A stretch of 64,000 nt of DNA from Streptomyces sp. NBC_00236 (GTDB taxonomy: Bacteria; Actinomycetota; Actinomycetes; Streptomycetales; Streptomycetaceae), in assembly GCF_036195045.1 (NCBI RefSeq), contig NZ_CP108100.1, forward strand, positions 3,720,001 to 3,784,000. Reading direction: 5' to 3'. Made by a program: the position numbers and the translations under genes. The notes under the pieces are model-generated. The model was given only the letters and a program-made list of their open reading frames with translations, was not told the DNA's origin and made no database searches. This document shows positions 1 through 64,000 of this stretch, one piece after another. Numbering within the stretch: the stretch's first letter is position 1; the number at the start of each line of letters is the position of its first letter.

Positions 1-909
1 GACGGCGGGAGGCAGCGCGTGCAGCTTGGCGCACTCCAGCAGGCCCGCGTCGTCGCGTACATCACGTCCGGCCTCGGCGGCCCAGGTGTCCAGGGCGTCG
101 GCGTCGTCGCGGGAGAGCTGCGCCGTACGGGCCAGCGCCTCGACGACTCCTTTGCCCAGCGCCTTCTCCAGGGCGGGCAGGCCCTCGTGGCGCAGCCGGG
201 AGCGCGTGTAGGCGGGGTCGATGTTGTGCGGGTCGTCCCAGACGGGCAGGGACTGGGCCAGACAGGCCGTGCGGGCGGTCTGCCGGTCGAGCTGGAGGAA
301 GGGGCGGCGGTAGCGGCCGGCCGGTCCGGATGCGGCGGCCATGCCGGAGAGGGAGCGGATACCGGAACCGCGGGCGAGGCCGAGCAGCACCGTCTCCGCC
401 TGGTCGTCGCGGGTGTGGCCGAGCAGGACGGCGGCGGCGCCGTGGCGTTCGGCGGCGGCGTCCAGGGCCGCGTAGCGGGCGTCGCGGGCGGCGGCCTCGG
501 GCCCGCCCTCATGGCCGACCCGCACGGCGACGGCCTCGACCGGGTCGAGGTCCATGGCGGTGAGGCGGCCGACGACCTCGGTGGCGCGGGTGTCGGAGCC
601 GTTCTGGAGGCCGTGGTCGACGGTGATGCCACCGGCCCGGACGGCGAGCTTCCGGGCCTCGAAGGCGAGGGCGGAGGCGAGCGCCATGGAATCGGCGCCG
701 CCGGAACACGCGACCAGTACCAGGGGGGTGTCGGTGCGTTCGGGAAGTGCGGGGCGCCGCCTGCCCGCCCCGGCCTCGGCGAGCTCGGGATGCGGGACGC
801 GTGGGGCGTGCCCGGTGCGTTCGGTCTGTTCGGCGAATTCGGTGAGTACGTCGTGGAGTACGCGGCGGACCGCCAGGCGTATCGCCGCGACCGCAGGATG
901 GGGACCCAT
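1..909 (-). CDS. tilS: tRNA(Ile)-lysidine synthase, C-terminal part missing at window edge
   Basis: Cytosolic ATP-dependent enzyme that converts C34 of the CAU-anticodon tRNA-Ile to lysidine so that it reads AUA. The visible 303 residues start at an ATG (907-909) preceded by GAAGGG. They contain the PP-loop signature CSGGADS at residues 68-74, followed by the family stretches [16 protein letters not shown] and RRPFL, and the [11 protein letters not shown] segment. The frame runs off base 1 with no stop, so the C-terminal domains lie outside the window. It is the upstream-most gene of a minus-strand set; the next gene on that strand ends about 200 bp upstream of its start. The identification is firm; only the 3' end is unseen. 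Confidence 0.93.
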
Positions 910-1110
910 GTCCGGTGCCCTTCGTGAAGTTCTGGAGAGGTGCCTCCGAGTGGCGGGACCGAGAAAAGTGCCGTCACTCAGAGTGCGTCGATGGTGACAG
1001 AGCAAACCCGTTCATCGAGCATTGCACGCCTTCCCATGCCCCTACGGTCCCTCGGATGGGTGATTACCGGCGCGTTGCCCTCGGGTCCCGGGCTTGTGCG
1101 CGAGCCGTGA

Positions 1111-2244
1111 TCATGACTCTGCCTTACGGTGCACCCTCGCGATCCAGTCCTCCGGCTTGGCGATCTCCGCCTTGGTCGGGAGGGTGTTGGGCGAGGTCCA
1201 GACCCGGTTGAAGCCGTCCATCCCGACCTCGTCGACCACGGCGCGCACGAACCGCTCGCCGTCGCGGTACTGGCGCAGCTTGGCGTCGAGCCCGAGCAGC
1301 TTGCGCAGCGCCTGGTCGAGGCGGCTCGCGCCGCGCGCCCTGCGCTGCTGGAACTTCTCCCTGATCTCGCCGACGGAGGACACGACCTCGGGGCCGACGC
1401 CGTCCATCACGTAGTCGGCGTGCCCCTCCAGCAGGGACATCACCGCGGTGAGCCGGCCGAGGATCTCGCGCTGGGCGGGTGTCTGGACGATCTCGACGAG
1501 GCTGCGGCCGCCGTCCTCGCCCTCCTCGCCCTCGGGCCGCCCGCCGGCCAGCGACTGGGCGGCCTCACGGAGCCGTTCGAGCACCGTCATCGGGTCGACG
1601 TCGGTCTCGTCGAGGAATGACTGGATCTCGCCCTGCAGATGGTCGCGGAGCCAGGGCACCGCGGTGAACTGCGTGCGGTGCGTCTCCTCGTGGAGGGCGA
1701 CCCAGAGGCGGAAGTCGTGCGGGTCCACCTCCAGCTCCCGCTCGACGTGGACGATGTTCGGGGCGACCAGCAGGAGCCGGCCGCCGCCGTCGGCCGAGGC
1801 CGGGAGCTCACGGGTGGCGGGGGCGAACGTCTCGTACTGGCCGAGGACCCGGGAGGCCAGGAACGACAGCAGCATCCCCACCTCCACACCGGTCACCTTG
1901 GAGCCGACCGCGCCGAGCACGGCACCGCCCGCACCGCCGCCGCGCCGCTCCTCCATCTTGTCCAGGAGGGGGCGCAGCAGTTCCCGGAAGCCCGCGACGT
2001 TCGCCTTGATCCAGCCCGCCCGGTCGACGACCAGGACCGGGGTGTCCTCCGGTTCGGTCCCCTCCGGGATCATCCGGGTGAAGGAACGCACGTGCTCCTC
2101 CGCCGCCTTGGCATGCCTGCGCAGCTCCGCGACGACCTCGCGGGCCTCCTCGCGGCTGATCTCGGGACCCGGCCGCACAAGCCGGGTCGCTGTCGCGACC
2201 GCGAGATTCCAGTCGACCATCCCGGCACCACCGATGCTCGTCAT
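1111..2244 (-). CDS. zinc-dependent metalloprotease-like protein (zincin_1/DUF2342 family)
   Basis: A 377-residue actinobacterial zincin-like protein. The HEETH sequence at residues 185-189 fits the HExxH zinc-binding motif, and the flanking VALHEETHRTQF is typical of the family sometimes called coenzyme F420 biosynthesis-associated protein. The true substrate is not known to me. There is no signal peptide or membrane segment, so it is probably cytosolic. The ATG at 2244 lacks a Shine-Dalgarno but has TACGGT exactly 6 nt upstream, which suggests a leaderless transcript; an internal ATG at 2220 with GGTGG before it is the alternative. It lies between dacB and tilS on the same strand, an arrangement I recall from other Streptomyces. 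Confidence 0.85.
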   Translation of the reverse strand: MTSIGGAGMVDWNLAVATATRLVRPGPEISREEAREVVAELRRHAKAAEEHVRSFTRMIPEGTEPEDTPVLVVDRAGWIKANVAGFRELLRPLLDKMEERRGGGAGGAVLGAVGSKVTGVEVGMLLSFLASRVLGQYETFAPATRELPASADGGGRLLLVAPNIVHVERELEVDPHDFRLWVALHEETHRTQFTAVPWLRDHLQGEIQSFLDETDVDPMTVLERLREAAQSLAGGRPEGEEGEDGGRSLVEIVQTPAQREILGRLTAVMSLLEGHADYVMDGVGPEVVSSVGEIREKFQQRRARGASRLDQALRKLLGLDAKLRQYRDGERFVRAVVDEVGMDGFNRVWTSPNTLPTKAEIAKPEDWIARVHRKAES

Positions 2245-2250
2245 GCGTCA

Positions 2251-2256
2251 ACCGTA
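2251..2256 (-). promoter_or_regulatory. -10 box of a leaderless promoter for the zincin gene
   Basis: On the minus strand TACGGT ends 6 nt before the ATG at 2244, which puts the expected transcription start at the start codon. No Shine-Dalgarno is visible. Confidence 0.5.
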
Positions 2257-2293
2257 CGTGCTCGGCCCTTGTTCGGGTGAGGTGTTGACCGGC

Positions 2294-3799
2294 TCATCGC
2301 CGGCCGGCCGCCAGTGCCGTCGCGAGCGCGTCGAGGGCGGACTGGGCCTCGGACGGGGCGGTGGTGCCCGACGCGAGGAAGGCGAAGGCGAGCAGCCGGC
2401 CGTGGGGGTCGACGACCGTGCCGGAGAGGCTGTTGACGCCCGTGAGGGTGCCGGTCTTGGCGCGGACCAGGCCGGTGCCGCCGGATTTCGTGGTGTAGCG
2501 GTCGCTGAGCGTGCCGCTGAAGCCGGCGACCGGGAGACCGGTGAGGACGGGGCGGAGCTCCGGGTGGTCCTGGTCGGCCGCGCGGGCCAGGAGCCCGGCG
2601 AGCAGGGCGGCGGTGACCTTGTCCTTGCGGTTGAGCCCGCTGCCGTCGGCGAAGGCCACGCCCTTCAGCGGCAGACCCAGCTTCTTCAGCTGCGCGGTGA
2701 CGGCCCGTCGGCCGCCGTTGAAGTCGGCCGGTTCGCCCGTGGCGAGCGCGGTCTGCCGGGCGAGTGCCTCGGCGATGTCGTTGTCGCTGTTGGTCAGCGC
2801 GCGCTCGACGAGGGCGGACAGCGGGGCGGACAGGTGCTTGGCGACGGGCCGGGACTTCGCGGCCGCCCGGCCGGGGGCGGCCCCGTCCCCGATGCCGATC
2901 CCGGCCTCCTCCAGGAGTTCACCGAAGGCGTCGGCGGCATCGCGGGCCGGGTCCTCGCTGCGCGGCGCGGGGCCGCTGGAGGTGCCGTCGAGCCGGCCCT
3001 CGTTCACCATCAGGGCGCTCACCGGCGCGATGTTCTCGTTGGGGCCGATCGGGTGGAGTGCGGGTCCCGAGTAGCCGGAGGTGTCGTACCGCAGCCGCAC
3101 CGAGCGGACCCCGCCGTCCTTCAGGGCGCGGGCCGTGTCGGCGGCCAGGGAGCGCAGGGCCGCCCGGTCGAGGGTGGGGTCGCCGCCGCCGACCAGCGTC
3201 ACGGTACGCAGATCGGCGGTGGCCCCGACGGTCGTGGGGATGCGGTGGGCCGGGCCGAGCGCGGTCAGGGCCGCGACCGTGGTGGCGATCTTGACGGTGG
3301 AAGCGGGCGTCATGGGGGTGTCGGCCCCCAGCCCGTACAGCCGCTTGCCGGTGGCCGTGTCGATGACGACGGCACTGCGCCGGGTACCGAGCGCCTCGTT
3401 CCTCAGCAGCGGGTCCAGTACGGCGCGGAGTCCGGCCGCTGCTCCGTCCGGGGCCGCCGCGGCGTCCGGCGCGGGCTTGTCGGCACCGGTGCCGAGCACC
3501 GCCAGCACGGCCGGGGCGCTGGGCGCCGGGGCAGGTCCAGAGGGGGCGGCGGGCTCGTGATGTGCACCACCTGTACGGGTCCGGGCAGCAGCCCAGTCCT
3601 GCTCGGCCTTACGCTGACCCGAGTCCCAGGGACCGGCGGCGAAGACGGCGCCGGCTGCGAGCGCCAGGCCCAGGGCAGCGGAGACGGCCGTGAACTGCCG
3701 GTTGCTCAGTCCGCCGCGCATGCCCAGACGGTCCGCGAGAGCCGTCCCGGTCTGTGCGGAGAACGGATTGATCGACGTTCTTTTCACCGGCTCGGCCAC
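2294..3799 (-). CDS. dacB: D-alanyl-D-alanine carboxypeptidase/endopeptidase (PBP4, S13 family)
   Basis: Extracytoplasmic penicillin-binding protein that trims D-Ala from, or cleaves cross-links in, peptidoglycan. With the GTG start at 3799 (AAGGGG upstream) it has 501 residues. An uncleaved signal anchor lies near residues 35-56, then a Pro/Ala-rich linker. The three active-site motifs are intact: STVK at 167-170, SDN at 338-340 and KTG at 448-450. The domain between the first two motifs is long, as usual for class C low-molecular-weight PBPs. An upstream in-frame GTG at 3844 would add 15 residues but has no ribosome site. It is divergent from ppa with 86 bp between the starts, so both promoters sit in a very short region. 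Confidence 0.92.
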
Positions 3800-3885
3800 C
3801 GTTGACCAGCCCCTTTCGCGAGCACACAACTCCGTGGGGGACACTTAACCATCAGTCGTATGTGTTGATCATGGAGGAGCCACCC

Positions 3886-4380
3886 GTGGAGTTCGACGTC
3901 GTTATCGAGATCCCGAAGGGTTCGCGGAACAAGTACGAGGTGGACCACGAGACCGGTCGGATCCGCCTGGACCGTCGACTCTTCACCTCGACCAGCTACC
4001 CGGCCGACTACGGCTTCGTCGAGAACACCCTCGGCGAGGACGGCGACCCGCTGGACGCGCTGGTCATCCTGGAGGAGCCGACCTTCCCCGGCTGCCTCAT
4101 CAAGTGCCGCGCGATCGGCATGTTCCGGATGACGGACGAAGCCGGCGGCGACGACAAGCTGCTGTGCGTGCCGGCCTCCGACCCCCGGGTGGAGCACCTG
4201 CGCGACATCCACCACGTGTCGGAGTTCGACCGCCTGGAGATCCAGCACTTCTTCGAGGTCTACAAGGACCTGGAGCCCGGCAAGTCCGTCGAGGGCGCCG
4301 ACTGGGTCGGCCGGGTCGAGGCCGAGGCCGAGATCGAGAACTCGTACAAGCGCCTTGAGGCGCAGGGCGGCGCGCACTGA
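3886..4380 (+). CDS. ppa: soluble inorganic pyrophosphatase
   Basis: Cytosolic family I pyrophosphatase that hydrolyses PPi to phosphate and pulls nucleotide and protein synthesis forward. It has 164 residues, the usual bacterial length. The signature [10 protein letters not shown] is present with its metal-binding aspartates, as are the N-terminal [11 protein letters not shown] and the [11 protein letters not shown] segments. I chose the GTG at 3886 because GGAGGAG (3873-3879) sits 6 nt upstream; the frame stays open further upstream but that sequence does not belong to the family. A strong hairpin follows the stop. A membrane-bound pyrophosphatase is encoded at 49327-51762, so the organism has both types. 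Confidence 0.97.
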
Positions 4381-4410
4381 CGTTCCGCTTGCGGTTCTGA
4401 GCAGGCTGCC

Positions 4411-4440
4411 GGGCGGCACACCTTCACGGGTGTGCCGCCC
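4411..4440 (+). terminator. hairpin terminator after ppa
   Basis: A perfect 12-bp stem (GGGCGGCACACC and its complement) with a 6-nt loop lies 30 nt after the ppa stop. It has no T tract, as is common in Streptomyces. Confidence 0.75.
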
Positions 4441-4521
4441 GTTCGCATGACCGCCCATAGGCGTGGCCATACTGGGCAGAAGCGCAGCCGAAGACGCGCA
4501 GCCGACGAGGAGCGAGGTCGA

Positions 4522-6222
4522 GTGGTGGCGGAACCGGGCGGTCCCGATGACCAGAAGCCCCAGTCCGACGAGGCGCGCAGCGCCTTCTCCCAGCCCGCCG
4601 GGGTCGAGAGGTCCGTGCCGTCGGCGGACGACGACCATCCGACCTCGGAGTTCTCCCTGCCGTCAGGGCTGGCGCCCGAGCCGCAGGGTCCTGCGGCCGG
4701 CCCGGGAACGGGCGCCGCGTCCGGTTCGGACACAATCGGTTCCGCTTTCGCCCCGCCGCGCACCTACGACGCCCGGAACTCGCCGCCCGCCTTCACGCCG
4801 GCGCACGGCATCCCGATGATCCGGCTGACCAAGGAGGCCCCTTGGCAGGACCGGATGCGCACGATGCTGCGGATGCCGGTGCACGATCGTCCGGCACCGG
4901 AAACGGTCCAGCGGCACGACGACGCCGCGGGGCCCGCGGTGCCGCGCGTGCTCGACCTGACCCTGCGTATCGGGGAGCTGCTGCTCGCCGGCGGTGAGGG
5001 GGCCGAGGACGTCGAGGCGGCCATGTTCGCGGTGACCCGCAGCTATGGGCTCGACCGCTGCGAGCCGACCGTCACCTTCACGCTGCTGTCGATCTCGCAT
5101 CAGCCGTCGCTGGTCGAGGACCCGGTCACGGCGAGCCGGACCGTACGCCGTCGCGGCACCGACTACACCCGGCTGGCCGCGGTCTTCCGGCTCATCGACG
5201 ACATCACCACCGAAGAGGGCGAGATCTCGCTGGAGGAGGCCTACCGGCGCCTCGCGGAGATCCGCCGCAACCGGCACCCGTACCCCGGCTGGGTGCTCAC
5301 CATGGCCGCCGGCGGGCTGGCCGGCGCGGCATCGGTGCTGGTCGGCGGCGGTCCGCTGGTGTTCCTGATCGCCGCGCTCGGCGCGATGCTCGGTGACCGG
5401 CTGGCCTGGCTGTGTGCCGGACGCGGGCTGCCGGAGTTCTACCAGTTCGTCGTGGCGGCGATGCCGCCCGCCGCGATGGGCGTGGCGCTGACCCTCACCC
5501 ACTGGTCGGACGTACGGCCGTCGGCGGTGATCACCGGTGGGCTGTTCGCGCTGCTGCCGGGGCGGGCGCTGGTCGCCGGTGTGCAGGACGGCCTGACCGG
5601 CTACTACATCACCGCGTCGGCGCGACTGCTGGAGGTCATGTACTTCTTCATCGCGATCGTCGCCGGGGTGCTGCTGGCTCTCTACGGGGGGCTCCAGCTG
5701 GGTGCCGAGCTGGACCCGGAGGCGCGGCTCATCTCCCATGACCGGCCGGTGGTGCAGATCCTGGCGTCGATGGTGCTGACGCTGGCCTTCGCGATCCTGC
5801 TCCAGCAGGAGCGGTCCACGGTGCTGGCGGTGACCCTCAACGGCGGCGTGGCCTGGGTCATCTACGGGGCGATGGCCCGGACGGGCGGCCTCTCCGCGGT
5901 GGCGGCCACCGCCGCCGCCGCCGGTCTCGTCGGGCTGTTCGGGCAGTTGTTCTCGCGCTACCGGTACACCTCGTCGCTGCCGTTCATCACGGCCGCGATC
6001 GGCCCGCTGCTGCCCGGCTCGGCCACGTACTTCGGTCTGCTGGGTGTCGCGCAGAACGAGCTGGACCGGGGGCTCGCCTCCCTGTCGACCGCGGTGGCGA
6101 CGGCGCTGGCCATCGCGATCGGGGTGAATCTGGGAAGCGAGATCTCCCGGCTGTTCATGCGGGTGCCGGGAGCGGTCGGCGGAGCGAACCGCCGCGCGGC
6201 CAAGCGGACGCGCGGCTTCTGA
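4522..6222 (+). CDS. threonine/serine exporter family membrane protein (ThrE type)
   Basis: Probable proton-motive-force-driven exporter of threonine/serine or a related small metabolite, in the cytoplasmic membrane. From the GTG at 4522 (AGGAGC at 4508-4513 upstream) it has 566 residues. About 140 N-terminal residues are Pro/Ser/Ala-rich and look disordered. They are followed by a ThrE N-domain (DUF1212) starting at RVLDLTLRIGELLLAGGEGAEDVE with a cytosolic part and five helices, and then a second five-helix half of the DUF3815 type. The fused two-domain form matches Corynebacterium ThrE; in many bacteria the halves are separate proteins. Substrate is inferred from the family only. It is convergent with the DedA gene, 27 bp between the stops. 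Confidence 0.87.
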   Translation: MVAEPGGPDDQKPQSDEARSAFSQPAGVERSVPSADDDHPTSEFSLPSGLAPEPQGPAAGPGTGAASGSDTIGSAFAPPRTYDARNSPPAFTPAHGIPMIRLTKEAPWQDRMRTMLRMPVHDRPAPETVQRHDDAAGPAVPRVLDLTLRIGELLLAGGEGAEDVEAAMFAVTRSYGLDRCEPTVTFTLLSISHQPSLVEDPVTASRTVRRRGTDYTRLAAVFRLIDDITTEEGEISLEEAYRRLAEIRRNRHPYPGWVLTMAAGGLAGAASVLVGGGPLVFLIAALGAMLGDRLAWLCAGRGLPEFYQFVVAAMPPAAMGVALTLTHWSDVRPSAVITGGLFALLPGRALVAGVQDGLTGYYITASARLLEVMYFFIAIVAGVLLALYGGLQLGAELDPEARLISHDRPVVQILASMVLTLAFAILLQQERSTVLAVTLNGGVAWVIYGAMARTGGLSAVAATAAAAGLVGLFGQLFSRYRYTSSLPFITAAIGPLLPGSATYFGLLGVAQNELDRGLASLSTAVATALAIAIGVNLGSEISRLFMRVPGAVGGANRRAAKRTRGF

Positions 6223-6249
6223 CGGGAACCCGCGGGCGCGGGCTCGGTG

Positions 6250-6966
6250 TCAGCGCTTGGCGTGGCGGCCGCCGCGGCGGCCCGCGGCCGTGCTGCCACC
6301 GGCGGCCGCGTCCTGGTGCTCGTCCTCGCCCGACGCGGCTTCCTTCTTCGACTTGCTGCGGGCGCGCAGGAACTCGATGCCGATCGGCACGACCGAGATC
6401 AGCACGATCAGGACCAGCATCGCCTCGATGTTCTTGTGGACGAACTCGATCTGGCCGAGTCCCGCGCCGAGGAGCGTCACGCCGACGCCCCACAGGATGC
6501 CGCCGATGATGTTGAACGTGATGAACGAGCGGTAGTTCATCCGGCTGACACCGGCGATGATCGGCGTGAACGTCCGCACGATGGGCACGAAGCGGGCCAG
6601 GATCAGCGACTTCGGCCCGTACTTCTCGAAGAACTCGTGGGCCTTCTCGACGTTCTCCTGCTTGAAGAGGCGGGAGTCCGGGCGGTTGAAGAGCGAGGGG
6701 CCGACCTTGCGGCCGAACAGATAGCCCACCTGGTCGCCGATGATCGCCGCCAGGGCGACCAGGACGCAGACCAGCCACAGCGGGGTGTCCAGCTTGTCCG
6801 TCGTCACCAGCAGACCGGTGGTGAACAGGAGCGAGTCGCCGGGCAGGAAGAACCCGATCAACAGCCCGGACTCGGCGAAGACGATGACCAGCACACCGAT
6901 CAGCCCGAACTGCCCGATGAGGTGGTCCGGGTCCAGCCAGCTCGGTCCGAGCGCAAGCGTATTCAA
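6250..6966 (-). CDS. DedA family inner-membrane protein
   Basis: Multi-pass membrane protein of the DedA/SNARE-associated superfamily; related proteins are linked to lipid scrambling and proton-dependent homeostasis. It shows the conserved FLPGDSLLF segment and the ARFVPIVRTFTPIIAG motif, with the two arginines and prolines of the family, between hydrophobic segments. The C-terminus is Lys/Glu-rich then Gly/Arg/His-rich. I chose the TTG at 6966, giving 238 residues starting NTLALGPSW, because homologues start there and GGAG lies 9 nt upstream. The open frame extends to 7122, but that extension overlaps the promoter and start of the divergent YbjQ gene and is low-complexity. Confidence 0.85.
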   Translation of the reverse strand: MNTLALGPSWLDPDHLIGQFGLIGVLVIVFAESGLLIGFFLPGDSLLFTTGLLVTTDKLDTPLWLVCVLVALAAIIGDQVGYLFGRKVGPSLFNRPDSRLFKQENVEKAHEFFEKYGPKSLILARFVPIVRTFTPIIAGVSRMNYRSFITFNIIGGILWGVGVTLLGAGLGQIEFVHKNIEAMLVLIVLISVVPIGIEFLRARSKSKKEAASGEDEHQDAAAGGSTAAGRRGGRHAKR

Positions 6967-7114
6967 GGGTCCGGGCTCCAGGATGTGGTCGATGGCGGCT
7001 GCGTGGCCGCCCAAAGCTATCAACGCCGCAGCCCCCCTCCCGGTTCCACTGGCCCCCGTGGAGATGCACACAGGATGAACCGGGGCAAAACTCGGTCCCA
7101 GGAGGTGCCACACC

Positions 7115-7480
7115 ATGGGCATTGAGGATTACGGCGGCGGTCAGACGGCACAGTCCGATGTGCTGGTCGTCACCACCAATGACGTACCAGGCCACCAGGT
7201 GACGCAGGTCATCGGTGAGGTCTTCGGGCTGACGGTCAGATCCCGTCACCTCGGCAGCCAGATCGGTGCCGGGCTGAAGTCCATGATCGGCGGCGAGCTG
7301 AAGGGGCTGACCAAGACGCTCGTCGAGACCCGCAACCAGGCCATGGAACGGCTGGTGGAACAGGCACGGGCCCGTGGCGCCAACGCGGTGCTGATGATGC
7401 GCTTCGACGTGACCGAGGCGGCGGACGTGGGCACGGAGGTCTGTGCGTACGGCACCGCTGCGGTGATCAGCAGAAGCTGA
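7115..7480 (+). CDS. YbjQ family protein (UPF0145, heavy-metal-binding-domain fold)
   Basis: A 121-residue cytosolic protein. The family forms a small beta-rich oligomer whose function is unsettled; a metal-binding role has been suggested from fold similarity. Visible family features are VVTTNDVPGHQV at the N-terminus, GEVFGLTVRSRHLG, the helix GGELKGLTKTLVETRNQAMERL, and RGANAVLMMRFDV near the C-terminus. The ATG at 7115 has GGAGG at 7101-7105. Divergent from the DedA gene and ending in a very strong hairpin shared with the convergent TipA-like gene. Confidence 0.88.
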   Translation: MGIEDYGGGQTAQSDVLVVTTNDVPGHQVTQVIGEVFGLTVRSRHLGSQIGAGLKSMIGGELKGLTKTLVETRNQAMERLVEQARARGANAVLMMRFDVTEAADVGTEVCAYGTAAVISRS

Positions 7481-7485
7481 GCGAC

Positions 7486-7513
7486 GTACGGGGGCGGGGC
7501 CCCGCCCCCGTAC
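7486..7513. terminator. bidirectional hairpin terminator, 28-bp perfect palindrome
   Basis: The arm GTACGGGGGCGGGG is followed directly by its exact complement, between the convergent YbjQ and TipA-like genes. Confidence 0.75.
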
Positions 7514-7525
7514 ACGCGGCCCCGG

Positions 7526-8284
7526 CTACTCCCGGCGCTCCGCGTTGGCGTCGATCGCGTCGCGCAGGTGCTCGGCGAGACCCGGCCGCATCGCGTCGTA
7601 GAACGCCTTGAACTGCGGATCGGCGACGTACATCTCGCCGAGCCCCCGGTGGATCTCCGTCGTGCAGTCGTAGAACCAGGTCGAGATGTGGAGCCGGTGC
7701 TCCTCGGCGAGGTCCATCGCGCGCTCGCCGGTGGCCGGCTCACCGTCCTCCATGAGCGCGTCGTAGCGCTCGCCCCAGGAGGCGACCTCGGCCTTCATCC
7801 GCTGCCAGTCCTCCTTGGTGTAGCGGGCGGCGCGGCGCTGCGACTCGGCGTAGGTGTCGCTGCCGCCCCAGCGGCGCTCGGCCTCCTCCGCGTAACTCTC
7901 CGGGTCCTTGTCACCGAAGACCTCGAACTTCTCCTCGGGTGTGAGGTTGATGCCCATCTTCCGTGCCTCCATGGCTGTCTCGACGGCCGTGGCCATCCGC
8001 TGCAGCTCGGCGATCCGGTGCGACAGCAGCGCGTGCTGGCGGCGCAGATGTTCCTGCGGGTCCGCGTCCGGGTCGTCGAGCAGTGCGGCGATCTCGTCGA
8101 GCGGGAAGCCGAGCTCCCGGTAGAACAGGATCTGCTGCAGCCGGTCGAGGTCGGCGTCGTCGTAACGCCGGTGGCCCGCGTGGCTGCGCCCTCCGGGCGA
8201 GAGCAGTCCGATGCCGTCGTAGTGGTGCAGCGTCCGCACCGTGACCCCGGCATACCCGGCGACCTGTCCCACGGAGTGCTCCAT
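7526..8284 (-). CDS. MerR-family regulator with TipAS drug-binding domain (TipAL homologue)
   Basis: Transcriptional activator homologous along its length (252 residues) to S. lividans TipAL. The N-terminal winged-helix MerR DNA-binding domain and coiled coil span about residues 1-108; the C-terminal TipAS domain begins at Met110 (MGINLTPEEKFEVFGD). The family binds thiopeptide antibiotics. TipAL is reported, as I recall, to attach thiostrepton covalently at Cys214. Here Cys207 is conserved but position 214 is Gly (sequence IHRGLGEMY). A GGAGG at 7966-7970 precedes an in-frame ATG at 7957, so a separate TipAS product is possible, as in the classical gene. Its own promoter region carries a TipA-like operator. 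I leave the symbol empty because of the missing cysteine. Confidence 0.92.
   Translation of the reverse strand: MEHSVGQVAGYAGVTVRTLHHYDGIGLLSPGGRSHAGHRRYDDADLDRLQQILFYRELGFPLDEIAALLDDPDADPQEHLRRQHALLSHRIAELQRMATAVETAMEARKMGINLTPEEKFEVFGDKDPESYAEEAERRWGGSDTYAESQRRAARYTKEDWQRMKAEVASWGERYDALMEDGEPATGERAMDLAEEHRLHISTWFYDCTTEIHRGLGEMYVADPQFKAFYDAMRPGLAEHLRDAIDANAERRE
7966..7970 (-). promoter_or_regulatory. internal ribosome binding site for a TipAS-like short product
   Basis: GGAGG on the minus strand lies 8 nt before the in-frame ATG at 7955-7957, codon 110 of the TipAL homologue. The product would be a 143-residue free drug-binding domain. Confidence 0.6.
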
Positions 8285-8330
8285 GGCGCCCCGCTCCTTC
8301 CGTGTGGTCGGTACCTGTCCGAGCCTCGGC

Positions 8331-8353
8331 CCTGACGTGACGTGAGGTGCAAG
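8331..8353 (-). promoter_or_regulatory. candidate TipA-type operator/promoter
   Basis: The minus strand reads CTTGCACCTCACGTCACG followed by TCAGG. It closely resembles what I remember of the tipA promoter, with TTGCAC as -35 and a CCTCACGT/ACGTGAGG-type dyad inside an elongated MerR spacer. Here the right arm is ACGTCAGG, one base off. It lies about 50 nt upstream of the TipA-like ATG. Confidence 0.6.
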
Positions 8354-8420
8354 TCCGAAATCCCGCAGCCTCTGCCCTATTTGATGGGTTATAGGCCTTT
8401 TGCGCCGCTATGGTGAGCCG

Positions 8421-9707
8421 ATGGCCACCGATTCCGCCGCCGGCTCCCCCGTCTCCGCCGAACCGGCCCCCGCGCGCCGCCTGCTGCTGCTCATCGTCCC
8501 CGCGCTGGCCGTCGGCGTGGTCTCGGCCCTCGTCCTGCTCGGCGTCAGCCTGGTCGCGGAGCAGGTGCAGGACGTCCTGTGGGAGACGCTGCCCGACGCC
8601 CTGTCGATCGGCCGGTACTCCTCGCTGTGGATGATCGTGACGCTCACCGCGATCGGCCTGGTGACCGGACTGACCATCCGGACGGTGCCGGGTCACGCCG
8701 GACCCGACCCGGCGACCACGGGGCTGGTCGACCCGCCCCTGCCGCCGGCCGTGCTGCCGGGACTCCTGATCGTGACGGTGCTGGCCCTGGCGGGCGGGGT
8801 CAGCCTGGGCCCGGAGAACCCGATCACCGCCGCCAACATCGCGCTGGCCTGCTGGGCGGGCCGCCGGTTCGCACCGAGCGCCCCGGCCGAGCTGTGGCTC
8901 GCGCTCGCCGCCGCGGGCACCATCGGCGCACTCTTCGGCACCCCGGTGGCCGCCGCGCTCATCCTCTCCGAGACGCTCGCCTCCACGCCCGGCCCGGGCG
9001 CGCTCTGGGACCGCCTCTTCGGACCGCTCGCGGCCGGCGCCGCGGGGGCGCTCACCATGACGCTGGCCGCTCACCCCAGCTTCGACCTGTCGCTGCCCGA
9101 CTACACCGGAGCCCACTGGGGCGACCTGCTCTCCGCCGTCGTGATCGCCTGCGCGGGCGCGCTGCTCGGACTGGCGGCGGTGTACGCGTTCCCGTACGCG
9201 CACCGCGCCTTCCGTGCCCTGCGCCACCCGGTCCTGGCCATGACGGCGGGCGGGCTGCTGCTGGGCCTGCTCGGAGCCCTCGGCGGGCACCTCACCCTGT
9301 TCAAGGGGCTGGACGAGGTGAAGGTACTGGCCGCCGATCCGGACGGCTGGTCGGCGGGCGGGTTCGGGGGCATGGCGGTGGTGAAGACCGCGGCCCTGCT
9401 GGTCGCGGCCGCCTGCGGCTTCCGGGGCGGCCGGATCTTCCCGGCGGTGTTCTGCGGCGTCGCGCTCGGCCTGTGCGCGCACGCCCTGGTCGACGGAGTG
9501 CCGGTGGCCCTCGCGGTGACGTGCGGGGTGCTCGGCATCCTGCTCGCCATCACGCGGCAGGGCTGGCTCAGCCTCTTCACCGCTGCGGTACTGGCCTCCG
9601 ACATGACCCTGCTCCCCCTGCTCTGCGTCGCCACCCTGCCGGCCTGGCTGCTGGTCACCGGGAGGCCGCTGATGCAACTGCGCGCGGACGGTACCCCGCT
9701 GCGCTGA
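8421..9707 (+). CDS. ClC-type ion channel/transporter (YfeO-like)
   Basis: Integral membrane protein of the voltage-gated chloride channel superfamily, 428 residues with 10 or more hydrophobic segments. The selectivity-filter stretch SLGPENPIT corresponds to the GREGP region of ClC antiporters and keeps the glutamate that gates and couples protons. A second GxFxP-like stretch, GGRIFPAVFCG, lies near the C-terminus. I chose ATG 8421 (GGTGAG before it); a TTG 21 nt upstream lacks support. It is followed at 152 bp by glutamate decarboxylase in the same direction. In enteric bacteria ClC proteins serve as the electrical shunt for glutamate-dependent acid resistance, so a joint role is likely. Ion specificity is inferred. 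Confidence 0.85.
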   Translation: MATDSAAGSPVSAEPAPARRLLLLIVPALAVGVVSALVLLGVSLVAEQVQDVLWETLPDALSIGRYSSLWMIVTLTAIGLVTGLTIRTVPGHAGPDPATTGLVDPPLPPAVLPGLLIVTVLALAGGVSLGPENPITAANIALACWAGRRFAPSAPAELWLALAAAGTIGALFGTPVAAALILSETLASTPGPGALWDRLFGPLAAGAAGALTMTLAAHPSFDLSLPDYTGAHWGDLLSAVVIACAGALLGLAAVYAFPYAHRAFRALRHPVLAMTAGGLLLGLLGALGGHLTLFKGLDEVKVLAADPDGWSAGGFGGMAVVKTAALLVAAACGFRGGRIFPAVFCGVALGLCAHALVDGVPVALAVTCGVLGILLAITRQGWLSLFTAAVLASDMTLLPLLCVATLPAWLLVTGRPLMQLRADGTPLR

Positions 9708-9757
9708 GACGGGCGGCGCGGCGCTGCGACACGCCCTGCGGCCGGGCGGGCGTCGTG

Positions 9758-9834
9758 TCCGTATCGCCGGACACCTCCGCCATCCGTATCGTCAGACTTT
9801 GTCCGTATCGCCGGATTCATTCCGTCATGCCGGC
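9758..9834 (+). promoter_or_regulatory. array of TCCG-N6-CGGA direct repeats upstream of glutamate decarboxylase
   Basis: Copies of TCCGTATCGCCGGA occur at 9758-9771 and 9802-9815 (identical), with a near copy (TCCGTATCGTCAGA) at 9783-9796 and a weaker one at 9821-9834. Each full copy is itself a short dyad. Start-to-start spacings are 25, 19 and 19 nt. They look like regulator binding sites for the gad promoter. Confidence 0.6.
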
Positions 9835-9859
9835 GACAGCCGAGAAGGGCAGGTCTGCG

Positions 9860-11284
9860 ATGGCTCTCCACAAGGGCTCCGCACAAGGCACCGAACCGTC
9901 CGACGCGCGACGCCGGCTCGCACTCAACCCCTTCTTCGGGGAGGCCGACCCCACCGCCGGGATGGATTCCGCCCCGCCCCGGCACAAGCTGCCGGACGGA
10001 CCGCTGCCGCCTGCCACCGCCTACGGCCTCGTCCACGACGAGCTGATGCTCGACGGCAACTCACGGCTCAACCTCGCCACCTTCGTCACCACCTGGATGG
10101 AACCCCAGGCCGGTGTGCTGATGAGCGAGTGCCGCGACAAGAACATGATCGACAAGGACGAGTACCCGCGCACCGCCGAACTGGAACGGCGCTGCGTGGC
10201 GATGCTCGCCGACCTCTGGAACGCCCCCGACCCCGCCACGGCCGTCGGCTGTTCCACGACCGGGTCCAGCGAGGCCTGCATGCTGGCCGCCATGGCGCTC
10301 AAACGCCGCTGGGCGGCCAGGAACGCCGACCGCTATCCGGCGACCGCCCGGCCCAACCTGGTCATGGGCGTCAACGTGCAGGTCTGCTGGGACAAGTTCT
10401 GCACGTTCTGGGAGGTCGAGCCGCGCCTCGTCCCGATGGAGGGCGACCGCTACCACCTCGACCCGCAGGCCGCCGCCGACCTCTGCGACGAGAACACCAT
10501 CGGGGTCGTCGGCGTCCTCGGCTCCACCTTCGACGGCAGCTACGAACCCATCGCCGAACTCTGCGCCGCCCTGGACGCCCTCCAGGAGCGCACCGGCCTC
10601 GACATCCCCGTCCACGTCGACGGGGCGTCCGGCGCGATGGTGGCGCCGTTCCTGGACGAGGACCTGGTGTGGGACTTCCGCCTCCCCCGGGTCTCCTCGA
10701 TCAACACCTCCGGGCACAAGTACGGCCTGGTCTACCCGGGCGTCGGCTGGGCCCTGTGGCGCTCGCCCGCCGAACTGCCCGAGGAACTCGTCTTCCGGGT
10801 CAACTACCTCGGCGGCGACATGCCCACCTTCGCGCTGAACTTCTCCCGGCCGGGCGCCCAGGTCGTGGCGCAGTACTACACCTTCCTGCGGCTGGGCCGG
10901 GAGGGCTACCGGGCCGTGCAGCAGGCGTCGCGGGACGTGGCGACGGGACTGGCGGAGAAGTTCGAGGAGCTCGGCGACTTCCGGCTGCTCACCCGGGGCG
11001 ACCAACTGCCCGTCTTCGCCGTGACGACCAAGCCCGAGGTGACGGCGTACGACGTCTTCGACGTGTCGCGCCGGCTCCGTGAACGCGGCTGGCTGGTGCC
11101 CGCGTACACCTTCCCGGCCAACCGCGAGGACCTCTCCGTGCTCCGGATCGTGTGCCGCAACGGGTTCTCGTCCGACCTGGCGGAGCTGCTGCTGGAGGAC
11201 CTGCGGCTGCTGCTGCCGGAGCTGCGCAGCCAGGACCACCCGCTGAGCGCCGAGCACGGCCCGGCGACGTCGTTCCACCACTGA
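9860..11284 (+). CDS. gadB: glutamate decarboxylase
   Basis: PLP enzyme that decarboxylates L-glutamate to GABA with consumption of a cytosolic proton. It has 474 residues. The family landmarks are LALNPFFGEAD at the N-terminus, STTGSSEACMLA (PLP phosphate binding), HVDGASG with the cofactor aspartate, and the Schiff-base lysine K287 in NTSGHKYG. ATG 9860 is preceded by AAGGGCAGG; an in-frame ATG at 9827 overlaps one of the upstream repeats and is less likely. No GABA/glutamate antiporter gene is in the window. The gene ends in a strong hairpin shared with the convergent ABC transporter operon. Role in acid stress is inferred from the adjacent ClC gene. Confidence 0.93.
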   Translation: MALHKGSAQGTEPSDARRRLALNPFFGEADPTAGMDSAPPRHKLPDGPLPPATAYGLVHDELMLDGNSRLNLATFVTTWMEPQAGVLMSECRDKNMIDKDEYPRTAELERRCVAMLADLWNAPDPATAVGCSTTGSSEACMLAAMALKRRWAARNADRYPATARPNLVMGVNVQVCWDKFCTFWEVEPRLVPMEGDRYHLDPQAAADLCDENTIGVVGVLGSTFDGSYEPIAELCAALDALQERTGLDIPVHVDGASGAMVAPFLDEDLVWDFRLPRVSSINTSGHKYGLVYPGVGWALWRSPAELPEELVFRVNYLGGDMPTFALNFSRPGAQVVAQYYTFLRLGREGYRAVQQASRDVATGLAEKFEELGDFRLLTRGDQLPVFAVTTKPEVTAYDVFDVSRRLRERGWLVPAYTFPANREDLSVLRIVCRNGFSSDLAELLLEDLRLLLPELRSQDHPLSAEHGPATSFHH

Positions 11285-11310
11285 GCGGCTCGCCGAGAGG
11301 CTGTCGGCAC

Positions 11311-11351
11311 GCTCCGGCCCCCGCCCGTGAACGCCGGGCGGGGGCCGGAGC
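11311..11351. terminator. bidirectional hairpin terminator after gad and the ABC operon
   Basis: A perfect 16-bp stem (GCTCCGGCCCCCGCCC and its complement) with a 9-nt loop lies between the two converging transcripts. Confidence 0.8.
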
Positions 11352-11365
11352 CGTACGCCACCGAG

Positions 11366-12151
11366 TCAGCGGCTGAGCCGCGCGAACCGCCGTACCGCCA
11401 GCGGGAAGAACACCGCCAGCAGCGCCAGCGGCCACACGACCGCCAGCAGCCCGGCATGGTCCGCGGCCCAGGAGCCCCCGCCCCCGCCCGGGTTGCCGAA
11501 CAGATCGCGCACCGCCGTGGCCGTCGCCGACATCGGGTTCCACTCGACGACCGCGCCCAGCCATCCCGGCATCGACTCCGGCACCGCGAAGACGTTGGAC
11601 AGGAAACCGACCGGCCAGACCAGGATCTGCACCGCCTGCACCATCTCCGGCCGCCCCGCCACCAGCGCCAGCAGGATGCCGAGCCACAGCATCGCGAACC
11701 GCAGCAGCAGGAGCAGCCCCAGGGCCCCCAGCGCCGCGAGCGGCCCGTGGTGCCAGCGCCAGCCGATCGCGTACCCCACACCGGTCATGACGGCCAGCGC
11801 GGCCACCGACTGGAGCATGTCCGCGACGGCCCGCCCGACCAGCACCGCGCCGGATGCCATCGGCATCGAGCGGAACCGGTCGACGACGCCCTTGTTGAGG
11901 TCCTGGGTGACCGCGAGCATCGTCGACTCCAGGCCGAAGGCCATGGTGAGGGCGAGCATGCCGGGCACCAGGTACTCGGTGGTGTCGCCGTCGACCCCCC
12001 GGCCGCCGCCGACCAGGTAGTTGAACATCAGCAGCAGCATCACGGGGAAGACCAGCCCCACGACGACCTGCACCGGCTGCCGCGCCCAGTGCGCCAGTTC
12101 GCGCCGGGTCATGGTCCAGGAATCGACTGCCGCCCAGCCGGCCGTACTCAT
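11366..12151 (-). CDS. ABC-2 type transporter permease (DrrB-like)
   Basis: Membrane half of a drug-exporter-type ABC transporter: 261 residues with about six transmembrane helices. It contains the ABC-2 landmarks [18 protein letters not shown] and the [22 protein letters not shown] stretch typical of daunorubicin-resistance DrrB permeases. The ATG at 12151 has GGAGG about 7 nt upstream and overlaps the ATPase stop by 4 bp (ATGA), which implies translational coupling. Substrate unknown. It ends close to the terminator shared with glutamate decarboxylase. The long upstream extension of the frame lies inside the ATPase gene and is not real. Confidence 0.9.
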
Positions 12152-13098
12152 ACCGCCACCTCCACGTCGTCCTGCCTGCCGCCCGTCAGGGACAGGAACA
12201 CCTCGTCCAGCGTCGGCCGGCGCACCGCGATGTCCTCCGCCTCGATACCCGCCTCCTCCAGGGCCCGTAGGGTCCGCGAGAGCGTCGCCATCCGGTCCCC
12301 CGCGGGTGCGCCGACCATCCGCCGGTCCTGGTCGGTCACCGTTCCGCCCTCGATCAGGGCGGCCGCCCGTTCCAGGTGCGCGCCGTCGCGGACGACGACG
12401 TCGATCCGGTCGCCGCCCACCCGCGCCTTCAGTTCGTCGGCCGTTCCCTCGGCGGCGACGCGCCCGCCGTCGATCAACGAGATCCGGTCCGCGAGCCGGT
12501 CCGCCTCCTCCAGGTACTGCGTGGTCAGCAGTACGGACGTGCCGCCGCCCACCAGGGCCCGCACCGCCGCCCACACCTCGGCACGGCCGCGCGGGTCGAG
12601 ACCGGTCGTCGGCTCGTCGAGGAAGAGCACCTCCGGATCCGTGATCAGCGAGGCGGCCAGGTCGAGCCGCCGCCGCATGCCGCCGCTGTACTCCGCGACC
12701 GCCTTGCGGCCGGTGTCCGCGAGGCCGAACCGTTCCAGCAGTTCGTCCGCCCGGGCTCCCGCCCGGCGTGCGCCCAGGTGGTACAGCCGCCCGAACATCT
12801 CCAGGTTCTGCCGGCCGCCGAGCTGTTCGTCCACCGCCGCGTTCTGGCCGAGCAGCCCGATCCGGCGCCGGACCTCGCCCGGCCGCTGCCGCACGTCGTA
12901 CCCCGCCACCTCGACCCGGCCCTCGTCGTACCGCAGCAGCGTCGACAGGATGCGGACCGCCGTGGTCTTCCCCGCTCCGTTGGGGCCGAGCACCGCGTGC
13001 ACGGTGGAGCGGGCGACCGTGAGGTCGAGGCCGGCCAGCGCCCGCTTCGTCCCGTAGCGCTTGTGCACTCCTTCGACGACGATCGCGTCGTCAGACAT
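12148..13098 (-). CDS. ABC transporter ATP-binding protein (DrrA-like)
   Basis: Cytosolic ATPase partner of the DrrB-like permease; 316 residues. It has Walker [10 protein letters not shown] at 38-46, a [12 protein letters not shown] signature, Walker [13 protein letters not shown], and the C-terminal extension typical of the daunorubicin-resistance subfamily, with [14 protein letters not shown] near the end. ATG 13098 is preceded by GGGGG at 7 nt; GTG 13104 is an alternative. A PadR operator (13114-13129) sits directly upstream, so expression is probably repressed by the PadR protein encoded just before it and induced by a ligand. Confidence 0.93.
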
Positions 13099-13113
13099 CG
13101 CCACACCCCCTAT

Positions 13114-13129
13114 TAGTCAAACTTGACTA
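13114..13129. promoter_or_regulatory. PadR operator 1, upstream of the ABC ATPase gene
   Basis: TAGTCAAACTTGACTA is a perfect 7-bp inverted repeat with a 2-nt centre, 15 bp upstream of the DrrA-like start. Two further copies flank padR. Confidence 0.8.
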
Positions 13130-13159
13130 GAACGGGAAAGGTAGCGGACGGGCAACCAT

Positions 13160-13175
13160 TCGTCAAACTTGATTA
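13160..13175. promoter_or_regulatory. PadR operator 2, overlapping the padR stop codon
   Basis: TCGTCAAACTTGATTA is a near copy of operator 1, centred 46 bp from it. It overlaps the TAA of the PadR gene. Confidence 0.7.
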
Positions 13176-13814
13176 GTGAGCGTCCCCCGGATCAGCGACC
13201 CCGGTCGCGTACGGGTTCGCCTCCCCCTCGGCCAGCACGCCGACGAACGGATCACCCTCACCCGCGAAGGTGTACGCCCCGCCCTCGATGCGTTCGATCA
13301 GCCCCCGGGTCCATTCCGCGCCCGAGTCCGCCGAGTGCACCCACATGTTCATGATCTCGCCGATGTGCCCGATCGACTCGGGCCCCTCCTCGGGCGTGTA
13401 GTACTCGGTGACCGAGGTCCGCCAGCGGGTGAGGCCCGCCACCCGCTCCTTGAGCAGGGCCACCGCCTCCGCCCGCTCCAGGTCCACGATCCCGCCCAGC
13501 CCGGCCGACAGCACGTCCAGCTTCTGGTCGTACGAGGTCAGCGCCGCGCGCAGCAGCGTGAAGTACTCCTCGTCGCCCTGCTCGGTGATCTCGTACTCGG
13601 TGCGCGGCGGGCCGCCCACCGTGCTCGGTGCGACCTCGTGGGCGAGCAGCACGCCCTGCTTCGCCATCTGCTTCAGTGCGTGGTAGATCGACCCCGGCTT
13701 GGCGTTGGACCACTCGTGCGCGCCCCAGTACTCCAGGTCGTTGCGGATCTGATAGCCGTGTGCGCGGCCGTGCTGCCGCACGGCACAGAGGACCAACAAC
13801 CGGATCGCTGACAT
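13173..13814 (-). CDS. PadR family transcriptional regulator
   Basis: A 213-residue repressor with an N-terminal winged helix (IRLLVLCAVRQHGRAHGYQI ... KPGSIYHALKQMAKQGVL ... RTEYEITEQG) and a long helical C-terminal domain for dimerisation and ligand sensing. ATG 13814 has AGAGGTGGG upstream; the frame continues beyond it but that part is not PadR-like. PadR repressors usually control an adjacent multidrug exporter and themselves. Here operators sit upstream of padR and between padR and the DrrAB-type genes, which fits that model. The inducer cannot be read from the sequence. Confidence 0.9.
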   Translation of the reverse strand: MSAIRLLVLCAVRQHGRAHGYQIRNDLEYWGAHEWSNAKPGSIYHALKQMAKQGVLLAHEVAPSTVGGPPRTEYEITEQGDEEYFTLLRAALTSYDQKLDVLSAGLGGIVDLERAEAVALLKERVAGLTRWRTSVTEYYTPEEGPESIGHIGEIMNMWVHSADSGAEWTRGLIERIEGGAYTFAGEGDPFVGVLAEGEANPYATGVADPGDAH

Positions 13815-13828
13815 CCCACCCACCTCTC

Positions 13829-13844
13829 TACTCAACTTTGACGA
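13829..13844. promoter_or_regulatory. PadR operator 3, upstream of padR
   Basis: TACTCAACTTTGACGA on the plus strand reads TCGTCAAAGTTGAGTA on the other and matches operators 1 and 2. It lies 14 bp before the padR ATG, in the leader, which suggests autorepression. Confidence 0.75.
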
Positions 13845-13933
13845 GAGTAGCGGTGCGCCGATCGGGAACGGATCAGGGCGTTGAGGCCGGAGCGGGAAGT
13901 GGCTCCGGGCCCCAGCGGGAAACAGCTCCGCGG

Positions 13934-15391
13934 TCAGAGCGGGAAGTGGCTCCGGCCGTGCTGGATCGATATCCACTTCTGGGTGGTGAAGGCCTCGACC
14001 GTCGCCTCGCCGTTCAGCCGGCCGTTCCCGGAGTTCTTCTCGCCGCCGAAGGCGACCAGCGGATCGTCCTGGACGGTGGCGTCGTTGACGTGGAACATGC
14101 CGCTGTCGATCCGCTGGGCGAAGCGCACTCCGCGTTCGGCGTCGGCCGTGTGCACGGCGCCGCTGAGCCCGTAGGGACTGTCGTCGGCGATCCGTACGGC
14201 CTCCTCCTCGCCGTCGAACTCGATCAGCAGCGCCACCGGGCCGAAGATCTCCTGGGAGAGCAGCGGCGAACCGTCCGGGAGCCCGGTGAGCACGGTGGGC
14301 TCGACGAGGTTGCCACGCGTGCGGCCCCGGACCGGCGCCGTGGCCCCGTCCGCGAGCGCCTGGTCGACGAGAGCGGTCAGCGCGTCGGCCTGGAAGGTGT
14401 TGATGACGGGGCCGATCTGCGTCTGCGGGTCACGCGGGTCACCGGCCCTGAGCGCGGCCACCCGGGCGACGAACTTCTCGGTGAACTCGGGGGCGACGGC
14501 ACGGTCCACCAGGATCCGGTTGGCGGCCATGCAGACCTGGCCCTGGTAGACGAAGCGGCTGAAGACGGCCGAGTCGACCGCGTAGTCGATGTCCGCGTCG
14601 TCGAGCACCACCAGGGCGCTGTTGCCGCTGAGTTCGAGAATGGTGCGCTTGAAGAGCGCGCCCGCCGTCGCGGCGACATGACGCCCCACACGGTCCGACC
14701 CGGCGAACGAGATCACCTTGGGGACGGGGTGCTCGATGAACGCGTCGCCTATCTCGGCTATGTCGGTGACGACGACGTTGAGCAGCCCGGCCGGCAGTCC
14801 GGCCCGCTCGAAGATCCGGGCGATCAGCCCGCCGCCGGTCACCGGCGCGTTCTGGTTGGGCTTGATGACGACCGCGTTGCCGAGCGCCAGGGCCGGTGCG
14901 ACGGACTTCATCGTCACCAGGAACGGGAAGTTGAAGGGGCTGATGACGCCGATGACGCCGACCGGGAGCCGGTAGAGGCGGTTCTCCTTGCCGTCCACCG
15001 GGGAGGGCACGATCCGGCCCTCGGGGTGCAGCGCCTGATGGGCCGCCTCGCGCAGGAAGTCCTGGGCGGCGCTCAGTTCGTACAGCGCCTTGGCCCGCGT
15101 GCCGCCCAGTTCGTCGATGACCGCCTCGACGATGTCGTCGGCCATTTCCTCGGAGATCCGCACGGCCCGCTCAAGGACGCCCCGTCGTTCGTACGGACTT
15201 GTGGCGGCCCACTCCCGCTGGGCGCGCTCGGCGGCGCGGTAGGCGGCATCGACCTCGTCCGCGGTGGCGACGGTGATGGCGGCGAGCTTCTCCCCGTTGT
15301 AGGGATTGAAATCGATGATGTCCCACGAGCCGGTGCCGGTGCGCCATTCACCGTCGATGTACTGGGCAGCCAGCTCGTGGAAGAAGGACAT
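13934..15391 (-). CDS. aldehyde dehydrogenase family protein (benzaldehyde/salicylaldehyde dehydrogenase-like)
   Basis: NAD(P)-dependent oxidoreductase that oxidises an aldehyde to the acid; 485 residues. The catalytic Cys is C287 in GQVCMAANR, the general-base Glu is E253 in LELSGNS, the oxyanion Asn is N154 in SPFNFP, and the cofactor motif is VVIKPNQ. The overall pattern resembles aromatic aldehyde dehydrogenases, but the substrate is not certain. I chose ATG 15391 because AAGGGA precedes it; the ATG at 15433 lacks a ribosome site. It lies downstream of the XRE/DUF5753 gene on the same strand with a 54-bp gap. Confidence 0.9.
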   Translation of the reverse strand: MSFFHELAAQYIDGEWRTGTGSWDIIDFNPYNGEKLAAITVATADEVDAAYRAAERAQREWAATSPYERRGVLERAVRISEEMADDIVEAVIDELGGTRAKALYELSAAQDFLREAAHQALHPEGRIVPSPVDGKENRLYRLPVGVIGVISPFNFPFLVTMKSVAPALALGNAVVIKPNQNAPVTGGGLIARIFERAGLPAGLLNVVVTDIAEIGDAFIEHPVPKVISFAGSDRVGRHVAATAGALFKRTILELSGNSALVVLDDADIDYAVDSAVFSRFVYQGQVCMAANRILVDRAVAPEFTEKFVARVAALRAGDPRDPQTQIGPVINTFQADALTALVDQALADGATAPVRGRTRGNLVEPTVLTGLPDGSPLLSQEIFGPVALLIEFDGEEEAVRIADDSPYGLSGAVHTADAERGVRFAQRIDSGMFHVNDATVQDDPLVAFGGEKNSGNGRLNGEATVEAFTTQKWISIQHGRSHFPL

Positions 15392-15445
15392 GCGATCCCT
15401 TACTGCAGGTGCAGACTCCTGTCGGTACGTCATCGTACTGAAATA

Positions 15446-16327
15446 TCAGGAGAGTTGGAGAAGACCGCGGAGCAGATCCCTGCTCTCCTCCGGCCCCGGG
15501 CTGTCGGCATGGAGCCGGACCATCGCCTTTTCGTACTGGGCGACTTCTTCTGCCTTGTCCAGATAGAGCGCACTTGTCAGCTGCTCCAAATAGACAATGT
15601 CCGACAGATCGGATTCCGGGAATCGCAGCATCGTAAAGGAACCGCTCTCGCCCGCATGCCCACCGAAACTGAAAGGCATGACCTGGAGCGTGATGTTCGG
15701 CCGTTCCGACATTTCGATCAGATGGCGCAATTGGGTGCGCATCACTTCCCGGCCGCCGTACGGGCGGCGCAGCGCCGCCTCGTCCAGTACGGCGTGGAAG
15801 CGGGGGGCCCGTTCGGACACAAGGGCTTTCTGACGTTCCAGCCGGAGCGCGACCCGGCGGTCGATCTCGGCGGCGGGAGCACCCCGCATGCCCCGCGAGA
15901 CGACCGCGTGCGCGTAGTCCTCGGTCTGCAACAGGCCGTGAACGAACTGGACTTCGTAGATCCGGATGAGCGAGGCGGCGCCTTCCAGGCCGATGTACGT
16001 CTGGAACCAGCCGGGCAGCACATCCCCGTAACTGTGCCACCAGCCCGTCACGTTGGCCTCACGCGCCAGGCCGAGCAGGGAGTCGCGCTCCGCCTCGTCC
16101 GTGACTCCGTAGAGCGTGAGCAGGTCCTCGACGTCCCTGGCCTTGAAGCTCACCCGTCCCAACTCCATGCGGCTGATCTTCGATTCGGAAGCCCGGATGG
16201 AGTAGCCGGCCGCCTCGCGCGTGATGCCGCGTGAGTCCCGCAGCCGCCTCAGCTGCGAGCCCAGCAGGATGCGCCGCACCACGGATCCACTCGACTCGCC
16301 TGCCGCCACCGGTCCAACCCTCCCCAT
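15446..16327 (-). CDS. XRE-type helix-turn-helix regulator with DUF5753 domain
   Basis: A 293-residue DNA-binding protein of the WhiJ/BldB-associated type abundant in Streptomyces. The N-terminal HTH spans about residues 20-75 (LGSQLRRLRDSRGITREAAGYSIRASESKISRMELGR). The rest is a DUF5753 domain, recognisable from WWHSYGDVLPGWFQTYIGLE and FVHGLLQTEDYA. ATG 16327 has AGGAAG upstream. Such regulators usually work with a small DUF397 protein and an ATPase of the anti-sigma type. Both are encoded nearby (16640-17161 and 17282-17524), each preceded by the same 32-nt element. These sets influence development and antibiotic production in other strains; the role here is inferred. Confidence 0.9.
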   Translation of the reverse strand: MGRVGPVAAGESSGSVVRRILLGSQLRRLRDSRGITREAAGYSIRASESKISRMELGRVSFKARDVEDLLTLYGVTDEAERDSLLGLAREANVTGWWHSYGDVLPGWFQTYIGLEGAASLIRIYEVQFVHGLLQTEDYAHAVVSRGMRGAPAAEIDRRVALRLERQKALVSERAPRFHAVLDEAALRRPYGGREVMRTQLRHLIEMSERPNITLQVMPFSFGGHAGESGSFTMLRFPESDLSDIVYLEQLTSALYLDKAEEVAQYEKAMVRLHADSPGPEESRDLLRGLLQLS

Positions 16328-16639
16328 CGCTTCCTGGACATCGGGGTCCCCCCGAACCCCAAGAGCCGGATTCTGCCATCAAAACGCTTCAGCCCGTACT
16401 CATTCGATTACGGAAATGAGAAGACTTCCCGAAGGTCCAGAAACTCCGCACAGGAAGAAATGAGCAAGAACCGGCACGGTATCGGACAGGTCAGGCGCGT
16501 GCACGTGCATCTGCCCTTGCATCTGCTCTGCGCATTCGGAACCATGGGCCTCGCGCACCTGCGTGCTCGTTCGTGTTGTGCCGCTGTACCCGCGTACCCG
16601 CAGTACCGATTACAGCCGCGATTCTCGGGAGTGCCTCGC
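16328..16639. other. intergenic region between the XRE and ATPase genes
   Basis: A divergent promoter region of 312 bp. It holds copy 1 of the 32-nt element (16497-16528). An ATG at 16460 with AGGA upstream opens a frame into the ATPase gene, but the extension is not conserved-looking. Nothing else is recognised. Confidence 0.5.
16497..16528 (+). promoter_or_regulatory. 32-nt regulatory element, copy 1
   Basis: Begins GCGTGCACGTGCATCTGCCC and continues TTGCATCTGCTC, with a hexamer-phased TGCAYS pattern. It is repeated with two mismatches, in the same orientation relative to its gene, upstream of the DUF397 gene. Confidence 0.7.
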
Positions 16640-17161
16640 ATGGGGACGAATGGATCGACGATGCTCGAGCCGTTACGGCAGGGGCTCCCCCCCATCGACC
16701 CCTCCGCCGTCTCCGGATCAGCCACCTGCGCCCTGCCCGCTCGTTACGAAGCCGTCGGCGGGGCAAGGCAGTTCACCCGGACGACCCTGAGCGGCTGGGG
16801 CCTGAACGAGCGCTTCGACGACGTCGCCCTGGTCGTGTCCGAGCTGGTCACCAACGCCCTGCGGCACGCCCTGCCCACCGACGCGCCGCGCGAGCCCCAG
16901 GACCCGCCGGTCCGCCTGCACCTGATGCGCTGGACCTCGCGGCTGGTGTGCGCGGTGCGCGATCCCAGTCAGGCGAGCCCCGTCGCGTCCGAGGCCGAGG
17001 ACTCTGCGGAGTCGGGCCGCGGGCTCTTCCTGGTGGACTCCTTCAGCGACTGCTGGGGCTGGCACCCTTCACCCGTATGGACGACGGGGAGCGCCGTCAC
17101 CGTGCCGGCGCCGCGCGGAAAGGTCGTCTGGGCACTCTTCCGGCTGTCCGAACCGGCCTGA
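16640..17161 (+). CDS. ATP-binding protein, serine kinase/anti-sigma type (HATPase)
   Basis: A 173-residue single-domain GHKL ATPase related to SpoIIAB/RsbW. The N-box is intact (VVSELVTNALRHAL) and the G-box region reads ESGRGLFLVDSFSDCWGW. Such proteins bind and phosphorylate anti-anti-sigma factors or hold sigma factors, but most Streptomyces copies are orphan regulators of unknown partner. I chose ATG 16640 with GGGAGT 8 nt upstream; homologues start MGTNGSTMLEP. An ATG at 16460 is the longer alternative. It forms a set with the XRE/DUF5753 and DUF397 genes. Confidence 0.87.
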   Translation: MGTNGSTMLEPLRQGLPPIDPSAVSGSATCALPARYEAVGGARQFTRTTLSGWGLNERFDDVALVVSELVTNALRHALPTDAPREPQDPPVRLHLMRWTSRLVCAVRDPSQASPVASEAEDSAESGRGLFLVDSFSDCWGWHPSPVWTTGSAVTVPAPRGKVVWALFRLSEPA

Positions 17162-17281
17162 CACCGGAACAGGCACGGAACAGGCGCGCCGCACGTGCAC
17201 GTGCGGCGCGCGCGGGCACATGTGCGGCGCGCGGCCCCCGCATGACGCGCCGGAAGAAAGCGCTCACGCCTCCGCTATCGC

Positions 17282-17524
17282 TCACGCCTCCGTTACGAGG
17301 TGGTCGAACTCGCCGTCCTTCACGCCGAGCAGCAGAGCCTCTATCTCCGCGGGCGTATAGACCAGCGCCGGCCCGTCGGGGTAGCGCGAATTGCGCATCG
17401 CCACATCACCGTCGGGCAGCTTCGCGAACTCCACGCAGGATCCCTGGGAGTTGCTGTGCCTGCTCTTCTGCCAGACGACTCCGCGAAGCTCTGTGGCCGC
17501 CATGCCGTTGTACACGTGGTGCAC
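17282..17524 (-). CDS. DUF397 domain protein
   Basis: A small protein (80 residues from GTG 17524) of a family usually found beside XRE/DUF5753 regulators, where it acts as a partner or antitoxin-like modulator. The domain is clear: VVWQKSRHSNSQGSCVEFAKLPDGDVAMRNSRYPDGPALVYTP is its core, followed by a short helix. GTG 17524 has GGGGAG upstream; ATG 17503 is another possible start. Upstream lie a TTGACA hexamer, a TTGCA/TGCAA inverted repeat and copy 2 of the 32-nt element. Confidence 0.87.
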   Translation of the reverse strand: MHHVYNGMAATELRGVVWQKSRHSNSQGSCVEFAKLPDGDVAMRNSRYPDGPALVYTPAEIEALLLGVKDGEFDHLVTEA

Positions 17525-17540
17525 AGGACGCTCCCCGAGT

Positions 17541-17553
17541 TGCAAAGTGCAAG
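17541..17553. promoter_or_regulatory. small inverted repeat in the DUF397 promoter
   Basis: TTGCAAAGTGCAA is a 5-bp inverted repeat with a 3-nt centre. It lies just downstream of a minus-strand TTGACA hexamer and close to the start codon. Confidence 0.4.
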
Positions 17554-17597
17554 TGTCAACTGTCTCGGATCATAGCTGTGTTCAATTTCTGGTGCAT

Positions 17598-17629
17598 GAG
17601 CGGATGCATGGGCAGATGCACGTGCACGC
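17598..17629 (-). promoter_or_regulatory. 32-nt regulatory element, copy 2
   Basis: Read on the minus strand it begins GCGTGCACGTGCATCTGCCC, identical to copy 1, and continues ATGCATCCGCTC with two differences. It lies 74 bp upstream of the DUF397 start. Confidence 0.7.
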
Positions 17630-17775
17630 GGGGTGTTCCCTCGGTTACAGCTCTCTGCAGAGGAAAGACGAACGGGAGAGCTGTTCCGCTCCCGATTCAG
17701 GGAGTTGACCGCTCCGCCCCAATGGTGACCGGCTGGTAGCTTGGACGGTCATTCATCTACCAGGGGGAATTCAGC

Positions 17776-18267
17776 ATGTACAAACGCGTACGTACCGGCG
17801 CCGTCGTCGCCACCGGACTGCTGACCGTGCTCGCCCTGACCGGGTGCGGCGGCGGCAGCGACAAGGACGGCGCGGACAAGGGTTCCGGCTCCGCCGCCAC
17901 CCCCGCACCCGCCGGCAGCACGGGCGACGACGCCTCCTCCGGAGCGGACGACGCCACCGGCGGCCTCAAGGCGCTGGAGGGCGCCTGGGCCGGGCAGACC
18001 GACGGCAAGGCCGTGGTGCTGTCCGTCGCATCCGGGAAGGCCGTGGTCGTCGCCGACTCCCACGTCTGCTCCGGGACCGCCAAGGACACGGGCAAGCCGA
18101 TGCTGGCGCTGACGTGCGCCGACGGCAACACCGACCGGACCACGGGAACCGTCGAGTCCAACGACGGCAAGACCGTCGTCGTGTCGTGGGACGGCGGCAC
18201 CAAGGACACGCTCGCCAAGACCGACGCCGACTCCCTGGAGGGCCTGCCCGACCTGCCGACCCCCTGA
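17776..18267 (+). CDS. small secreted lipoprotein, unknown function
   Basis: A 163-residue protein with a lipoprotein signal peptide (KRVRTG, hydrophobic core, lipobox LTGC at residues 21-24). A Gly/Ser/Asp/Ala-rich linker follows, then a globular region rich in Lys-Ala-Val-Val strands with two cysteines (SHVCSG and LTCADG). I do not recognise a named domain. GGGGGAA precedes ATG 17776. It should be anchored to the outer face of the membrane. It is convergent with the FUSC gene, 33 bp between the stops. Confidence 0.8.
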   Translation: MYKRVRTGAVVATGLLTVLALTGCGGGSDKDGADKGSGSAATPAPAGSTGDDASSGADDATGGLKALEGAWAGQTDGKAVVLSVASGKAVVVADSHVCSGTAKDTGKPMLALTCADGNTDRTTGTVESNDGKTVVVSWDGGTKDTLAKTDADSLEGLPDLPTP

Positions 18268-18300
18268 CCCGCGGGCGTCGGCCGGGGGCCTGACCGCCCC

Positions 18301-20448
18301 TCAGTCACGAGGGGCGCGGGAGCTCGACGAGCCGCTCTCCAGGCCTTCGGAGAACTCCTCCAGGGCTTCGAGCAGGAGGTCGGCCCCGTTCCGTACGACC
18401 GGGTCCGACCCTCCTTCGCGGAGCCGCTCCTCCTCGTCCCACTGCGCCAGCGCCTCCCGCACCGCCGTCCAGTCCGGCACCCGGCGCTCCCTTACCGCCT
18501 TGGCCCCCTGTTCGGTGGCCCGGCGCAGCGCGTCGGCAAGTGGAGCGGCGGCCGGTACGGGCGTGGCACCGCCCTCCGGAAGGTGGGCCTCCATCAGCAT
18601 CGCGACCCGGCCGAGCTGGGCCAGCGCGTGCTGGGTGCCGTCGGCCGCGGCGTGCGAGAGGCCGCGGTGGCGCACCGGCTCGTTCTGGGCGGTGGCCACC
18701 GCCTCCTGCCAGGCGACGCGGGCGTTCCGGGTGGCGAGCAGGGCCTGGCGGACGTCGTCATGGCCGCGGTCGGCCGGATCCGCGTACTGGTCGACGACCG
18801 AGGCGGCGTAGCGGCCGTCCTCCTTCAGCCAGTCGCCGAGGCGGCCGCGCAGCCGCGGGGTCTCCCAGGCCGGGTAGACGGCGTACGAGAGCATCGCCAG
18901 GACACCGCCGAGAAGGGTCAGGAGGACCCGTTCGAGCACGGTCTGCGAGAGGTCGTCGCCCGCCATGCCGAGCAGGAAGACCACGTACGCGGCGACGCAG
19001 GCCTGGCCGACGGCGTAGCCGGTCCGCATCAGCAGGTACATCAGCAGGGCGCAGACCACGGCGAGCACGGCGGACAGCCCGGCGCGGGGGTGGGCCGCCT
19101 CGACGATCACGCTGGCGACGAAGACCCCGACGACGGTGCCACCGAAGCGCGCCACGGACCGTTCGTACGTCCGGGAGAACTCCGGCCGCATCACCATGAC
19201 GGCCGCCATCGGCACCCAGTAGCCGTGGCCGTACGGCAGCGCCAGACCCAGCAGGTAGCCGACCGCGGCGACGACGGAGATCCGGATCGCGTGCCGCAGG
19301 ATCGGGGAGCCGTGGTGCAGCTCGCGGCGCATCGACGCGATCACGACCGGGACCAGCCGCAGCAGGGTGGGCCGCCGGTGGTGCTCGGCGGGGACCCGGC
19401 CGCCCCGCCCGGCCTCGATGGCGTCGGCGGCCTCCGCGGCCCCCGCCCGCTCCTCCTTCGTGCCGTCGCCCTCGGCGGCCTCGATGACGTCGGAGAGCAG
19501 GGCGGCCAGCCGGTCGGCGGCGCGGAGCGGGGGGCCGGTGAGCAGCGCGCCCGTGTCGGGGGTCTTCAGCGCAGCGACGGCGGGGGCGGGCAGGCGTACC
19601 GGGTCGCCGTGGCGGATGGCCCGCGCGGCCGCGTCGAGCAGGGAGGCGGCGGCGGCGAGGAGCTCGCGGACCCGGTCGCGTTCGGGGCCCTCGGACGGGA
19701 CGCCCATTGCCGGGTCCGCGAGCGAGGCGAGGACGGGCCTGATCCGCTCGGCGGCCCCGCGCGAGCCGTGCAGTTCGGCGGGGCGGCGCCGGGCCTGGCG
19801 GGCGGTGACGGCGGCGGCTCTGCGGGCCTCCATCAGGGGGACCGGGTCGAAGTGGGCGACCGGGTCGTGGCGCAGTCTGCGGGCGTAGTCGGCCTCGGCG
19901 GCCAGCGCGTCGGCCAGGGCGTCGCGCTGGGCGCCCCATCTGCGGACCGGGAACACCACGATGAGCGCCGCCTGGACCACCCCGCCGAAGGTGATCATCA
20001 GGGCATGCAGGGCCGCCTCGGCGACGGAGGTGGGCAGGGTGACCGTCACCAGCATGATCGCGACGTTGGACGCGGCGATGATGCCGCCCGTCGGGCCCGC
20101 CGCCCAGGCCAGCCCTGCCAGGAAGGTCCAGAGCACCAGCAGGATCAGGAAGAGGGGGAGATGGGAGCCTGTGACGTAGCCGAGGAACGTCGACACGCCG
20201 AGGCTGAAACCGGAGACCAGGGCGAGCACCGGCCGGGGGCGCCAGCTGCGCTGGAAGGTGGCGATCGCCGCCTGGTACGCGCCGAACGCGGAGCTGGCGG
20301 CGACCACGGGCCCGAAGAGCGCGAGACTCACCCCGATCACCAGGGCGAGACCCGCCGCGCCGCGGATGGCGATCAGCGGTTCGAGCCGCGTCCTCTCGAT
20401 CGTCAGCCCCGAGCGGGCGGTCTCCTTCAGCGCCCGGAGCCAGCTCAT
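18301..20448 (-). CDS. FUSC family membrane protein (aromatic acid exporter-like)
   Basis: A 715-residue membrane protein with two hydrophobic clusters, about residues 28-160 and 385-520, each followed by a long cytosolic Ala/Arg-rich helical domain. This is the two-repeat plan of fusaric acid resistance (FUSC)/YccS proteins. Conserved features are VVAASSAFGAYQAA in the first half and YGHGYWVPMAAVMVMRPEFSRTYERSVARFGGTVVG in the second. Exact substrate unknown. ATG 20448 has no Shine-Dalgarno but TAGGCT lies exactly 6 nt upstream, so it is probably leaderless. Confidence 0.88.
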   Translation of the reverse strand: MSWLRALKETARSGLTIERTRLEPLIAIRGAAGLALVIGVSLALFGPVVAASSAFGAYQAAIATFQRSWRPRPVLALVSGFSLGVSTFLGYVTGSHLPLFLILLVLWTFLAGLAWAAGPTGGIIAASNVAIMLVTVTLPTSVAEAALHALMITFGGVVQAALIVVFPVRRWGAQRDALADALAAEADYARRLRHDPVAHFDPVPLMEARRAAAVTARQARRRPAELHGSRGAAERIRPVLASLADPAMGVPSEGPERDRVRELLAAAASLLDAAARAIRHGDPVRLPAPAVAALKTPDTGALLTGPPLRAADRLAALLSDVIEAAEGDGTKEERAGAAEAADAIEAGRGGRVPAEHHRRPTLLRLVPVVIASMRRELHHGSPILRHAIRISVVAAVGYLLGLALPYGHGYWVPMAAVMVMRPEFSRTYERSVARFGGTVVGVFVASVIVEAAHPRAGLSAVLAVVCALLMYLLMRTGYAVGQACVAAYVVFLLGMAGDDLSQTVLERVLLTLLGGVLAMLSYAVYPAWETPRLRGRLGDWLKEDGRYAASVVDQYADPADRGHDDVRQALLATRNARVAWQEAVATAQNEPVRHRGLSHAAADGTQHALAQLGRVAMLMEAHLPEGGATPVPAAAPLADALRRATEQGAKAVRERRVPDWTAVREALAQWDEEERLREGGSDPVVRNGADLLLEALEEFSEGLESGSSSSRAPRD

Positions 20449-20454
20449 GCGCAG

Positions 20455-20460
20455 AGCCTA
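20455..20460 (-). promoter_or_regulatory. -10 box of a leaderless promoter for the FUSC gene
   Basis: TAGGCT on the minus strand, 6 nt before ATG 20448, with no Shine-Dalgarno. Confidence 0.55.
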
Positions 20461-20543
20461 ACCGGATTTTCTGATATGCCCGAGTTGTCGGGTGCGCTTC
20501 CCTGCTTCGCGTGCCTGGTCCGGACGTGCCCGCGGGGGCAGGG

Positions 20544-21728
20544 TCACCGCCCTCGGCCAGGGATCTCCGTGGCGTTCCCGCCCACCCGGGCCCGGTCCGC
20601 CGCGGCCGTCCCGTGGGCCCAGCCATCCAGGTCCGTGGCGCCGCGGACCCGGGTGGTCGTGGTCTCGGGGAACATCTTCTCGGCGGCGCCGGTGACCGCC
20701 ACGTCCCGGGCGGCCAGTACCGGCAGCAGCCCGGCCCCGGCGGACGAAGCACCGGGGACCGCACCCTCGGCCTCGGCCTCGACGGTGGCGCGGGCGGTGC
20801 CGTCCGCCAGCCGGGCGCCCAGCCGCTGGGCGTAGGCCATCAGGAAGGACTGCCGGAAGGCCTTGGTCCTTTTGCGGCCGCCGGCCCGCTGGCCCGCCTC
20901 GGCCCGGGTCATCGCCGCCGTGCCCTGCACCAGCAGCGAGGTGTGGAGCAGTTCCACGGCCTCCAGGTCCGGCTCGAAGCCGACCACCGTCGAGAAGCCG
21001 AGGTCGCTGTTCCACACGGCCCGGCAGCGGTTCGCCGAGGCGACGGCGTCGAGCAGGATCGCCTTGGCCGTCTCGTACGGGGCGTCCACCCCGATCCGGC
21101 AGGCGCCGGGCACGCTGCCGCTGTGCGTACGGGCCGCCAGCAGGGCCTCGTCGATGCTGTGCCGGGCCATCAGCTCCTGCGCCTTGGTGGTGAGCGCCTC
21201 CGCCTCCTCCGGAAATCCGGTCGCCTCGGCCTTGGCCAGCAGGGCCCGGATCCGGGTCAGCATGCGCGGTTCGTCGTGCGCGGGCGGCAGGTGCAGGGTC
21301 TCGCGCAAGGCCCCGGGCGGGGGCCCGACGGGCTCGATGCCGGGCAGCCGGAGCAGCAGCCGGTAGAGCCCGAGGAGCGCGGAGGTGTACGAGAAGCGGT
21401 CCGGCCGCCCCGCCGGCGGCGGGGCGGGCAGCTCGTCCAGCTGTGCCTGCCAGCGGGGCGGGAGCACCTCGTAGCGCCGGACCTCCGAGCCGATCAGCCC
21501 GGCGGCCAGGCCGGCCGCGTGCTCGTCCAGTTCGCGGCGGACCAGGCGCACGAGGTCGGCGGGCAGCCAGCCCCGGTCCCAGGCGCGCCGCACGAACTCC
21601 TCGCCCCGGCGCCGCAGCTCCGCGTCGGAGGCCGGGTCGGCGGCGAGGAGGGATGCGCCGGTGTCGAGGCCGGAGTCGTCGTCCGAGTACAGGGCTGCCG
21701 CGAAGGCCTGGTCGATCACCGGTTCCAT
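20544..21728 (-). CDS. DUF2786 domain-containing protein
   Basis: A 394-residue protein of unknown function. The DUF2786 signature is clear mid-protein: MLTRIRALLAKAEATGFPEEAEALTTKAQELMARHSIDEALL. The N-terminal third is helical and acidic, and the C-terminal part carries a basic stretch (GGRKRTKAFRQSFLMAYAQRLGARL). No signal peptide is seen. I chose ATG 21728 (MEPVIDQAFAAALYS) because homologues start there and TACCCT sits 6 nt upstream, indicating a leaderless transcript. The frame opens at 21797, but the extra residues cross a pair of DnaA-box-like sites and look non-coding. Confidence 0.82.
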   Translation of the reverse strand: MEPVIDQAFAAALYSDDDSGLDTGASLLAADPASDAELRRRGEEFVRRAWDRGWLPADLVRLVRRELDEHAAGLAAGLIGSEVRRYEVLPPRWQAQLDELPAPPPAGRPDRFSYTSALLGLYRLLLRLPGIEPVGPPPGALRETLHLPPAHDEPRMLTRIRALLAKAEATGFPEEAEALTTKAQELMARHSIDEALLAARTHSGSVPGACRIGVDAPYETAKAILLDAVASANRCRAVWNSDLGFSTVVGFEPDLEAVELLHTSLLVQGTAAMTRAEAGQRAGGRKRTKAFRQSFLMAYAQRLGARLADGTARATVEAEAEGAVPGASSAGAGLLPVLAARDVAVTGAAEKMFPETTTTRVRGATDLDGWAHGTAAADRARVGGNATEIPGRGR

Positions 21729-21734
21729 GAGGTC

Positions 21735-21740
21735 AGGGTA
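21735..21740 (-). promoter_or_regulatory. -10 box of a leaderless promoter for the DUF2786 gene
   Basis: TACCCT on the minus strand, 6 nt before ATG 21728. Confidence 0.5.
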
Positions 21741-21762
21741 GGCGTGGCGGCCCCACCGGAAT

Positions 21763-21783
21763 TCATCCACACCCTGTGGACAA
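21763..21783. promoter_or_regulatory. pair of DnaA-box-like sites
   Basis: TCATCCACA (21763-21771, one mismatch to TTATCCACA) and TGTGGACAA (21775-21783, the complement of the Streptomyces-type box TTGTCCACA) face each other 3 bp apart, upstream of the DUF2786 gene. Confidence 0.4.
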
Positions 21784-21812
21784 CTTTCGCCGGGCACCGC
21801 TCCCGCCCTCCC

Positions 21813-22724
21813 TCACGGCAGCAGCACGACCTTTCCGCGTACGTGCCCCGCCTCGCTCAGCTCCTGCGCCCTGACCGCCTCGTTGAGGGGGAACGTCTCG
21901 GCGACGGGCACCCGCAGCTCGCCGTCGGCCGCACGGCGGGCGTGCTCGGCCAGTTGCTTCCCGGACCGCGAGCCACCGCCGGAGAAGGCCACGCCGTAGG
22001 TGCCCGCCTCCGGGTCGGCGATGGTGACGATCCGGTCCGTGGTGCCGCCGCGCAGTTCGATGGAGTCCGGGAGCGCCCCGCGTCCCGCCGCGTCGAAGAC
22101 CGCGTCCACACCCTGGGGAGCGAGTGCGCGCACCCGGTCGACCAGCCCGTCCCCGTACTCCACCGGGGTCGCACCGAGCACCCGCAGGTAGTCGTGGTTG
22201 CCCGGGGACGCCGTGCCGATCACCGTCGCACCGCGGGCCGCCGCCAGCTGGACCGCGGCCGATCCGACGGCCCCGGCGGCCCCGTGCAGCAGCAGGGTCT
22301 CGCCCGCCTCCACGCCGAGTTCGTCCAGGACGCGCTGGGCGGTGTTCGAGGCGATGGTCAGGGCCGCCGCGTCCGGCCAGCTCAGCTCCGGGGGCTTGGG
22401 AGCGACGAGAGCGGCGTCGGCCAGGGCGTACTCGGCGTAGGAACCGGTGGCACTCCAGCCCAGCACCTCGTCCCCGACCGCGACATCGGTGACCCCTTCA
22501 CCGGTCACGTCGACCACCCCGGCGAACTCGACGCCGGGAATCGCCGGGAGCGAGGTCGGGAACACGTCCTCCATCCAGCCGCGCCGGATCTTGTAGTCCA
22601 TCGGGTTGACCGCGGCGGCCCTGACCTTCACCCGCACCTGCCCGGGGCCGGGGTGCGGGTCCTCGACCCGGGCGGGGTGCAGTACCTCGGGTCCGCCGAA
22701 CTCCTCGAAAACGATTGCTTCCAT
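21813..22724 (-). CDS. NADP-dependent oxidoreductase, zinc-free MDR (quinone oxidoreductase-like)
   Basis: A 303-residue medium-chain dehydrogenase/reductase. The N-terminal GroES-like domain has the AAAVNPMDYKIRRG and IPGVEFAGVV signatures. The Rossmann domain has LLLHGAAGAVGSAAVQLAAARGATVIGTAS. Zinc-ligand cysteines are absent, as in quinone oxidoreductases and related enone reductases. It probably reduces an activated double bond or quinone in the cytosol. ATG 22724 has GAGGAGG about 12 nt upstream, slightly far. It is on the same strand as the DUF2786 gene with an 84-bp gap and is not obviously co-transcribed. Confidence 0.9.
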   Translation of the reverse strand: MEAIVFEEFGGPEVLHPARVEDPHPGPGQVRVKVRAAAVNPMDYKIRRGWMEDVFPTSLPAIPGVEFAGVVDVTGEGVTDVAVGDEVLGWSATGSYAEYALADAALVAPKPPELSWPDAAALTIASNTAQRVLDELGVEAGETLLLHGAAGAVGSAAVQLAAARGATVIGTASPGNHDYLRVLGATPVEYGDGLVDRVRALAPQGVDAVFDAAGRGALPDSIELRGGTTDRIVTIADPEAGTYGVAFSGGGSRSGKQLAEHARRAADGELRVPVAETFPLNEAVRAQELSEAGHVRGKVVLLP

Positions 22725-22857
22725 CGTGTCGTCTGCCTCCTCGTCGCAACGGATCCGGACCGGGACGTGTCCCGAAAAGTCCCGCCTGCCCGGGCCCGGC
22801 CCATCCTTCCAGCGTCCCCGCCCGCGCGCGCTCCGCCTCGCTGTCAGTGCCGGGTGC

Positions 22858-22863
22858 CAGACT
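22858..22863 (+). promoter_or_regulatory. -10 box of a leaderless promoter for the PolA-like gene
   Basis: CAGACT lies 7 nt before ATG 22871, with no Shine-Dalgarno. Confidence 0.45.
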
Positions 22864-22870
22864 CGAATCC

Positions 22871-24580
22871 ATGACCGAACGCTGGGCTGTGGCCGTCACG
22901 GAGAGCGGTGGCGCGCGCCTCGCCCCGCTGGACCGCACCGGCCGCCCCACCGCCCCGGCCGTCACCGAACCGGACCTCGCCGAGGCCGTCCGCTCGCGGC
23001 CCGGTGTCACCCGCTGGGTGTGGCGTTCGTCGGCCGAGGTCTACCCACGGCTGCTGGCCGCCGGGGTCTCTGTCGCGCGCTGTTACGACATCGAGGTCGC
23101 CGAGTCCCTCCTGCTGGGCCATGAGGGCCGCCTCGGTGAACCCCGCTCCGCCGCGGCCGCCCACGCCCGTCTGCTGCGCGGCCCGGTGCCGCCCGATCCG
23201 CCGCCGCGCTCGGCCGTACCCGGCTCCCAGTCCTCCCTGTTCGAGCCGCAGTCGGGAACCGAGCTGCCCTTCGACGCCCTGCTCCAGGTGTACGCGGACC
23301 AGCTCGCCCGGCACGACGCCACGGACCGGCCGGGCCGGATGAGTCTGCTGACGGCCGCCGAGTCCGCCGGCATGCTGGTCGCCGCCGAGATGAACCGCTC
23401 GGGCCTGCCCTGGCGGGCCGACGTCCACCGCGAGGTGCTGCACGAGCTCCTGGGCGAGCGGTACGCGGGCGGCGGCGAGCCCCGGAAGCTGGCCGAGCTG
23501 GCGGACGAGGTGTCCGCCGCGTTCGGCCGCCGGGTCCGCCCGGACCTTCCCGCCGATGTGGTGAAGGCCTTCGCGCAGGCGGGCATCAAGGTGCGGTCGA
23601 CCCGCCGCTGGGAGCTGGAGGAGCTGGACCATCCGGCGGTGCGTCCGCTCATCCAGTACAAGAAGCTGTACCGGATCTGGACGGCGCACGGCTGGAGCTG
23701 GCTCCAGGACTGGGTCCGCGACGGCCGCTTCCGCCCCGAGTACCAGCCCGGCGGCACGGTCAGCGGCCGCTGGACGACCAACGGCGGCGGGGCGCTGCAG
23801 ATCCCGAAGGTGATCCGGCGGGCGGTGGTCGCCGACGAGGGCTGGCGGCTCGTCGTGGCGGACGCCGACCAGATGGAGCCGAGGGTGCTGGCCGCCATCT
23901 CCCGCGACCGGGGCCTGATGGAGGTGGCCGGTCATGACGGCGACCTGTACACCGCGCTGTCCGACCGCGCCTTCCACGGCGACCGCGACCACGCCAAGAT
24001 CGCGCTGCTCGGCGCGGTCTACGGCCAGACGTCGGGCGACGGGCTGAAGAACCTGGCCGCGCTGCGCCGGAGGTTCCCGCACGCGGTCGCGTATGTGGAC
24101 GACGCGGCGAAGGCGGGCGAGGAGGGCCGTCTCGTACGGACCTGGCTGGGCCGGACCAGCCCGCCCGCCGCGGGCAGTGGGGACGACGGGGAGGCCGGCA
24201 TCCCGCAGGAGAGCGACGACCGGCCGGCGGACGGCTCGGAGGCGGCGGACGGCGGATTCACTCCGGGCTACGCCTCCTCCAACGCCCGTGCACGGGGCCG
24301 GTTCACCCGTAACTTCGTGGTGCAGGGCAGTGCGGCCGACTGGGCACTGCTGCTCCTGGCCGCGCTGCGGCAGTCGATCGCGGCGGCCGGGCTCCGGGCG
24401 GAACTGGTCTTCTTCCAGCACGACGAGGTGATCGTGCACTGCCCTCAGGAGGAGGCCGAGACCGTGGTGGAGGCGATCCGGGCGGCCGGTGAACTGGCCG
24501 GGCGGACCGCCTTCGGTGACACGCCGGTCCGCTTCCCGTTCACCACGGCGGTGGTGGAACGGTATTCGGACGCGAAGTGA
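22871..24580 (+). CDS. short family A DNA polymerase with degenerate 3'-5' exonuclease domain
   Basis: A 569-residue relative of DNA polymerase I without the 5'-nuclease domain. The N-terminal ~200 residues resemble a reduced 3'-5' exonuclease domain. The polymerase domain shows motif A (VVADADQMEPRVLAA), an altered O-helix region (RDHAKIALLGAVYGQTSGDG) and motif C (FFQHDEVIVHC). The fingers contain a low-complexity insertion (GSGDDGEAGIPQESDDRPADGSEAADGG). It is usually annotated as bifunctional 3'-5' exonuclease/DNA polymerase and is additional to the housekeeping polA. Role in repair is inferred. ATG 22871 has no ribosome site but CAGACT lies 7 nt upstream. Confidence 0.88.
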   Translation: MTERWAVAVTESGGARLAPLDRTGRPTAPAVTEPDLAEAVRSRPGVTRWVWRSSAEVYPRLLAAGVSVARCYDIEVAESLLLGHEGRLGEPRSAAAAHARLLRGPVPPDPPPRSAVPGSQSSLFEPQSGTELPFDALLQVYADQLARHDATDRPGRMSLLTAAESAGMLVAAEMNRSGLPWRADVHREVLHELLGERYAGGGEPRKLAELADEVSAAFGRRVRPDLPADVVKAFAQAGIKVRSTRRWELEELDHPAVRPLIQYKKLYRIWTAHGWSWLQDWVRDGRFRPEYQPGGTVSGRWTTNGGGALQIPKVIRRAVVADEGWRLVVADADQMEPRVLAAISRDRGLMEVAGHDGDLYTALSDRAFHGDRDHAKIALLGAVYGQTSGDGLKNLAALRRRFPHAVAYVDDAAKAGEEGRLVRTWLGRTSPPAAGSGDDGEAGIPQESDDRPADGSEAADGGFTPGYASSNARARGRFTRNFVVQGSAADWALLLLAALRQSIAAAGLRAELVFFQHDEVIVHCPQEEAETVVEAIRAAGELAGRTAFGDTPVRFPFTTAVVERYSDAK

Positions 24581-24585
24581 ACCGG

Positions 24586-24684
24586 CCCGCAGCGGTGTTC
24601 ACCGATGCAGGGGCACGACCCACAGCGCGGTTCGCCATGGCAGGGACACGGCCCACCGAGCGGATCACCGTTGCAGGGAAGCGG
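24586..24684. repeat. three tandem 33-nt imperfect repeats
   Basis: Units at 24586-24618, 24619-24651 and 24652-24684 share the pattern CCC-RC-GNGCGG..CACC..TGCAGGG. They begin 6 nt after the PolA-like stop and lead into a hairpin. The 33-nt period would encode 11-residue repeats in several frames, but no frame looks like a real protein. Confidence 0.7.
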
Positions 24685-24751
24685 CCCGGGCCGGAAGGCT
24701 CCGGCCCGGGCCTGGCGCGGCGCACACCCCGGGAAGAGGCCCGGGGCGTGC
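24683..24751. terminator. double hairpin between the PolA-like and dioxygenase genes
   Basis: First a perfect 12-bp stem GGCCCGGGCCGG (24683-24694/24701-24712). Then a 13-14-bp stem with one mismatch around 24719-24751. Both stand between convergent genes. Confidence 0.7.
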
Positions 24752-24785
24752 GCGCGCGGCGGTGGTACCCCGCCGGTCTGCCCGT

Positions 24786-25664
24786 CTACCCGCGCTCCCA
24801 CAGCGCGGGGACGTTCGACGGCTCCCAGCCGGTCAGGGCGGTGTGAGCCTGCAGACAGCGGTAGGTGACCCCGCCGTACGTGACGCGGTCGCCCGCGTTG
24901 TAGAGCGTTCCGGCCGCCCAGCTGCCGCCCGTCGGCGGATCCGTCGGGTCGGTCGGCGGATCGGTCGGCGGATCGGTCGGATCCGTGGGGTCCTGGGCGA
25001 CGTCGAGGACGAAGTCGAAGGTCCCCTCCTTGCCGGAGCCCACGGACCGGACGTTCATCAGGAGCGCCGGGTCGTACAGGGCGTCGGTGTTGTTGCGCGG
25101 TTCGCCCGGGAAGTACAGCTGGGTGGTGAGGATGCCCGAGCCGGGCGCCTGGGCCTTCACATGGATGTGCCGGGTGCGGCCGGGATACAGCCCCGCCACG
25201 ATCGTCGTGAGCGTGAACGCTCCCGACTGGTCGGTGAACTGGTGGCCGCGGAAGGCGTAACCGCTCATGTCGTACGCACCGTTGGTGTCGGCCTGCCAGA
25301 AGTCGAGCAGCACCCCGGGAATGGGCCGGCACTCACGGCCGAAGACGTATCCGCTGACCGTCAGGCGGACCCCGGGGGTCCCGGCGGTCACCAGGCTGGT
25401 GCGCAACGGGGAGTTGGGCTTGAAGTACGGGCCCTCCATCTGGTCGTGCGTGGGCTCGTCGCCGTCGTCGCAGTCCGGCGTCGGGGCGAGCGGCACCCCG
25501 GCGGCACCGGTGTCGCGCGCCAGCGCGACCCCGCCCCCGGCGAGCAGCGGGACGGCGGTGGCGACCAGCGCCGCCTTGAGGAGGGTCTTGCGGCTGATGG
25601 GCCGGTCACCGGCGGAGCCGCCGGACGGGCCGGGTGCCGGATCGGGGATCGGGTCTGAGGTCAT
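24786..25664 (-). CDS. secreted intradiol ring-cleavage dioxygenase fused to a ChtBD3 (CBM5/12-like) domain
   Basis: Predicted exported non-haem Fe(III) enzyme that opens catechol-type rings; 292 residues. The N-terminus has SRKTLLK plus a hydrophobic core (about 24-48), resembling a Tat-type or related signal. The dioxygenase domain includes EGPYF and the likely iron ligands Y131, Y160, H166 and H168 (YPGRTRHIHVK). A (T)DPPTDPPTDP linker precedes a C-terminal aromatic-rich carbohydrate-binding module (GGSWAAGTLYNAGDRVTYGG ... GWEPSNVPALW). I recall a similar fusion described in cellulolytic Streptomyces sp. SirexAA-E as acting on lignin-derived catechols and binding lignin. ATG 25664 has GAGGAA upstream. 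Located just downstream of the protease gene that carries the same module. Confidence 0.92.
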   Translation of the reverse strand: MTSDPIPDPAPGPSGGSAGDRPISRKTLLKAALVATAVPLLAGGGVALARDTGAAGVPLAPTPDCDDGDEPTHDQMEGPYFKPNSPLRTSLVTAGTPGVRLTVSGYVFGRECRPIPGVLLDFWQADTNGAYDMSGYAFRGHQFTDQSGAFTLTTIVAGLYPGRTRHIHVKAQAPGSGILTTQLYFPGEPRNNTDALYDPALLMNVRSVGSGKEGTFDFVLDVAQDPTDPTDPPTDPPTDPTDPPTGGSWAAGTLYNAGDRVTYGGVTYRCLQAHTALTGWEPSNVPALWERG

Positions 25665-25708
25665 GGCTGATTCCTCGGGGTGGTGGGGGAGGGCACGTGC
25701 GGGGCGGG

Positions 25709-25741
25709 GTGGGGGCCCGGGGTCAGGGCTCGGGCCCCCAC
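25709..25741 (-). terminator. hairpin terminator after the S1 protease gene
   Basis: An 11-bp perfect stem (GTGGGGGCCCG and complement) with an 11-nt loop lies between the protease stop and the dioxygenase start. Confidence 0.65.
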
Positions 25742-25806
25742 CCCCGTTCCTGTCGCCGGAGGGTTTCGGCCGTGCTGCCCGCGCAGGCGGGAGTTCAGAA
25801 CACGCC

Positions 25807-27174
25807 CTACAGGGCCTGCCAGAGCGCGGGGACGTTCGGGGGCGTCCAGCCGGGCTGCGCCTGGTGTCCCTGGAGGCAGCGGTAGCTCGCGGAGCCGTAC
25901 GTCACCACGTCACCGGCCGCGTAGGACGTGCCTGCCGCCCAGCTGCCGCCCGGGTTGGTCGGCGGGTCCGTCGGGTCCGGCGGATCGGTCGGGGTGCCGT
26001 TGGTGACCAGGGTGAGTCCGTACGCCTGGAGCGCCGGGTTCAGGGGCTGGAAGTACGTCGTACCGCCCTGGGAGCAGTTGCCGCTCCCGCCCGAGGTGAC
26101 GCCCTGGGCCTGGCTGCCGGAGATGAACGAGCCGCCGGAGTCGCCCGGTTCGGCGCACACGTTGGTGCGGGTCACCCCGGAGACGGTGCCCTCCTGGTAG
26201 GTGACGCTGGTGTTGCGCTGCTGGACCGTGCCGCAGTGCCAGCCCGTCGTCGAGCCGGAGCGGCAGACCGACGACCCCTCCAGCGCCTCGGTGGACCCGG
26301 TGACCGTCACATCGCCGTTGCCGTAGCCGTTCACCAGCGGGCGCGGTGTCCAGTTGGTGTTCGTGGCGACCCAGGAGTAGTCACGGCCCGGGAAGGTGGA
26401 TCCCTGGAAGGAGCCCTGGGCCTGCTGGTTGTATCCGCTGGTGCTGACGCCGGGCGTTCCGCAGTGCCCGGCGCTGACGAAGCCGCTCTGGGTGCCGCGC
26501 TTGACGGGGAAGCCGATGGAGCACCGCCCGGAGCCGTTCATGTAGTACGCGTCGCCGCCCCGCAGATCCGCGAACGTGCGCGGCTGCTCGGCACTTCGGG
26601 TGACCGTCACCAGATCACGCGCGACCCCGGCCGCGGCGAGGAAGGTGTCGGCGGCGGCGACCCGGCCGGCCTGGACCACCACACGGTTGGTGCGCACGTC
26701 GACGTACCAGACGGGCACGTCCTTCGGCGCCTTGCGCAGCGCCACCCGGTCCAGGGCGGCCTTGGCGGAGTCGAGTTCGGCCAGGCTGTGGTCGACGACG
26801 ACGGCCCGCGCGCCGGCTCCGGCGATCCGGCCGGTGTCCGCGGCATCGGTCGTGGCGACGGTCAGCTCCGCCGCATCGCCGCTCACCCGGGCGCCGGCGA
26901 ACCCGGTGCCGAGCGAGCGCCGCAGTCCGGCGGCCACGGCAGCCGCACGGGACTCGTTACCGATCCGTTCCGCCGCCTGGTCGGCGGTGAGTCCCAGATC
27001 GCGCTGCATGGCCTTCAGCAGACCGGGCGAGAGCTGGTCCGCCGCGGCCGGCGACAGTCGGGGGGAGGGGTCGGCGGACGCGGTGCCGGTCAGCCCTGCC
27101 AGCGCGAGCGCGCCGACGGCCACGGTGGCGGTACACGCGGCCAGTGCACGTCTGCGGAGCATGGATCTCTCCAC
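25807..27174 (-). CDS. sprC: secreted S1 serine protease with C-terminal chitin-binding module (streptogrisin C-like)
   Basis: A 455-residue preproprotease: signal peptide (about 1-34), propeptide (about 35-200), chymotrypsin-fold protease, Thr/Pro/Asp linker, and ChtBD3 module (about 405-455). The catalytic triad is H237 (SAGHCG), D265 (GRDYSW) and S346 (GDSGGS). Length, propeptide and the terminal chitin-binding domain match streptogrisin C, hence the symbol, with moderate certainty. The propeptide should guide folding and be removed autocatalytically outside the cell. GTG 27174 has AAGGAGAG 4-6 nt upstream; ATG 27162 is an alternative. Confidence 0.92.
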   Translation of the reverse strand: MERSMLRRRALAACTATVAVGALALAGLTGTASADPSPRLSPAAADQLSPGLLKAMQRDLGLTADQAAERIGNESRAAAVAAGLRRSLGTGFAGARVSGDAAELTVATTDAADTGRIAGAGARAVVVDHSLAELDSAKAALDRVALRKAPKDVPVWYVDVRTNRVVVQAGRVAAADTFLAAAGVARDLVTVTRSAEQPRTFADLRGGDAYYMNGSGRCSIGFPVKRGTQSGFVSAGHCGTPGVSTSGYNQQAQGSFQGSTFPGRDYSWVATNTNWTPRPLVNGYGNGDVTVTGSTEALEGSSVCRSGSTTGWHCGTVQQRNTSVTYQEGTVSGVTRTNVCAEPGDSGGSFISGSQAQGVTSGGSGNCSQGGTTYFQPLNPALQAYGLTLVTNGTPTDPPDPTDPPTNPGGSWAAGTSYAAGDVVTYGSASYRCLQGHQAQPGWTPPNVPALWQAL

Positions 27175-27348
27175 GGAACTCTCCTTGACTTCGGGGGAAT
27201 TGCCGTCAACGTAGCCGCGTACACGTCATCTCCAGGAGATCCCGTCCGCCCCATCGCACCGCGTTATGGGGCCGTTCCGAAGCTGTCCCCGACCGGCCGC
27301 GATACGAGGACACGCGCGAACGATCTCCCCGTGGACGCCCGTCACGAG

Positions 27349-27354
27349 TAGGTT
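27349..27354 (+). promoter_or_regulatory. -10 box of a leaderless promoter for the phosphotransferase gene
   Basis: TAGGTT followed by six C and then ATG 27361; no Shine-Dalgarno. Confidence 0.55.
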
Positions 27355-27360
27355 CCCCCC

Positions 27361-28041
27361 ATGCGAATAGGCCAATTGCTGGGCAGCGGACGCGACGCCG
27401 ACGTATACGAACTGGATGAGGCGTGGGTCCTGCGCCGCTACCGCTACGGGCTGGACGCTACCCCCGAACTTCCCGTCATGTCCTACCTGTCGGCCTCGGG
27501 CTACCCGGTCCCCCGCCTCGGCCCGCAGCCCCCGTCGGCCGGTCCCGGCGATCTGGTCCTGCAGCGGCTGACCGGTCCCACGATGCTGGAGTCCCTCCTG
27601 AGCGGCGACATCGACGCCACCGAGGGATCCGCCCTGCTCGCCCGGCTGCTCGCCGAACTGCACACCGTCCCGGCCCGGCTCTCGCCGGATCCCGAGGACC
27701 GGATCCTCCACCTCGACCTGCATCCGGACAACGTGATGCTGACGGCCGACGGCCCGGTGGTGATCGACTGGAGCAACGCCGAGGAGGGCCCGCCGGCCCT
27801 GGACCGGGCCATGTCGGCGCTGATCCTGGCCCAGGTGGCGGTCGATCCGGACAGTCCCGCGACGGACGGCGGACGCGAGCTGCTGACCGCCCTGATGCCG
27901 CATCTGATCGCGGACGGCGGTATCCCGGCCCGCCACCTCGCCGACGCGGCCGCCCGCCGGGACGCCAACCCGACGATGAGTCCGGCCGAACGGGACCTCA
28001 TCGGCGAGGCGGCCGCCCTGGTCACCGCGCTCTCCCGCTGA
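27361..28041 (+). CDS. phosphotransferase of the aminoglycoside/choline kinase-like fold
   Basis: A 226-residue small kinase-fold protein. The catalytic loop HLDLHPDNVML and the DWSNAEEGPP metal-binding segment fit the APH family. The N-lobe starts IGQLLGSGRDADVYEL with a reduced glycine loop. It is shorter than typical aminoglycoside phosphotransferases (about 260-300 residues), so a resistance role is not supported; substrate unknown. ATG 27361 is preceded by TAGGTT and six C, consistent with a leaderless transcript. It is convergent with the FtsX-like permease gene. Confidence 0.82.
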   Translation: MRIGQLLGSGRDADVYELDEAWVLRRYRYGLDATPELPVMSYLSASGYPVPRLGPQPPSAGPGDLVLQRLTGPTMLESLLSGDIDATEGSALLARLLAELHTVPARLSPDPEDRILHLDLHPDNVMLTADGPVVIDWSNAEEGPPALDRAMSALILAQVAVDPDSPATDGGRELLTALMPHLIADGGIPARHLADAAARRDANPTMSPAERDLIGEAAALVTALSR

Positions 28042-28058
28042 GGCCCCCTTCGGCCGGG

Positions 28059-28136
28059 CACCCGGACCTACTCCCGCGCACCCGCCCGTTCGACCGGACA
28101 CCCGGACTACTCCCGCGCACCCGCCCGTTCGACCGG
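28059..28136. repeat. 38/39-nt direct repeat covering the permease 3' end
   Basis: Copy 1 (28059-28097) and copy 2 (28099-28136) differ by a single inserted C. Copy 2 contains the last codons and stop of the FtsX-like permease gene, so copy 1 is a duplicated gene tail. Confidence 0.85.
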
Positions 28137-30626
28137 CCTGACGCGCAGCGCGAGCCAGGCGGGCAGCACCGCGAAGACCACGGCCAGGAGCGCACTCACC
28201 GCGACGACCGAGCCGATGGCCCCCCAGGGGACGACCACCGCCGAGCGGACGTCGAGCCGTGCGAGCGCGGTCCGTACGCCGAGCAGGTTCAGCGCGGCCA
28301 CCGCCCCGCCGAGCACCGCCCCCACCGCCACCACGACCAGCGCCTCCGCGCCCACCAGCCGCAGTACGTGCGCCTTCGTCGCCCCGGCGAGCCGGAGCAC
28401 CGCCAGATCGCGCACCCGGTCCGAGGTGGCCATCACCTGCGTGCCGGCCAGGGCGATGCCCGTGTACACCACGGCGATGAGAAGGATCAGCAGGAGCCCG
28501 AGACGGGTGTCCCCACCGGTCCGCCGGTGGTTCTCCGCCAGCCACCCGTCCCTCGTCGCCACCTCCGTACCCGTAGCCCGCCCGGCCGCCGCCAGCTGCG
28601 CCGCGACGGCCGAACGCCCCTCGCCGTCACGGACCTTGACGTCGAGACGGTCGACTGCGGCACCCCCGGCATTGCGCGGGGTCACATACACCCCGTTGTT
28701 CCCGGTGCCGGTGCTCAGCACGGCCGCCACCCGCAGGGTGACCTTGCGGCCGTCGGCCAGCCAGACGCCGACGCGCTCGCCGACCGTCGTGGTCATCCAC
28801 TCCTCGTTGACGACGAGGGAACCGTCGTCGAGCCCCGCGAGACTGCCCGCCACCACGGGGAGCGCCGACACCGCCGCCGCATCGGCCGCGTCCACCGCCC
28901 GCGCCTCCGAGGTGACGAGTGCCGTGCCCTCCTCCAGAACGGTCACGGAGGTGGACCGCGAGGCGCTGACGACGGCGCCCCGAATCCGCCGGGCCCGCTC
29001 CACGAACTCCGGCGGGAGCGCGGCGCCCTCGCCGGCCGCCGTGACCACGAAATCCGAGGTGACCTGGGTACGCGCCTCGACGGCCCGCGCCTCGTCGAGC
29101 GTCGCCGTGGTGCCCATCAGCGAGGCGGCAAGCGCCACGGTGACGATCACGGGTGCGGCGACGGCGGACGTCCTGCGCAGCCCGGCGGAGGCGTTCTCCC
29201 TGGCCAGCACACCGGTGGCGCCCGGCAGTTGGGCGGGCGCCCAGGCGAGTAGGCGGGTGACGGGACGTACCAGCACGGGGGCGAACAGGGCGCAGCCGAC
29301 GATCAGCAGCATCGGCTGGGTGACGTACGTCTTGCGCTTCAGGAGGCTCCCGGGATCCTGGACGAGCGCGATACCCAGCAGAACCACCCCGGTCAGCAGG
29401 ACGGCCGCGCCCAGCAGCACCCGGCTCAGGGGCATCGAACCGCTGTCGACGGCGGATTCACGCAGCGCTTCGACCGGTCCCACCCTTCCGGCCCGGCGCG
29501 AGGCGGCGACCGCTCCGGCCAGCGCCACCGCGAGTCCGGTCCAGAAGGCGGTGTGCAGCGGCCAGTTCTGGTCGCCGATCTCGAACCAGCGGGGCGCGAT
29601 CTGCTCACCGGCCATCCAGGAGGCGAGCCGCGGCGCACCGAGGACGCCCATCCCGCAGCCCGCCGCCGACGCCAGGACGCCGATGACCGCCGCTTCCGCG
29701 TACACCGTCCGCCGCACCTGGCCGGGGGTCGCGCCCGCCGTGCGCAGCAGGCCGAACTCGCGGCGGCGCTGGGCGACCGCGAAGGAGAACGTCGAGGCGA
29801 CCACGAAGACGGAGACGAACACGGTGATGCCGGCGGCCGTGCCCAGCAGCGCGTTCACGGAGACCAGCGCCTCGGCGTCCCGGTCCGGGTCGGGATCCGC
29901 CCGCCGTCGGTCGTCGCCGGTGAGGACCGCCATCCGGTCCTCGCGGGCCACGACCGCGCGTACCGCCGCCGGATCCGCGTGCACCACCACGGCGTCGACG
30001 GCCGGGGAGATCCTGGCCGACTCGGCCGCGGTGAAGAACACGGCGGTCTCGAACCCGGCGGGGCGCACCGTGCCGACGACGGTCCGGGCGGCGGTCCCCG
30101 AGCCGGTGGTGACCGTGATCCGCTCCCCCGTACGCACATCGGAGCCGTTCCCCGCGGTGACGACGACCTCTCCGGCGGCGGCCGGGGCCCGTCCGGTGGC
30201 CAGCCGGTACGGGGCGGCGGCCGCGACGGGCCACGGGTGGCCGACCGTTCCCTCACCGTCTGCGCCCCGGCCTGACTCGCCGTCCCCGTCGAGGCGGGCA
30301 CCGGCGACCGAGACGGGGAACGTGCGGTCCTCGACCGTACGGCCGAGCTCCGCGAGGGCGTTGACGAGCTCCGCCGGGACCGGCCGGGGCGAGGTCAGCT
30401 CCTGCGTACGGACTCCGATCGGGGTCCCTACCCGCAGCCGGTCCTCACCCCGGACCACGACGGGCGCCGCGGCGAACCGCTCGGGCCCGTGCCGGGGGGC
30501 GTCGAACGTGGCCGCGAGGGCCAGCCCGGTGGTGGCGACGATCCCCACGCCGAGGGCCAGCGCGAGGAAGGAGCCGACGAAGGTGACCCAGCGGGTCCGC
30601 ATGGAGCGCAGCGCGATACTCAGCAC
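28107..30626 (-). CDS. ABC transporter permease, FtsX/MacB type
   Basis: An 839-residue membrane protein with an N-terminal helix, a large extracytoplasmic domain, three helices near residues 270-400, a second helix pair with another extracytoplasmic domain, and three C-terminal helices. This is the duplicated FtsX-domain plan (AVAQRRREFGLLRTAGATPGQVRRTVYAEA and VRDLAVLRLAGATKAHVLRLVGAEALVVV). Such transporters usually work by mechanotransmission on lipids, lipoproteins or peptides rather than by classic transport. The start overlaps the upstream ATPase gene by 7 bp. It is divergent from a two-component system, which probably controls it. Substrate unknown. Confidence 0.9.
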   Translation of the reverse strand: MLSIALRSMRTRWVTFVGSFLALALGVGIVATTGLALAATFDAPRHGPERFAAAPVVVRGEDRLRVGTPIGVRTQELTSPRPVPAELVNALAELGRTVEDRTFPVSVAGARLDGDGESGRGADGEGTVGHPWPVAAAAPYRLATGRAPAAAGEVVVTAGNGSDVRTGERITVTTGSGTAARTVVGTVRPAGFETAVFFTAAESARISPAVDAVVVHADPAAVRAVVAREDRMAVLTGDDRRRADPDPDRDAEALVSVNALLGTAAGITVFVSVFVVASTFSFAVAQRRREFGLLRTAGATPGQVRRTVYAEAAVIGVLASAAGCGMGVLGAPRLASWMAGEQIAPRWFEIGDQNWPLHTAFWTGLAVALAGAVAASRRAGRVGPVEALRESAVDSGSMPLSRVLLGAAVLLTGVVLLGIALVQDPGSLLKRKTYVTQPMLLIVGCALFAPVLVRPVTRLLAWAPAQLPGATGVLARENASAGLRRTSAVAAPVIVTVALAASLMGTTATLDEARAVEARTQVTSDFVVTAAGEGAALPPEFVERARRIRGAVVSASRSTSVTVLEEGTALVTSEARAVDAADAAAVSALPVVAGSLAGLDDGSLVVNEEWMTTTVGERVGVWLADGRKVTLRVAAVLSTGTGNNGVYVTPRNAGGAAVDRLDVKVRDGEGRSAVAAQLAAAGRATGTEVATRDGWLAENHRRTGGDTRLGLLLILLIAVVYTGIALAGTQVMATSDRVRDLAVLRLAGATKAHVLRLVGAEALVVVAVGAVLGGAVAALNLLGVRTALARLDVRSAVVVPWGAIGSVVAVSALLAVVFAVLPAWLALRVRPVERAGARE

Positions 30627-31354
30627 GGCAGGGCCGCCAACCGCGTCATGCGCGCCGCGACCTGCCCGGCGGACGGGGAGGCCAGCTCGTCCCGCACCCG
30701 GCCGTCGGCCAGGAACAGCACCCGGTCCGCGAAGGAGGCGGCGACCGGGTCGTGCGTCACCATGATCACGGTCTGGCCGCCGTCCACCATGGTGCGCAGC
30801 AGCGTCAGCACCTGTCGGCCGGTCTCGGAGTCCAGCGCTCCGGTGGGTTCGTCCCCGAACAGCACATCGGGCCGGGTGACCAGGGCGCGGGCCAGGGCCA
30901 CGCGCTGCTGCTGGCCGCCGGAGAGCTCACCGGGCCGGTGCCCGGACCGGTCGCGCAGCCCGACGCGCTCCAGGACGTCCAGGACCTCGGCCCGCTTCGG
31001 CCGGCGGCCCGCCAGCCGCAGCGGGAGGGCGACGTTCTGCTCGGCGCTGAGCGAGGGAAGCAGGTTGAACGCCTGGAAGACGAAACCGATGCGGGTGCGG
31101 CGGAGCAGCGTCAGCTTCCGCTCGCTGAGCCCGGTCAGTTCGGTGTCGCCGAGGAACACCTGCCCGCCGGTGGGCCGGTCGAGACCGGCGGCGCACTGGA
31201 GCAAGGTCGACTTGCCGGAGCCCGACGGGCCCATGACGGCGGTGAACGTGCCCCGGGGGACGTCGAGGGTGACCCCGTCGAGCGCGGTCACCGCGCCGGG
31301 GTTCCTGCCGTAGGACCGGGTGACCGAGCGAAGCCGGACAGCTGCGTGATTCAT
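30620..31354 (-). CDS. ABC transporter ATP-binding protein, MacB/LolD type
   Basis: A 244-residue cytosolic ATPase of the FtsX-like permease. Walker A GPSGSGKSTLLQ, signature LSGGQQQRVALARAL and Walker B VLFGDEPTGALD are all intact. ATG 31354 is chosen (MNHAAVRLRSVTRSYGR); no clear ribosome site is seen, and a GTG at 31363 is possible. It overlaps the permease start by 7 bp, so the two are translated together. Divergent from the histidine kinase gene with a large palindrome between them. Confidence 0.92.
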   Translation of the reverse strand: MNHAAVRLRSVTRSYGRNPGAVTALDGVTLDVPRGTFTAVMGPSGSGKSTLLQCAAGLDRPTGGQVFLGDTELTGLSERKLTLLRRTRIGFVFQAFNLLPSLSAEQNVALPLRLAGRRPKRAEVLDVLERVGLRDRSGHRPGELSGGQQQRVALARALVTRPDVLFGDEPTGALDSETGRQVLTLLRTMVDGGQTVIMVTHDPVAASFADRVLFLADGRVRDELASPSAGQVAARMTRLAALPC

Positions 31355-31406
31355 GACCACCACTCAACCGGCGCCGTACCTGCGGCACATCGCAGCGAGA
31401 GGGAGT

Positions 31407-31436
31407 CCCGGGGGTGGAGGTAGCTCCACCCCCGGG
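31407..31436. promoter_or_regulatory. 30-nt palindrome in the ABC/histidine-kinase divergent promoter
   Basis: CCCGGGGGTGGAG, a 4-nt centre GTAG and the exact complement; the dyad continues with GGAG/CTCC outside it after a one-base bulge. It could be a binding site for the adjacent response regulator or an RNA hairpin. Confidence 0.5.
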
Positions 31437-31475
31437 CTCCACCTCGCCGGGTGGTCCACCCCACCGGACCCGGCC

Positions 31476-31481
31476 TACCGT
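31476..31481 (+). promoter_or_regulatory. -10 box of a leaderless promoter for the histidine kinase gene
   Basis: TACCGT lies 6 nt before ATG 31488; no Shine-Dalgarno. Confidence 0.55.
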
Positions 31482-31487
31482 TCCCCC

Positions 31488-32807
31488 ATGCCCTCCCCCG
31501 CCACCCCTTCCGCCGACCCCCTGCCCTCCCCGGGCCTGTGGCAGGCCCTGCGCCGGCGCCGCTACCTGCGCGGCGCCTGGCCGTGGCGCGCCACGCTCTA
31601 CCTGCTGACGAGCGTGCCGCTGGGCATCGCGACCCTCACCGCGCTCCTCCTCCTGACCGTCGCGGGCAGCGCGCTCACCGTGGTCCTGATCGGCATCCCG
31701 CTGCTCCTCACCCTCGTGCTCGCGGGCATCCCGCTGGCCGCCCTGGAACGGCGCAGGCTACGGCTGCTCGACCCGCGGCCCCTCGTCCCGGCCCACCGGG
31801 AACCGGACGGCACCGGCCTCTCCGCCTGGCTGCGCACCCGCCTCCAGGAACGGGCCACCTGGCGGGAACTGGGCTACGCGCTGCTGTTCGCCCTGGTCCT
31901 GTGGCCGTTGGAGGCGCTGGCCGTGGGCACGGCCCTCGTCGCCTGCGGCGGACTGATCGCCGCCCCCGTGATGCTGGCGGCGAGCGGCGGCGAGGAGGCC
32001 CGCGTGCTCAAGATCTGGCTGATCCACAGCTACCCGCCCGCCTTCGCGGCGCTGCTCGCCGGACTGGTCCTGCTCCCGCTGTTCGCCTATCCGCTGGGGG
32101 TCCTCGCAGCCTGCCGGGCCACACTGACCCGGCAGTTGCTCTCCGCTCCGGAAGCCGGCCTCGACTCCCGGCTGCGGGAGCTGGGCCGCTCCCGGATGCG
32201 GCTGGTCGACGCCTTCGAGGCGGAACGCCGACGGATCGAGCGCGATCTGCACGACGGCGCGCAGCAACGGCTGGTCGCCCTCTCCATGACGCTGGGTCTG
32301 GCCCGGCTGGAGAACCCGGCCGAACCGCTGGCCGGGCTGCTCGCCAAGGCCCACCAGGAGGCCGGGGTCGCGCTGGTGGAGATCAGGGAGCTCATCCAGG
32401 GCATCCACCCCCAGGTCCTCACCGACCGCGGCCTCCGGGCGGCGGTCGAGGACGTCGCGGACCGGTCGGTGGTCCCGGTGGACGTGGACTTCGCCTTGCC
32501 GGACCGGCTCCCCCAAACCGTGGAGACGGCGGTCTACTTCGCGGTCTGCGAGGCGCTGGCCAATGTCGCCAAGCACAGCGGTGCGGGGCGTGCCCGGGTG
32601 AGCGGCCGGGCGGAGCGGGGCCGACTGGTGGTGGAGGTGTGGGACGACGGATCGGGCGGCGCCGACACCCGTGGCGGCACGGGGCTCCAGGGCGTGGCCG
32701 ACCGTATCTCGGTGCTCGACGGCCACCTGCTAGTGTCCAGTCCGCCCGGCGGGCCCACGGTGTTTCGGCTGCAGGTCCCCCTCTCACCTGCGGATACGAG
32801 GACGTGA
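31488..32807 (+). CDS. sensor histidine kinase (NarL-type partner)
   Basis: A 439-residue membrane histidine kinase. There are about four transmembrane segments within residues 35-210 and little extracellular sequence, so the signal is probably sensed in or near the membrane. The HisKA_3 motif is RRIERDLHDGAQQRLVALSM, with the phospho-acceptor H255. The ATPase domain contains the N-box-like EALANVAKHSGA and the G-box DDGSGGADTRGGTGLQGVADR. ATG 31488 has TACCGT exactly 6 nt upstream, so it is probably leaderless. Its stop overlaps the possible GTG of the response regulator, so they form an operon. Confidence 0.93.
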   Translation: MPSPATPSADPLPSPGLWQALRRRRYLRGAWPWRATLYLLTSVPLGIATLTALLLLTVAGSALTVVLIGIPLLLTLVLAGIPLAALERRRLRLLDPRPLVPAHREPDGTGLSAWLRTRLQERATWRELGYALLFALVLWPLEALAVGTALVACGGLIAAPVMLAASGGEEARVLKIWLIHSYPPAFAALLAGLVLLPLFAYPLGVLAACRATLTRQLLSAPEAGLDSRLRELGRSRMRLVDAFEAERRRIERDLHDGAQQRLVALSMTLGLARLENPAEPLAGLLAKAHQEAGVALVEIRELIQGIHPQVLTDRGLRAAVEDVADRSVVPVDVDFALPDRLPQTVETAVYFAVCEALANVAKHSGAGRARVSGRAERGRLVVEVWDDGSGGADTRGGTGLQGVADRISVLDGHLLVSSPPGGPTVFRLQVPLSPADTRT

Positions 32808-32809
32808 GC

Positions 32810-33451
32810 GTGCGCATCGTACTGGCCGAGGACAGTGTGCTCCTGCGCGAAGGCCTGATCGGACTTCTGGAGCGGTTCGGCCATCAGGTGGTGGCGGGCG
32901 CCTCCACGGCGGACGAGCTGATCGCGGCCGTGGCCGAGCACGGCCCGGACATCGTGGTGACCGATGTGCGCATGCCGCCCGGCTTCTCCGACGAGGGCCT
33001 GCGCGCCGCGATCGAACTGCGCACCCGGCAGCCGGACCTGCCCGTCCTCGTACTCAGCCAGTACGTCCAGCGCGCCTACGCCGAGGACCTTCTCGACTCC
33101 GCCGACGGTGCGGGCGTCGGCTATCTGCTCAAGGAACGCATCGGCGACGTCGAGGAGTTCGTCGACGCCCTGCACCGGGTCGCGGCCGGGAACACGGTCG
33201 TGGACCCCGAGGTGGTCCGCCGGCTGATCCGTCGCCGCCGGGACCCGCTCTCCCGGCTGACCGCGCGTGAGCAGGAGGTGCTGGCCCTGATGGCGGAGGG
33301 CAGGTCCAACGCGTCGATCGCCGCGGCGATGACGGTGAGCGAGGGCACGGTCAGCAAGCACTTCGGCAGCATCCTCAGCAAGCTCGACCTCTCGCTGGAC
33401 GACACCACGAACCGCCGGGTGCTGGCAGTTCTGGCGTACCTGCGGGGCTGA
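32810..33451 (+). CDS. response regulator, NarL/LuxR family
   Basis: A 213-residue two-component regulator. The receiver domain has phospho-acceptor D52 (VVTDVRMPP) and a K in YLLKERIGD. The C-terminal LuxR helix-turn-helix reads LTAREQEVLALMAEGRSNASIAAAMTVSEGTVSKHFGSIL. I chose GTG 32810, 8 nt after GAGG; GTG 32804, overlapping the kinase stop, is possible. Together with the kinase and the divergent ABC genes this resembles Streptomyces cell-envelope stress modules; the target genes are inferred from position. Confidence 0.92.
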   Translation: MRIVLAEDSVLLREGLIGLLERFGHQVVAGASTADELIAAVAEHGPDIVVTDVRMPPGFSDEGLRAAIELRTRQPDLPVLVLSQYVQRAYAEDLLDSADGAGVGYLLKERIGDVEEFVDALHRVAAGNTVVDPEVVRRLIRRRRDPLSRLTAREQEVLALMAEGRSNASIAAAMTVSEGTVSKHFGSILSKLDLSLDDTTNRRVLAVLAYLRG

Positions 33452-33470
33452 CCGGCGTCGCCGGCGTACC

Positions 33471-33512
33471 GGCACCCGGCACCCGGCACCCGGCACCCGG
33501 CACCCGGCACCC
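33471..33512. repeat. six perfect tandem copies of GGCACCC
   Basis: 42 bp, 7-nt period, between the response regulator and SDR genes. The minus strand is GGGTGCC repeated, i.e. six G3 tracts with 4-nt spacers, which fits a G-quadruplex pattern. Confidence 0.95.
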
Positions 33513-33558
33513 AAAAGACATTGCCGGGGCGCACCCCCGTGACGGAGGATTCCACGCT

Positions 33559-34353
33559 GTGACCACAGCCGAACAACCCCCGCAGCCACAGCCCTCCGCG
33601 TCGCCCCGCCCCCTCGCGCTGATCACCGGAGTCGGCCGCACGATCGGCATCGGTGCGGGTATCGCCCGCCAACTGGCCGCCTCGGGCTGGGACATCGCCT
33701 TCACCTACTGGACGCCGTACGACCGGCGCATGACCTGGGGCGAGGAGCAGGGCGCATCCGCGGCCATCGCCGCATCCCTCACCGGACAAGGCGCGCGCAC
33801 GGCCGCGATCGAGGCGGACCTGGTCGACCCCGACGCCCCGTCCCGCATCTTCGACGAGGCCGAACGCCGGATCGGACCGGTCACCGCGCTCGTGCTCAGC
33901 CATGCCGAGTCGGTCGACTCCGGCCTCCTCGACACCACGGTCGAGAGCTTCGACCGGCACTTCGCCGTGAACGCCCGCGCCACCTGGCTGCTGATCCGGG
34001 AGTACGGGCTCCGCTTCCGCGCCGCCCCGGGCTCCGGCCGGATCATCGCCCTCACCAGCGACCACACGGTCGGCAACCTCCCGTACGGCGCCAGCAAGGG
34101 GGCCCTGGACCGCATCACCCTGGCCGCCTCGCACGAGCTCGCCCACCTGGGAGTGACCGCCAACGTCATCAACCCGGGCCCCGTGGACACCGGCTGGATG
34201 AACGACGAACTCTCCCAACTCCTCGTACGCAACACCCCACTGGGCCGCCTCGGCACCCCGCAGGACACCGCGCACCTGGTGGACTTCCTCTGCTCGCAGC
34301 AGGGTCAGTGGGTCAACGGCCAGCTGCTGAAGAGCAACGGCGGATCGGCGTAG
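33559..34353 (+). CDS. short-chain dehydrogenase/reductase
   Basis: A 264-residue NAD(P)-dependent oxidoreductase with a Rossmann fold. The cofactor loop reads LITGVGRTIGIGAGIA and the YGASKGAL segment supplies the catalytic Tyr and Lys. The usual Ser lies in ALTSDHT. NAG is replaced by LSHAES in the conserved structural motif, so this is a divergent member, similar to enzymes annotated as 3-oxoacyl-ACP reductase-like or SDR. GTG 33559 has GGAGG at 33544-33548. Substrate unknown. Confidence 0.88.
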   Translation: MTTAEQPPQPQPSASPRPLALITGVGRTIGIGAGIARQLAASGWDIAFTYWTPYDRRMTWGEEQGASAAIAASLTGQGARTAAIEADLVDPDAPSRIFDEAERRIGPVTALVLSHAESVDSGLLDTTVESFDRHFAVNARATWLLIREYGLRFRAAPGSGRIIALTSDHTVGNLPYGASKGALDRITLAASHELAHLGVTANVINPGPVDTGWMNDELSQLLVRNTPLGRLGTPQDTAHLVDFLCSQQGQWVNGQLLKSNGGSA

Positions 34354-34404
34354 CCTCACCGCCCGCACGGAGGAGGCGCCGACGTCCCGCCCCGGCCCCG
34401 GGAA

Positions 34405-35493
34405 TCAGGTCATGAGCCGTTGCACACGCGGCTCGACAAGAGGCCGGAAGATCCGCTGCACCACCGCGGTCATCAGCACGACGGCGACAACCGCGGCCAC
34501 GGCGGTCAGCGCGATCTTGCCCCACGGCGAATCGAGCCGGTCGTACACCCCGGCGTGCACCGCGGCACGGTAGAGCAGCGGGTGCAGCAGGAGGGCGTAC
34601 ATGGTGCGCGTGCCCATGACCGTGAACCACGTCCTGCGGTTCGGGACGAGCGAGAAGAACGCCGCCGTCATCACGACCGCGGCGACGAACAGCGCGACCC
34701 GCATGAAGAACCAGAAGGAAAGCGATACGTGCAGCTCGGTGTAGTCGTGCCGCCAGCTGAACCATTCCCAGTCGTTCAGACGCGGAGCGACCAGATAGGA
34801 GACGGGCAGAGCCAGGCACATCACCACGGCCGAGGCCACCCTGATGCGCCGGGAGCGCAGCCATGCGAAGTGCTCCCGGCGCAGTTGCAGGCCCAGCACG
34901 AAGAAGGGCAGGAATTGGAGCACCCGGGCGAACTGCAGGATGTTCCCATTGCTGGTGAGGCCCGAAAGCATCGAGATCACGACAGCGACGGCCACCGGCC
35001 ACCGCACGGCACGCCAGACGGGCACCGTGATCCGCCAGATGAACAGCGCGACGAGGAACCAGCACACGAACCAGGGCTGGAGGATCGTGACGTCGATCTC
35101 GCCCTCGTCGAGAACGTACTGCCGGACCAGCGCATAGAGGGTCTCGAAGATGAGATACGGGACCAGGACCCCGGTGATCAGCCGCTGCACCTGATCCGGG
35201 CGCCCCGTGTAACTGCGGGAGAGGAAGCCGGAAAGCACGATGAAGGCCGGCATGTGAAAGGAGTAGACCCAGGCTGCCGCAGACCTGACGGCATCGCTGT
35301 GGTTGATCCAGTCGGCCCAGAAATGCGCGCAGACCACGAGGACGAGCAGCAGGAACTTGGCATTGTCGAAAAAGGGATCCCTGCCGTCCCGAGCGGGCAC
35401 GGGTGCAGCCGACCGTTCCGGTGCGGGGGGCACCGTAAGGACGGCTCTCTCGCCGGCCGGCCCCGGTATCTCCCCGCCCATGGGGCTTGTCAT
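34405..35493 (-). CDS. membrane acyltransferase (acyltransferase_3 family)
   Basis: A 362-residue polytopic protein with about ten hydrophobic segments. It starts with FFDNAKFLLLVLVVCAHF, where the conserved histidine of the family falls in the first helix, followed by WVYSFHMPAFIVLSGFLS, a hallmark of O-acyltransferases that modify cell-wall or exported sugars. ATG 35493 follows GGAGGAG at 7 nt. The frame continues to 35577, but the extension is not membrane-like. The target polymer or glycoside is unknown. It is convergent with the SDR gene. Confidence 0.88.
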   Translation of the reverse strand: MTSPMGGEIPGPAGERAVLTVPPAPERSAAPVPARDGRDPFFDNAKFLLLVLVVCAHFWADWINHSDAVRSAAAWVYSFHMPAFIVLSGFLSRSYTGRPDQVQRLITGVLVPYLIFETLYALVRQYVLDEGEIDVTILQPWFVCWFLVALFIWRITVPVWRAVRWPVAVAVVISMLSGLTSNGNILQFARVLQFLPFFVLGLQLRREHFAWLRSRRIRVASAVVMCLALPVSYLVAPRLNDWEWFSWRHDYTELHVSLSFWFFMRVALFVAAVVMTAAFFSLVPNRRTWFTVMGTRTMYALLLHPLLYRAAVHAGVYDRLDSPWGKIALTAVAAVVAVVLMTAVVQRIFRPLVEPRVQRLMT

Positions 35494-35741
35494 CCGCCGT
35501 CTCCTCCAGAACACCCTGCTGATCGGGTCCATTGCAGCGGCGCAGAATGCCGGCCGTCCGGCCCGGGCGGTGATCATACACAGCAGCCCCCGCCGGGCGG
35601 CACCGAAAGGATCCCGCGCCGACCCACCGTATTCCCCCGCCGGCTACCCCCCGGCCACCGGGGATGCGCGGCGCCTCCGGGCCGTCCCGCCGACGGGCGT
35701 GGGACCGCAGCGCTCCGGACCCGAAAACGGCTCCGGGCATG

Positions 35742-35778
35742 AAAAAGCCCCAGGTCACGGCGAGTGAGTCCTGGGGCT
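35742..35778 (-). terminator. intrinsic terminator for tRNA-Thr
   Basis: On the minus strand a 9-bp stem AGCCCCAGG/CCTGGGGCT is followed by a T tract, directly downstream of the tRNA. Confidence 0.85.
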
Positions 35779-35784
35779 GATCCG

Positions 35785-35858
35785 AGCCGCCTTCGGGATT
35801 CGAACCCGAGACCTACGCATTACGAGTGCGTTGCTCTGGCCAACTGAGCTAAGGCGGC
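35785..35858 (-). tRNA. tRNA-Thr (anticodon CGT)
   Basis: Minus-strand cloverleaf, 74 nt without CCA. The acceptor stem is GCCGCCT/AGGCGGC, the D arm GCTC/GAGC, the anticodon stem ACGCA/TGCGT with loop CTCGTAA (anticodon CGT, reads ACG), and the T arm TCGGG TTCGAAT CCCGA. The discriminator base is T. It is followed by an intrinsic terminator. Confidence 0.97.
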
Positions 35859-35956
35859 ACGCCCTGTCGCACCATGATGCGATCAGCAGCGACGCCAAGT
35901 CTACACAGTTTCCAGGGGTGCTCCGTACCGCCCCGTTTCCACGCCTCAGCCGCAGG

Positions 35957-37507
35957 TCAGGAGCACTTCTTGCCGTCGTCCGGCGCCGTGCCTTCCAGCA
36001 GGTACGTGTTGATCGCCGTGTCGATGCAGTCGCTGCCGCGGCCGTACGCCGTGTGCCCGTCGCCCTCGTAGGTGAGGAGGGTGCCCGACGAGAGCTGGCC
36101 GGCCAGGGATTTCGCCCACTTGTACGGGGTCGCCGGGTCCCGGGTCGTTCCGACGACCACGATCGGGGCGGCGCCCTCGGCCTTGACGGGGTGCGGGGTG
36201 CCAGTGGCCGGGACCGGCCAGTAGGCGCAGTTCAGGGAGGCCCAGGCGAAGCCCTTTCCGAAGACCGGCGAGGCCTTCTCGAAGCTGGGCAGGGCCTGGG
36301 TGACCGCCTGGGAGGTGGCGAAGGCGGGTGGGAGGTCGAGGCAGTTCACGGCCGCGTTGGCGTACATGAGGTTCGCGAACGTGCCGTTCGGCTCACGCTC
36401 GTAGTAACTGTCCGCCAGGGAGAGCAGCCCCGAGCCGTCGCCCGTCTCGGCACCGGCGAGCGCCTCGCGGAGCTGGGGCCAGGCCGACTCGTCGTACATG
36501 GCGGCGATGACACCCGTGGTGGCGAGGGACTCACCGAGCTTGCGGGACTCGCCCGTGGCGATCGGCTTCGCGTCGAGGTCGCTGAACAGCTTCTTCAGGT
36601 TCGTCGCCGCGTCGGCGGCGGACGTCGTGCCGAGCGGGCAGTCCGCCTTCTTCACGCAGTCCGCCGCGAAGGACTGGAACGCGGTCTCGAATCCCGCGGT
36701 CTGGTCCCGGTTCATCTCGGCCGCCGGGAGCGAGGGATCCATCGCACCGTCGAGCACCAGACGGCCCGCCCGCGCGGGGAAGAGCTCGGCGTACGTCGCT
36801 CCCAGGAACGTTCCGTACGAGGCGCCGACGTAGTGCAGCTGCTCGTCCCCGAGCAGCTCCCGCAGGATGTCCATGTCGCGGGCCGTCTCCACGGTGGAGA
36901 CGTGCGGCAGGATCTCGCCCGAGCGCTGCTCGCAGCCGGTGGCGAACTTCTTGAACGAACTGCTCAGCTTCGCGACCTCGACGGCGTCGTCCGGGGTCTG
37001 GTCGACCTGGGTGTACGCGTCCATCTGTGAACCGGTGAGGCACTCGACGGGCTCGCTGCGCGCCACCCCGCGCGGATCGATGGCGACCATGTCGTAGCGG
37101 GCGCGCACCTGGGCGGGGTAGCCGATCGCGGCGTATCCCTGGAGATAGCCGATGGCCGATCCGCCGGGACCCCCCGGGTTGACCAGGAGGGAGCCGATCT
37201 TCTTGCCGGGCCCGGTGGCCTTCTTGCGGGAGACCGCCAGCTTGATCTCGCCGCCGTCCGGCTTCGCGTAGTCGAGCGGCGCCTTCATCGTGGTGCACTG
37301 GAATCCGGTGACGCCGCAGTCCCGCCAGCTCAGTTGCTGGGCGTAGAACGGCTTCAGCGCCGCCGGTACGGCGGAAGGCGTGGCCGAGGCCGCCTGCGCG
37401 GGCGACGAGGCGCCCGTCGTCGAACCCCCGTCGGTACAGCCGGAGATGAGGAGGCCGGCGGTGCCGAGCGCTAGGGCGAGGGTACGGAGCGGGCGCCTGT
37501 TATGCAT
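35957..37507 (-). CDS. lipoprotein alpha/beta hydrolase, tripeptidyl aminopeptidase (TAP/SlpD-E) type
   Basis: A 516-residue exported peptidase. The lipobox ISGC at residues 21-24 marks a membrane-anchored lipoprotein. The alpha/beta fold has the oxyanion segment PGGPGGSAIG, nucleophile S230 in GASYGTFLG, and a TAP-like C-terminal domain with APIVVVGTTRDPATPYKWA and the catalytic His in GDGHTAYGRG. Related enzymes remove tripeptides from secreted proteins. ATG 37507 has TACGCT 6 nt upstream and no ribosome site. It lies downstream of holB on the same strand with a 113-bp gap. Confidence 0.92.
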   Translation of the reverse strand: MHNRRPLRTLALALGTAGLLISGCTDGGSTTGASSPAQAASATPSAVPAALKPFYAQQLSWRDCGVTGFQCTTMKAPLDYAKPDGGEIKLAVSRKKATGPGKKIGSLLVNPGGPGGSAIGYLQGYAAIGYPAQVRARYDMVAIDPRGVARSEPVECLTGSQMDAYTQVDQTPDDAVEVAKLSSSFKKFATGCEQRSGEILPHVSTVETARDMDILRELLGDEQLHYVGASYGTFLGATYAELFPARAGRLVLDGAMDPSLPAAEMNRDQTAGFETAFQSFAADCVKKADCPLGTTSAADAATNLKKLFSDLDAKPIATGESRKLGESLATTGVIAAMYDESAWPQLREALAGAETGDGSGLLSLADSYYEREPNGTFANLMYANAAVNCLDLPPAFATSQAVTQALPSFEKASPVFGKGFAWASLNCAYWPVPATGTPHPVKAEGAAPIVVVGTTRDPATPYKWAKSLAGQLSSGTLLTYEGDGHTAYGRGSDCIDTAINTYLLEGTAPDDGKKCS

Positions 37508-37513
37508 GTCCGG

Positions 37514-37519
37514 AGCGTA
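37514..37519 (-). promoter_or_regulatory. -10 box of a leaderless promoter for the TAP-type peptidase gene
   Basis: TACGCT on the minus strand, 6 nt before ATG 37507. Confidence 0.5.
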
Positions 37520-37620
37520 GCCGCCGGGCGTCGGCTCGTCCGATTCCCTGCTCTTTCGGGTGATTCGGAGATCGGCCGGGGCTGTGCGACCGTCGCGTCG
37601 CGCAGCCGTGACCGACGGCC

Positions 37621-38826
37621 TCAGCCGGCCCGCAACGCCATCGTCATCGCCTCCACCGCGAGCAGCGGGGCCACATTGCGGTCCAGGGCCCGGCGGCAGG
37701 CGGTCACCGCCTCGATCCGGCGCAGGGTGCGCTCCGGCGTGGAGGAGCGGGCGATGCGGTCGAGGGAGTCCTGGGCGTCCGCGTTGGCGATGGCGATCCG
37801 GGAACCCAGTTGCAGGGCGAGCACATCGCGGTAGAACCCGGTCAGTTCGGTGAGCGCCAGGTCGAGGCTGTCGCGCTGGGTACGGGTCTTGCGCCGCTTC
37901 TGCCGGTCCTCCAGCTCCTTCATCACCCCTGCGGTGCCCCGAGGCATCCGGCCCCCGGCCGAGGCGCCGAGCGCGGCCTTCATGTCTTCCGTCTCCTTGA
38001 CGTCGACATCCTCGGCCGCCTGCTTGGCATCGTCGGTGGCGGTGTCGATCAGTTCCTGGGCGGCCTTGAGGCAGCCGCCGATGTCATCGACCCGCAGCGG
38101 AAGTTTCAGGACGGCGGCCCTGCGGGCACGCGCCCGCTCGTCGGTGGCGAGACGGCGGGCCCGGCCGATGTGCCCCTGGGTGGCGCGGGCGGCGGACATG
38201 GCCCGCTCCGGATCGATGCCGTCGCGCCGGATCAGGACATCGGCGACGGCGTCGACCGACGGCGTGCTCAGCGTGAGGTGGCGGCAACGCGACCGGATCG
38301 TGGGCAGCACGTCCTCCAGCGAGGGCGCGCAGAGCAGCCACACCGTGCGCGGCGCGGGCTCCTCGACCGCCTTGAGCAGCACATTGCCCGCGCCCTCGGT
38401 GAGGCGGTCGGCGTCCTCCATGACGATGACCTGCCAGCGCCCGACGGCCGGCGAGAGCTGGGCACGGCGGACCAGCTCGCGGGTCTCCTTCACACCGATG
38501 GAGAGCAGATCGGTGCGGATCACGTCCACATCGGCGTGCGTACCGATGAGGCTCGTGTGACAGCCGTCGCAGAAGCCGCACCCCGGCGCCCCGCCCAGGG
38601 CACGGTCCGGGCTGGTGCACTGCAGGGCGGCGGCAAAGGCCCGGGCGGCGGTGGACCGGCCGGAGCCCGGGGGGCCGGTGAACAGCCAGGCATGGGTCAT
38701 CTTCGAGCCGGGCGGCACCGGCTCTCCCGCGGAAATGGCGGTGACCAGCACGTCGGCGTCCCGGGCGGCGGCACCGAGCTGCTCCTGCACGCGGTCCTGG
38801 CCGACCAGGTCGTCCCATACGGACAT
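37621..38826 (-). CDS. holB: DNA polymerase III subunit delta'
   Basis: Clamp-loader subunit of the replisome, 401 residues. AAA+ N-terminal domain with a P-loop-like GPPGSGRSTAAR in which the usual Lys is Arg. A zinc-binding cysteine cluster follows (CTSPDRALGGAPGCGFCDGC), then MEDADRLTEGAGNVLLKAVEEP, the DnaX/HolB hallmark. The C-terminal part has helical Lys/Arg-rich stretches. AAGGG precedes ATG 38826 at about 10 nt. The gene lies downstream of tmk, as in most bacteria, but a strong hairpin separates the two. Confidence 0.93.
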   Translation of the reverse strand: MSVWDDLVGQDRVQEQLGAAARDADVLVTAISAGEPVPPGSKMTHAWLFTGPPGSGRSTAARAFAAALQCTSPDRALGGAPGCGFCDGCHTSLIGTHADVDVIRTDLLSIGVKETRELVRRAQLSPAVGRWQVIVMEDADRLTEGAGNVLLKAVEEPAPRTVWLLCAPSLEDVLPTIRSRCRHLTLSTPSVDAVADVLIRRDGIDPERAMSAARATQGHIGRARRLATDERARARRAAVLKLPLRVDDIGGCLKAAQELIDTATDDAKQAAEDVDVKETEDMKAALGASAGGRMPRGTAGVMKELEDRQKRRKTRTQRDSLDLALTELTGFYRDVLALQLGSRIAIANADAQDSLDRIARSSTPERTLRRIEAVTACRRALDRNVAPLLAVEAMTMALRAG

Positions 38827-39035
38827 GGGTCACCGCCCTTCCGGTGGTGTGCGGGCCGAGCCGCCGTTCCGTCGGAACGGTGGTACGGCCCGGGTGGCTC
38901 TCGTCACGGCTGTCGCCGTGATGTGCGTCGGTCCGGCTTCCCATTGTGGGGGACGGGTCTGACAATCCCGGCAGACTGCCGGAGGGACAACGGCAGCCGG
39001 GGCAGCCGGAGAGACGAAGGCAGCCCGGGCTGCCG

Positions 39036-39079
39036 GACGCCGATGGCCCCGCGCCTGTTCGCGCGGGGCCATCGGCGTC
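39036..39079 (-). terminator. hairpin terminator after tmk
   Basis: A perfect 19-bp stem (GACGCCGATGGCCCCGCGC and complement) with a 6-nt loop CTGTTC ends 8 bp before the tmk stop. Confidence 0.85.
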
Positions 39080-39087
39080 GTACCCGG

Positions 39088-42000
39088 TCAGCGACGCGGG
39101 CGGCGTCCCCGGCCCCTGGGCCCCGGGTCCTCGTCGTCGTGGTCGCCGAGCAGTTCGTCCGCCAGCGTGGGCAGATCGTCCAGCGGCGTCTCCTCCGCCC
39201 AGTCCGGACGCGGACGCCCCGACCGGCCGGACGGCCCCTGCCGGTCCCGGTCCGCGGGCGGGTTCGCCTGCGGGTCGGTGATCTGCGGCAGCTCGCGGGT
39301 GCGCTCGTTCTCGCCCTCGGGTACGGAGGCCGCCGGGCGCTCGTCCCGGAAGATGCCACGAGGTACCCGGTCCGCGGGGTCGGCGTCGCGTGCGGAGTCA
39401 TGCCCTCCCGCGTCCCGTACCGGCGGCAGCACCGCCGTCTCGTCCGCCGCACCGGGATGCCCGGGCGCGTCGGAGATCTTCGGGATCATCGCGGTCTCGG
39501 CCTCGTCGGAAGGCCAGGGCGCGGACGGCGACGCGCTGCGGGACCGCCCGGAGCCGGACTTCGGATCCACCGGGGAGGGCACCGGCTGCGTGATCTCGTT
39601 CGGGTTGACGATCGGGGTCGGCACCGTCAGCTCGCTGTCCGACACGGATGGCTCGGACGACCCGGACGACCCGGGCCTCTCGGCGGCACGCGAGGCCTGG
39701 GCGGCCTCGGCGGCCTCCGCGTCGGCTTCCGCCTGCGCGGCCGCCGCCCGGGCCCGGGCGCTCTCCGCGGCGGCAGCGGCCTCTGCCTCTGCCTGCCGTC
39801 GAGCCGCCTCGGCCCGGAGCAGGGCCTCCTCCGCCTTGCGCTGCTTCTCCAGACGCCGGGCCTCGGCTTCCTGGCGCAGCCGCGCCTCCTCCTCGGCCTG
39901 GCGGCGCAACCGGGCCTGCTCGGCCTCGCGGGCCGCGTCCTCGGCTTCGACCCGGGCGCGCTCCTCCTCGGCGATGCGGCGGGCCTCCTCGGCGCGCTGC
40001 CTGGCCTCTTCCGCCTGGCGTTCGGCCTCGCGCCTGCGGGCTTCCTCCTCCTCGCGGCGCTTGCGCTCCTCCTCCTCGGCGCGGAGCTTGGCGAGCTGCT
40101 CCTGGCGCTCGCGCTCCAGACGCTCCTCCTCCGCCTTGCGCGCGGCTTCCTCCTCGGCGAGGCGCCGGGCCTCTTCCTCGGCGGCCTTGCGCGCCTCTTC
40201 CCGGGCCTTGATCTCGGCTTCGGAGAGCGGAAGGAGCTGGTCGAGCCGGTGACGCACGACCGTGGTGATCGCCTCCGGTTCCTGGCCGGCGTCCACCACC
40301 AGGTAACGCGTCGGGTCGGCGGCGGCCAGCGTCAGGAATCCGGAACGCACCCGGGCGTGGAACTCGGGCGGCTCGGACTCCAGCCGGTCGGGCGCCTCGG
40401 TGAACCGTTCCCTCGCGGTCTGCGGGTCGACGTCCAGCAGCACCGTCAGATGCGGTACGAGTCCGCTCGTCGCCCAGCGCGAGATCCGGGCGATCTCGGT
40501 CGGCGCGAGATCACGGCCCGCGCCCTGGTAGGCGACGGACGAGTCGATGTAGCGGTCGGAGATGACGATCGCGCCCCGCTCCAGCGCCGGGCGCACGACC
40601 GAGTCGACGTGCTCGGCGCGGTCGGCGGCGTACAGCAGTGCCTCGGCCCGGTTGGAGAGCCCGGCCGACGACACGTCGAGCAGGATCGAGCGCAGCCGCT
40701 TGCCGACGGGGGTCGCACCCGGTTCGCGGGTGACGACGACCTCGTGGCCCTTGGCACGGATCCACTCGGCGAGCGCCTCGACCTGGGTGGACTTGCCCGC
40801 TCCGTCACCGCCCTCCAGAGCGAGGAAGAAGCCGGTCCCGGCGGGCGCGACCGCCGGGTCGCCCCCACGCAGCGCCTCGCGCAGATCGCGGCGCAGCGGC
40901 ACTCCGGAACGGTCGTCCGTCTTCGCGAGGACGATCGCGGCGACCGGCAGCAGCAGGGCGCCGATCAGCATCAGGGTGAAGGCGGCACCGCCGTGCGCGA
41001 AGACGAAGTCGCCCGCGGTCAGCCGGTGGGTGCCGATGGCGGCGGCCACCAGCGGGCCGCCGACCGCGCCGAGCGCGATCAGGACCCGGACGACGGCCTG
41101 GAGGTGCTCGGTGGTCCTGGCCCGGCGGAACTCCTCGGTCTCCTGGTCGACGAGCACATGGCCGGTGTTCGCGGCGACGCCCGCCGCGTATCCGGCGAGC
41201 ACGGCGAGCATGAGGACGGTCGCCGTGTCCGGGACCAGACCCATCGCCAGGAGGGCGACTCCGGTGACGGCGGTGGCCAGGGAGAGCAGCCGCCGCCGCG
41301 ACAGGGTGGGCAGCACCTTCTGCGCGGTACGGATGCCGACACCCGTACCACCCGTCAGGGCGAGGATCAGCAGGGCGAAAGTGGCGGGGCCACCACCGAG
41401 GTCGGCGGCGTCCAGCACGGCGACGGCGGCCGCGGCCGCGATCGCTCCGGCGACCGCGGCGCAGGTCGCGACGATCAGCGGGACGGCGCCCGTACGGCCC
41501 TTGTCCGGTCCGCTGCCGGCGGACGGCCGGCGCAACCCCTCCAGGGGCGAGCGCGGGCGGGGCGTCGGTGTGCCGGGCAGTTCCAGGAAGTACACGGTCG
41601 AGATCGAGGCGGAGAACAGCCCGGCCGCGACGTACGAGCCGAGGGCCGCCTGGTGGAAGGAGAACCACTCCAGGCCCGAGCCCAGCAGATTGCCGATCAG
41701 CGTGGCGACCAGCAGAACGGCCGCGGCGGCGGGAACGGCGGCGAAGTCCGTACGCAGGGAGAGCCGGCGCAGTGAGTCGAGGTGGTCCGGCAACGGACGC
41801 ACCGCGGCGCCCTCGATCGGCGGTGCGGGCAGCAGCGCGGGCGCCGCCCCGTCCTTCGCGATCGTCCACAGGCGCTCACCGGCGCCGGTGACGAAGACGG
41901 TGATGAGGATCATCATGAGCGCCTTGTCGGGCGTCCAGTCGATCCACAGGGGCGCGACGACCAGCAGCGCGAGCCGCAGCCCGTCGGCGCCGATCATCAG

Positions 42001-42351
42001 CCACCGCCGGTCGAGCGGCCCTCCCGGCGCCGTCAGGGTCGTCAACGGCCCCAGGAGTACGGCTCCGAAGAGCAGGGTGGAAATAATCCGGGCCCCGAAG
42101 ACGGCGGCGACGGCGAAGGCCGCCCCGCGGTATCCGGATCCGAATGAGCCCTCAAGGACCGCCGCTTGCAGCGACAGCAACACCAGCACGAGAAGGGCGA
42201 GTGCATCGCCGGTACTGCCGACGAGCTGGGCGCTCCACAACCGCTTCAGCGGGGGAACACGCAACAGGGCTCGTACGGCGCGCTCGCGTGAGTCTGCGGC
42301 AAGTGTGTCGGAGGTGGGGCTCACGACCGTTGGCTGCTCGGCTCGCGTCAT
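39088..42351 (-). CDS. tmk: thymidylate kinase fused to a transporter-like N-domain and a long C-terminal coiled coil
   Basis: A 1087-residue, three-part protein. Residues about 30-480 are a membrane region of 10-12 helices resembling the MFS fold. Residues about 507-710 are a complete dTMP kinase: P-loop GGDGAGKST at 514-522, TREPG, and SDRYIDSSVAYQG. Residues about 715-890 are a Glu/Arg/Ala-rich coiled coil of many EEARR-type heptads. The last ~190 residues are acidic and Pro/Ser-rich, probably disordered. The kinase phosphorylates dTMP for DNA synthesis and would be tethered to the membrane here. ATG 42351 has TAGGCT exactly 6 nt upstream. It lies between topA and holB, all on one strand. 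Confidence 0.93.
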   Translation of the reverse strand: MTRAEQPTVVSPTSDTLAADSRERAVRALLRVPPLKRLWSAQLVGSTGDALALLVLVLLSLQAAVLEGSFGSGYRGAAFAVAAVFGARIISTLLFGAVLLGPLTTLTAPGGPLDRRWLMIGADGLRLALLVVAPLWIDWTPDKALMMILITVFVTGAGERLWTIAKDGAAPALLPAPPIEGAAVRPLPDHLDSLRRLSLRTDFAAVPAAAAVLLVATLIGNLLGSGLEWFSFHQAALGSYVAAGLFSASISTVYFLELPGTPTPRPRSPLEGLRRPSAGSGPDKGRTGAVPLIVATCAAVAGAIAAAAAVAVLDAADLGGGPATFALLILALTGGTGVGIRTAQKVLPTLSRRRLLSLATAVTGVALLAMGLVPDTATVLMLAVLAGYAAGVAANTGHVLVDQETEEFRRARTTEHLQAVVRVLIALGAVGGPLVAAAIGTHRLTAGDFVFAHGGAAFTLMLIGALLLPVAAIVLAKTDDRSGVPLRRDLREALRGGDPAVAPAGTGFFLALEGGDGAGKSTQVEALAEWIRAKGHEVVVTREPGATPVGKRLRSILLDVSSAGLSNRAEALLYAADRAEHVDSVVRPALERGAIVISDRYIDSSVAYQGAGRDLAPTEIARISRWATSGLVPHLTVLLDVDPQTARERFTEAPDRLESEPPEFHARVRSGFLTLAAADPTRYLVVDAGQEPEAITTVVRHRLDQLLPLSEAEIKAREEARKAAEEEARRLAEEEAARKAEEERLERERQEQLAKLRAEEEERKRREEEEARRREAERQAEEARQRAEEARRIAEEERARVEAEDAAREAEQARLRRQAEEEARLRQEAEARRLEKQRKAEEALLRAEAARRQAEAEAAAAAESARARAAAAQAEADAEAAEAAQASRAAERPGSSGSSEPSVSDSELTVPTPIVNPNEITQPVPSPVDPKSGSGRSRSASPSAPWPSDEAETAMIPKISDAPGHPGAADETAVLPPVRDAGGHDSARDADPADRVPRGIFRDERPAASVPEGENERTRELPQITDPQANPPADRDRQGPSGRSGRPRPDWAEETPLDDLPTLADELLGDHDDEDPGPRGRGRRPRR

Positions 42352-42357
42352 CCGCCC

Positions 42358-42363
42358 AGCCTA
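42358..42363 (-). promoter_or_regulatory. -10 box of a leaderless promoter for tmk
   Basis: TAGGCT on the minus strand, 6 nt before ATG 42351. Confidence 0.55.
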
Positions 42364-42640
42364 TCGGGAGCGGGGCGGTGCCCGCGGTCCGCGTCCGAAC
42401 ATACGACCGTCGACCTCACGATCCGACCCACTCGACGGGCACGCGGACCCGGGGACCGCAGAACCATCCCGCCGGCGTCTCCAGCCCGGCCGGCGCCTCG
42501 GCGACTCCAGCCCTTCCGGCGTTTGAGGAGCGGGGGTCCGGGGGCGGAGCCCTCGGTTACGGAAAGGGGCAGGTAGGGAAAGGTCCGCCGCAGGCGCAAC
42601 CCCTCGCCCCCTCACCCGCCTCCCACCCCCGGAAACGGCA

Positions 42641-42680
42641 ACGCCGGAGGGGCTGGACACTCGTCCAGCCCCTCCGGCGT
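42641..42680 (-). terminator. hairpin terminator after topA
   Basis: A perfect 18-bp stem (ACGCCGGAGGGGCTGGAC and complement) with a 4-nt loop, 26 bp after the topA stop. Confidence 0.85.
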
Positions 42681-42705
42681 CAAGGAGCCCAGGGCCCCAG
42701 GAAGG

Positions 42706-45576
42706 TCAGTCCTCCACGGAAGCCGAGGAAGCAGCCGTCTTCTTGGCCGCGGTCTTCTTCGCCGCAGTGGTCGTCTTCTTCGCGGCAGTCGTCTTCTTCG
42801 CCGCGGTCTTCTTGGCCGCCGTGGCCGTCTTCTTGGCCGCAGTCGCCTTCTTTGCCGGCGCCTTCTTTGCCGGGGCCTTCTTTGCCGTCTTCTTCTTGGC
42901 CGGCCCCTTGGCCCGCTTCTCGGCGAGCAGCTCGTAGCCGCGCTCCGGCGTGATGTCCTCGACGCTGTCGTCGGTCCGCAGCGTCGCGTTCGTCTCGCCG
43001 TCCGTGACGTACGCACCGAAGCGCCCGTCCTTGACGACGACCGGAGCACCGCTCACCGGGTCGGTCCCCAGCTCCTTCAGCGGCGGCTTGGCAGCGGCCC
43101 GCCCGCGCTGCTTCGGCTGGGCGTAGATGGCGAGGGCCTCTTCGAGCGTGATGTCGAAGAGCTGGTCCTCGGAGGTGAGGGACCGCGAGTCCGTGCCCTT
43201 CTTCAGGTACGGGCCGTAGCGGCCGTTCTGCGCCGTGATCTCGACGCCTTCGGCGTCCTCGCCGACCACACGCGGCAGCGACATCAGCTTCAGCGCGTCG
43301 GCCAGCGTCACCGTGTCCAGTGACATCGACTTGAAGAGCGAGGCCGTCCGCGGCTTCACCGCGTTCTTGCCGGTCTTCGGGGTGCCCTCGGGCAGCACCT
43401 CGGTGACGTACGGGCCGTAGCGCCCGTCCTTGGCGATGATCTGGTTCCCGCTGACCGGGTCCGCACCGAGCTCGAAGTCGCCGCTCGGCTTGGCCAGCAG
43501 CTCCTCCGCGTACTCGACGGACAGCTCGTCGGGCGCCAGCTCCTCGGGGACGTCCGCGCGCTGGTGGCCCTCGGAGTCCTTCTCGCCGCGCTCGATGTAC
43601 GGGCCGTACCGGCCGACCCGCAGCTTGATGTCGTTGCCGACGGGGAACGAGGAGATCTCCCGGGCGTCGATCGCGCCGAGGTCGGTGACGAGCTCCTTGA
43701 GCCCGCCGAGGTGGTCGCCGTCGCCGTTGCCCGCGTCGGAGGCCTTTCCGGCACCGGCCGCGTCGTCGCCCTCCTGCGCACCGAAGTAGAAGCGCTTCAG
43801 CCACGGCACGGACTGGGCCTCGCCCCGCGCGATGCGGTCGAGGTCGTCCTCCATGCGGGCCGTGAAGTCGTAGTCGACGAGCCGGCCGAAGTGCTTCTCC
43901 AGCAGGTTGACCACGGCGAACGACAGGAACGACGGGACGAGCGCCGTGCCCTTCTTGAACACGTACCCGCGGTCGAGGATCGTCCCGATGATCGAGGCGT
44001 ACGTCGACGGGCGGCCGATCTCGCGCTCTTCGAGCTCCTTGACCAGCGAGGCCTCGGTGTAGCGGGCCGGCGGCTTGGTCGCGTGGCCGTCGACGGTGAC
44101 CTCGTCGGCGGTCAGCGCGTCGCCCTCGGCGACCTGCGGCAGTCGGCGCTCGCGGTCGTCGAGCTCGGCGTTCGGGTCGTCGGCGCCTTCGACGTACGCC
44201 TTCATGAAGCCGTGGAAGGTGATCGTCTTGCCGGACGCGGAGAACTCGGCGTCCCGGCCGTCGCTCGCCCGGCCGCCGATCTTGACGGTGACGGAGTTAC
44301 CGACCGCGTCCTTCATCTGGGAGGCGACGGTCCGCTTCCAGATCAGCTCGTAGAGCCGGAACTGGTCACCGGTGAGACCGGTCTCGGCAGGGGTGCGGAA
44401 GCGGTCGCCGGAGGGGCGGATCGCCTCGTGCGCCTCCTGCGCGTTCTTGACCTTGCCGGCGTACGTGCGCGGCTTGTCCGGCAGGTAATTCGCACCGTAG
44501 AGCTGCGTGACCTGCGCCCGGGCCGCGGAGATCGCGGTGTCCGAGAGGGTCGTGGAGTCGGTACGCATGTAGGTGATGAAGCCGTTCTCGTACAGCTTCT
44601 GCGCGACCTGCATGGTGGCCTTGGCCCCGAAGCCCAGCTTCCGGCTCGCCTCCTGCTGGAGGGTCGTCGTACGGAAGGGGGCGTACGGCGAGCGGCGGTA
44701 CGGCTTCGACTCGACGGACCGCACGGCGAACGCGGAGTCGGCGAGCGCGGCGGCCAGGGCGCGGGCGTTCGTCTCGTCCAGGTGCAGCGTCTGGGCGGAG
44801 CCGGCCTTGAGCTGCCCGTCCGGACCGAAGTCGCGGCCCTGGGCGATGCGGCGCCCGTCGACCGCGCTGAGGCGGGCGGTGAGCGTCGAGGGGTCGGATG
44901 CGTCACCGGTGCGGCCGGTGGCGAAGGTGCCGGTCAGGTCCCAGTACTCGGCGGAACGGAAGGCGATGCGCTCGCGCTCCCGCTCGACGACGAGGCGGGT
45001 GGCGACGGACTGGACACGGCCCGCCGACAGCCGCGGCATGACCTTCTTCCACAGGACCGGCGAGACCTCGTAGCCGTAGAGGCGGTCGAGGATACGGCGG
45101 GTCTCCTGGGCGTCGACCATGCGCTGGTTGAGCTCGCGCGGGTTGGCGACGGCGGCCCGGATCGCGTCCTTGGTGATCTCGTGGAAGACCATCCGGTGGA
45201 CCGGGACCTTGGGCTTGAGCACTTCCTGCAGGTGCCACGCGATGGCTTCGCCCTCGCGGTCCTCATCGGTGGCGAGGAAGAGTTCGTCGGACTCGGCCAG
45301 AAGCTGCTTCAGCTTCCTGACCTGGGCCTTCTTGTCGGCGTTGACGACGTAGATGGGCTGGAAGTCGTTCTCCACGTCGACGCCGAGACGGCGTACCTCG
45401 CCGGTGTACTCGTCCGGCACCTCGGCGGCGCCGTTCGGGAGGTCGCGGATGTGCCCGACGCTCGCCTCGACGACGTATCCGGGGCCGAGATAGCCCTTGA
45501 TCGTCTTCGCCTTGGCAGGCGACTCGACGATGACGAGTCGGCGGCCGCCCTGTGCGGTCTCGCTGGTCGGGGACAA
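42706..45576 (-). CDS. topA: DNA topoisomerase I
   Basis: Type IA topoisomerase that relaxes negative supercoils; 956 residues from the TTG at 45576. The TOPRIM start is RRLVIVESPAKAKTIKGYLG, the acidic triad region ATDEDREGEAIAWH is present, and the active-site Tyr lies in FITYMRTDSTTLS. The C-terminal half contains repeated GRYGPY(V/L) elements instead of zinc fingers, ending in a Lys/Ala-rich tail (KKTAAKKT-type repeats) as in other Streptomyces TopA. I chose TTG 45576 (SPTSETAQGG) because homologues start there. ATG 45612 and the open frame to 45669 are alternatives. Terminated by a strong hairpin. Confidence 0.95.
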   Translation of the reverse strand: MSPTSETAQGGRRLVIVESPAKAKTIKGYLGPGYVVEASVGHIRDLPNGAAEVPDEYTGEVRRLGVDVENDFQPIYVVNADKKAQVRKLKQLLAESDELFLATDEDREGEAIAWHLQEVLKPKVPVHRMVFHEITKDAIRAAVANPRELNQRMVDAQETRRILDRLYGYEVSPVLWKKVMPRLSAGRVQSVATRLVVERERERIAFRSAEYWDLTGTFATGRTGDASDPSTLTARLSAVDGRRIAQGRDFGPDGQLKAGSAQTLHLDETNARALAAALADSAFAVRSVESKPYRRSPYAPFRTTTLQQEASRKLGFGAKATMQVAQKLYENGFITYMRTDSTTLSDTAISAARAQVTQLYGANYLPDKPRTYAGKVKNAQEAHEAIRPSGDRFRTPAETGLTGDQFRLYELIWKRTVASQMKDAVGNSVTVKIGGRASDGRDAEFSASGKTITFHGFMKAYVEGADDPNAELDDRERRLPQVAEGDALTADEVTVDGHATKPPARYTEASLVKELEEREIGRPSTYASIIGTILDRGYVFKKGTALVPSFLSFAVVNLLEKHFGRLVDYDFTARMEDDLDRIARGEAQSVPWLKRFYFGAQEGDDAAGAGKASDAGNGDGDHLGGLKELVTDLGAIDAREISSFPVGNDIKLRVGRYGPYIERGEKDSEGHQRADVPEELAPDELSVEYAEELLAKPSGDFELGADPVSGNQIIAKDGRYGPYVTEVLPEGTPKTGKNAVKPRTASLFKSMSLDTVTLADALKLMSLPRVVGEDAEGVEITAQNGRYGPYLKKGTDSRSLTSEDQLFDITLEEALAIYAQPKQRGRAAAKPPLKELGTDPVSGAPVVVKDGRFGAYVTDGETNATLRTDDSVEDITPERGYELLAEKRAKGPAKKKTAKKAPAKKAPAKKATAAKKTATAAKKTAAKKTTAAKKTTTAAKKTAAKKTAASSASVED

Positions 45577-45889
45577 CTTCGCTCTTCTCTCCGGTCGACG
45601 CTCGGTGGGCATCAGGGCAGCGCGATGGCGCTGCCGACAGTGCTGTCGCTGCGGAGTGTGACGGTACAACCCGCCCCCGTGTCAAACGGCAAAAGCCCGC
45701 AACGGCCACTCGAACGGTAACCCGACTTCCGCCATTCCTGCCGCCCGGCCCGCTCCGTCCGCCGTCCGCGCGGCCGCTGCCTGCGGGTTTCGGCGGCGCT
45801 GTGGCCGCCCTGCGGACGAGAAGCCCCCGGGGCGCCCGGCCCGGGCGTGTTCCCGCGCCGGCCGGGGCGGGAACGGACCGGATCGGGTT
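45577..45889. other. topA upstream region
   Basis: 313 bp with no convincing gene. The minus strand holds a TTGACA hexamer (complement at 45680-45685) about 100 bp upstream of the TTG start, a plausible topA -35 box. A good -10 at standard spacing is not obvious. The rest is GC-rich spacer. Confidence 0.4.
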
Positions 45890-46087
45890 TCAGATGCGGG
45901 TGAGGCACCACACCCCGAGGACGAGGAAAAGTACGCCGAACACAGTGGCGAGTGCGGTGGAGGCGACGGGGCTCACCCCGTACGCCACCGGCGCACGGCG
46001 CAGCACGCGCGCCCCCGTCCACAGCAGCAATGCCGCGCCGAACAGCGCGAACACCGTTCCGGCGAAGACAGCAGGTCCGCTCTCCAT
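45890..46087 (-). CDS. small two-helix membrane protein, unknown
   Basis: A 65-residue hypothetical protein with two hydrophobic segments (VFAGTVFALFGAALLLWTG and STALATVFGVLFLVLGVW) separated by a short basic loop RVLRRAPVAYG. The C-terminus is CLTRI. It looks like a genuine membrane hairpin, but there is no clear ribosome site before ATG 46087 and I recognise no family. Located upstream of topA on the same strand. Confidence 0.55.
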   Translation of the reverse strand: MESGPAVFAGTVFALFGAALLLWTGARVLRRAPVAYGVSPVASTALATVFGVLFLVLGVWCLTRI

Positions 46088-46812
46088 ACCCGTACGCCTC
46101 CCCGTCCCCCCGGCGCGGCCCGGCACGGTCCGCCCGCCCGGTGCCGCCCGGTTCGGGGGAGGTTCCCACCGTGGAACGTCGCAGGCACGAACTCCGGGTG
46201 AACAGCCGGGCCGTGGTGGACACCTCACGGCTGACGCCCCCTCGGCGCATCACCACAGGCGCGGCAACCATGGCCGAATTCACATCACGGGCGGGGTCCC
46301 CCTGTGCCGCCACCTCAGCCATGGAACTCATACGTGGAATCCGGACACGGAGGCCGGACATGGAGGCCGGACATGGAGGCCGGACATGAGGGCCGGACAT
46401 GGGGCCAGCCCCGGAGGCCGTCTCCCGCGGACAACTCGGGCCCGGATCAGCCCTCGTAGGACGTCGGCGGAACCTCCCCGAGAGTGCGCGTTCACGCCCG
46501 CGGGTCCGGCCAGTACCCAACCGGAGTCCGGCGCCGAAGCAGCGACCGCGCCGAAGCTCCGGGGAAAGTACTGGTGACAAGGCCATCCGGCACATACGGC
46601 AGAGGTGCCCCGCCCCGAACCGGAGCCGCCCCCAGGGCTCAGCAGCGCAGTTCCGGGCGGCCCGGGGCAGGAGGCAGGCCACAGAACGCGCCCCACAGTC
46701 GCCCGGCGGCGGGCCGCCCCACACCGGCAGATGCCTCGTCCAGCCCGATGAGGCCTCGCCCAGCCCGCCACGGATCATCGGGCCTCCGACGGATCATCCG
46801 GCCCGATTCAGC
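46088..46812. other. long intergenic region with tandem repeats
   Basis: 725 bp. Several open frames exist on both strands, but none resembles a known protein or has a convincing start. It contains five 13-nt tandem repeats (46341-46405), whose period is not a multiple of three. I treat the stretch as non-coding, with low certainty for the part just upstream of the small membrane protein. Confidence 0.45.
46341..46405. repeat. five tandem copies of a 13-nt repeat
   Basis: Unit CCGGACATGGAGG. Copies start at 46341, 46354, 46367, 46380 and 46393. Copies 2 and 3 are identical; the others differ at one to three positions. Confidence 0.9.
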
Positions 46813-48348
46813 TCACCCAGCCATCCGCCCGGCCGGGGGCAGGGGCTCCAGGAAGCCCTCGTCGACCAGGAGCCGGATGGCCTGCGGGGTGCGGTCGCGC
46901 AGCAGCACCGGGTCCTCGTTCATCAACTGGGCGATCGCGTCCAGGATCCGGCCGGCGGGCAGCGATCCGTCGCACACGCCGGCGAACCCGGCACCGACCG
47001 CGTCGACCTTCGTCGCGCGCCGCATACCGCGGTTCTGACGCAGCACCACATGCTCCGGGTCCTCGGCCCCCGGCAGGCCCACCTGCTCCTGCACGACCTC
47101 GGCGGCAAGGGTGAAGTGAGCGGCCAGCAGCGCCGCGTCGTCCTGCTCCCGCAGATAGTCCTGGCGGGCGAAGTGCGCCTCGATGGCCGGCCCGAGCGGC
47201 TGCTCCACCGCATGCGGCCACTCCTCGATCACGATCGAGGCCTCCCCGGCGGCTGCCGCGGCGGACTTCCGCAGCGTGATCCAGCCGAAGCCGACCCCCT
47301 TCGTGCCGTGGGCCTCGAACTCGTCGAGCCAGGCGTCGTACCGCGCGGCGTACTCCGCGGGGTCCGTGCGGTGGTCGCCGCTGTCACGCAGCCACAGCTC
47401 GGCGTACTGCGTGACGTCCTGCACCTCGCGCTGCACGATCCAGGCATCGCAGCCCTGCGGCACCCAGGAACGCAGCCTGTCCTGCCACTCCTCGACCTCG
47501 GTGTGCTGCCAGTTGGCCAGGAAGTGGGCGTAGCCGCCCTCGTTGAGCCGGTCGCCGGTCTGCTGCACGAGGGTCCGGCACAGGTCGTCGCCCGCCATAC
47601 CGCCGTCGCGGTAGGTGAGGCGGGCGCCGGGCGAGATGACGAAGGGCGGGTTGGAGACGATGAGGTCGTACGTCTCCGTGCCGACGGGCTCGTACAGCGA
47701 ACCCTCGCGCAGGTCGGCCGGGGCGGCGCCGGACAGGGCGAGGGTGAGCCGGGTGAAGTCGAGGGCGCGTGGGTTGAGGTCGGTGGCCGTGACCCGGGTG
47801 GCGTGCTGTGCGGCGTGCAGCGCCTGGATGCCGGAGCCCGTACCGATGTCCAGGGCGGATCCGACGGGCCTGCGGACGGTGATCCCGGCGAGGGTGGTGG
47901 ACGCCCCGCCGATGCCGAGGACGACGCCCTCCTCGTGCGAACCGATCCCGCCGGCACCGCCCACCGCGCAGCCCAGGTCGGAGACGATGAACCAGTCCTG
48001 GTCCTCCGGGCCGCTGTACGGCCGCACGTCGACCGTGGCCCGCACCTCGCCGTCCGCCTCGGTCAGCCAGCCGTCCGCCACGCACTCCGTCAGCGGGAGC
48101 ACGGCGGCTGCCCGTCCGGCGGGGACCGGGCGCTGAAGAAGGAAGAGGCGCACGAGCGTGTCGAGCGGCGCGTCGCCCCGGGTGGCCCTCAGCGCCGGGA
48201 CCGTCTCGCTGCGGGCGAGCGCGGCATAGGCGGGTGCGCCGAGCAGTTCGAGGAGCCCGTCTGCGGTGAAGGCGGCGGCGAGCAGGGCTTCGCGGAGCCG
48301 GGTCGCGTGGTCTGCTGCGGGAAGACTGGTCTTACTCACATGCCCCAT
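46813..48348 (-). CDS. class I SAM-dependent methyltransferase (HemK/RsmC-like small domain)
   Basis: A 511-residue cytosolic protein. After an N-terminal helical domain (about 1-130) comes the SAM-binding motif ALDIGTGSGIQALHAAQ, the acidic TATDLNPRALDF, and the catalytic NPPF motif (LIVSNPPFVISPG) typical of N6-adenine, glutamine or guanine-N2 methyltransferases. The C-terminal ~150 residues are a helical extension common to actinobacterial homologues. The target is not known. ATG 48348 follows GGGAG at 8 nt. The frame stays open to 48369. Confidence 0.87.
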   Translation of the reverse strand: MGHVSKTSLPAADHATRLREALLAAAFTADGLLELLGAPAYAALARSETVPALRATRGDAPLDTLVRLFLLQRPVPAGRAAAVLPLTECVADGWLTEADGEVRATVDVRPYSGPEDQDWFIVSDLGCAVGGAGGIGSHEEGVVLGIGGASTTLAGITVRRPVGSALDIGTGSGIQALHAAQHATRVTATDLNPRALDFTRLTLALSGAAPADLREGSLYEPVGTETYDLIVSNPPFVISPGARLTYRDGGMAGDDLCRTLVQQTGDRLNEGGYAHFLANWQHTEVEEWQDRLRSWVPQGCDAWIVQREVQDVTQYAELWLRDSGDHRTDPAEYAARYDAWLDEFEAHGTKGVGFGWITLRKSAAAAAGEASIVIEEWPHAVEQPLGPAIEAHFARQDYLREQDDAALLAAHFTLAAEVVQEQVGLPGAEDPEHVVLRQNRGMRRATKVDAVGAGFAGVCDGSLPAGRILDAIAQLMNEDPVLLRDRTPQAIRLLVDEGFLEPLPPAGRMAG

Positions 48349-48420
48349 TGTGACGGCTCCCACTGACAACGGCAGCGGCCCGGCGGCCCATCAGGGGCGC
48401 CGGGCCGTTCGCGGGCCCGG

Positions 48421-49047
48421 CTACGACTCCTTGCTGGGCGAGGCGGACGCCTCCTTGGAGGGCGCCGCCTCCTTTGACGCACCGGCCGAGGGCGAAGCCG
48501 AGGCCGTGGGCTTCTGGCAGCCCTTCTGCTTGGCCATCGCCTCACCGACCTCACCGGACTGAAGCTTCTTCAGCGCCTGGTCGCCGTTGGTGCTGATCTT
48601 GTTCAGTTCGTCGGCGATGCCCTTGAGGCCGTCGGCGAACTCCGCCTGGTCCTTCGTGTCCAGGGCGTCGACCTTCTTCTGCAGATTCGCGTAGGCCACG
48701 GAGGAGGCGTTGAGCTCCTTCACGGCCTCCTTCTGCGTCGTCTCGCCGTCGTCGACCGGCGGCGGACCCGCCGAGTCGACAGCGGTGCCCAGCGCCTTGT
48801 ACGCCTGCGAGATCTGCTGGAAGGCGGCCGAGTCGGTCTCCTGGACGTCGGCGGGCTTGCTGTTGTCGGCGGTCTGCTGCTGGATCGAGGCGTTGGCGTT
48901 CGCGATCTTCTGCAGCTGGGGCTGGACCTGGTCACAGACCTGCTTGGCCCAGTCGTTCACCTTGTCGTCGCTGTCGTCACTGCAGCCCGACAACGTAAGT
49001 ACCAGTACCGCACCGCCGGACAGCGCGGCCGCTAGCTTCTTGTTCAC
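48421..49047 (-). CDS. small secreted lipoprotein, coiled-coil rich
   Basis: A 208-residue putative lipoprotein: KK then a hydrophobic core and lipobox LSGC with C22. The mature part is mostly helical, with Asn/Gln/Ala-rich stretches (PQLQKIANANASIQQQTADN) and heptad-like patterns. The C-terminus is a Ser/Ala/Pro/Lys tail. No named domain recognised. GTG 49047 follows GGAAGGG at 8 nt. Likely anchored on the outer face of the membrane; function unknown. It sits between the methyltransferase and hppA. Confidence 0.82.
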   Translation of the reverse strand: MNKKLAAALSGGAVLVLTLSGCSDDSDDKVNDWAKQVCDQVQPQLQKIANANASIQQQTADNSKPADVQETDSAAFQQISQAYKALGTAVDSAGPPPVDDGETTQKEAVKELNASSVAYANLQKKVDALDTKDQAEFADGLKGIADELNKISTNGDQALKKLQSGEVGEAMAKQKGCQKPTASASPSAGASKEAAPSKEASASPSKES

Positions 49048-49326
49048 CGGATTGGTCCCTTCCAAGGCTCTCGGCCCCGGAACTTACACGCCGAACGCCC
49101 CCCATCCGGGTGCCGGGCGTCCGATGGATAGCCTTTTGCAGCCATTTGCACCAAGGGAAATGAGGGAGATACAACTCACCCACACAGCCCCCGAGCACGG
49201 GAACAGCTGTACGCTCCACCACTCCTGCGGACACAGAGACGGACGGACACGACATCAGAATGCCGCGCCCGCCCGATTCTTGATCCTCCGTCATCTAGGG
49301 TCCGCGTACGTCACGCCGAATCCGGC

Positions 49327-51762
49327 TCACTGAGCGGCTGCCGGGTCGGCCGGCCTGGCCGTACCCTCCCCGTCACCTCCCTCGGAACCGCCGTCCTCGC
49401 CCACGGCGATCCCCCTCCTCTTGGAGACGTAGACGGCACCGACGATGACCGCGATGGCCAGCACGGCCACCACCGCGCGCACCCCCGCGCTCGCGTCCTC
49501 GCCGTAGCTGAACTGCACCACCGCGGGGGCGATGAGCAGCGCCACCAGGTTCATCACCTTGAGCAGGGGGTTGATCGCCGGCCCGGCCGTGTCCTTGAAC
49601 GGATCGCCGACCGTGTCACCGATGACGGTCGCGGCATGGGCGTCACTGCCCTTGCCGCCGTAGTGACCGTCCTCGACGAGCTTCTTGGCGTTGTCCCACG
49701 CACCACCGGAGTTGGCGAGGAAGACGGCCATCAGCGTTCCGGTGCCGATCGCGCCCGCCAGGTACGAGCCGAGTGCCCCGACACCGAAGGTGAAGCCGAC
49801 CGCGATGGGCGCCAGCACCGCCAGCAGACCGGGGGTGGCCAGCTCGCGCAGCGCGTCCTTGGTGCAGATGTCGACGACGCGCCCGTACTCCGGCTTCTCC
49901 GTGTAGTCCATGATCCCGGGATGCTCACGGAACTGCCGTCGTACCTCGTAGACCACGGCGCCCGCCGAACGGGAGACCGCGTTGATGGCCAGGCCGGAGA
50001 AGAGGAACACCACCGCTGCGCCGAGGATCAGGCCGACCAGGTTGTTGGGCTGGGAGATGTCCAGACTCAGCCCCAGCTCCCCGGCCGAGGCGCCGACATC
50101 GTCGACCGCGGTGGCGATCGCGTCCCGGTAGGAGCCGAAGAGCGCCGCTGCCGCCAGAACCGCCGTGGCGATGGCGATGCCCTTGGTGATGGCCTTGGTG
50201 GTGTTGCCCACGGCGTCCAGGTCGGTGAGGACCTGCGCGCCGGCGCCGGTGACATCACCGGACATCTCGGCGATGCCCTGCGCGTTGTCGGAGACCGGGC
50301 CGAAGGTGTCCATGGCGACGATCACACCGACGGTGGTGAGCAGCCCGGTACCGGCCAGCGCCACCGCGAACAGCGCCAGCATGATCGACGTACCGCCCAG
50401 CAGGAACGCTCCGTAGACGCCGAGCCCGATCAGCAGCGCGGTGTAGACGGCGGATTCCAGGCCGATGGCGATGCCCGCGAGCACCACGGTCGCAGGCCCC
50501 GTCAGTGAGGACTTGCCGATATCCCTGACGGGGCGCCGGCTGGTCTCGGTGAAGTAGCCGGTCAGCTGCTGGATCAGGGCTGCCAGCACGATGCCGATGG
50601 CAACGGCGACCAGCGCGAAGACCCGCGGGTCCCCACCGTGCGAGGTGATGGCCGCATCCGTGACCCCGTCCAGTTCCGCGTACGAGGACGGCAGGTAGAC
50701 GAAGACCGCGACGGCCACCAGCACCAGCGAGATGACGGCGGAGATGAAGAAGCCGCGGTTGATGGCGGTCATTCCGCTGCGGTCGGAGCGGCGCGGGGCG
50801 ACCGCGAAGATCCCGATCATCGCGGTGACCACACCGATCGCCGGCACGATGAGGGGGAAGGCGAGGCCCGAGTCGCCGAAGGCGGCCTTGCCCAGGATCA
50901 GGGCGGCGACCAGCGTGACGGCGTACGACTCGAAGAGATCGGCCGCCATGCCCGCACAGTCCCCGACGTTGTCGCCCACGTTGTCGGCGATGGTGGCGGC
51001 GTTGCGCGGGTCGTCCTCGGGGATGCCCTGTTCCACTTTGCCGACCAGGTCGGCGCCGACATCGGCCGCCTTGGTGAAGATGCCTCCGCCGACCCTCATG
51101 AACATCGCGATCAGCGCCGCACCGAGCCCGAAGCCCTCCAGCACCTTCGGCGCGTCGGCGGCATAGACGAGAACCACGCAGGAGGCGCCCAGGAGCCCCA
51201 GCCCCACGGTGATCATGCCGACCACGCCGCCCGTACGGAAAGCGATCTTCATTGCTTTGTGCGAAACGGCGGTGAGATCCTTTTCCGGTTCGCCTTCCGC
51301 AGGGGTCGCCTCACGCGCGGCGGCCGCCACCCGGACATTGCTCCGTACGGCCAGCCTCATGCCGATGTATCCGGTGGCTGCCGAGAAAAGCGCACCGACC
51401 AGGAAGAACACCGAACGTCCTGCGCGCTGCGACCAGTTGTCGGCCGGAAGCAGCAGAAGCAGGAAGAAGACCACGACGGCGAATACGCCGACCGTACGCA
51501 ACTGTCGTGCCAGATAGGCATTCGCACCCTCCTGGACCGCGGCCGCGATCTCCTTCATGCGCTCGGTGCCCTCACCCGCCGCCAGCACCTGCCGCACCAG
51601 CAGCTGGGCGACGATCAGTGCGGCGACGGCGACGACCGCGACGACGATCACGATGATGCGGTTGTCATCGGTGAGTACCGCGGCCGCGAGAGTGGTGGGT
51701 GGGTCGGAAAGTGCGGAAAACTGCGTCAGTTCTGCCAGTGGTGTGGTGCCGAACCCCGCCAT
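49327..51762 (-). CDS. hppA: membrane-bound proton-translocating pyrophosphatase
   Basis: Integral membrane ion pump that couples PPi hydrolysis to H+ export; 811 residues and about 16 helices. The substrate loop [21 protein letters not shown] and the conserved [21 protein letters not shown] are intact. The [10 protein letters not shown] segment has Lys where K+-dependent enzymes have Ala, indicating the K+-independent H+-PPase class. The C-terminus is acidic. ATG 51762 follows GGAGGAC. It is downstream of the anti-sigma gene but separated by an intrinsic terminator, so it has its own promoter. Confidence 0.96.
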
Positions 51763-51906
51763 ACGTCCTCCTTGACGCTCAGCGCTCAAGACGTGGACGG
51801 ATTGTAGGGAGCGGAACACGATCAAAACAGTGCGCGGTAAATGCAATTGCTCTTCATCCACCGAACGGCAATTGATCGAGATCCCCGCATGGACCGAATG
51901 CAGTAA

Positions 51907-51926
51907 TGGGACAGATGCATGTGCCG
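51907..51926 (-). promoter_or_regulatory. weak third relative of the 32-nt element, upstream of hppA
   Basis: On the minus strand GCACATGCATCTGTCC matches GCACGTGCATCTGCCC of the two strong copies at 14 of 16 positions. Confidence 0.3.
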
Positions 51927-51951
51927 GAGGATCACCGGCGGCGCGGAAACG

Positions 51952-51976
51952 AAAAAGGCCCTGCTCAGCAGGGCCT
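51952..51976 (-). terminator. intrinsic terminator after the anti-sigma gene
   Basis: The minus strand reads AGGCCCTGCT, one base, then AGCAGGGCCT followed by a TTTT run. It is one of the few terminators here with a real T tract. Confidence 0.9.
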
Positions 51977-52046
51977 CGGAAAACTGGATCAGGGCCGGCC
52001 GACTACGCCGTCGGGGTGGCTGAACCACCCCGGGACCCGAGCCGCC

Positions 52047-52520
52047 TCAGGGAAGAACGGTGACAGGCGTCTTCGGCCAGCTCATGCGGATCACTCCGCC
52101 GTCCGCACCGGACCTGACCTCCACGTCATCGACCAGACCGCTGATGACCGCCAGACCCATCTCGTCCTCACCGTCGCCGTCGGCGTCCGGTTCCGGTTCG
52201 TCCGGTCCCACGCCGGGCGCGAGGTCGCGTCGCCCCGAGACGCCGGGCACGGAGCCGTCGGCACCCGGGCCGGGCACCTCGTCACCGACCTCGATGGAGA
52301 AGGACTTCTCGTCCTCGATCAGGACGACCGTGACGGGAGCCGTGATGCCGTGGCTGCGGTGCAGCCCGACCGCGCGGCTGCAGGCCTCTCCCACGGCGAG
52401 TCTGACCTCGTCGAGCACTGCCTCGTCGACCCCGGCCCGGCGCGCCACGGCAGCCGCCACGAGGCGGGCCGTTCTGACGTGTTCGGGCTGGGCGCTGAAG
52501 CGGAGTTCAACGGTGGCCAT
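52047..52520 (-). CDS. anti-sigma factor/HATPase-like protein, predicted BldG partner
   Basis: A 157-residue GHKL ATPase-fold protein related to SpoIIAB/RsbW, encoded downstream of bldG. In S. coelicolor the corresponding protein binds BldG, as I recall. The N-box reads AVGEACSRAV, so the Mg-coordinating Asn of SpoIIAB (E-x-x-x-N) is Arg here. An acidic insert (PEPDADGDGEDE) precedes the glycine segment MGLAVISGLVDDVEV. ATG 52520 follows GAGGGGGA. Ends in an intrinsic terminator. Kinase activity is therefore doubtful, while sigma or BldG binding remains likely. Confidence 0.88.
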   Translation of the reverse strand: MATVELRFSAQPEHVRTARLVAAAVARRAGVDEAVLDEVRLAVGEACSRAVGLHRSHGITAPVTVVLIEDEKSFSIEVGDEVPGPGADGSVPGVSGRRDLAPGVGPDEPEPDADGDGEDEMGLAVISGLVDDVEVRSGADGGVIRMSWPKTPVTVLP

Positions 52521-52890
52521 GCGATCCCCCTCGAACGTACGTAACTGCATCCACAGGAGCCGGGCCAGCGGCCCGGTACTCCTGAGCTCTGTCTGCGAAG
52601 CCGCTGATCCGTCGGCCGGCGGACACCGCCCGACAACCGTTCAGCAGTCCGACAACCGCCGGACCACTGTTCCGACCGCTGACCGATCGCATGACGACCG
52701 GCCGTCGCCGACCGACGAATGTCGGCCGCATACCGCCGAACGGGTGACGGAACGATGCCGGACACCAGTGACCGGGGTCACCGGTCACCGATGAACGGCT
52801 ACCGCCGCCCAGGCCGTCCTGGTGCGGAAATGCTGTCGCGCCGGCCACCGCCGGACCGGCTGCAGAGCCGGCCCGACCGCGGACGGGACG
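52521..52890. other. bldG - anti-sigma intergenic region
   Basis: 370 bp without a gene, unusually long for a bicistronic pair. It contains an imperfect 13-bp hairpin (52554-52584) near the anti-sigma start, and GC-rich CGGT/ACCG-type short repeats. Confidence 0.5.
52554..52584 (-). terminator. hairpin between bldG and the anti-sigma gene, possible attenuator
   Basis: CAGGAGCCGGGCC pairs with GGCCCGG and CTCCTG, with a TA bulge and a 3-nt loop. Located 34 bp upstream of the anti-sigma ATG. It could reduce downstream transcription or act in mRNA processing. Confidence 0.45.
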
Positions 52891-53244
52891 TCAGTCGGTG
52901 GCCGCCACGGCCTCATCGACCGTGGTGTGGATGGGGAACACCTTGGTCAGACCGGTGATCCGGAAAATCTTGAGAATGCGCTCCTGGTTGCACACCAGGC
53001 GCAACGAGCCCTCATGGGCCCGCACACGCTTCAAACCGCCCACGAGCACGCCGAGGCCGGTGGAGTCGAGGAAGTCGACACCCTCCATGTCGACAACCAA
53101 GTGGTAGCTGCCGTCATTCACCAACTCGACCAACTGCTCGCGCAGCTTGGGCGCGGTATACACATCAATCTCGCCACCGACCTCGACGACCGTACGGTCG
53201 CCACCAGGGCCGGACACATTGCGAGTCGACAAGGACAGGTCCAC
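52891..53244 (-). CDS. bldG: anti-sigma factor antagonist BldG
   Basis: STAS-domain protein required for aerial growth and antibiotic production in S. coelicolor; 117 residues. The sequence MDLSLSTR ... [25 protein letters not shown] matches BldG almost throughout. The phosphorylatable serine (Ser57 in S. coelicolor, as I recall) is S61 here in FLDSTGLGV. The shift is due to a short insertion (about four residues, SGPG) near residue 11. GTG 53244 follows GGAGG at 6 nt. Divergent from the DEAH helicase gene with 78 bp between starts. Confidence 0.97.
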
Positions 53245-53322
53245 GGATCCTCCAGCACCTTGCTATCGAGCGGTCGCCCCTCGGTCTCCCCGGCGGAGCC
53301 AGGGGACGGATCGCCAGCCGCG

Positions 53323-55803
53323 ATGGCATTCAATCACTTACGGGCAGCCATGCACGACGCCTTGGGACCATTGTCCGTCCTGCCAGTGACACACTCGGTG
53401 CCGATGGCCAAGAATCACCGCCCCAGCGAACCACCCGGGAACGGGGGCTCCCGCCCCTCTCCCGACGTGGTTCTCGACCGGCTCGCCGCTGCGGCGGGCC
53501 GGTCCTCGCGCATCACTCATACGGAGCACTTGCCCCCGCGCGCGGGAACCCATGCCATCTGGCCCGATCGCATCCGCCCGGAAGTGATCGCCGCCATCCA
53601 GAACGCCGGCATCGATCATCCCTGGGCCCATCAGGCCACCGCGGCGGAGCACGCCCTGGACGGCGAGTCGGTCGTGATCGCCACCGGCACGGCCTCCGGA
53701 AAGTCGCTGGCCTACCTCGCCCCGGTCCTCAGCGCCCTGCTGGACGGCTCCGAAGCCCCCAACGGCCGTGGGGCGACCGCGCTCTACCTCTCCCCCACCA
53801 AGGCCCTGGCGGCCGACCAGCGACGCTCGGTGAAGGAACTGGCGGCCCCGCTGGGCAACGGGATCCGCCCCGCCGTCTACGACGGCGACACCCCGGTCGA
53901 AGAACGCGAATGGGTACGCCAGTACGCCAACTACGTGCTCACCAATCCCGACATGCTGCACCGCGGGATACTCCCGTCCCACCCCCGCTGGTCCTCCTTC
54001 CTGCGTGCCCTGCGCTACGTCGTCATCGACGAGTGCCACACCTACCGGGGTGTCTTCGGCTCGCACGTCGCCCAGGTGGTGCGCCGGCTCCGCCGCCTGT
54101 GCGCCCGCTACGGAGCCGATCCGGTCTTCCTCCTCGCCTCGGCCACCGCTGCGGAGCCCTCGGTCGCGGCCGGCCGTCTCACCGGCCTCACGGTCACCGA
54201 GGTCGCCGACGACGCCTCCCCTCGGGGTGAACTGGTCTTCGCCCTGTGGGAGCCGCCCCTGACCGAGCTGTCGGGCGAGAAGGGCGCCCCCGTGCGTCGT
54301 ACCGCGACGGCCGAGACCGCCGATCTGCTCACCGACCTGACCGTGCAGGGCGTGCGCTCCGTCGCGTTCGTACGCTCGCGGCGTGGCGCCGAGCTCATCT
54401 CCGTCATCGCGAAGGAACGCCTCGCCGAGGTCGACCGGTCCCTGCCCTCCAGGGTCGCCGCCTACCGCGGGGGCTACCTCCCCGAGGAACGCCGCGCCCT
54501 GGAGCGCGCACTGCACTCGGGCAGCCTGCTCGGCCTCGCCGCCACGACCGCCCTCGAGCTCGGCATCGACGTCTCCGGCCTGGACGCGGTCATCATCGCC
54601 GGGTACCCCGGCACCAGGGCTTCGCTGTGGCAGCAGGCCGGCCGCGCCGGCCGGGCAGGCCAGGGCGCCCTCGCCATCCTGGTGGCCCGAGACGACCCGC
54701 TGGACACCTTCCTGGTCCACCATCCCGAAGCGCTGTTCCAGCAGCCCGTGGAGTCCACCGTCCTCGACCCGGACAACCCCTACGTCCTGGCTCCCCACCT
54801 GTGCGCCGCCGCCGCGGAGCTACCGCTCACCGAATCGGATCTGGCCCTCTTCGGTCCCGCCGTGGCCGAGCTTCTGCCGCAGCTGGAAGCCGCCAAGCTG
54901 CTCCGCAGACGCGCCTCGGGCTGGCACTGGACCCGGCGCGAGCGGGCCGCCGACCTCACCGACATCCGGGGCGAGGGCGGGCGCCCCGTCCAGATCGTCG
55001 AGGAGGGCACCGGCAGGCTGCTGGGCACCGTCGACGAGTCGGCCGCGCACACAGCCGTCCACGAAGGCGCCGTCCACCTCCACCAGGGCCGCACCTACCT
55101 GGTCAGGAAACTGGACCTGGAGGACTCGGTCGCCCTGGTCGAGGAGGCCAGTCCGCCGTACTCGACGACCGCCCGCGACACCACGGCCATCACCGTCCTG
55201 GAGACCGACACCGAGATCCCCTGGGGAGACGGAAGGCTCTGTTACGGCTCCGTCGAAGTGACCAACCAGGTGGTCTCCTTCCTCCGTCGCAAACTGATCA
55301 CCGGCGAGGTGCTCGGCGAGAGCAAACTGGACCTTCCGCCCCGCACCCTGCGCACCCGGGCCGTGTGGTGGACGGTCACCCAGGACCAGCTCGACGCCGC
55401 ACGGATCAACCCGGAGATCCTCGGCGGCGCGCTGCACGCCGCCGAGCACGCGTCGATCGGGATGCTGCCGCTCTTCGCCACCTGCGACCGCTGGGACATC
55501 GGCGGGGTCTCCGTACCCCTGCATCCGGACACCTTGCTGCCGACCGTCTTCGTGTACGACGGCCACCCCGGCGGCGCCGGCTTCGCCGAACGCGCCTTCC
55601 ACACCGCCCGTGCCTGGCTGACCGCCACGCGCCAGGCGATCGCGTCCTGCGAGTGCGAAGCGGGCTGCCCGTCGTGCATCCAGTCCCCCAAGTGCGGCAA
55701 CGGCAACGAACCCCTGCACAAACGAGGCGCCGTCCGCCTGCTCACGGAACTCCTCCGGTCCGCCCCGCCCGGCCCGGTGGAGCCGGACGGTCCGAGCGGC
55801 TGA
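53323..55803 (+). CDS. DEAD/DEAH-box helicase with DUF1998 zinc-binding domain (MrfA/YprA-like)
   Basis: An 826-residue superfamily 2 helicase. Walker A is GTASGKS (122-128), motif II DECH (236-239), motif III SATAAEPS, and motif VI WQQAGRAGRAG. The C-terminal DUF1998 region ends with the cysteine set CECEAGCPSCIQSPKCGN, which binds metal in MrfA-type repair helicases. It is the helicase that marks the actinobacterial helicase/secretion neighbourhood next to Tad-like genes. I chose ATG 53323 (MAFNHLRAAMHDALG) from remembered homologues; ATG 53404 is a later alternative. Its last 62 bp overlap the 3' end of the convergent TadE-like gene. Confidence 0.92.
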   Translation: MAFNHLRAAMHDALGPLSVLPVTHSVPMAKNHRPSEPPGNGGSRPSPDVVLDRLAAAAGRSSRITHTEHLPPRAGTHAIWPDRIRPEVIAAIQNAGIDHPWAHQATAAEHALDGESVVIATGTASGKSLAYLAPVLSALLDGSEAPNGRGATALYLSPTKALAADQRRSVKELAAPLGNGIRPAVYDGDTPVEEREWVRQYANYVLTNPDMLHRGILPSHPRWSSFLRALRYVVIDECHTYRGVFGSHVAQVVRRLRRLCARYGADPVFLLASATAAEPSVAAGRLTGLTVTEVADDASPRGELVFALWEPPLTELSGEKGAPVRRTATAETADLLTDLTVQGVRSVAFVRSRRGAELISVIAKERLAEVDRSLPSRVAAYRGGYLPEERRALERALHSGSLLGLAATTALELGIDVSGLDAVIIAGYPGTRASLWQQAGRAGRAGQGALAILVARDDPLDTFLVHHPEALFQQPVESTVLDPDNPYVLAPHLCAAAAELPLTESDLALFGPAVAELLPQLEAAKLLRRRASGWHWTRRERAADLTDIRGEGGRPVQIVEEGTGRLLGTVDESAAHTAVHEGAVHLHQGRTYLVRKLDLEDSVALVEEASPPYSTTARDTTAITVLETDTEIPWGDGRLCYGSVEVTNQVVSFLRRKLITGEVLGESKLDLPPRTLRTRAVWWTVTQDQLDAARINPEILGGALHAAEHASIGMLPLFATCDRWDIGGVSVPLHPDTLLPTVFVYDGHPGGAGFAERAFHTARAWLTATRQAIASCECEAGCPSCIQSPKCGNGNEPLHKRGAVRLLTELLRSAPPGPVEPDGPSG

Positions 55804-56203
55804 CGGGCGCCGCCGTCGGCGGACCCGCCCGGGACCTGACCTCGGGTGCGTACGGCCCACGGCGCACCCGGGCCGTCACATCGGCGATCTCCCCCTGGAC
55901 GGCGCACCGCACCACTTCCGCCCCCTGAGCCGCTGCCACGTCCCGGGCCGACCCGCAGGCGACAGCGGCTCCCTCCAGAGCCCGGTCCGCCGCGGCGAGC
56001 GCGGCCAGGTCTGCCGCGCCCGCGGCCCGGTGCCGGACCACCACCACCTGTCCGAGAGCCAGCACCACGGCGAAGACGACACACAACGTCGCCGTGGTCA
56101 CGGCCGCCCACACGGTCGCCAGCCCCTGATCCCCCGTCCTCCCGCACATCCGGAGCCGGCCCGGGGCCCGGGCCGTCCTTCGCGAACCGGGCCCCGCCGT
56201 CAT
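55742..56203 (-). CDS. TadE-like protein of the helicase/secretion neighbourhood (Rv3654c type)
   Basis: A 153-residue single-pass protein. Basic N-terminus, then DQGLATVWAAVTTATLCVVFAVVLALGQVVVVRHRAAGAADLAALAAA, the pilin-like hydrophobic helix that defines the family, with a typical AADLAALAAA continuation. The C-terminus is Pro/Arg/Gly-rich. ATG 56203 follows GGGGGTG and overlaps the TadE stop by 4 bp. The 3' end overlaps the convergent helicase gene by 62 bp. Probably a minor pilin or pseudopilin of the Tad system. Confidence 0.85.
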   Translation of the reverse strand: MTAGPGSRRTARAPGRLRMCGRTGDQGLATVWAAVTTATLCVVFAVVLALGQVVVVRHRAAGAADLAALAAADRALEGAAVACGSARDVAAAQGAEVVRCAVQGEIADVTARVRRGPYAPEVRSRAGPPTAAPVSRSDRPAPPGRAGRTGGVP

Positions 56204-56727
56204 GGCGCCACCCCCGCAATGCCTTCAGCCGCCACCGTGCCCCCGGCCGCGACCCCGGCCATGTCCTCGACCCCGGCCATGTCCTGGGCCCCCATGTCCT
56301 CGGTCGCCGCCACAGCTTCCGCGCTCAGTGTCACGGCCAGCGGCCCGGGACCCGGAGCCGGTGCGGCCACGGTGACCCGCCACAGCTGCCCGGCCCGCTC
56401 CACCTCGACCCGGGCCCGCTCAGGTGCCGCCGACAGGGCCGCCTCCCTCACCTGCGCCTCCGGTTCGGAGCGGGCTGCCGCCCTGGCACCGGCCCGCGCC
56501 GCGTCCACACACCGGATCTGGCCCGAGGCGGCCATCAACGCCCACAGGAGGGCGAGCACGAAGATCACTATCACCGGAATCGCCATGGCCGCCTCAGCCG
56601 TCACCGCGCCCCTGTCACGCCCCCGCCCGGCGGGCCCGGCTCCCTCTCTGGCGCGTCTCTTCCGCACGGCCCGTTCCCCTGCCCCGAAGCCCTGTACCGC
56701 TCCGGCTCCGCCCTCAGAACTTCGCAT
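56200..56727 (-). CDS. TadE family pilus assembly protein
   Basis: A 175-residue membrane protein. Arg/Gly-rich N-terminus, then DRGAVTAEAAMAIPVIVIFVLALLWALMA, the TadE signature with the conserved Glu of pilin-like proteins, followed by an extracytoplasmic part with QIRCVDAARAGARAAARSE. The C-terminus has short repeats (EDMAGV-type, encoded by 18-nt DNA repeats at 56251-56302). It overlaps the pilin gene stop by 14 bp and the next gene by 4 bp, so translation is coupled. Likely a minor subunit of a Flp-type pilus. Confidence 0.86.
   Translation of the reverse strand: MRSSEGGAGAVQGFGAGERAVRKRRAREGAGPAGRGRDRGAVTAEAAMAIPVIVIFVLALLWALMAASGQIRCVDAARAGARAAARSEPEAQVREAALSAAPERARVEVERAGQLWRVTVAAPAPGPGPLAVTLSAEAVAATEDMGAQDMAGVEDMAGVAAGGTVAAEGIAGVAP
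56251..56302. repeat. 18-nt tandem repeats inside the TadE gene
   Basis: Copies at 56251-56268 and 56269-56286 differ by one base, plus a partial third copy to 56302. They encode the EDMAGV repeats in the C-terminus. Confidence 0.8.
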
Positions 56728-56914
56728 CGAGCGCGTCCTTGAGCAGCGATTGCATCTGTGCCATCACCGGCGCGCTGGTGACCACCTTGTAGAGCACCGC
56801 GGCAAACGCACACGCCGCAATCGTTCCGACCGCGTATTCCGACGTCGTCATTCCGGTGTCCGCCCGAACTTTGCGTGCCACGGTTCGCACCCAGCACATG
56901 ATTGACCGCTTCAC
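56714..56914 (-). CDS. Flp pilin-like protein (DUF4244)
   Basis: A 66-residue candidate structural pilin. Basic leader ending in RADTG, then MTTSEYAVGTIAACAFAAVLYKVVTS. The Gly followed by four residues and EY fits the prepilin peptidase site of Flp pilins (G/xxxxEY), with cleavage predicted after Gly21. The mature pilin would have 45 residues. GTG 56914 follows GGGGGT at 6 nt. It is followed by the TadE gene in overlapping frame. A prepilin peptidase is not encoded in the window. Confidence 0.88.
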   Translation of the reverse strand: MKRSIMCWVRTVARKVRADTGMTTSEYAVGTIAACAFAAVLYKVVTSAPVMAQMQSLLKDALDAKF

Positions 56915-56976
56915 TTCAAACCCCCGATTAACCGATATCTATGGAGAAATTGCTCTTACCAGGATCTTTATGGCCG

Positions 56977-57819
56977 TCAAGGCTGTAGCAGCCCTCCCGC
57001 CAGCCCGATCACCACAGGCGCCACGCCCACGGTCAGAAAGGCAGGCAGGAAGCAGAGCCCGAGGGGCGCGGTGATCAGAACGGCCGCCCGCTGGGCCCGC
57101 GCCACCGCCGCGCTCGTCCTCTCGGCCCGCATGACCTCGGCCAGCCGGGCCACCGACTCGGCCGCAGGAGCGCCGGTCGACCCGGCCCGGTCCAGGCAGC
57201 GCGCCAGGGCGGCAGCTCCCGGTATCGCCCCGAACCTCCCCCAGGCGACGGCAGGATCACCACCGAGCCGGATTTCCGCTGCCGTACGCGCCAGTTGCTC
57301 GCCGACCGGCCCGCCCAGCGACTCCCCGACCGCCTCGGCCGCCTCGCGCGGACCGGCGCCCGCAGAGATGCAGGCCGCCAGCAGATCGGCCGCCAGCGGA
57401 AGCTGACGCGTCGCCTCCGCTGCTGTCGCCGCCTCGGCAGCAGCTCGGGGTGCCTGTCCGAGCCGCGCCCGCTGCCATCTCCAGGTACCGCAGGCCGCCG
57501 CCAGTCCAACCACCCACCCCGCGGGTCCGCCCACCAGGATCCAGCCCGTCAGAAGGGCGCCCAGCGCGGCCGCCCCCTGCCTGGCACCGGCGACGGAGAC
57601 CGGCAACCGCATCCGCCCCGGGCGCCCTCCCAGCAGGCCCGCACGCCCGCCCAGGGACACCGGAACGGAAGAGCTCACGGCCAGGAGCGTCAGACCGCGC
57701 CGGCGAACCCGCTGCCCGGTCCGGCGCCGGCCCAGAGCGAGAGCGGTCTGGGCACACACGCCCAGCACCAGCGCCGCCGCCCCCACCCTGTGGACAACCT
57801 CACCCAGCACGGCGCTCAC
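56977..57819 (-). CDS. type II secretion system F family protein (TadC-like)
   Basis: A 280-residue membrane protein with two hydrophobic segments in the N-terminal part and a T2SSF domain: LPLAADLLAACISAGAGPREAAEAVGESLGGPVGEQLARTAAEIRLGGDP. This is the conserved helical bundle of platform proteins, ending in a C-terminal hydrophobic hairpin. GTG 57819 overlaps the TadB-like stop by 4 bp (GTGA) and has GGGAGAAG upstream. It probably pairs with the TadB-like protein to form the inner-membrane platform driven by TadA. Confidence 0.87.
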   Translation of the reverse strand: MSAVLGEVVHRVGAAALVLGVCAQTALALGRRRTGQRVRRRGLTLLAVSSSVPVSLGGRAGLLGGRPGRMRLPVSVAGARQGAAALGALLTGWILVGGPAGWVVGLAAACGTWRWQRARLGQAPRAAAEAATAAEATRQLPLAADLLAACISAGAGPREAAEAVGESLGGPVGEQLARTAAEIRLGGDPAVAWGRFGAIPGAAALARCLDRAGSTGAPAAESVARLAEVMRAERTSAAVARAQRAAVLITAPLGLCFLPAFLTVGVAPVVIGLAGGLLQP

Positions 57820-58694
57820 GCCGCTTCTCCCTTGCGGACGATCCCAGTCGCCCAGACCAGCCCGGCCGCTTCCAGCGAAGCGCCCACCACCAGACAGCCC
57901 AGCCCGACGGGGCTGTGCAGCAACACCGCCAGCGGATCCGCCCCGAGTGCCGATCCCAGCCCCACTCCCAGCACCGGCAGCAGTGCCAGCACCACGACCG
58001 TCGACCACGGCCCGGCCAACTGCGCCCTCAGCTCCTCCCGCTGACGCCGCTCGGCCCGTAACGCACCTTCCAGCCGGTCCAGCCCGGCGGCGAGCCCCGC
58101 ACCGCCGTCCGCTGCCACCCGCCAGCAGGCCGCCACTCCCGCGAGGCCCTCCAGGCCCGGCTCGCCCGCCGCCTGCCCCAGGGCCCGGGGAACATCGCCG
58201 CCGAACCGCGCCGCGGCCGACACCCCGGGCCCTGCCGCGCCCAGTGCCCCCGTGGCATGGACCGCGACAAGCAGCGCCTGCCCCGGTTCGTGCCCGGCCC
58301 TCAGCTCGCCCACCACCGCGCCGCACAGGTCCACCACCCCGTCTGCACGGAGCTCCCGCTCCTTGCGCAACTCCCTTCTCCCCAGCCACCGCCTCACAAC
58401 GGGGGCCGCGACCACCCCCGCGATCAACGGCAGCACGGACTCGCCGAGGACGGCCAGAACCAGAGCCACCGGCACGCACAGCCACTCCCGTCGCCCCCGC
58501 AGCCGCGTTCCCCACCGGATCCGGCCGTTCGCCCAGCCCTCACGAAGCGGCGACTGCACCATCCCGGGACCGAACAGCGCACGGGCTCTCCGGTGCCCTT
58601 GACTCCGCCCGGCCACCACGAGCCCGGCAGCCGCCCCCGCACACAGCGCGGCCGCAACCACCGCCTCCGGCGCCCCCACCGCCGTACCGCTCAC
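57816..58694 (-). CDS. type II secretion system F family protein (TadB-like)
   Basis: A 292-residue platform protein with an N-terminal hydrophobic helix, a basic region, a helix pair (WLCVPVALVLAVLGESVLPLIAGVVAAPVV), the T2SSF bundle (LRADGVVDLCGAVVGELRAGHEPGQAL ... ALGQAAGEPGLEGLAGVAACWRVAADGGAGLAAGLDRL) and two C-terminal helices. GTG 58694 overlaps the TadA stop by 4 bp. The frame remains open upstream to 59606, but that part is the shadow of tadA. Confidence 0.87.
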   Translation of the reverse strand: MSGTAVGAPEAVVAAALCAGAAAGLVVAGRSQGHRRARALFGPGMVQSPLREGWANGRIRWGTRLRGRREWLCVPVALVLAVLGESVLPLIAGVVAAPVVRRWLGRRELRKERELRADGVVDLCGAVVGELRAGHEPGQALLVAVHATGALGAAGPGVSAAARFGGDVPRALGQAAGEPGLEGLAGVAACWRVAADGGAGLAAGLDRLEGALRAERRQREELRAQLAGPWSTVVVLALLPVLGVGLGSALGADPLAVLLHSPVGLGCLVVGASLEAAGLVWATGIVRKGEAA

Positions 58695-59839
58695 CGTGCG
58701 TCCCCGATCAGCGCCCGCAGCCGGTCCCAGCCCCGCTCCCGCTCGAAACGGGCGGCTACCCGGCGCAAGGCCGGAACGGTCACCACCAGCCCCGCTCCAT
58801 CGCGTTCCAGTACGTGGATCTCGGAGATCCTCCGCAGGCCGGTCCGGTCCCGCACGAGATGGACCACCACCGACAACGCCGCCGCCAGCTGACTGTGAAG
58901 CGCCGTCCGGTCCAGCCCCGCAGCGGTCCCCAGCGCCTCCAGCCGGGCGGGTACATGCTCGGCGGCATTGGCGTGAACAGTTCCGCAGCCGCCCTCGTGC
59001 CCCGTGTTGAGGGCCGCCAGCAACTCGGTGACCTCGGCACCTCGCACCTCTCCGACGACCAGCCTGTCGGGACGCATACGAAGGGCCTGACGCACCAGAT
59101 CCCGAAGGGTCACCCGCCCCGCACCCTCCTGATTGGCAGGGCGCGATTCGAGGCGCACCACGTGCGGATGGTCCGGCCGGAGCTCGGCCGAGTCCTCGGC
59201 GAGCACGATGCGCTCCCGCTCCCCCACCACGCCGAGCATGCTCGACAGGAGCGTTGTCTTCCCCGCCCCCGTCCCGCCACTGATCAGGTACGAGACCCGG
59301 GCCTCCACCAGAGCCCGCAACACTCGGTCGCCGCCCGGTGGGATCGTCCCCGCCGCGACCAGGTCCTCCAGTGAGAAGGCCTTCGGCCGGACGACCCGGA
59401 GCGACAGGCAGGTCGATCCGACGGAGACCGGCGGCAGCACGGCATGCATCCGGGTCCCGTCCGGCAGCCGGGCATCCACCCAGGGCCTGGCATCGTCCAG
59501 ACGCCGCCCCGCGACGGCCGCCAGCCGCTGCGCCAGTCTGCGGACCGCCGCCGCGTCCACGAAGGTCACCGCGGTGAGTTCGAGCCCGCGGCCCCGGTCC
59601 ACCCACACCCGGTCGGGCGCGGACACCAGTACATCCGTGACCGCCGGATCGGCGAGCAACGGCTCCAGCACACCGCTCCCGATCAGCTCCCCGCGCAACT
59701 CATCGGCCACGCCCAGAACCTCGGCATCCCCGAGCAGCCTCCCCTGCGCCCTCAGCGCAGCCGCCACCCCCGCCGGAGTCGGCGCCGCACCGCTCTGCGC
59801 CAGCCGCTGCCTTACCGCGTCGAGCAACGCCTCGGTCAT
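58691..59839 (-). CDS. TadA-type secretion ATPase
   Basis: A 382-residue hexameric ATPase of the type II/IV secretion superfamily that powers Flp pilus assembly. The P-loop is GGTGAGKTT (188-196). The Asp box (VLAEDSAELRP), the VRLESR segment and the Walker B-like MRPDRLVVGEVRGAEVTELLAALNTGHEGGCGTVHAN complete the family pattern. ATG 59839 follows GGGGGTG and overlaps the CpaE-like stop by 4 bp. Cytosolic, acting at the TadB/TadC platform. Confidence 0.93.
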   Translation of the reverse strand: MTEALLDAVRQRLAQSGAAPTPAGVAAALRAQGRLLGDAEVLGVADELRGELIGSGVLEPLLADPAVTDVLVSAPDRVWVDRGRGLELTAVTFVDAAAVRRLAQRLAAVAGRRLDDARPWVDARLPDGTRMHAVLPPVSVGSTCLSLRVVRPKAFSLEDLVAAGTIPPGGDRVLRALVEARVSYLISGGTGAGKTTLLSSMLGVVGERERIVLAEDSAELRPDHPHVVRLESRPANQEGAGRVTLRDLVRQALRMRPDRLVVGEVRGAEVTELLAALNTGHEGGCGTVHANAAEHVPARLEALGTAAGLDRTALHSQLAAALSVVVHLVRDRTGLRRISEIHVLERDGAGLVVTVPALRRVAARFERERGWDRLRALIGDAR

Positions 59840-60963
59840 GACGCACCCCCAACGACCTGGCCACCGGCCGCTTCGCCCGCAAGGGCTCGGTCCCAGAAGG
59901 CCGTACAGAACCTGGCCAGCGGCCCGCGGGGGCTTCCTCCGGGCGGCTCCCCCATGTCCTGCTCGGCCAGCAGCCCCGGTTCCAAGGGGAGTTCACCAAC
60001 GAGCGGCAACCCCATGGCGTGCGCCACCCACTGGTCGTCGAGCCCGGAGGCATACGGTCCTCGCGCCACCACGCGGAGGTCCTCCAGAACCATTCCGGCC
60101 ATCGATGCCACCCGTTTCGCCGCAGCGACCGCCCGCAGCTCCCCGGGCACCACGAGGAGCCCGAGGTCCAGCTGCGCCAGGGCCTCGGCCACGGCCTCGT
60201 CGACCCGCCGCGGCAGATCCACGACCACCACCCCGCCGAGCCGGCGCGCGGCGCCCATCACCGCTTGCATGGCCTGTGGCGGGATGACCACCCAGTCGTC
60301 ACGACCCCAGCTGAGCACCCGCAGTCCGTGCAGGGCGGGCAGCGACTCCTCCAGCGCGCCGCCACCGACCCGCCCTTTGGAATGGGCGAAATCAGGCCAC
60401 CTCATTCCCTCGGCCCGCTCACCGCCGAGCAGCACATCAATGCCCCCGCCCAAGGGGTCGCCGTCGATCAGCATCGTCCGCCGCCCGGCCCTCGCCGCAG
60501 TCACCGCCAGCGCACAGGCCAGCGTTGACGCGCCGGAACCACCCCTGCCACCGATCACCCCGACGGTCAGCGCCGGCCGGCCGATCCCCTCAGCCGCGTT
60601 GGCGATCTGATCGACCAGCCAGTTCTCCGAATCGGGCAGGCGCAGCACGTACTCGGCCCCGATCTCCACGGCCCTGCGCCACACGTCGGGAGCATCCTGA
60701 TCGCGGCCGACGAGCATCACTCCGCGCCTGCGGGCCGCCCCGCGGCACCGAACCGCCGCGTCGTCCCCCACGAGGACCATGGGGGCCTGCTCCCATCCCC
60801 CTCGGCGGTCAGGCATCGTGTGATGGACCTCGGGCTCCGCTCCGGCGGCTGCGCACAGCCTCAGCAGATCGTCGAGCAGTTCCACATCCTCGGTCACAAT
60901 CAGCGGTCCGCCCCGTCGGGCCTCGCCAGCCGGCAGACGATCCCGTGCACTGGATTCAGCCAC
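59836..60963 (-). CDS. CpaE-like/septum-site-determining family ATPase (helicase/secretion neighbourhood)
   Basis: A 375-residue protein with an N-terminal receiver-like domain (about 20-125, LIVTEDVELLDDLLRLCAAA ... GAEYVLRLPDSENWLVDQI) and a MinD/ParA-type ATPase domain with a degenerate P-loop GGRGGSGAST (139-148), where the second Walker lysine is Ala. It also has LIDGDPLGGGIDVLLG and VVVDLPRRVDEAV. In Caulobacter CpaE positions the pilus secretion system; in mycobacteria related Ssd proteins affect septation. First gene of the Tad operon. GTG 60963 has GGAG close by, with a 22-bp palindrome 45 bp upstream. Confidence 0.9.
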   Translation of the reverse strand: MAESSARDRLPAGEARRGGPLIVTEDVELLDDLLRLCAAAGAEPEVHHTMPDRRGGWEQAPMVLVGDDAAVRCRGAARRRGVMLVGRDQDAPDVWRRAVEIGAEYVLRLPDSENWLVDQIANAAEGIGRPALTVGVIGGRGGSGASTLACALAVTAARAGRRTMLIDGDPLGGGIDVLLGGERAEGMRWPDFAHSKGRVGGGALEESLPALHGLRVLSWGRDDWVVIPPQAMQAVMGAARRLGGVVVVDLPRRVDEAVAEALAQLDLGLLVVPGELRAVAAAKRVASMAGMVLEDLRVVARGPYASGLDDQWVAHAMGLPLVGELPLEPGLLAEQDMGEPPGGSPRGPLARFCTAFWDRALAGEAAGGQVVGGAS

Positions 60964-61007
60964 GATCTCCGCCCCCTTCTTCGCTCACCTTCACCGCGGT
61001 TCACGGC

Positions 61008-61029
61008 GTTCTCGGAGCCTTCCGAGAAC
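61008..61029. promoter_or_regulatory. 22-bp palindrome upstream of the Tad operon
   Basis: GTTCTCGGA, a 4-nt centre GCCT, then TCCGAGAAC: perfect 9-bp arms, 45 bp upstream of the first operon start. A good operator candidate. Confidence 0.6.
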
Positions 61030-61030
61030 G

Positions 61031-61068
61031 GTGATTCCGGAACCCGTGGACTTCACGGGTGGAATCAC
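61031..61068. promoter_or_regulatory. bulged hairpin next to the Tad operon palindrome
   Basis: GTGATTCC plus ACCCGTG pair with CACGGGT plus GGAATCAC. The two stems are perfect (7 and 8 bp), separated by a 3-nt bulge, with a 5-nt loop. Confidence 0.5.
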
Positions 61069-61090
61069 GGTGCAGTGCTTCGGAAAATCG

Positions 61091-61138
61091 TGTGGATCTT
61101 GCTCAAGAACTGTGGACAACTCCACCGTTGTGAATAAC
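61091..61138. promoter_or_regulatory. cluster of three DnaA-box-like sites
   Basis: TGTGGATCT (61091), TGTGGACAA (61111, exact Streptomyces-type box in complement) and TGTGAATAA (61130) are all in one orientation at 20- and 19-nt spacing. Confidence 0.5.
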
Positions 61139-61292
61139 TCCGTCGCTCAAACCGGCGACTTCCGAGAGGAACCGCCCCGTGACGCACCGTGACGATGCAT
61201 GCTGAGCGGAGTCGCCCACGAATGCAGGCCATGAAGGCCGAAAAGGAGGAGAAGTGTGTGATTCCGAGCGACAGAACCGCGTCCGGACATGC

Positions 61293-61327
61293 GACGACCC
61301 CCGCCGGGGGGGAGAGCGGGGGTCGTC
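61293..61327. terminator. 12-bp hairpin with G-run loop
   Basis: GACGACCCCCGC and its exact complement enclose an 11-nt purine-rich loop containing eight consecutive G from the stem junction. Confidence 0.6.
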
Positions 61328-61334
61328 CCCACGG

Positions 61335-61360
61335 CCGACTCGGGGGGGGGGAGGAGTCGG
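61335..61360. terminator. 7-bp hairpin with a long G-run loop
   Basis: CCGACTC and GAGTCGG flank a loop made almost only of G, directly after the previous hairpin. The G run could be a source of length errors. Confidence 0.5.
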
Positions 61361-61463
61361 ACCGGGTTAGCACGGTCGCGAACGATCCGTGACTTCCATG
61401 GTGTACCCGAGGGCCTTCTCAGGCAAACCCACGCGCCGGGGTTTACGCCGAATGGTGGGCCCC

Positions 61464-61469
61464 TATGCT
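61464..61469 (+). promoter_or_regulatory. -10 box of a leaderless promoter for the HAD gene
   Basis: TATGCT ends 7 nt before GTG 61477. TTTACG at 61442-61447 is a possible -35 with a 16-nt spacer. It overlaps the upstream ATG 61465, which argues against that start. Confidence 0.55.
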
Positions 61470-61476
61470 CTGCCTT

Positions 61477-62313
61477 GTGGAAAACCGCTTCTTGCCGCGC
61501 ACAGCCGCCTTCTTCGACCTGGACAAGACGGTCATTGCGAAGTCATCGACACTGACCTTCAGCAAGTCCTTCTACCAAGGCGGACTGATCAACCGCCGCG
61601 CTGTACTGCGCACTGCGTACGCACAGTTCGTGTTCCTCGCCGGGGGCGCAGATCACGACCAGATGGAGCGGATGCGTGAATATCTCTCATCGCTCTGCAA
61701 GGGCTGGAACGTGCAGCAGGTGAAGGAAATTGTCGCCGAGACCCTGCACGACCTGATCGACCCGATCATCTACGACGAAGCGGCGACCCTCATCGAGGAA
61801 CATCACACCGCCGGACGCGATGTGGTCATCGTGTCGACCTCCGGGGCCGAAGTGGTGGAACCGATCGGTGAGCTGCTGGGCGCCGACCGCGTCGTCGCCA
61901 CCCGCATGGTCGTCGGCGACGACGGATGCTTCACCGGCGAGGTGGAGTACTACGCGTACGGACCGACGAAGGCCGAGGCCATCAGGGCTCTCGCCGTGTC
62001 CGAGGGCTACGACCTCGCCCGTTGCTACGCATACAGCGACTCAGCCACCGACGTACCCATGCTGGAATCCGTCGGCCACCCGCACGCCGTCAATCCGGAC
62101 CGCGCACTGCGGCGCGAGGCGACCCTGAGGGAATGGCCGATTCTCGTCTTCGACCGCCCGGTCCGACTCAAGCAACGCCTGCCCACACTCTCGATGCCGC
62201 CACGGCCGGCACTGATGGCTGCTGCGGCGGTGGGCGCAGCAGCCATCACGGCCGGGATCGTCTGGTACACCGCCCGGCGTCGTGCCACCACAACGCCACC
62301 CTTGCCCGTTTGA
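61477..62313 (+). CDS. HAD-IB family hydrolase (phosphoserine phosphatase-like) with C-terminal anchor
   Basis: A 278-residue phosphatase-fold protein. The nucleophile motif FFDLDKTVIAKSS gives D14 and D16, motif II is VIVSTSGAE, and motif III/IV is Y(A)YSDSATDVPMLESVG. The C-terminus has a hydrophobic segment (LMAAAAVGAAAITAGIVWYTARRR), so it is probably tail-anchored in the membrane. Related proteins in Streptomyces and Mycobacterium neighbour the Ssd/Tad genes. Substrate unknown; phospholipid phosphate is possible but inferred. The chosen GTG 61477 fits a leaderless promoter; ATG 61465 is 12 nt upstream. Confidence 0.88.
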   Translation: MENRFLPRTAAFFDLDKTVIAKSSTLTFSKSFYQGGLINRRAVLRTAYAQFVFLAGGADHDQMERMREYLSSLCKGWNVQQVKEIVAETLHDLIDPIIYDEAATLIEEHHTAGRDVVIVSTSGAEVVEPIGELLGADRVVATRMVVGDDGCFTGEVEYYAYGPTKAEAIRALAVSEGYDLARCYAYSDSATDVPMLESVGHPHAVNPDRALRREATLREWPILVFDRPVRLKQRLPTLSMPPRPALMAAAAVGAAAITAGIVWYTARRRATTTPPLPV

Positions 62314-62763
62314 ACCAACTAGTCCGTAATTGAACCTAAAAGTAAAGAAGTACAGCCAGCACTTCCGCTCACCCGACCCCTGGAGTACAAAGGACTCAAC
62401 GGCCCGCGAGACCAAGGACGTCCGAGAGGATGACCTGTAACGCAGAGAAGGCCCCACGGACCGCGCATGAAAGCCGGGCACCCACGCGACGTCGACCCGT
62501 CGATTACGGGCCAGCCGCACCAGGAACGGGCAAAGTACCCGACCTGATGGGCATATATCGAGGACGCTTGGTAACTGGGCGGACATGCCAGCGGCGGTAC
62601 CGAATTCGGTACCGCCGCAACCCTTGCCACCGGGCGTCAAACAACCCCCACCACGCAAGGCGGGCGCGAAGCGCCGCACCGGCCGGTCAGCCATCACAGC
62701 AGCAACCAGCCGCGCCGGCTCCCGTGCCACCGCCCCGCGCCGCCCCCCACGCAGCACTGCGCT
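62314..62763. other. convergent intergenic region with AT-rich patch and perfect palindrome
   Basis: 450 bp between the HAD and Fic-like stops. The first ~45 bp are unusually AT-rich for this genome. A 28-bp perfect palindrome lies at 62591-62618. No frame looks coding. Confidence 0.55.
62591..62618. terminator. 28-bp perfect palindrome, bidirectional terminator or operator
   Basis: GCGGCGGTACCGAA followed immediately by its exact complement. It has no unpaired loop apart from the central AATT. Confidence 0.55.
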
Positions 62764-63588
62764 TTACGCGGCTCCCCGCTGAAGCGCCTCGCACACGGCG
62801 GTCGATTCCCGGACACCCAGTTCCACGGACCGCCCGCAGTGCGCGATCCAGGCGGCCATACCTTCCGGCGTACCCGCCAGGTATCCCTCGAACGCGGCGA
62901 CGTAAGCGGCCCGCCCCTGCTCTGCGTGACCGACCTCGGCCGGGCAGATCGACTTCGGGTCGAGCCCGCTCCCGATCAGCACGATCCGCTCGGCAGTCCG
63001 CGCGACCAGGCCGTTGTACGAGCCGAAGGGGCGCAGCGCCAACAGTTCGCCGTGCACGACAGCGGCCGTCACCAGAGCGGGCGCCGCACTCCCCGAAAGA
63101 ATGAGTCCGCTGAGCCCTTCGAGCCGCCCCGCGACCTCGCCGGCGCTCGGCAGGGGCGCCTCGATCAGAGGCTCATCCACCGGTTCGTCCGCCAGCCGGG
63201 GCCGCCCGACCGCGTCCTCGGGCGCCGCGCCACCTGCCGCCACCAGATGAAGTCGCGCAAGAACTCGCAGAGGCGACTGCCGCCAGATGGAAAGGAGTTG
63301 GCCCGCTTCGGCCGTCAGACGCAGGGCCGCACCGATCACGTGCGCCTCGCTGTCAGCACTGAAGTCGGCGCGGCGGCGCACCTCCTCAAGGTTCCAGTCG
63401 GCGCCCGAGAGCGCAGCCGAACCCCGGGCGCCACGCAGGGCTGCCTCGGCGGTGACCTCGTTGCTGCGACGCCGCATGACACGGTGCCCATAGACCCGGT
63501 CGACGGCCTTGCGTACAGAGTCCACCGCATCGGTCACCCCTGGCAGGGCGCCCAGAGCGGCGAGCGGGTCCGAGGAAGTCGTACTCAT
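62764..63588 (-). CDS. Fic-fold-like protein with degenerate catalytic motif (often annotated as oxidoreductase)
   Basis: A 274-residue helical protein. The segment VVHGELLALRPFGSYNGLVARTAERIVL aligns with the Fic core HPFx[D/E]GNGRxxR but reads RPFGSYNGLVAR. The catalytic His is Arg (R186), the acidic residue is Ser and the phosphate-binding Arg is Leu, while N, the second G and the last R remain. The N-terminal SAALSGADWNLEEV resembles the SxxxEGN inhibitory region. It is therefore probably not an AMP transferase. I chose ATG 63588 with TAGCCT 8 nt upstream; the frame starts at 63618. Divergent from the CooC-like ATPase gene. Confidence 0.75.
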   Translation of the reverse strand: MSTTSSDPLAALGALPGVTDAVDSVRKAVDRVYGHRVMRRRSNEVTAEAALRGARGSAALSGADWNLEEVRRRADFSADSEAHVIGAALRLTAEAGQLLSIWRQSPLRVLARLHLVAAGGAAPEDAVGRPRLADEPVDEPLIEAPLPSAGEVAGRLEGLSGLILSGSAAPALVTAAVVHGELLALRPFGSYNGLVARTAERIVLIGSGLDPKSICPAEVGHAEQGRAAYVAAFEGYLAGTPEGMAAWIAHCGRSVELGVRESTAVCEALQRGAA

Positions 63589-63596
63589 AAGTAGCG

Positions 63597-63602
63597 AGGC
63601 TA
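63597..63602 (-). promoter_or_regulatory. -10 box of a near-leaderless promoter for the Fic-like gene
   Basis: TAGCCT on the minus strand, 8 nt before ATG 63588; no Shine-Dalgarno. Confidence 0.4.
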
Positions 63603-63690
63603 CGCGCCCCTTGCACACCTACCGGCCCAAAGTGGCGTTCTTCACGAACCGTGACAGCGGACCGCAGTCATGCCGCTACCCTAGGTGAAC

Positions 63691-64000
63691 ATGAAGATCG
63701 CTTTCGTAGGGAAGGGCGGCAGCGGCAAGACCACGCTGTCCTCGCTCTTCATCCGCCACCTTGCCGCCAATGAAGCTCACGTCGTCGCGGTGGACGCCGA
63801 CATCAACCAGCATCTCGGGGCCGCGCTGGGCCTCGACGAACAGGAAGCGGCGGCACTGCCCGCCATGGGAGCGCAGCTGCCACTGATCAAGGAGTACCTG
63901 CGGGGCAGCAATCCCCGCATCGCCTCCGCCGAGACGATGATCAAGACAACGCCGCCGGGCGAAGGATCCCGGCTGCTTCGGGTGTGCGAGGACAACCCCG
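63691..64000 (+). CDS. CooC/MinD-like P-loop ATPase, 3' end beyond window
   Basis: The first 103 residues of an ATPase of the SIMIBI class. MKIAFVGKGGSGKTTLSSLF has the deviant Walker A GKGGSGKTT (residues 7-15), followed by VVAVDADINQHLGAALGLDE. This matches CooC-like maturation ATPases and related actinobacterial proteins annotated as ATP-binding protein. AGGTGA sits just upstream of ATG 63691. The partner metalloenzyme or target is unknown. Truncated by the window end, not by mutation. Divergent from the Fic-like gene with 102 bp between starts. Confidence 0.85.
   Translation, partial: MKIAFVGKGGSGKTTLSSLFIRHLAANEAHVVAVDADINQHLGAALGLDEQEAAALPAMGAQLPLIKEYLRGSNPRIASAETMIKTTPPGEGSRLLRVCEDNP

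Follow-up and report, generated by a model that had tools for sequence, protein, structure and literature searches.

A 32-nt element stands twice in the DNA of Streptomyces sp. NBC_00236, once before an AbaA-like HATPase gene and once before a BldB-like DUF397 gene, and is predicted to be the operator through which the neighboring WhiJ-like XRE/DUF5753 regulator (15446-16327) governs these two partners. We put the probability of this reading at about 0.85. The two copies are very probably private binding sites of the regulator, because they are kept across the genus and change with the DNA-reading helix of the protein. A palindromic head, TGCACGTGCA, runs into tandem 12-bp units of the form TGCAYNTGCNNN. 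Two of them stand before the HATPase gene and, before the DUF397 gene, three, of which the third is degenerate; a unit near the promoter probably overlaps the -35 region. Positions are those of the window, the whole stretch of 64,000 nucleotides that was analysed (Table 1); locus and genome handles in brackets are our own.

The genome is a single contig of 8.33 Mb and the set consists of the XRE/DUF5753, HATPase and DUF397 genes. Copies A and B agree at 30 of 32 positions, as the preliminary description had it, and the first 20 positions are identical; both are oriented towards their downstream genes. A search of the window for the 20-mer with up to 3 mismatches gave 2 sites; the expected mean was 0.05, and none of 100 shuffled sequences reached 2. 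In the whole genome, the pattern TGCACGTGCATSTGCMN{0,4}TGCA matched copies A and B only (reversed control, 0), and the 19-base form of the 32-mer had no other match. Five further TGCACGTGCA words each overlap long open frames and have no second box; we rejected them as extra targets and read them as chance occurrences.

The core contains a perfect 10-bp palindrome that runs into a 12-bp tandem unit. The preliminary description has neither of these, nor the third unit of copy B, which extends beyond the 32-nt element. The same letters can be viewed as two TGCANNTGCA boxes 18-19 bp apart, the second over a putative -35-like hexamer, with further units in copy B. The proposal that hexamers repeat on one helix face is wrong, since at 10.5 bp per turn a step of 6 bp rotates by about 206 degrees and one of 12 bp by about 51 degrees.

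Table 1. Genes, candidate operator copies and putative promoter elements of the set (window positions).
Feature	Position	Strand	Basis or remark
WhiJ-like regulator, 293 aa	15446..16327	-	PF13560 (HTH_31, XRE) 2e-15; PF19054 (DUF5753) 3.4e-60
Probable XRE recognition helix, about residues 48-55 (ESKISRME)			AlphaFold helices 37-43, 48-55; block pLDDT 83-94, residues 21-60
Candidate operator copy A	16497..16528	+	GCGTGCACGTGCATCTGCCCTTGCATCTGCTC; upstream of HATPase gene
Palindromic box TGCACGTGCA of copy A	16500..16509	.	invariant in 107 sites
Two 12-bp tandem units TGCATCTGCCCT TGCATCTGCTCT	16506..16529	+	sequence
Putative -35-like hexamer TTGCAT	16517..16522	+	overlaps second unit; offset 17-22; 17 nt before -10-like hexamer
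-10-like hexamer AACCAT, HATPase promoter	16540..16545	+	weak match; offset 40-45; overlaps GGAAC 16538-16542
AbaA-like HATPase (anti-sigma-type), 173 aa	16640..17161	+	PF13581 8.6e-12; 45.6 bits vs cut-off 27.4
In-frame TTA (bldA-type), codon 12 of HATPase gene	16673..16675	+	sequence
BldB-like DUF397 protein	17282..17503	-	PF04149 1.5e-19; 70.3 bits vs cut-off 24
-10-like hexamer TATGAT, DUF397 promoter	17569..17574	-	sequence
Three 12-bp tandem units in copy B, TGCATCTGCCCA TGCATCCGCTCA TGCACCAGAAAT	17585..17620	-	sequence
Palindromic box TGCACGTGCA of copy B	17617..17626	.	sequence
Candidate operator copy B	17629-17598	-	GCGTGCACGTGCATCTGCCCATGCATCCGCTC; upstream of DUF397 gene

The XRE and HATPase genes are divergent, with copy A between them, and the HATPase and DUF397 genes are convergent. 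Both PF13560 and PF19054 score above cut-off in the regulator; with the adjacent HATPase gene and the nearby DUF397 gene this gives the make-up of a whiJ-like set. The genome has 24 DUF5753 matches. Residues 48-55 form the third helix in the AlphaFold model of the regulator (mean pLDDT 79.7). Foldseek gave no match to this model below E 0.001; the nearest solved folds of the HTH were mostly XRE-type HTH domains, C proteins included, with weak E-values (best 0.003), and among proteins of solved structure no relative of the whole protein turned up by sequence at E up to 0.01. Of 80 loci looked at, the start of the HATPase gene was recognised in 70, and 69 of these have the TTA codon. This suggests bldA dependence of the HATPase partner.

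Several other stretches of the locus are conserved or structured. From the DUF397 promoter to the ATG at 17503 (17503-17560) the sequence is conserved; because conservation continues upstream of 17503, the true start of the DUF397 gene may lie further upstream, up to 17545. In the spacer that separates copy A from the XRE gene lies another conserved block (16370-16415), about 80 bp from the operator and possibly the XRE promoter on the minus strand. The convergent HATPase/DUF397 spacer contains a perfect 28-bp palindrome (17184-17211), possibly a two-way terminator, whose middle (GCACGTGCACGTGC) resembles the operator head. Some Streptomyces loci (L096:2558-2577, L151:3300-3319 and similar ones) have GGCCATGCACGTGCACTGGCC in this spacer as a third palindromic head.

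Conservation beside orthologous XRE-DUF397 sets was one of the points on which the preliminary description had made its proposal depend, and it was strongly borne out. Of 392 Streptomyces genomes, counting our own, 387 contain the 15-mer core TGCACGTGCATSTGC, mostly once per strand; the reversed 15-mer gave 40 matches in 39 genomes. The five genomes without it (G037, G096, G121, G156, G359) all encode an XRE orthologue of 69-89% identity, and beside it lies a site that is one base off (L137-L141). The XRE protein served as the only query for another set of loci, the best 80 among 493 relatives (85-99% identity); in 79 of them the 24-mer of copy A, TGCACGTGCATCTGCCCTTGCATC (from 16500), was exact, and in one it had one mismatch. 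Thirty loci fetched by the bare 15-mer all had at least one gene of the set, and 26 had all three with the XRE protein at 70% identity or more. Aligned copy-A sites (107, from 110 loci with three dropped) showed a 24-nt block with 23 invariant columns and one at 1.92 bits; 27 of these sites are not independent of the 15-mer because they were fetched by it. Among 104 copy-B sites TGCACGTGCAT is invariant and the remainder looser, in an ungapped scoring that mixes two length classes. Copy A is also the longest run (24) of columns of at least 98% in the alignment of the XRE-HATPase spacer (81 rows). Kinship among the genomes makes these large counts weigh less than their face value.

Beyond the genus, we searched a class-level sample of 197 genomes, 66 of which encode a homologue of the XRE protein. 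The two-box pattern TGCACGTGCAN{8,9}TGCANNYGC occurred in 33 genomes, 30 of the 66 with an XRE homologue versus 3 of the 131 without (Fisher 6e-14, kinship ignored). Streptomyces account for 13 of the 30, ours included. The pattern was absent from 36 XRE-bearing genomes, of which three are Streptomyces; the exact two-box form is therefore not universal. Fifty-four of the 58 places lie within 2.5 kb of an XRE homologue (seven pairs among the 58 share one palindrome read in both directions); the reversed control gave 11 matches. Around the remaining four there was no XRE, HATPase or DUF397 similarity, and we read them as chance, three lying in long open frames and one being a plain 12-bp repeat. 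The palindrome TGCACGTGCA was present in 30 of 39 fetched loci (37 outside Streptomyces and two of deep branches within it), with 38 sites in 260 kb versus 2 for the control word. One locus (L210) has two consecutive DUF397 genes with TGCA-YR-TGCA boxes in front of each. In another (L214, genome G088) the HATPase similarity is split into two pieces about 300 bp apart, and the gene may be interrupted or frameshifted.

The element keeps a fixed place in both promoters. In the 107 copy-A sites A40, A41, A44 and T45 are invariant at a fixed distance. We considered the ATG at offset 44 as a conserved start codon or leader peptide and rejected it; in a sample of loci the downstream frames were not conserved and often had stops, and for this reason the region is read as a promoter. 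The GGAAC that overlaps the -10-like hexamer is found in 71 of 79 loci and could belong to an ECF-type promoter instead; CGTC 14-18 nt after GGAAC was found in 0 of the 79. For copy B, we measured the distance from the head to TATGAT in 116 non-duplicate sites (123 before removal; six further loci gave no TATGAT). It was 40 in 86 sites, 41 in 5, 52 in 20, and 53 and 76 in 1 each, together 113 of the 116, and 38, 39 and 42 in one site each. On these distances, the copy-B site lengthens for the most part in whole units of 12 bp and keeps its position with respect to the -10. Copy B of the window is the long form, 52 nt from its -10, and most relatives are one unit shorter (40 nt). A similar -35/-10-like spacing is seen in other families, where YATNAT follows the start of box 2 by 22/23 nt in 16 of 47 rows (25 loci), as compared to 1.0 expected in total from shuffles.

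The view that no operator of this form had been published proved incomplete. In S. venezuelae, WhiJ9 recognises three direct repeats (consensus CGXXCTCAAC; measured by SPR, DR3 being critical) (PMC10294661), though their sequence and pitch differ from those seen here. WhiJ9's was the one operator sequence found in a literature search for WhiJ-like sets. Both systems place tandem direct repeats, here 12-bp units, beside a WhiJ paralogue with an XRE HTH and a BldB paralogue. However, CGXXCTCAAC differs from the 12-bp TGCAYNTGCNNN with its palindromic head, and the WhiJ9 site lies 113 bp upstream of the start of the one target studied, whereas here the element lies over the putative -35 of two targets. 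Four genomes (L242-L245) have three copies of CGNNCTCAAC at 10-bp pitch ahead of an XRE-like gene; judging by the consensus, this is probably the WhiJ9 site. The product of that gene is 28-32% identical to the XRE protein of our set. WhiJ9 is required for iosA activation in a bldB mutant, and BldB and BldB9 hetero-oligomerise (PMC10294661). Computed palindromic motifs of XRE regulators have been sorted into 223 clusters (PMC12565409), also with palindromes upstream of XRE genes; words beginning TGCA, DUF5753 and DUF397 are absent from the main text of that paper, the motif list of which is a supplement. A literature search for the string TGCACGTGCA gave no title on an actinomycete regulator among the matches listed. 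SCO1979 is said, in work attributed to Zhu et al. 2020, to bind upstream of its own gene.

Gene make-up and the TTA codon suggest that our set is the SCO3421 group, with SCO3421 as the presumed orthologue of the regulator. This group is found in nearly all complex actinomycetes and likewise combines an XRE/DUF5753 protein, an anti-sigma-like HATPase with a TTA codon in its gene and a small DUF397 protein (PMC4255298, Chandra and Chater); the available part of that paper gives no operator and describes WhiJ targets as unknown. The comparison with toxin-antitoxin sets in the preliminary description is not supported: overexpression of 14 DUF397 paralogues of S. coelicolor was without clear toxicity (PMC10364602, whose table of pairs does not list SCO3421). 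Nor do the genes form one operon, the HATPase gene sitting between those for the XRE and DUF397 proteins.

As to mechanism, we infer that the regulator would bind the head first and then fill the units towards the promoter, which would lead to joint control of the AbaA-like (HATPase) and BldB-like (DUF397) partners and of almost nothing else. By analogy with WhiJ9 and BldB, it would activate from a position touching the -35; on our analysis activation has a little over even odds against repression. In turn, the DUF397 product may counteract the regulator, which would make a negative feedback loop; BldB likewise appears to restrain WhiJ9-driven iosA (PMC10294661).

The same regulator on the same operator could instead be a plain repressor, shutting both promoters by covering their -35s until displaced by a signal or by the DUF397 protein. 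We hold this to be a serious reading that falls somewhat short of an even chance. The overlap of a unit with the -35-like hexamer speaks for such a repressor. Against it, the two promoters seem weak (the -10 of copy A is AACCAT), in keeping with activation. The literature points both ways. WhiJ is thought to repress development until a DUF397-type partner relieves it (PMC4255298), and the whiJ9 transcript rose two-fold on loss of WhiJ9, consistent with autorepression; in the same work, however, iosA is activated by WhiJ9, and neighboring WhiJ proteins are speculated to drive those abaA paralogues that are upregulated in a bldB mutant (PMC10294661).

A two-step switch would join both actions, a dimer on the head activating and a second complex over the -35 repressing at a higher level. 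C proteins are short, HTH-only proteins. For one of them, C.Esp1396I, a high-affinity distal site and a low-affinity proximal site divide the work between activation and repression (PMC4041747). The head upstream of the putative -35 and the second box 18-19 bp on, over it, are compatible with this OL/OR type of arrangement of distal and proximal symmetric boxes read by an XRE-fold HTH. C proteins are moreover among the nearest solved folds of our HTH, but that similarity is weak and concerns the HTH. These controllers have no DUF5753 and no multiplying 12-bp units, whereas the units of site B multiply, which a two-site switch does not need, and the 293-aa XRE/DUF5753 protein here has HATPase and DUF397 neighbors in place of a restriction-modification locus. 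We consider such a switch unlikely. Activation by the regulator filling its units from the head remains the reading that we prefer.

The identity of the protein that reads the element was addressed by comparing box and helix over loci with a recognised HATPase or DUF397 neighbor, each counted once. Ile-type helices (S-x-S-K-Ile, residue 51) went with TGCA-CG-TGCA in 33 of 33 loci, whereas Met-type helices (S-E-S-K-Met) had a CG box in 1 of 8 and CA, TG or TA centres in 8 of 8. A CA or TA box stood beside the CG box in 8 of the 33 Ile loci, and one Met locus (L289) also has one CG box. The XRE tree, several backbone forks of which are weakly supported, has Met at separate points, namely a seven-member clade (f19), L180 (f8) and the orphan L203; the 33/33 and 1/8 counts are therefore not independent and come down to two independent evolutionary changes with a readable operator. 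L180 is the sister of L200, which is of Ile type with CG and from the same genome (G398), so that CG-type and TA/TG-type sets coexist. Between L187 (CG) and L180 (TA/TG), only residues 43 and 51 differ within residues 40-60. Residue 51 is probably a core position of the helix, as in a 434-type HTH, and because of this it may be a marker rather than a contact.

Loci with an S-H-A-K-Ile (SHAKI) helix are mixed, with CG in 2 of 6 (L196, L205). Another of this type (L206) has TGCACTCGCA-N8-TGCATCTGCA, and in three more (L142-L144) the DUF397-HATPase interval holds 12-bp units GTTCTTGCATNN, between four and six of them and in part degenerate, and no palindrome. In two of these (L143 and L144, about 2870-2950, XRE gene on the minus strand) about six such units, some degenerate, stand in tandem with no palindromic head. 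Two adjacent perfect GTTCTTGCATNN units were found in 4 of 199 Streptomyces genomes.

An operator centre that varies with the XRE helix very probably points to the neighboring XRE protein as the binder. Together with the conservation, this covariation bears out the earlier proposal of a specific operator, here a predicted one, common to both promoters of the set. If the XRE protein reads this centre, a Met-type protein as in L180 would prefer its own, TGCATATGCA. That the element is bound by another regulator and not by the neighboring XRE protein seems to us very improbable. SigE is reported to bind at SCO3423 and SCO3424, presumed orthologues of genes of this set (PMC10771440, PMC6767563), which implies that other factors act on the set, but the SigE site listed there at SCO3424 has a sequence different from the element. 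Against a foreign regulator stand the change of the centre with the XRE helix and the number of sites, which is two in most genomes; in the loci examined the sites lie at this set. XRE genes with no recognised HATPase or DUF397 neighbor (L189, cut by its contig, L191, L203 and L207) show no box. Chance duplication or local gene conversion with no function, which two copies 1.1 kb apart might bring to mind, has practically no probability left, being refuted by the conservation across the genus and in other families with a gap between the copies that ranges from 973 to 1658 bp.

The palindrome was found in 0 of 20 paralogue loci of the own genome. A survey of the same loci for tandem repeats gave nothing else convincing; it is limited because at L011, L012, L016 and L017 the alignments lack the N-terminus and the scan was off the gene start. 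A 10-bp triple repeat at L004 was considered as a second example and rejected, since it is not kept in 28 orthologues (low column identity; a pair in two).

More generally, regulators of the WhiJ family might polymerise on arrays of fixed pitch from a palindromic nucleation site. In our set, with its pitch of 12 bp, promoter output would be tuned by a heritable unit number (2, 3, up to 5), and residue 51 (Ile/Met) would set the central bases and so insulate paralogues from one another. We offer this tentatively and rate it well below even odds.

WhiJ-like sets are among the strongly multiplied regulatory cassettes of Streptomyces. For one widespread set, these results give a predicted, very strongly conserved operator and name its two targets. 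They tie letters of the operator to a residue of the helix and offer natural length variants. With these, the role of WhiJ-AbaA-BldB triads and the way in which paralogues avoid cross-talk become directly testable.
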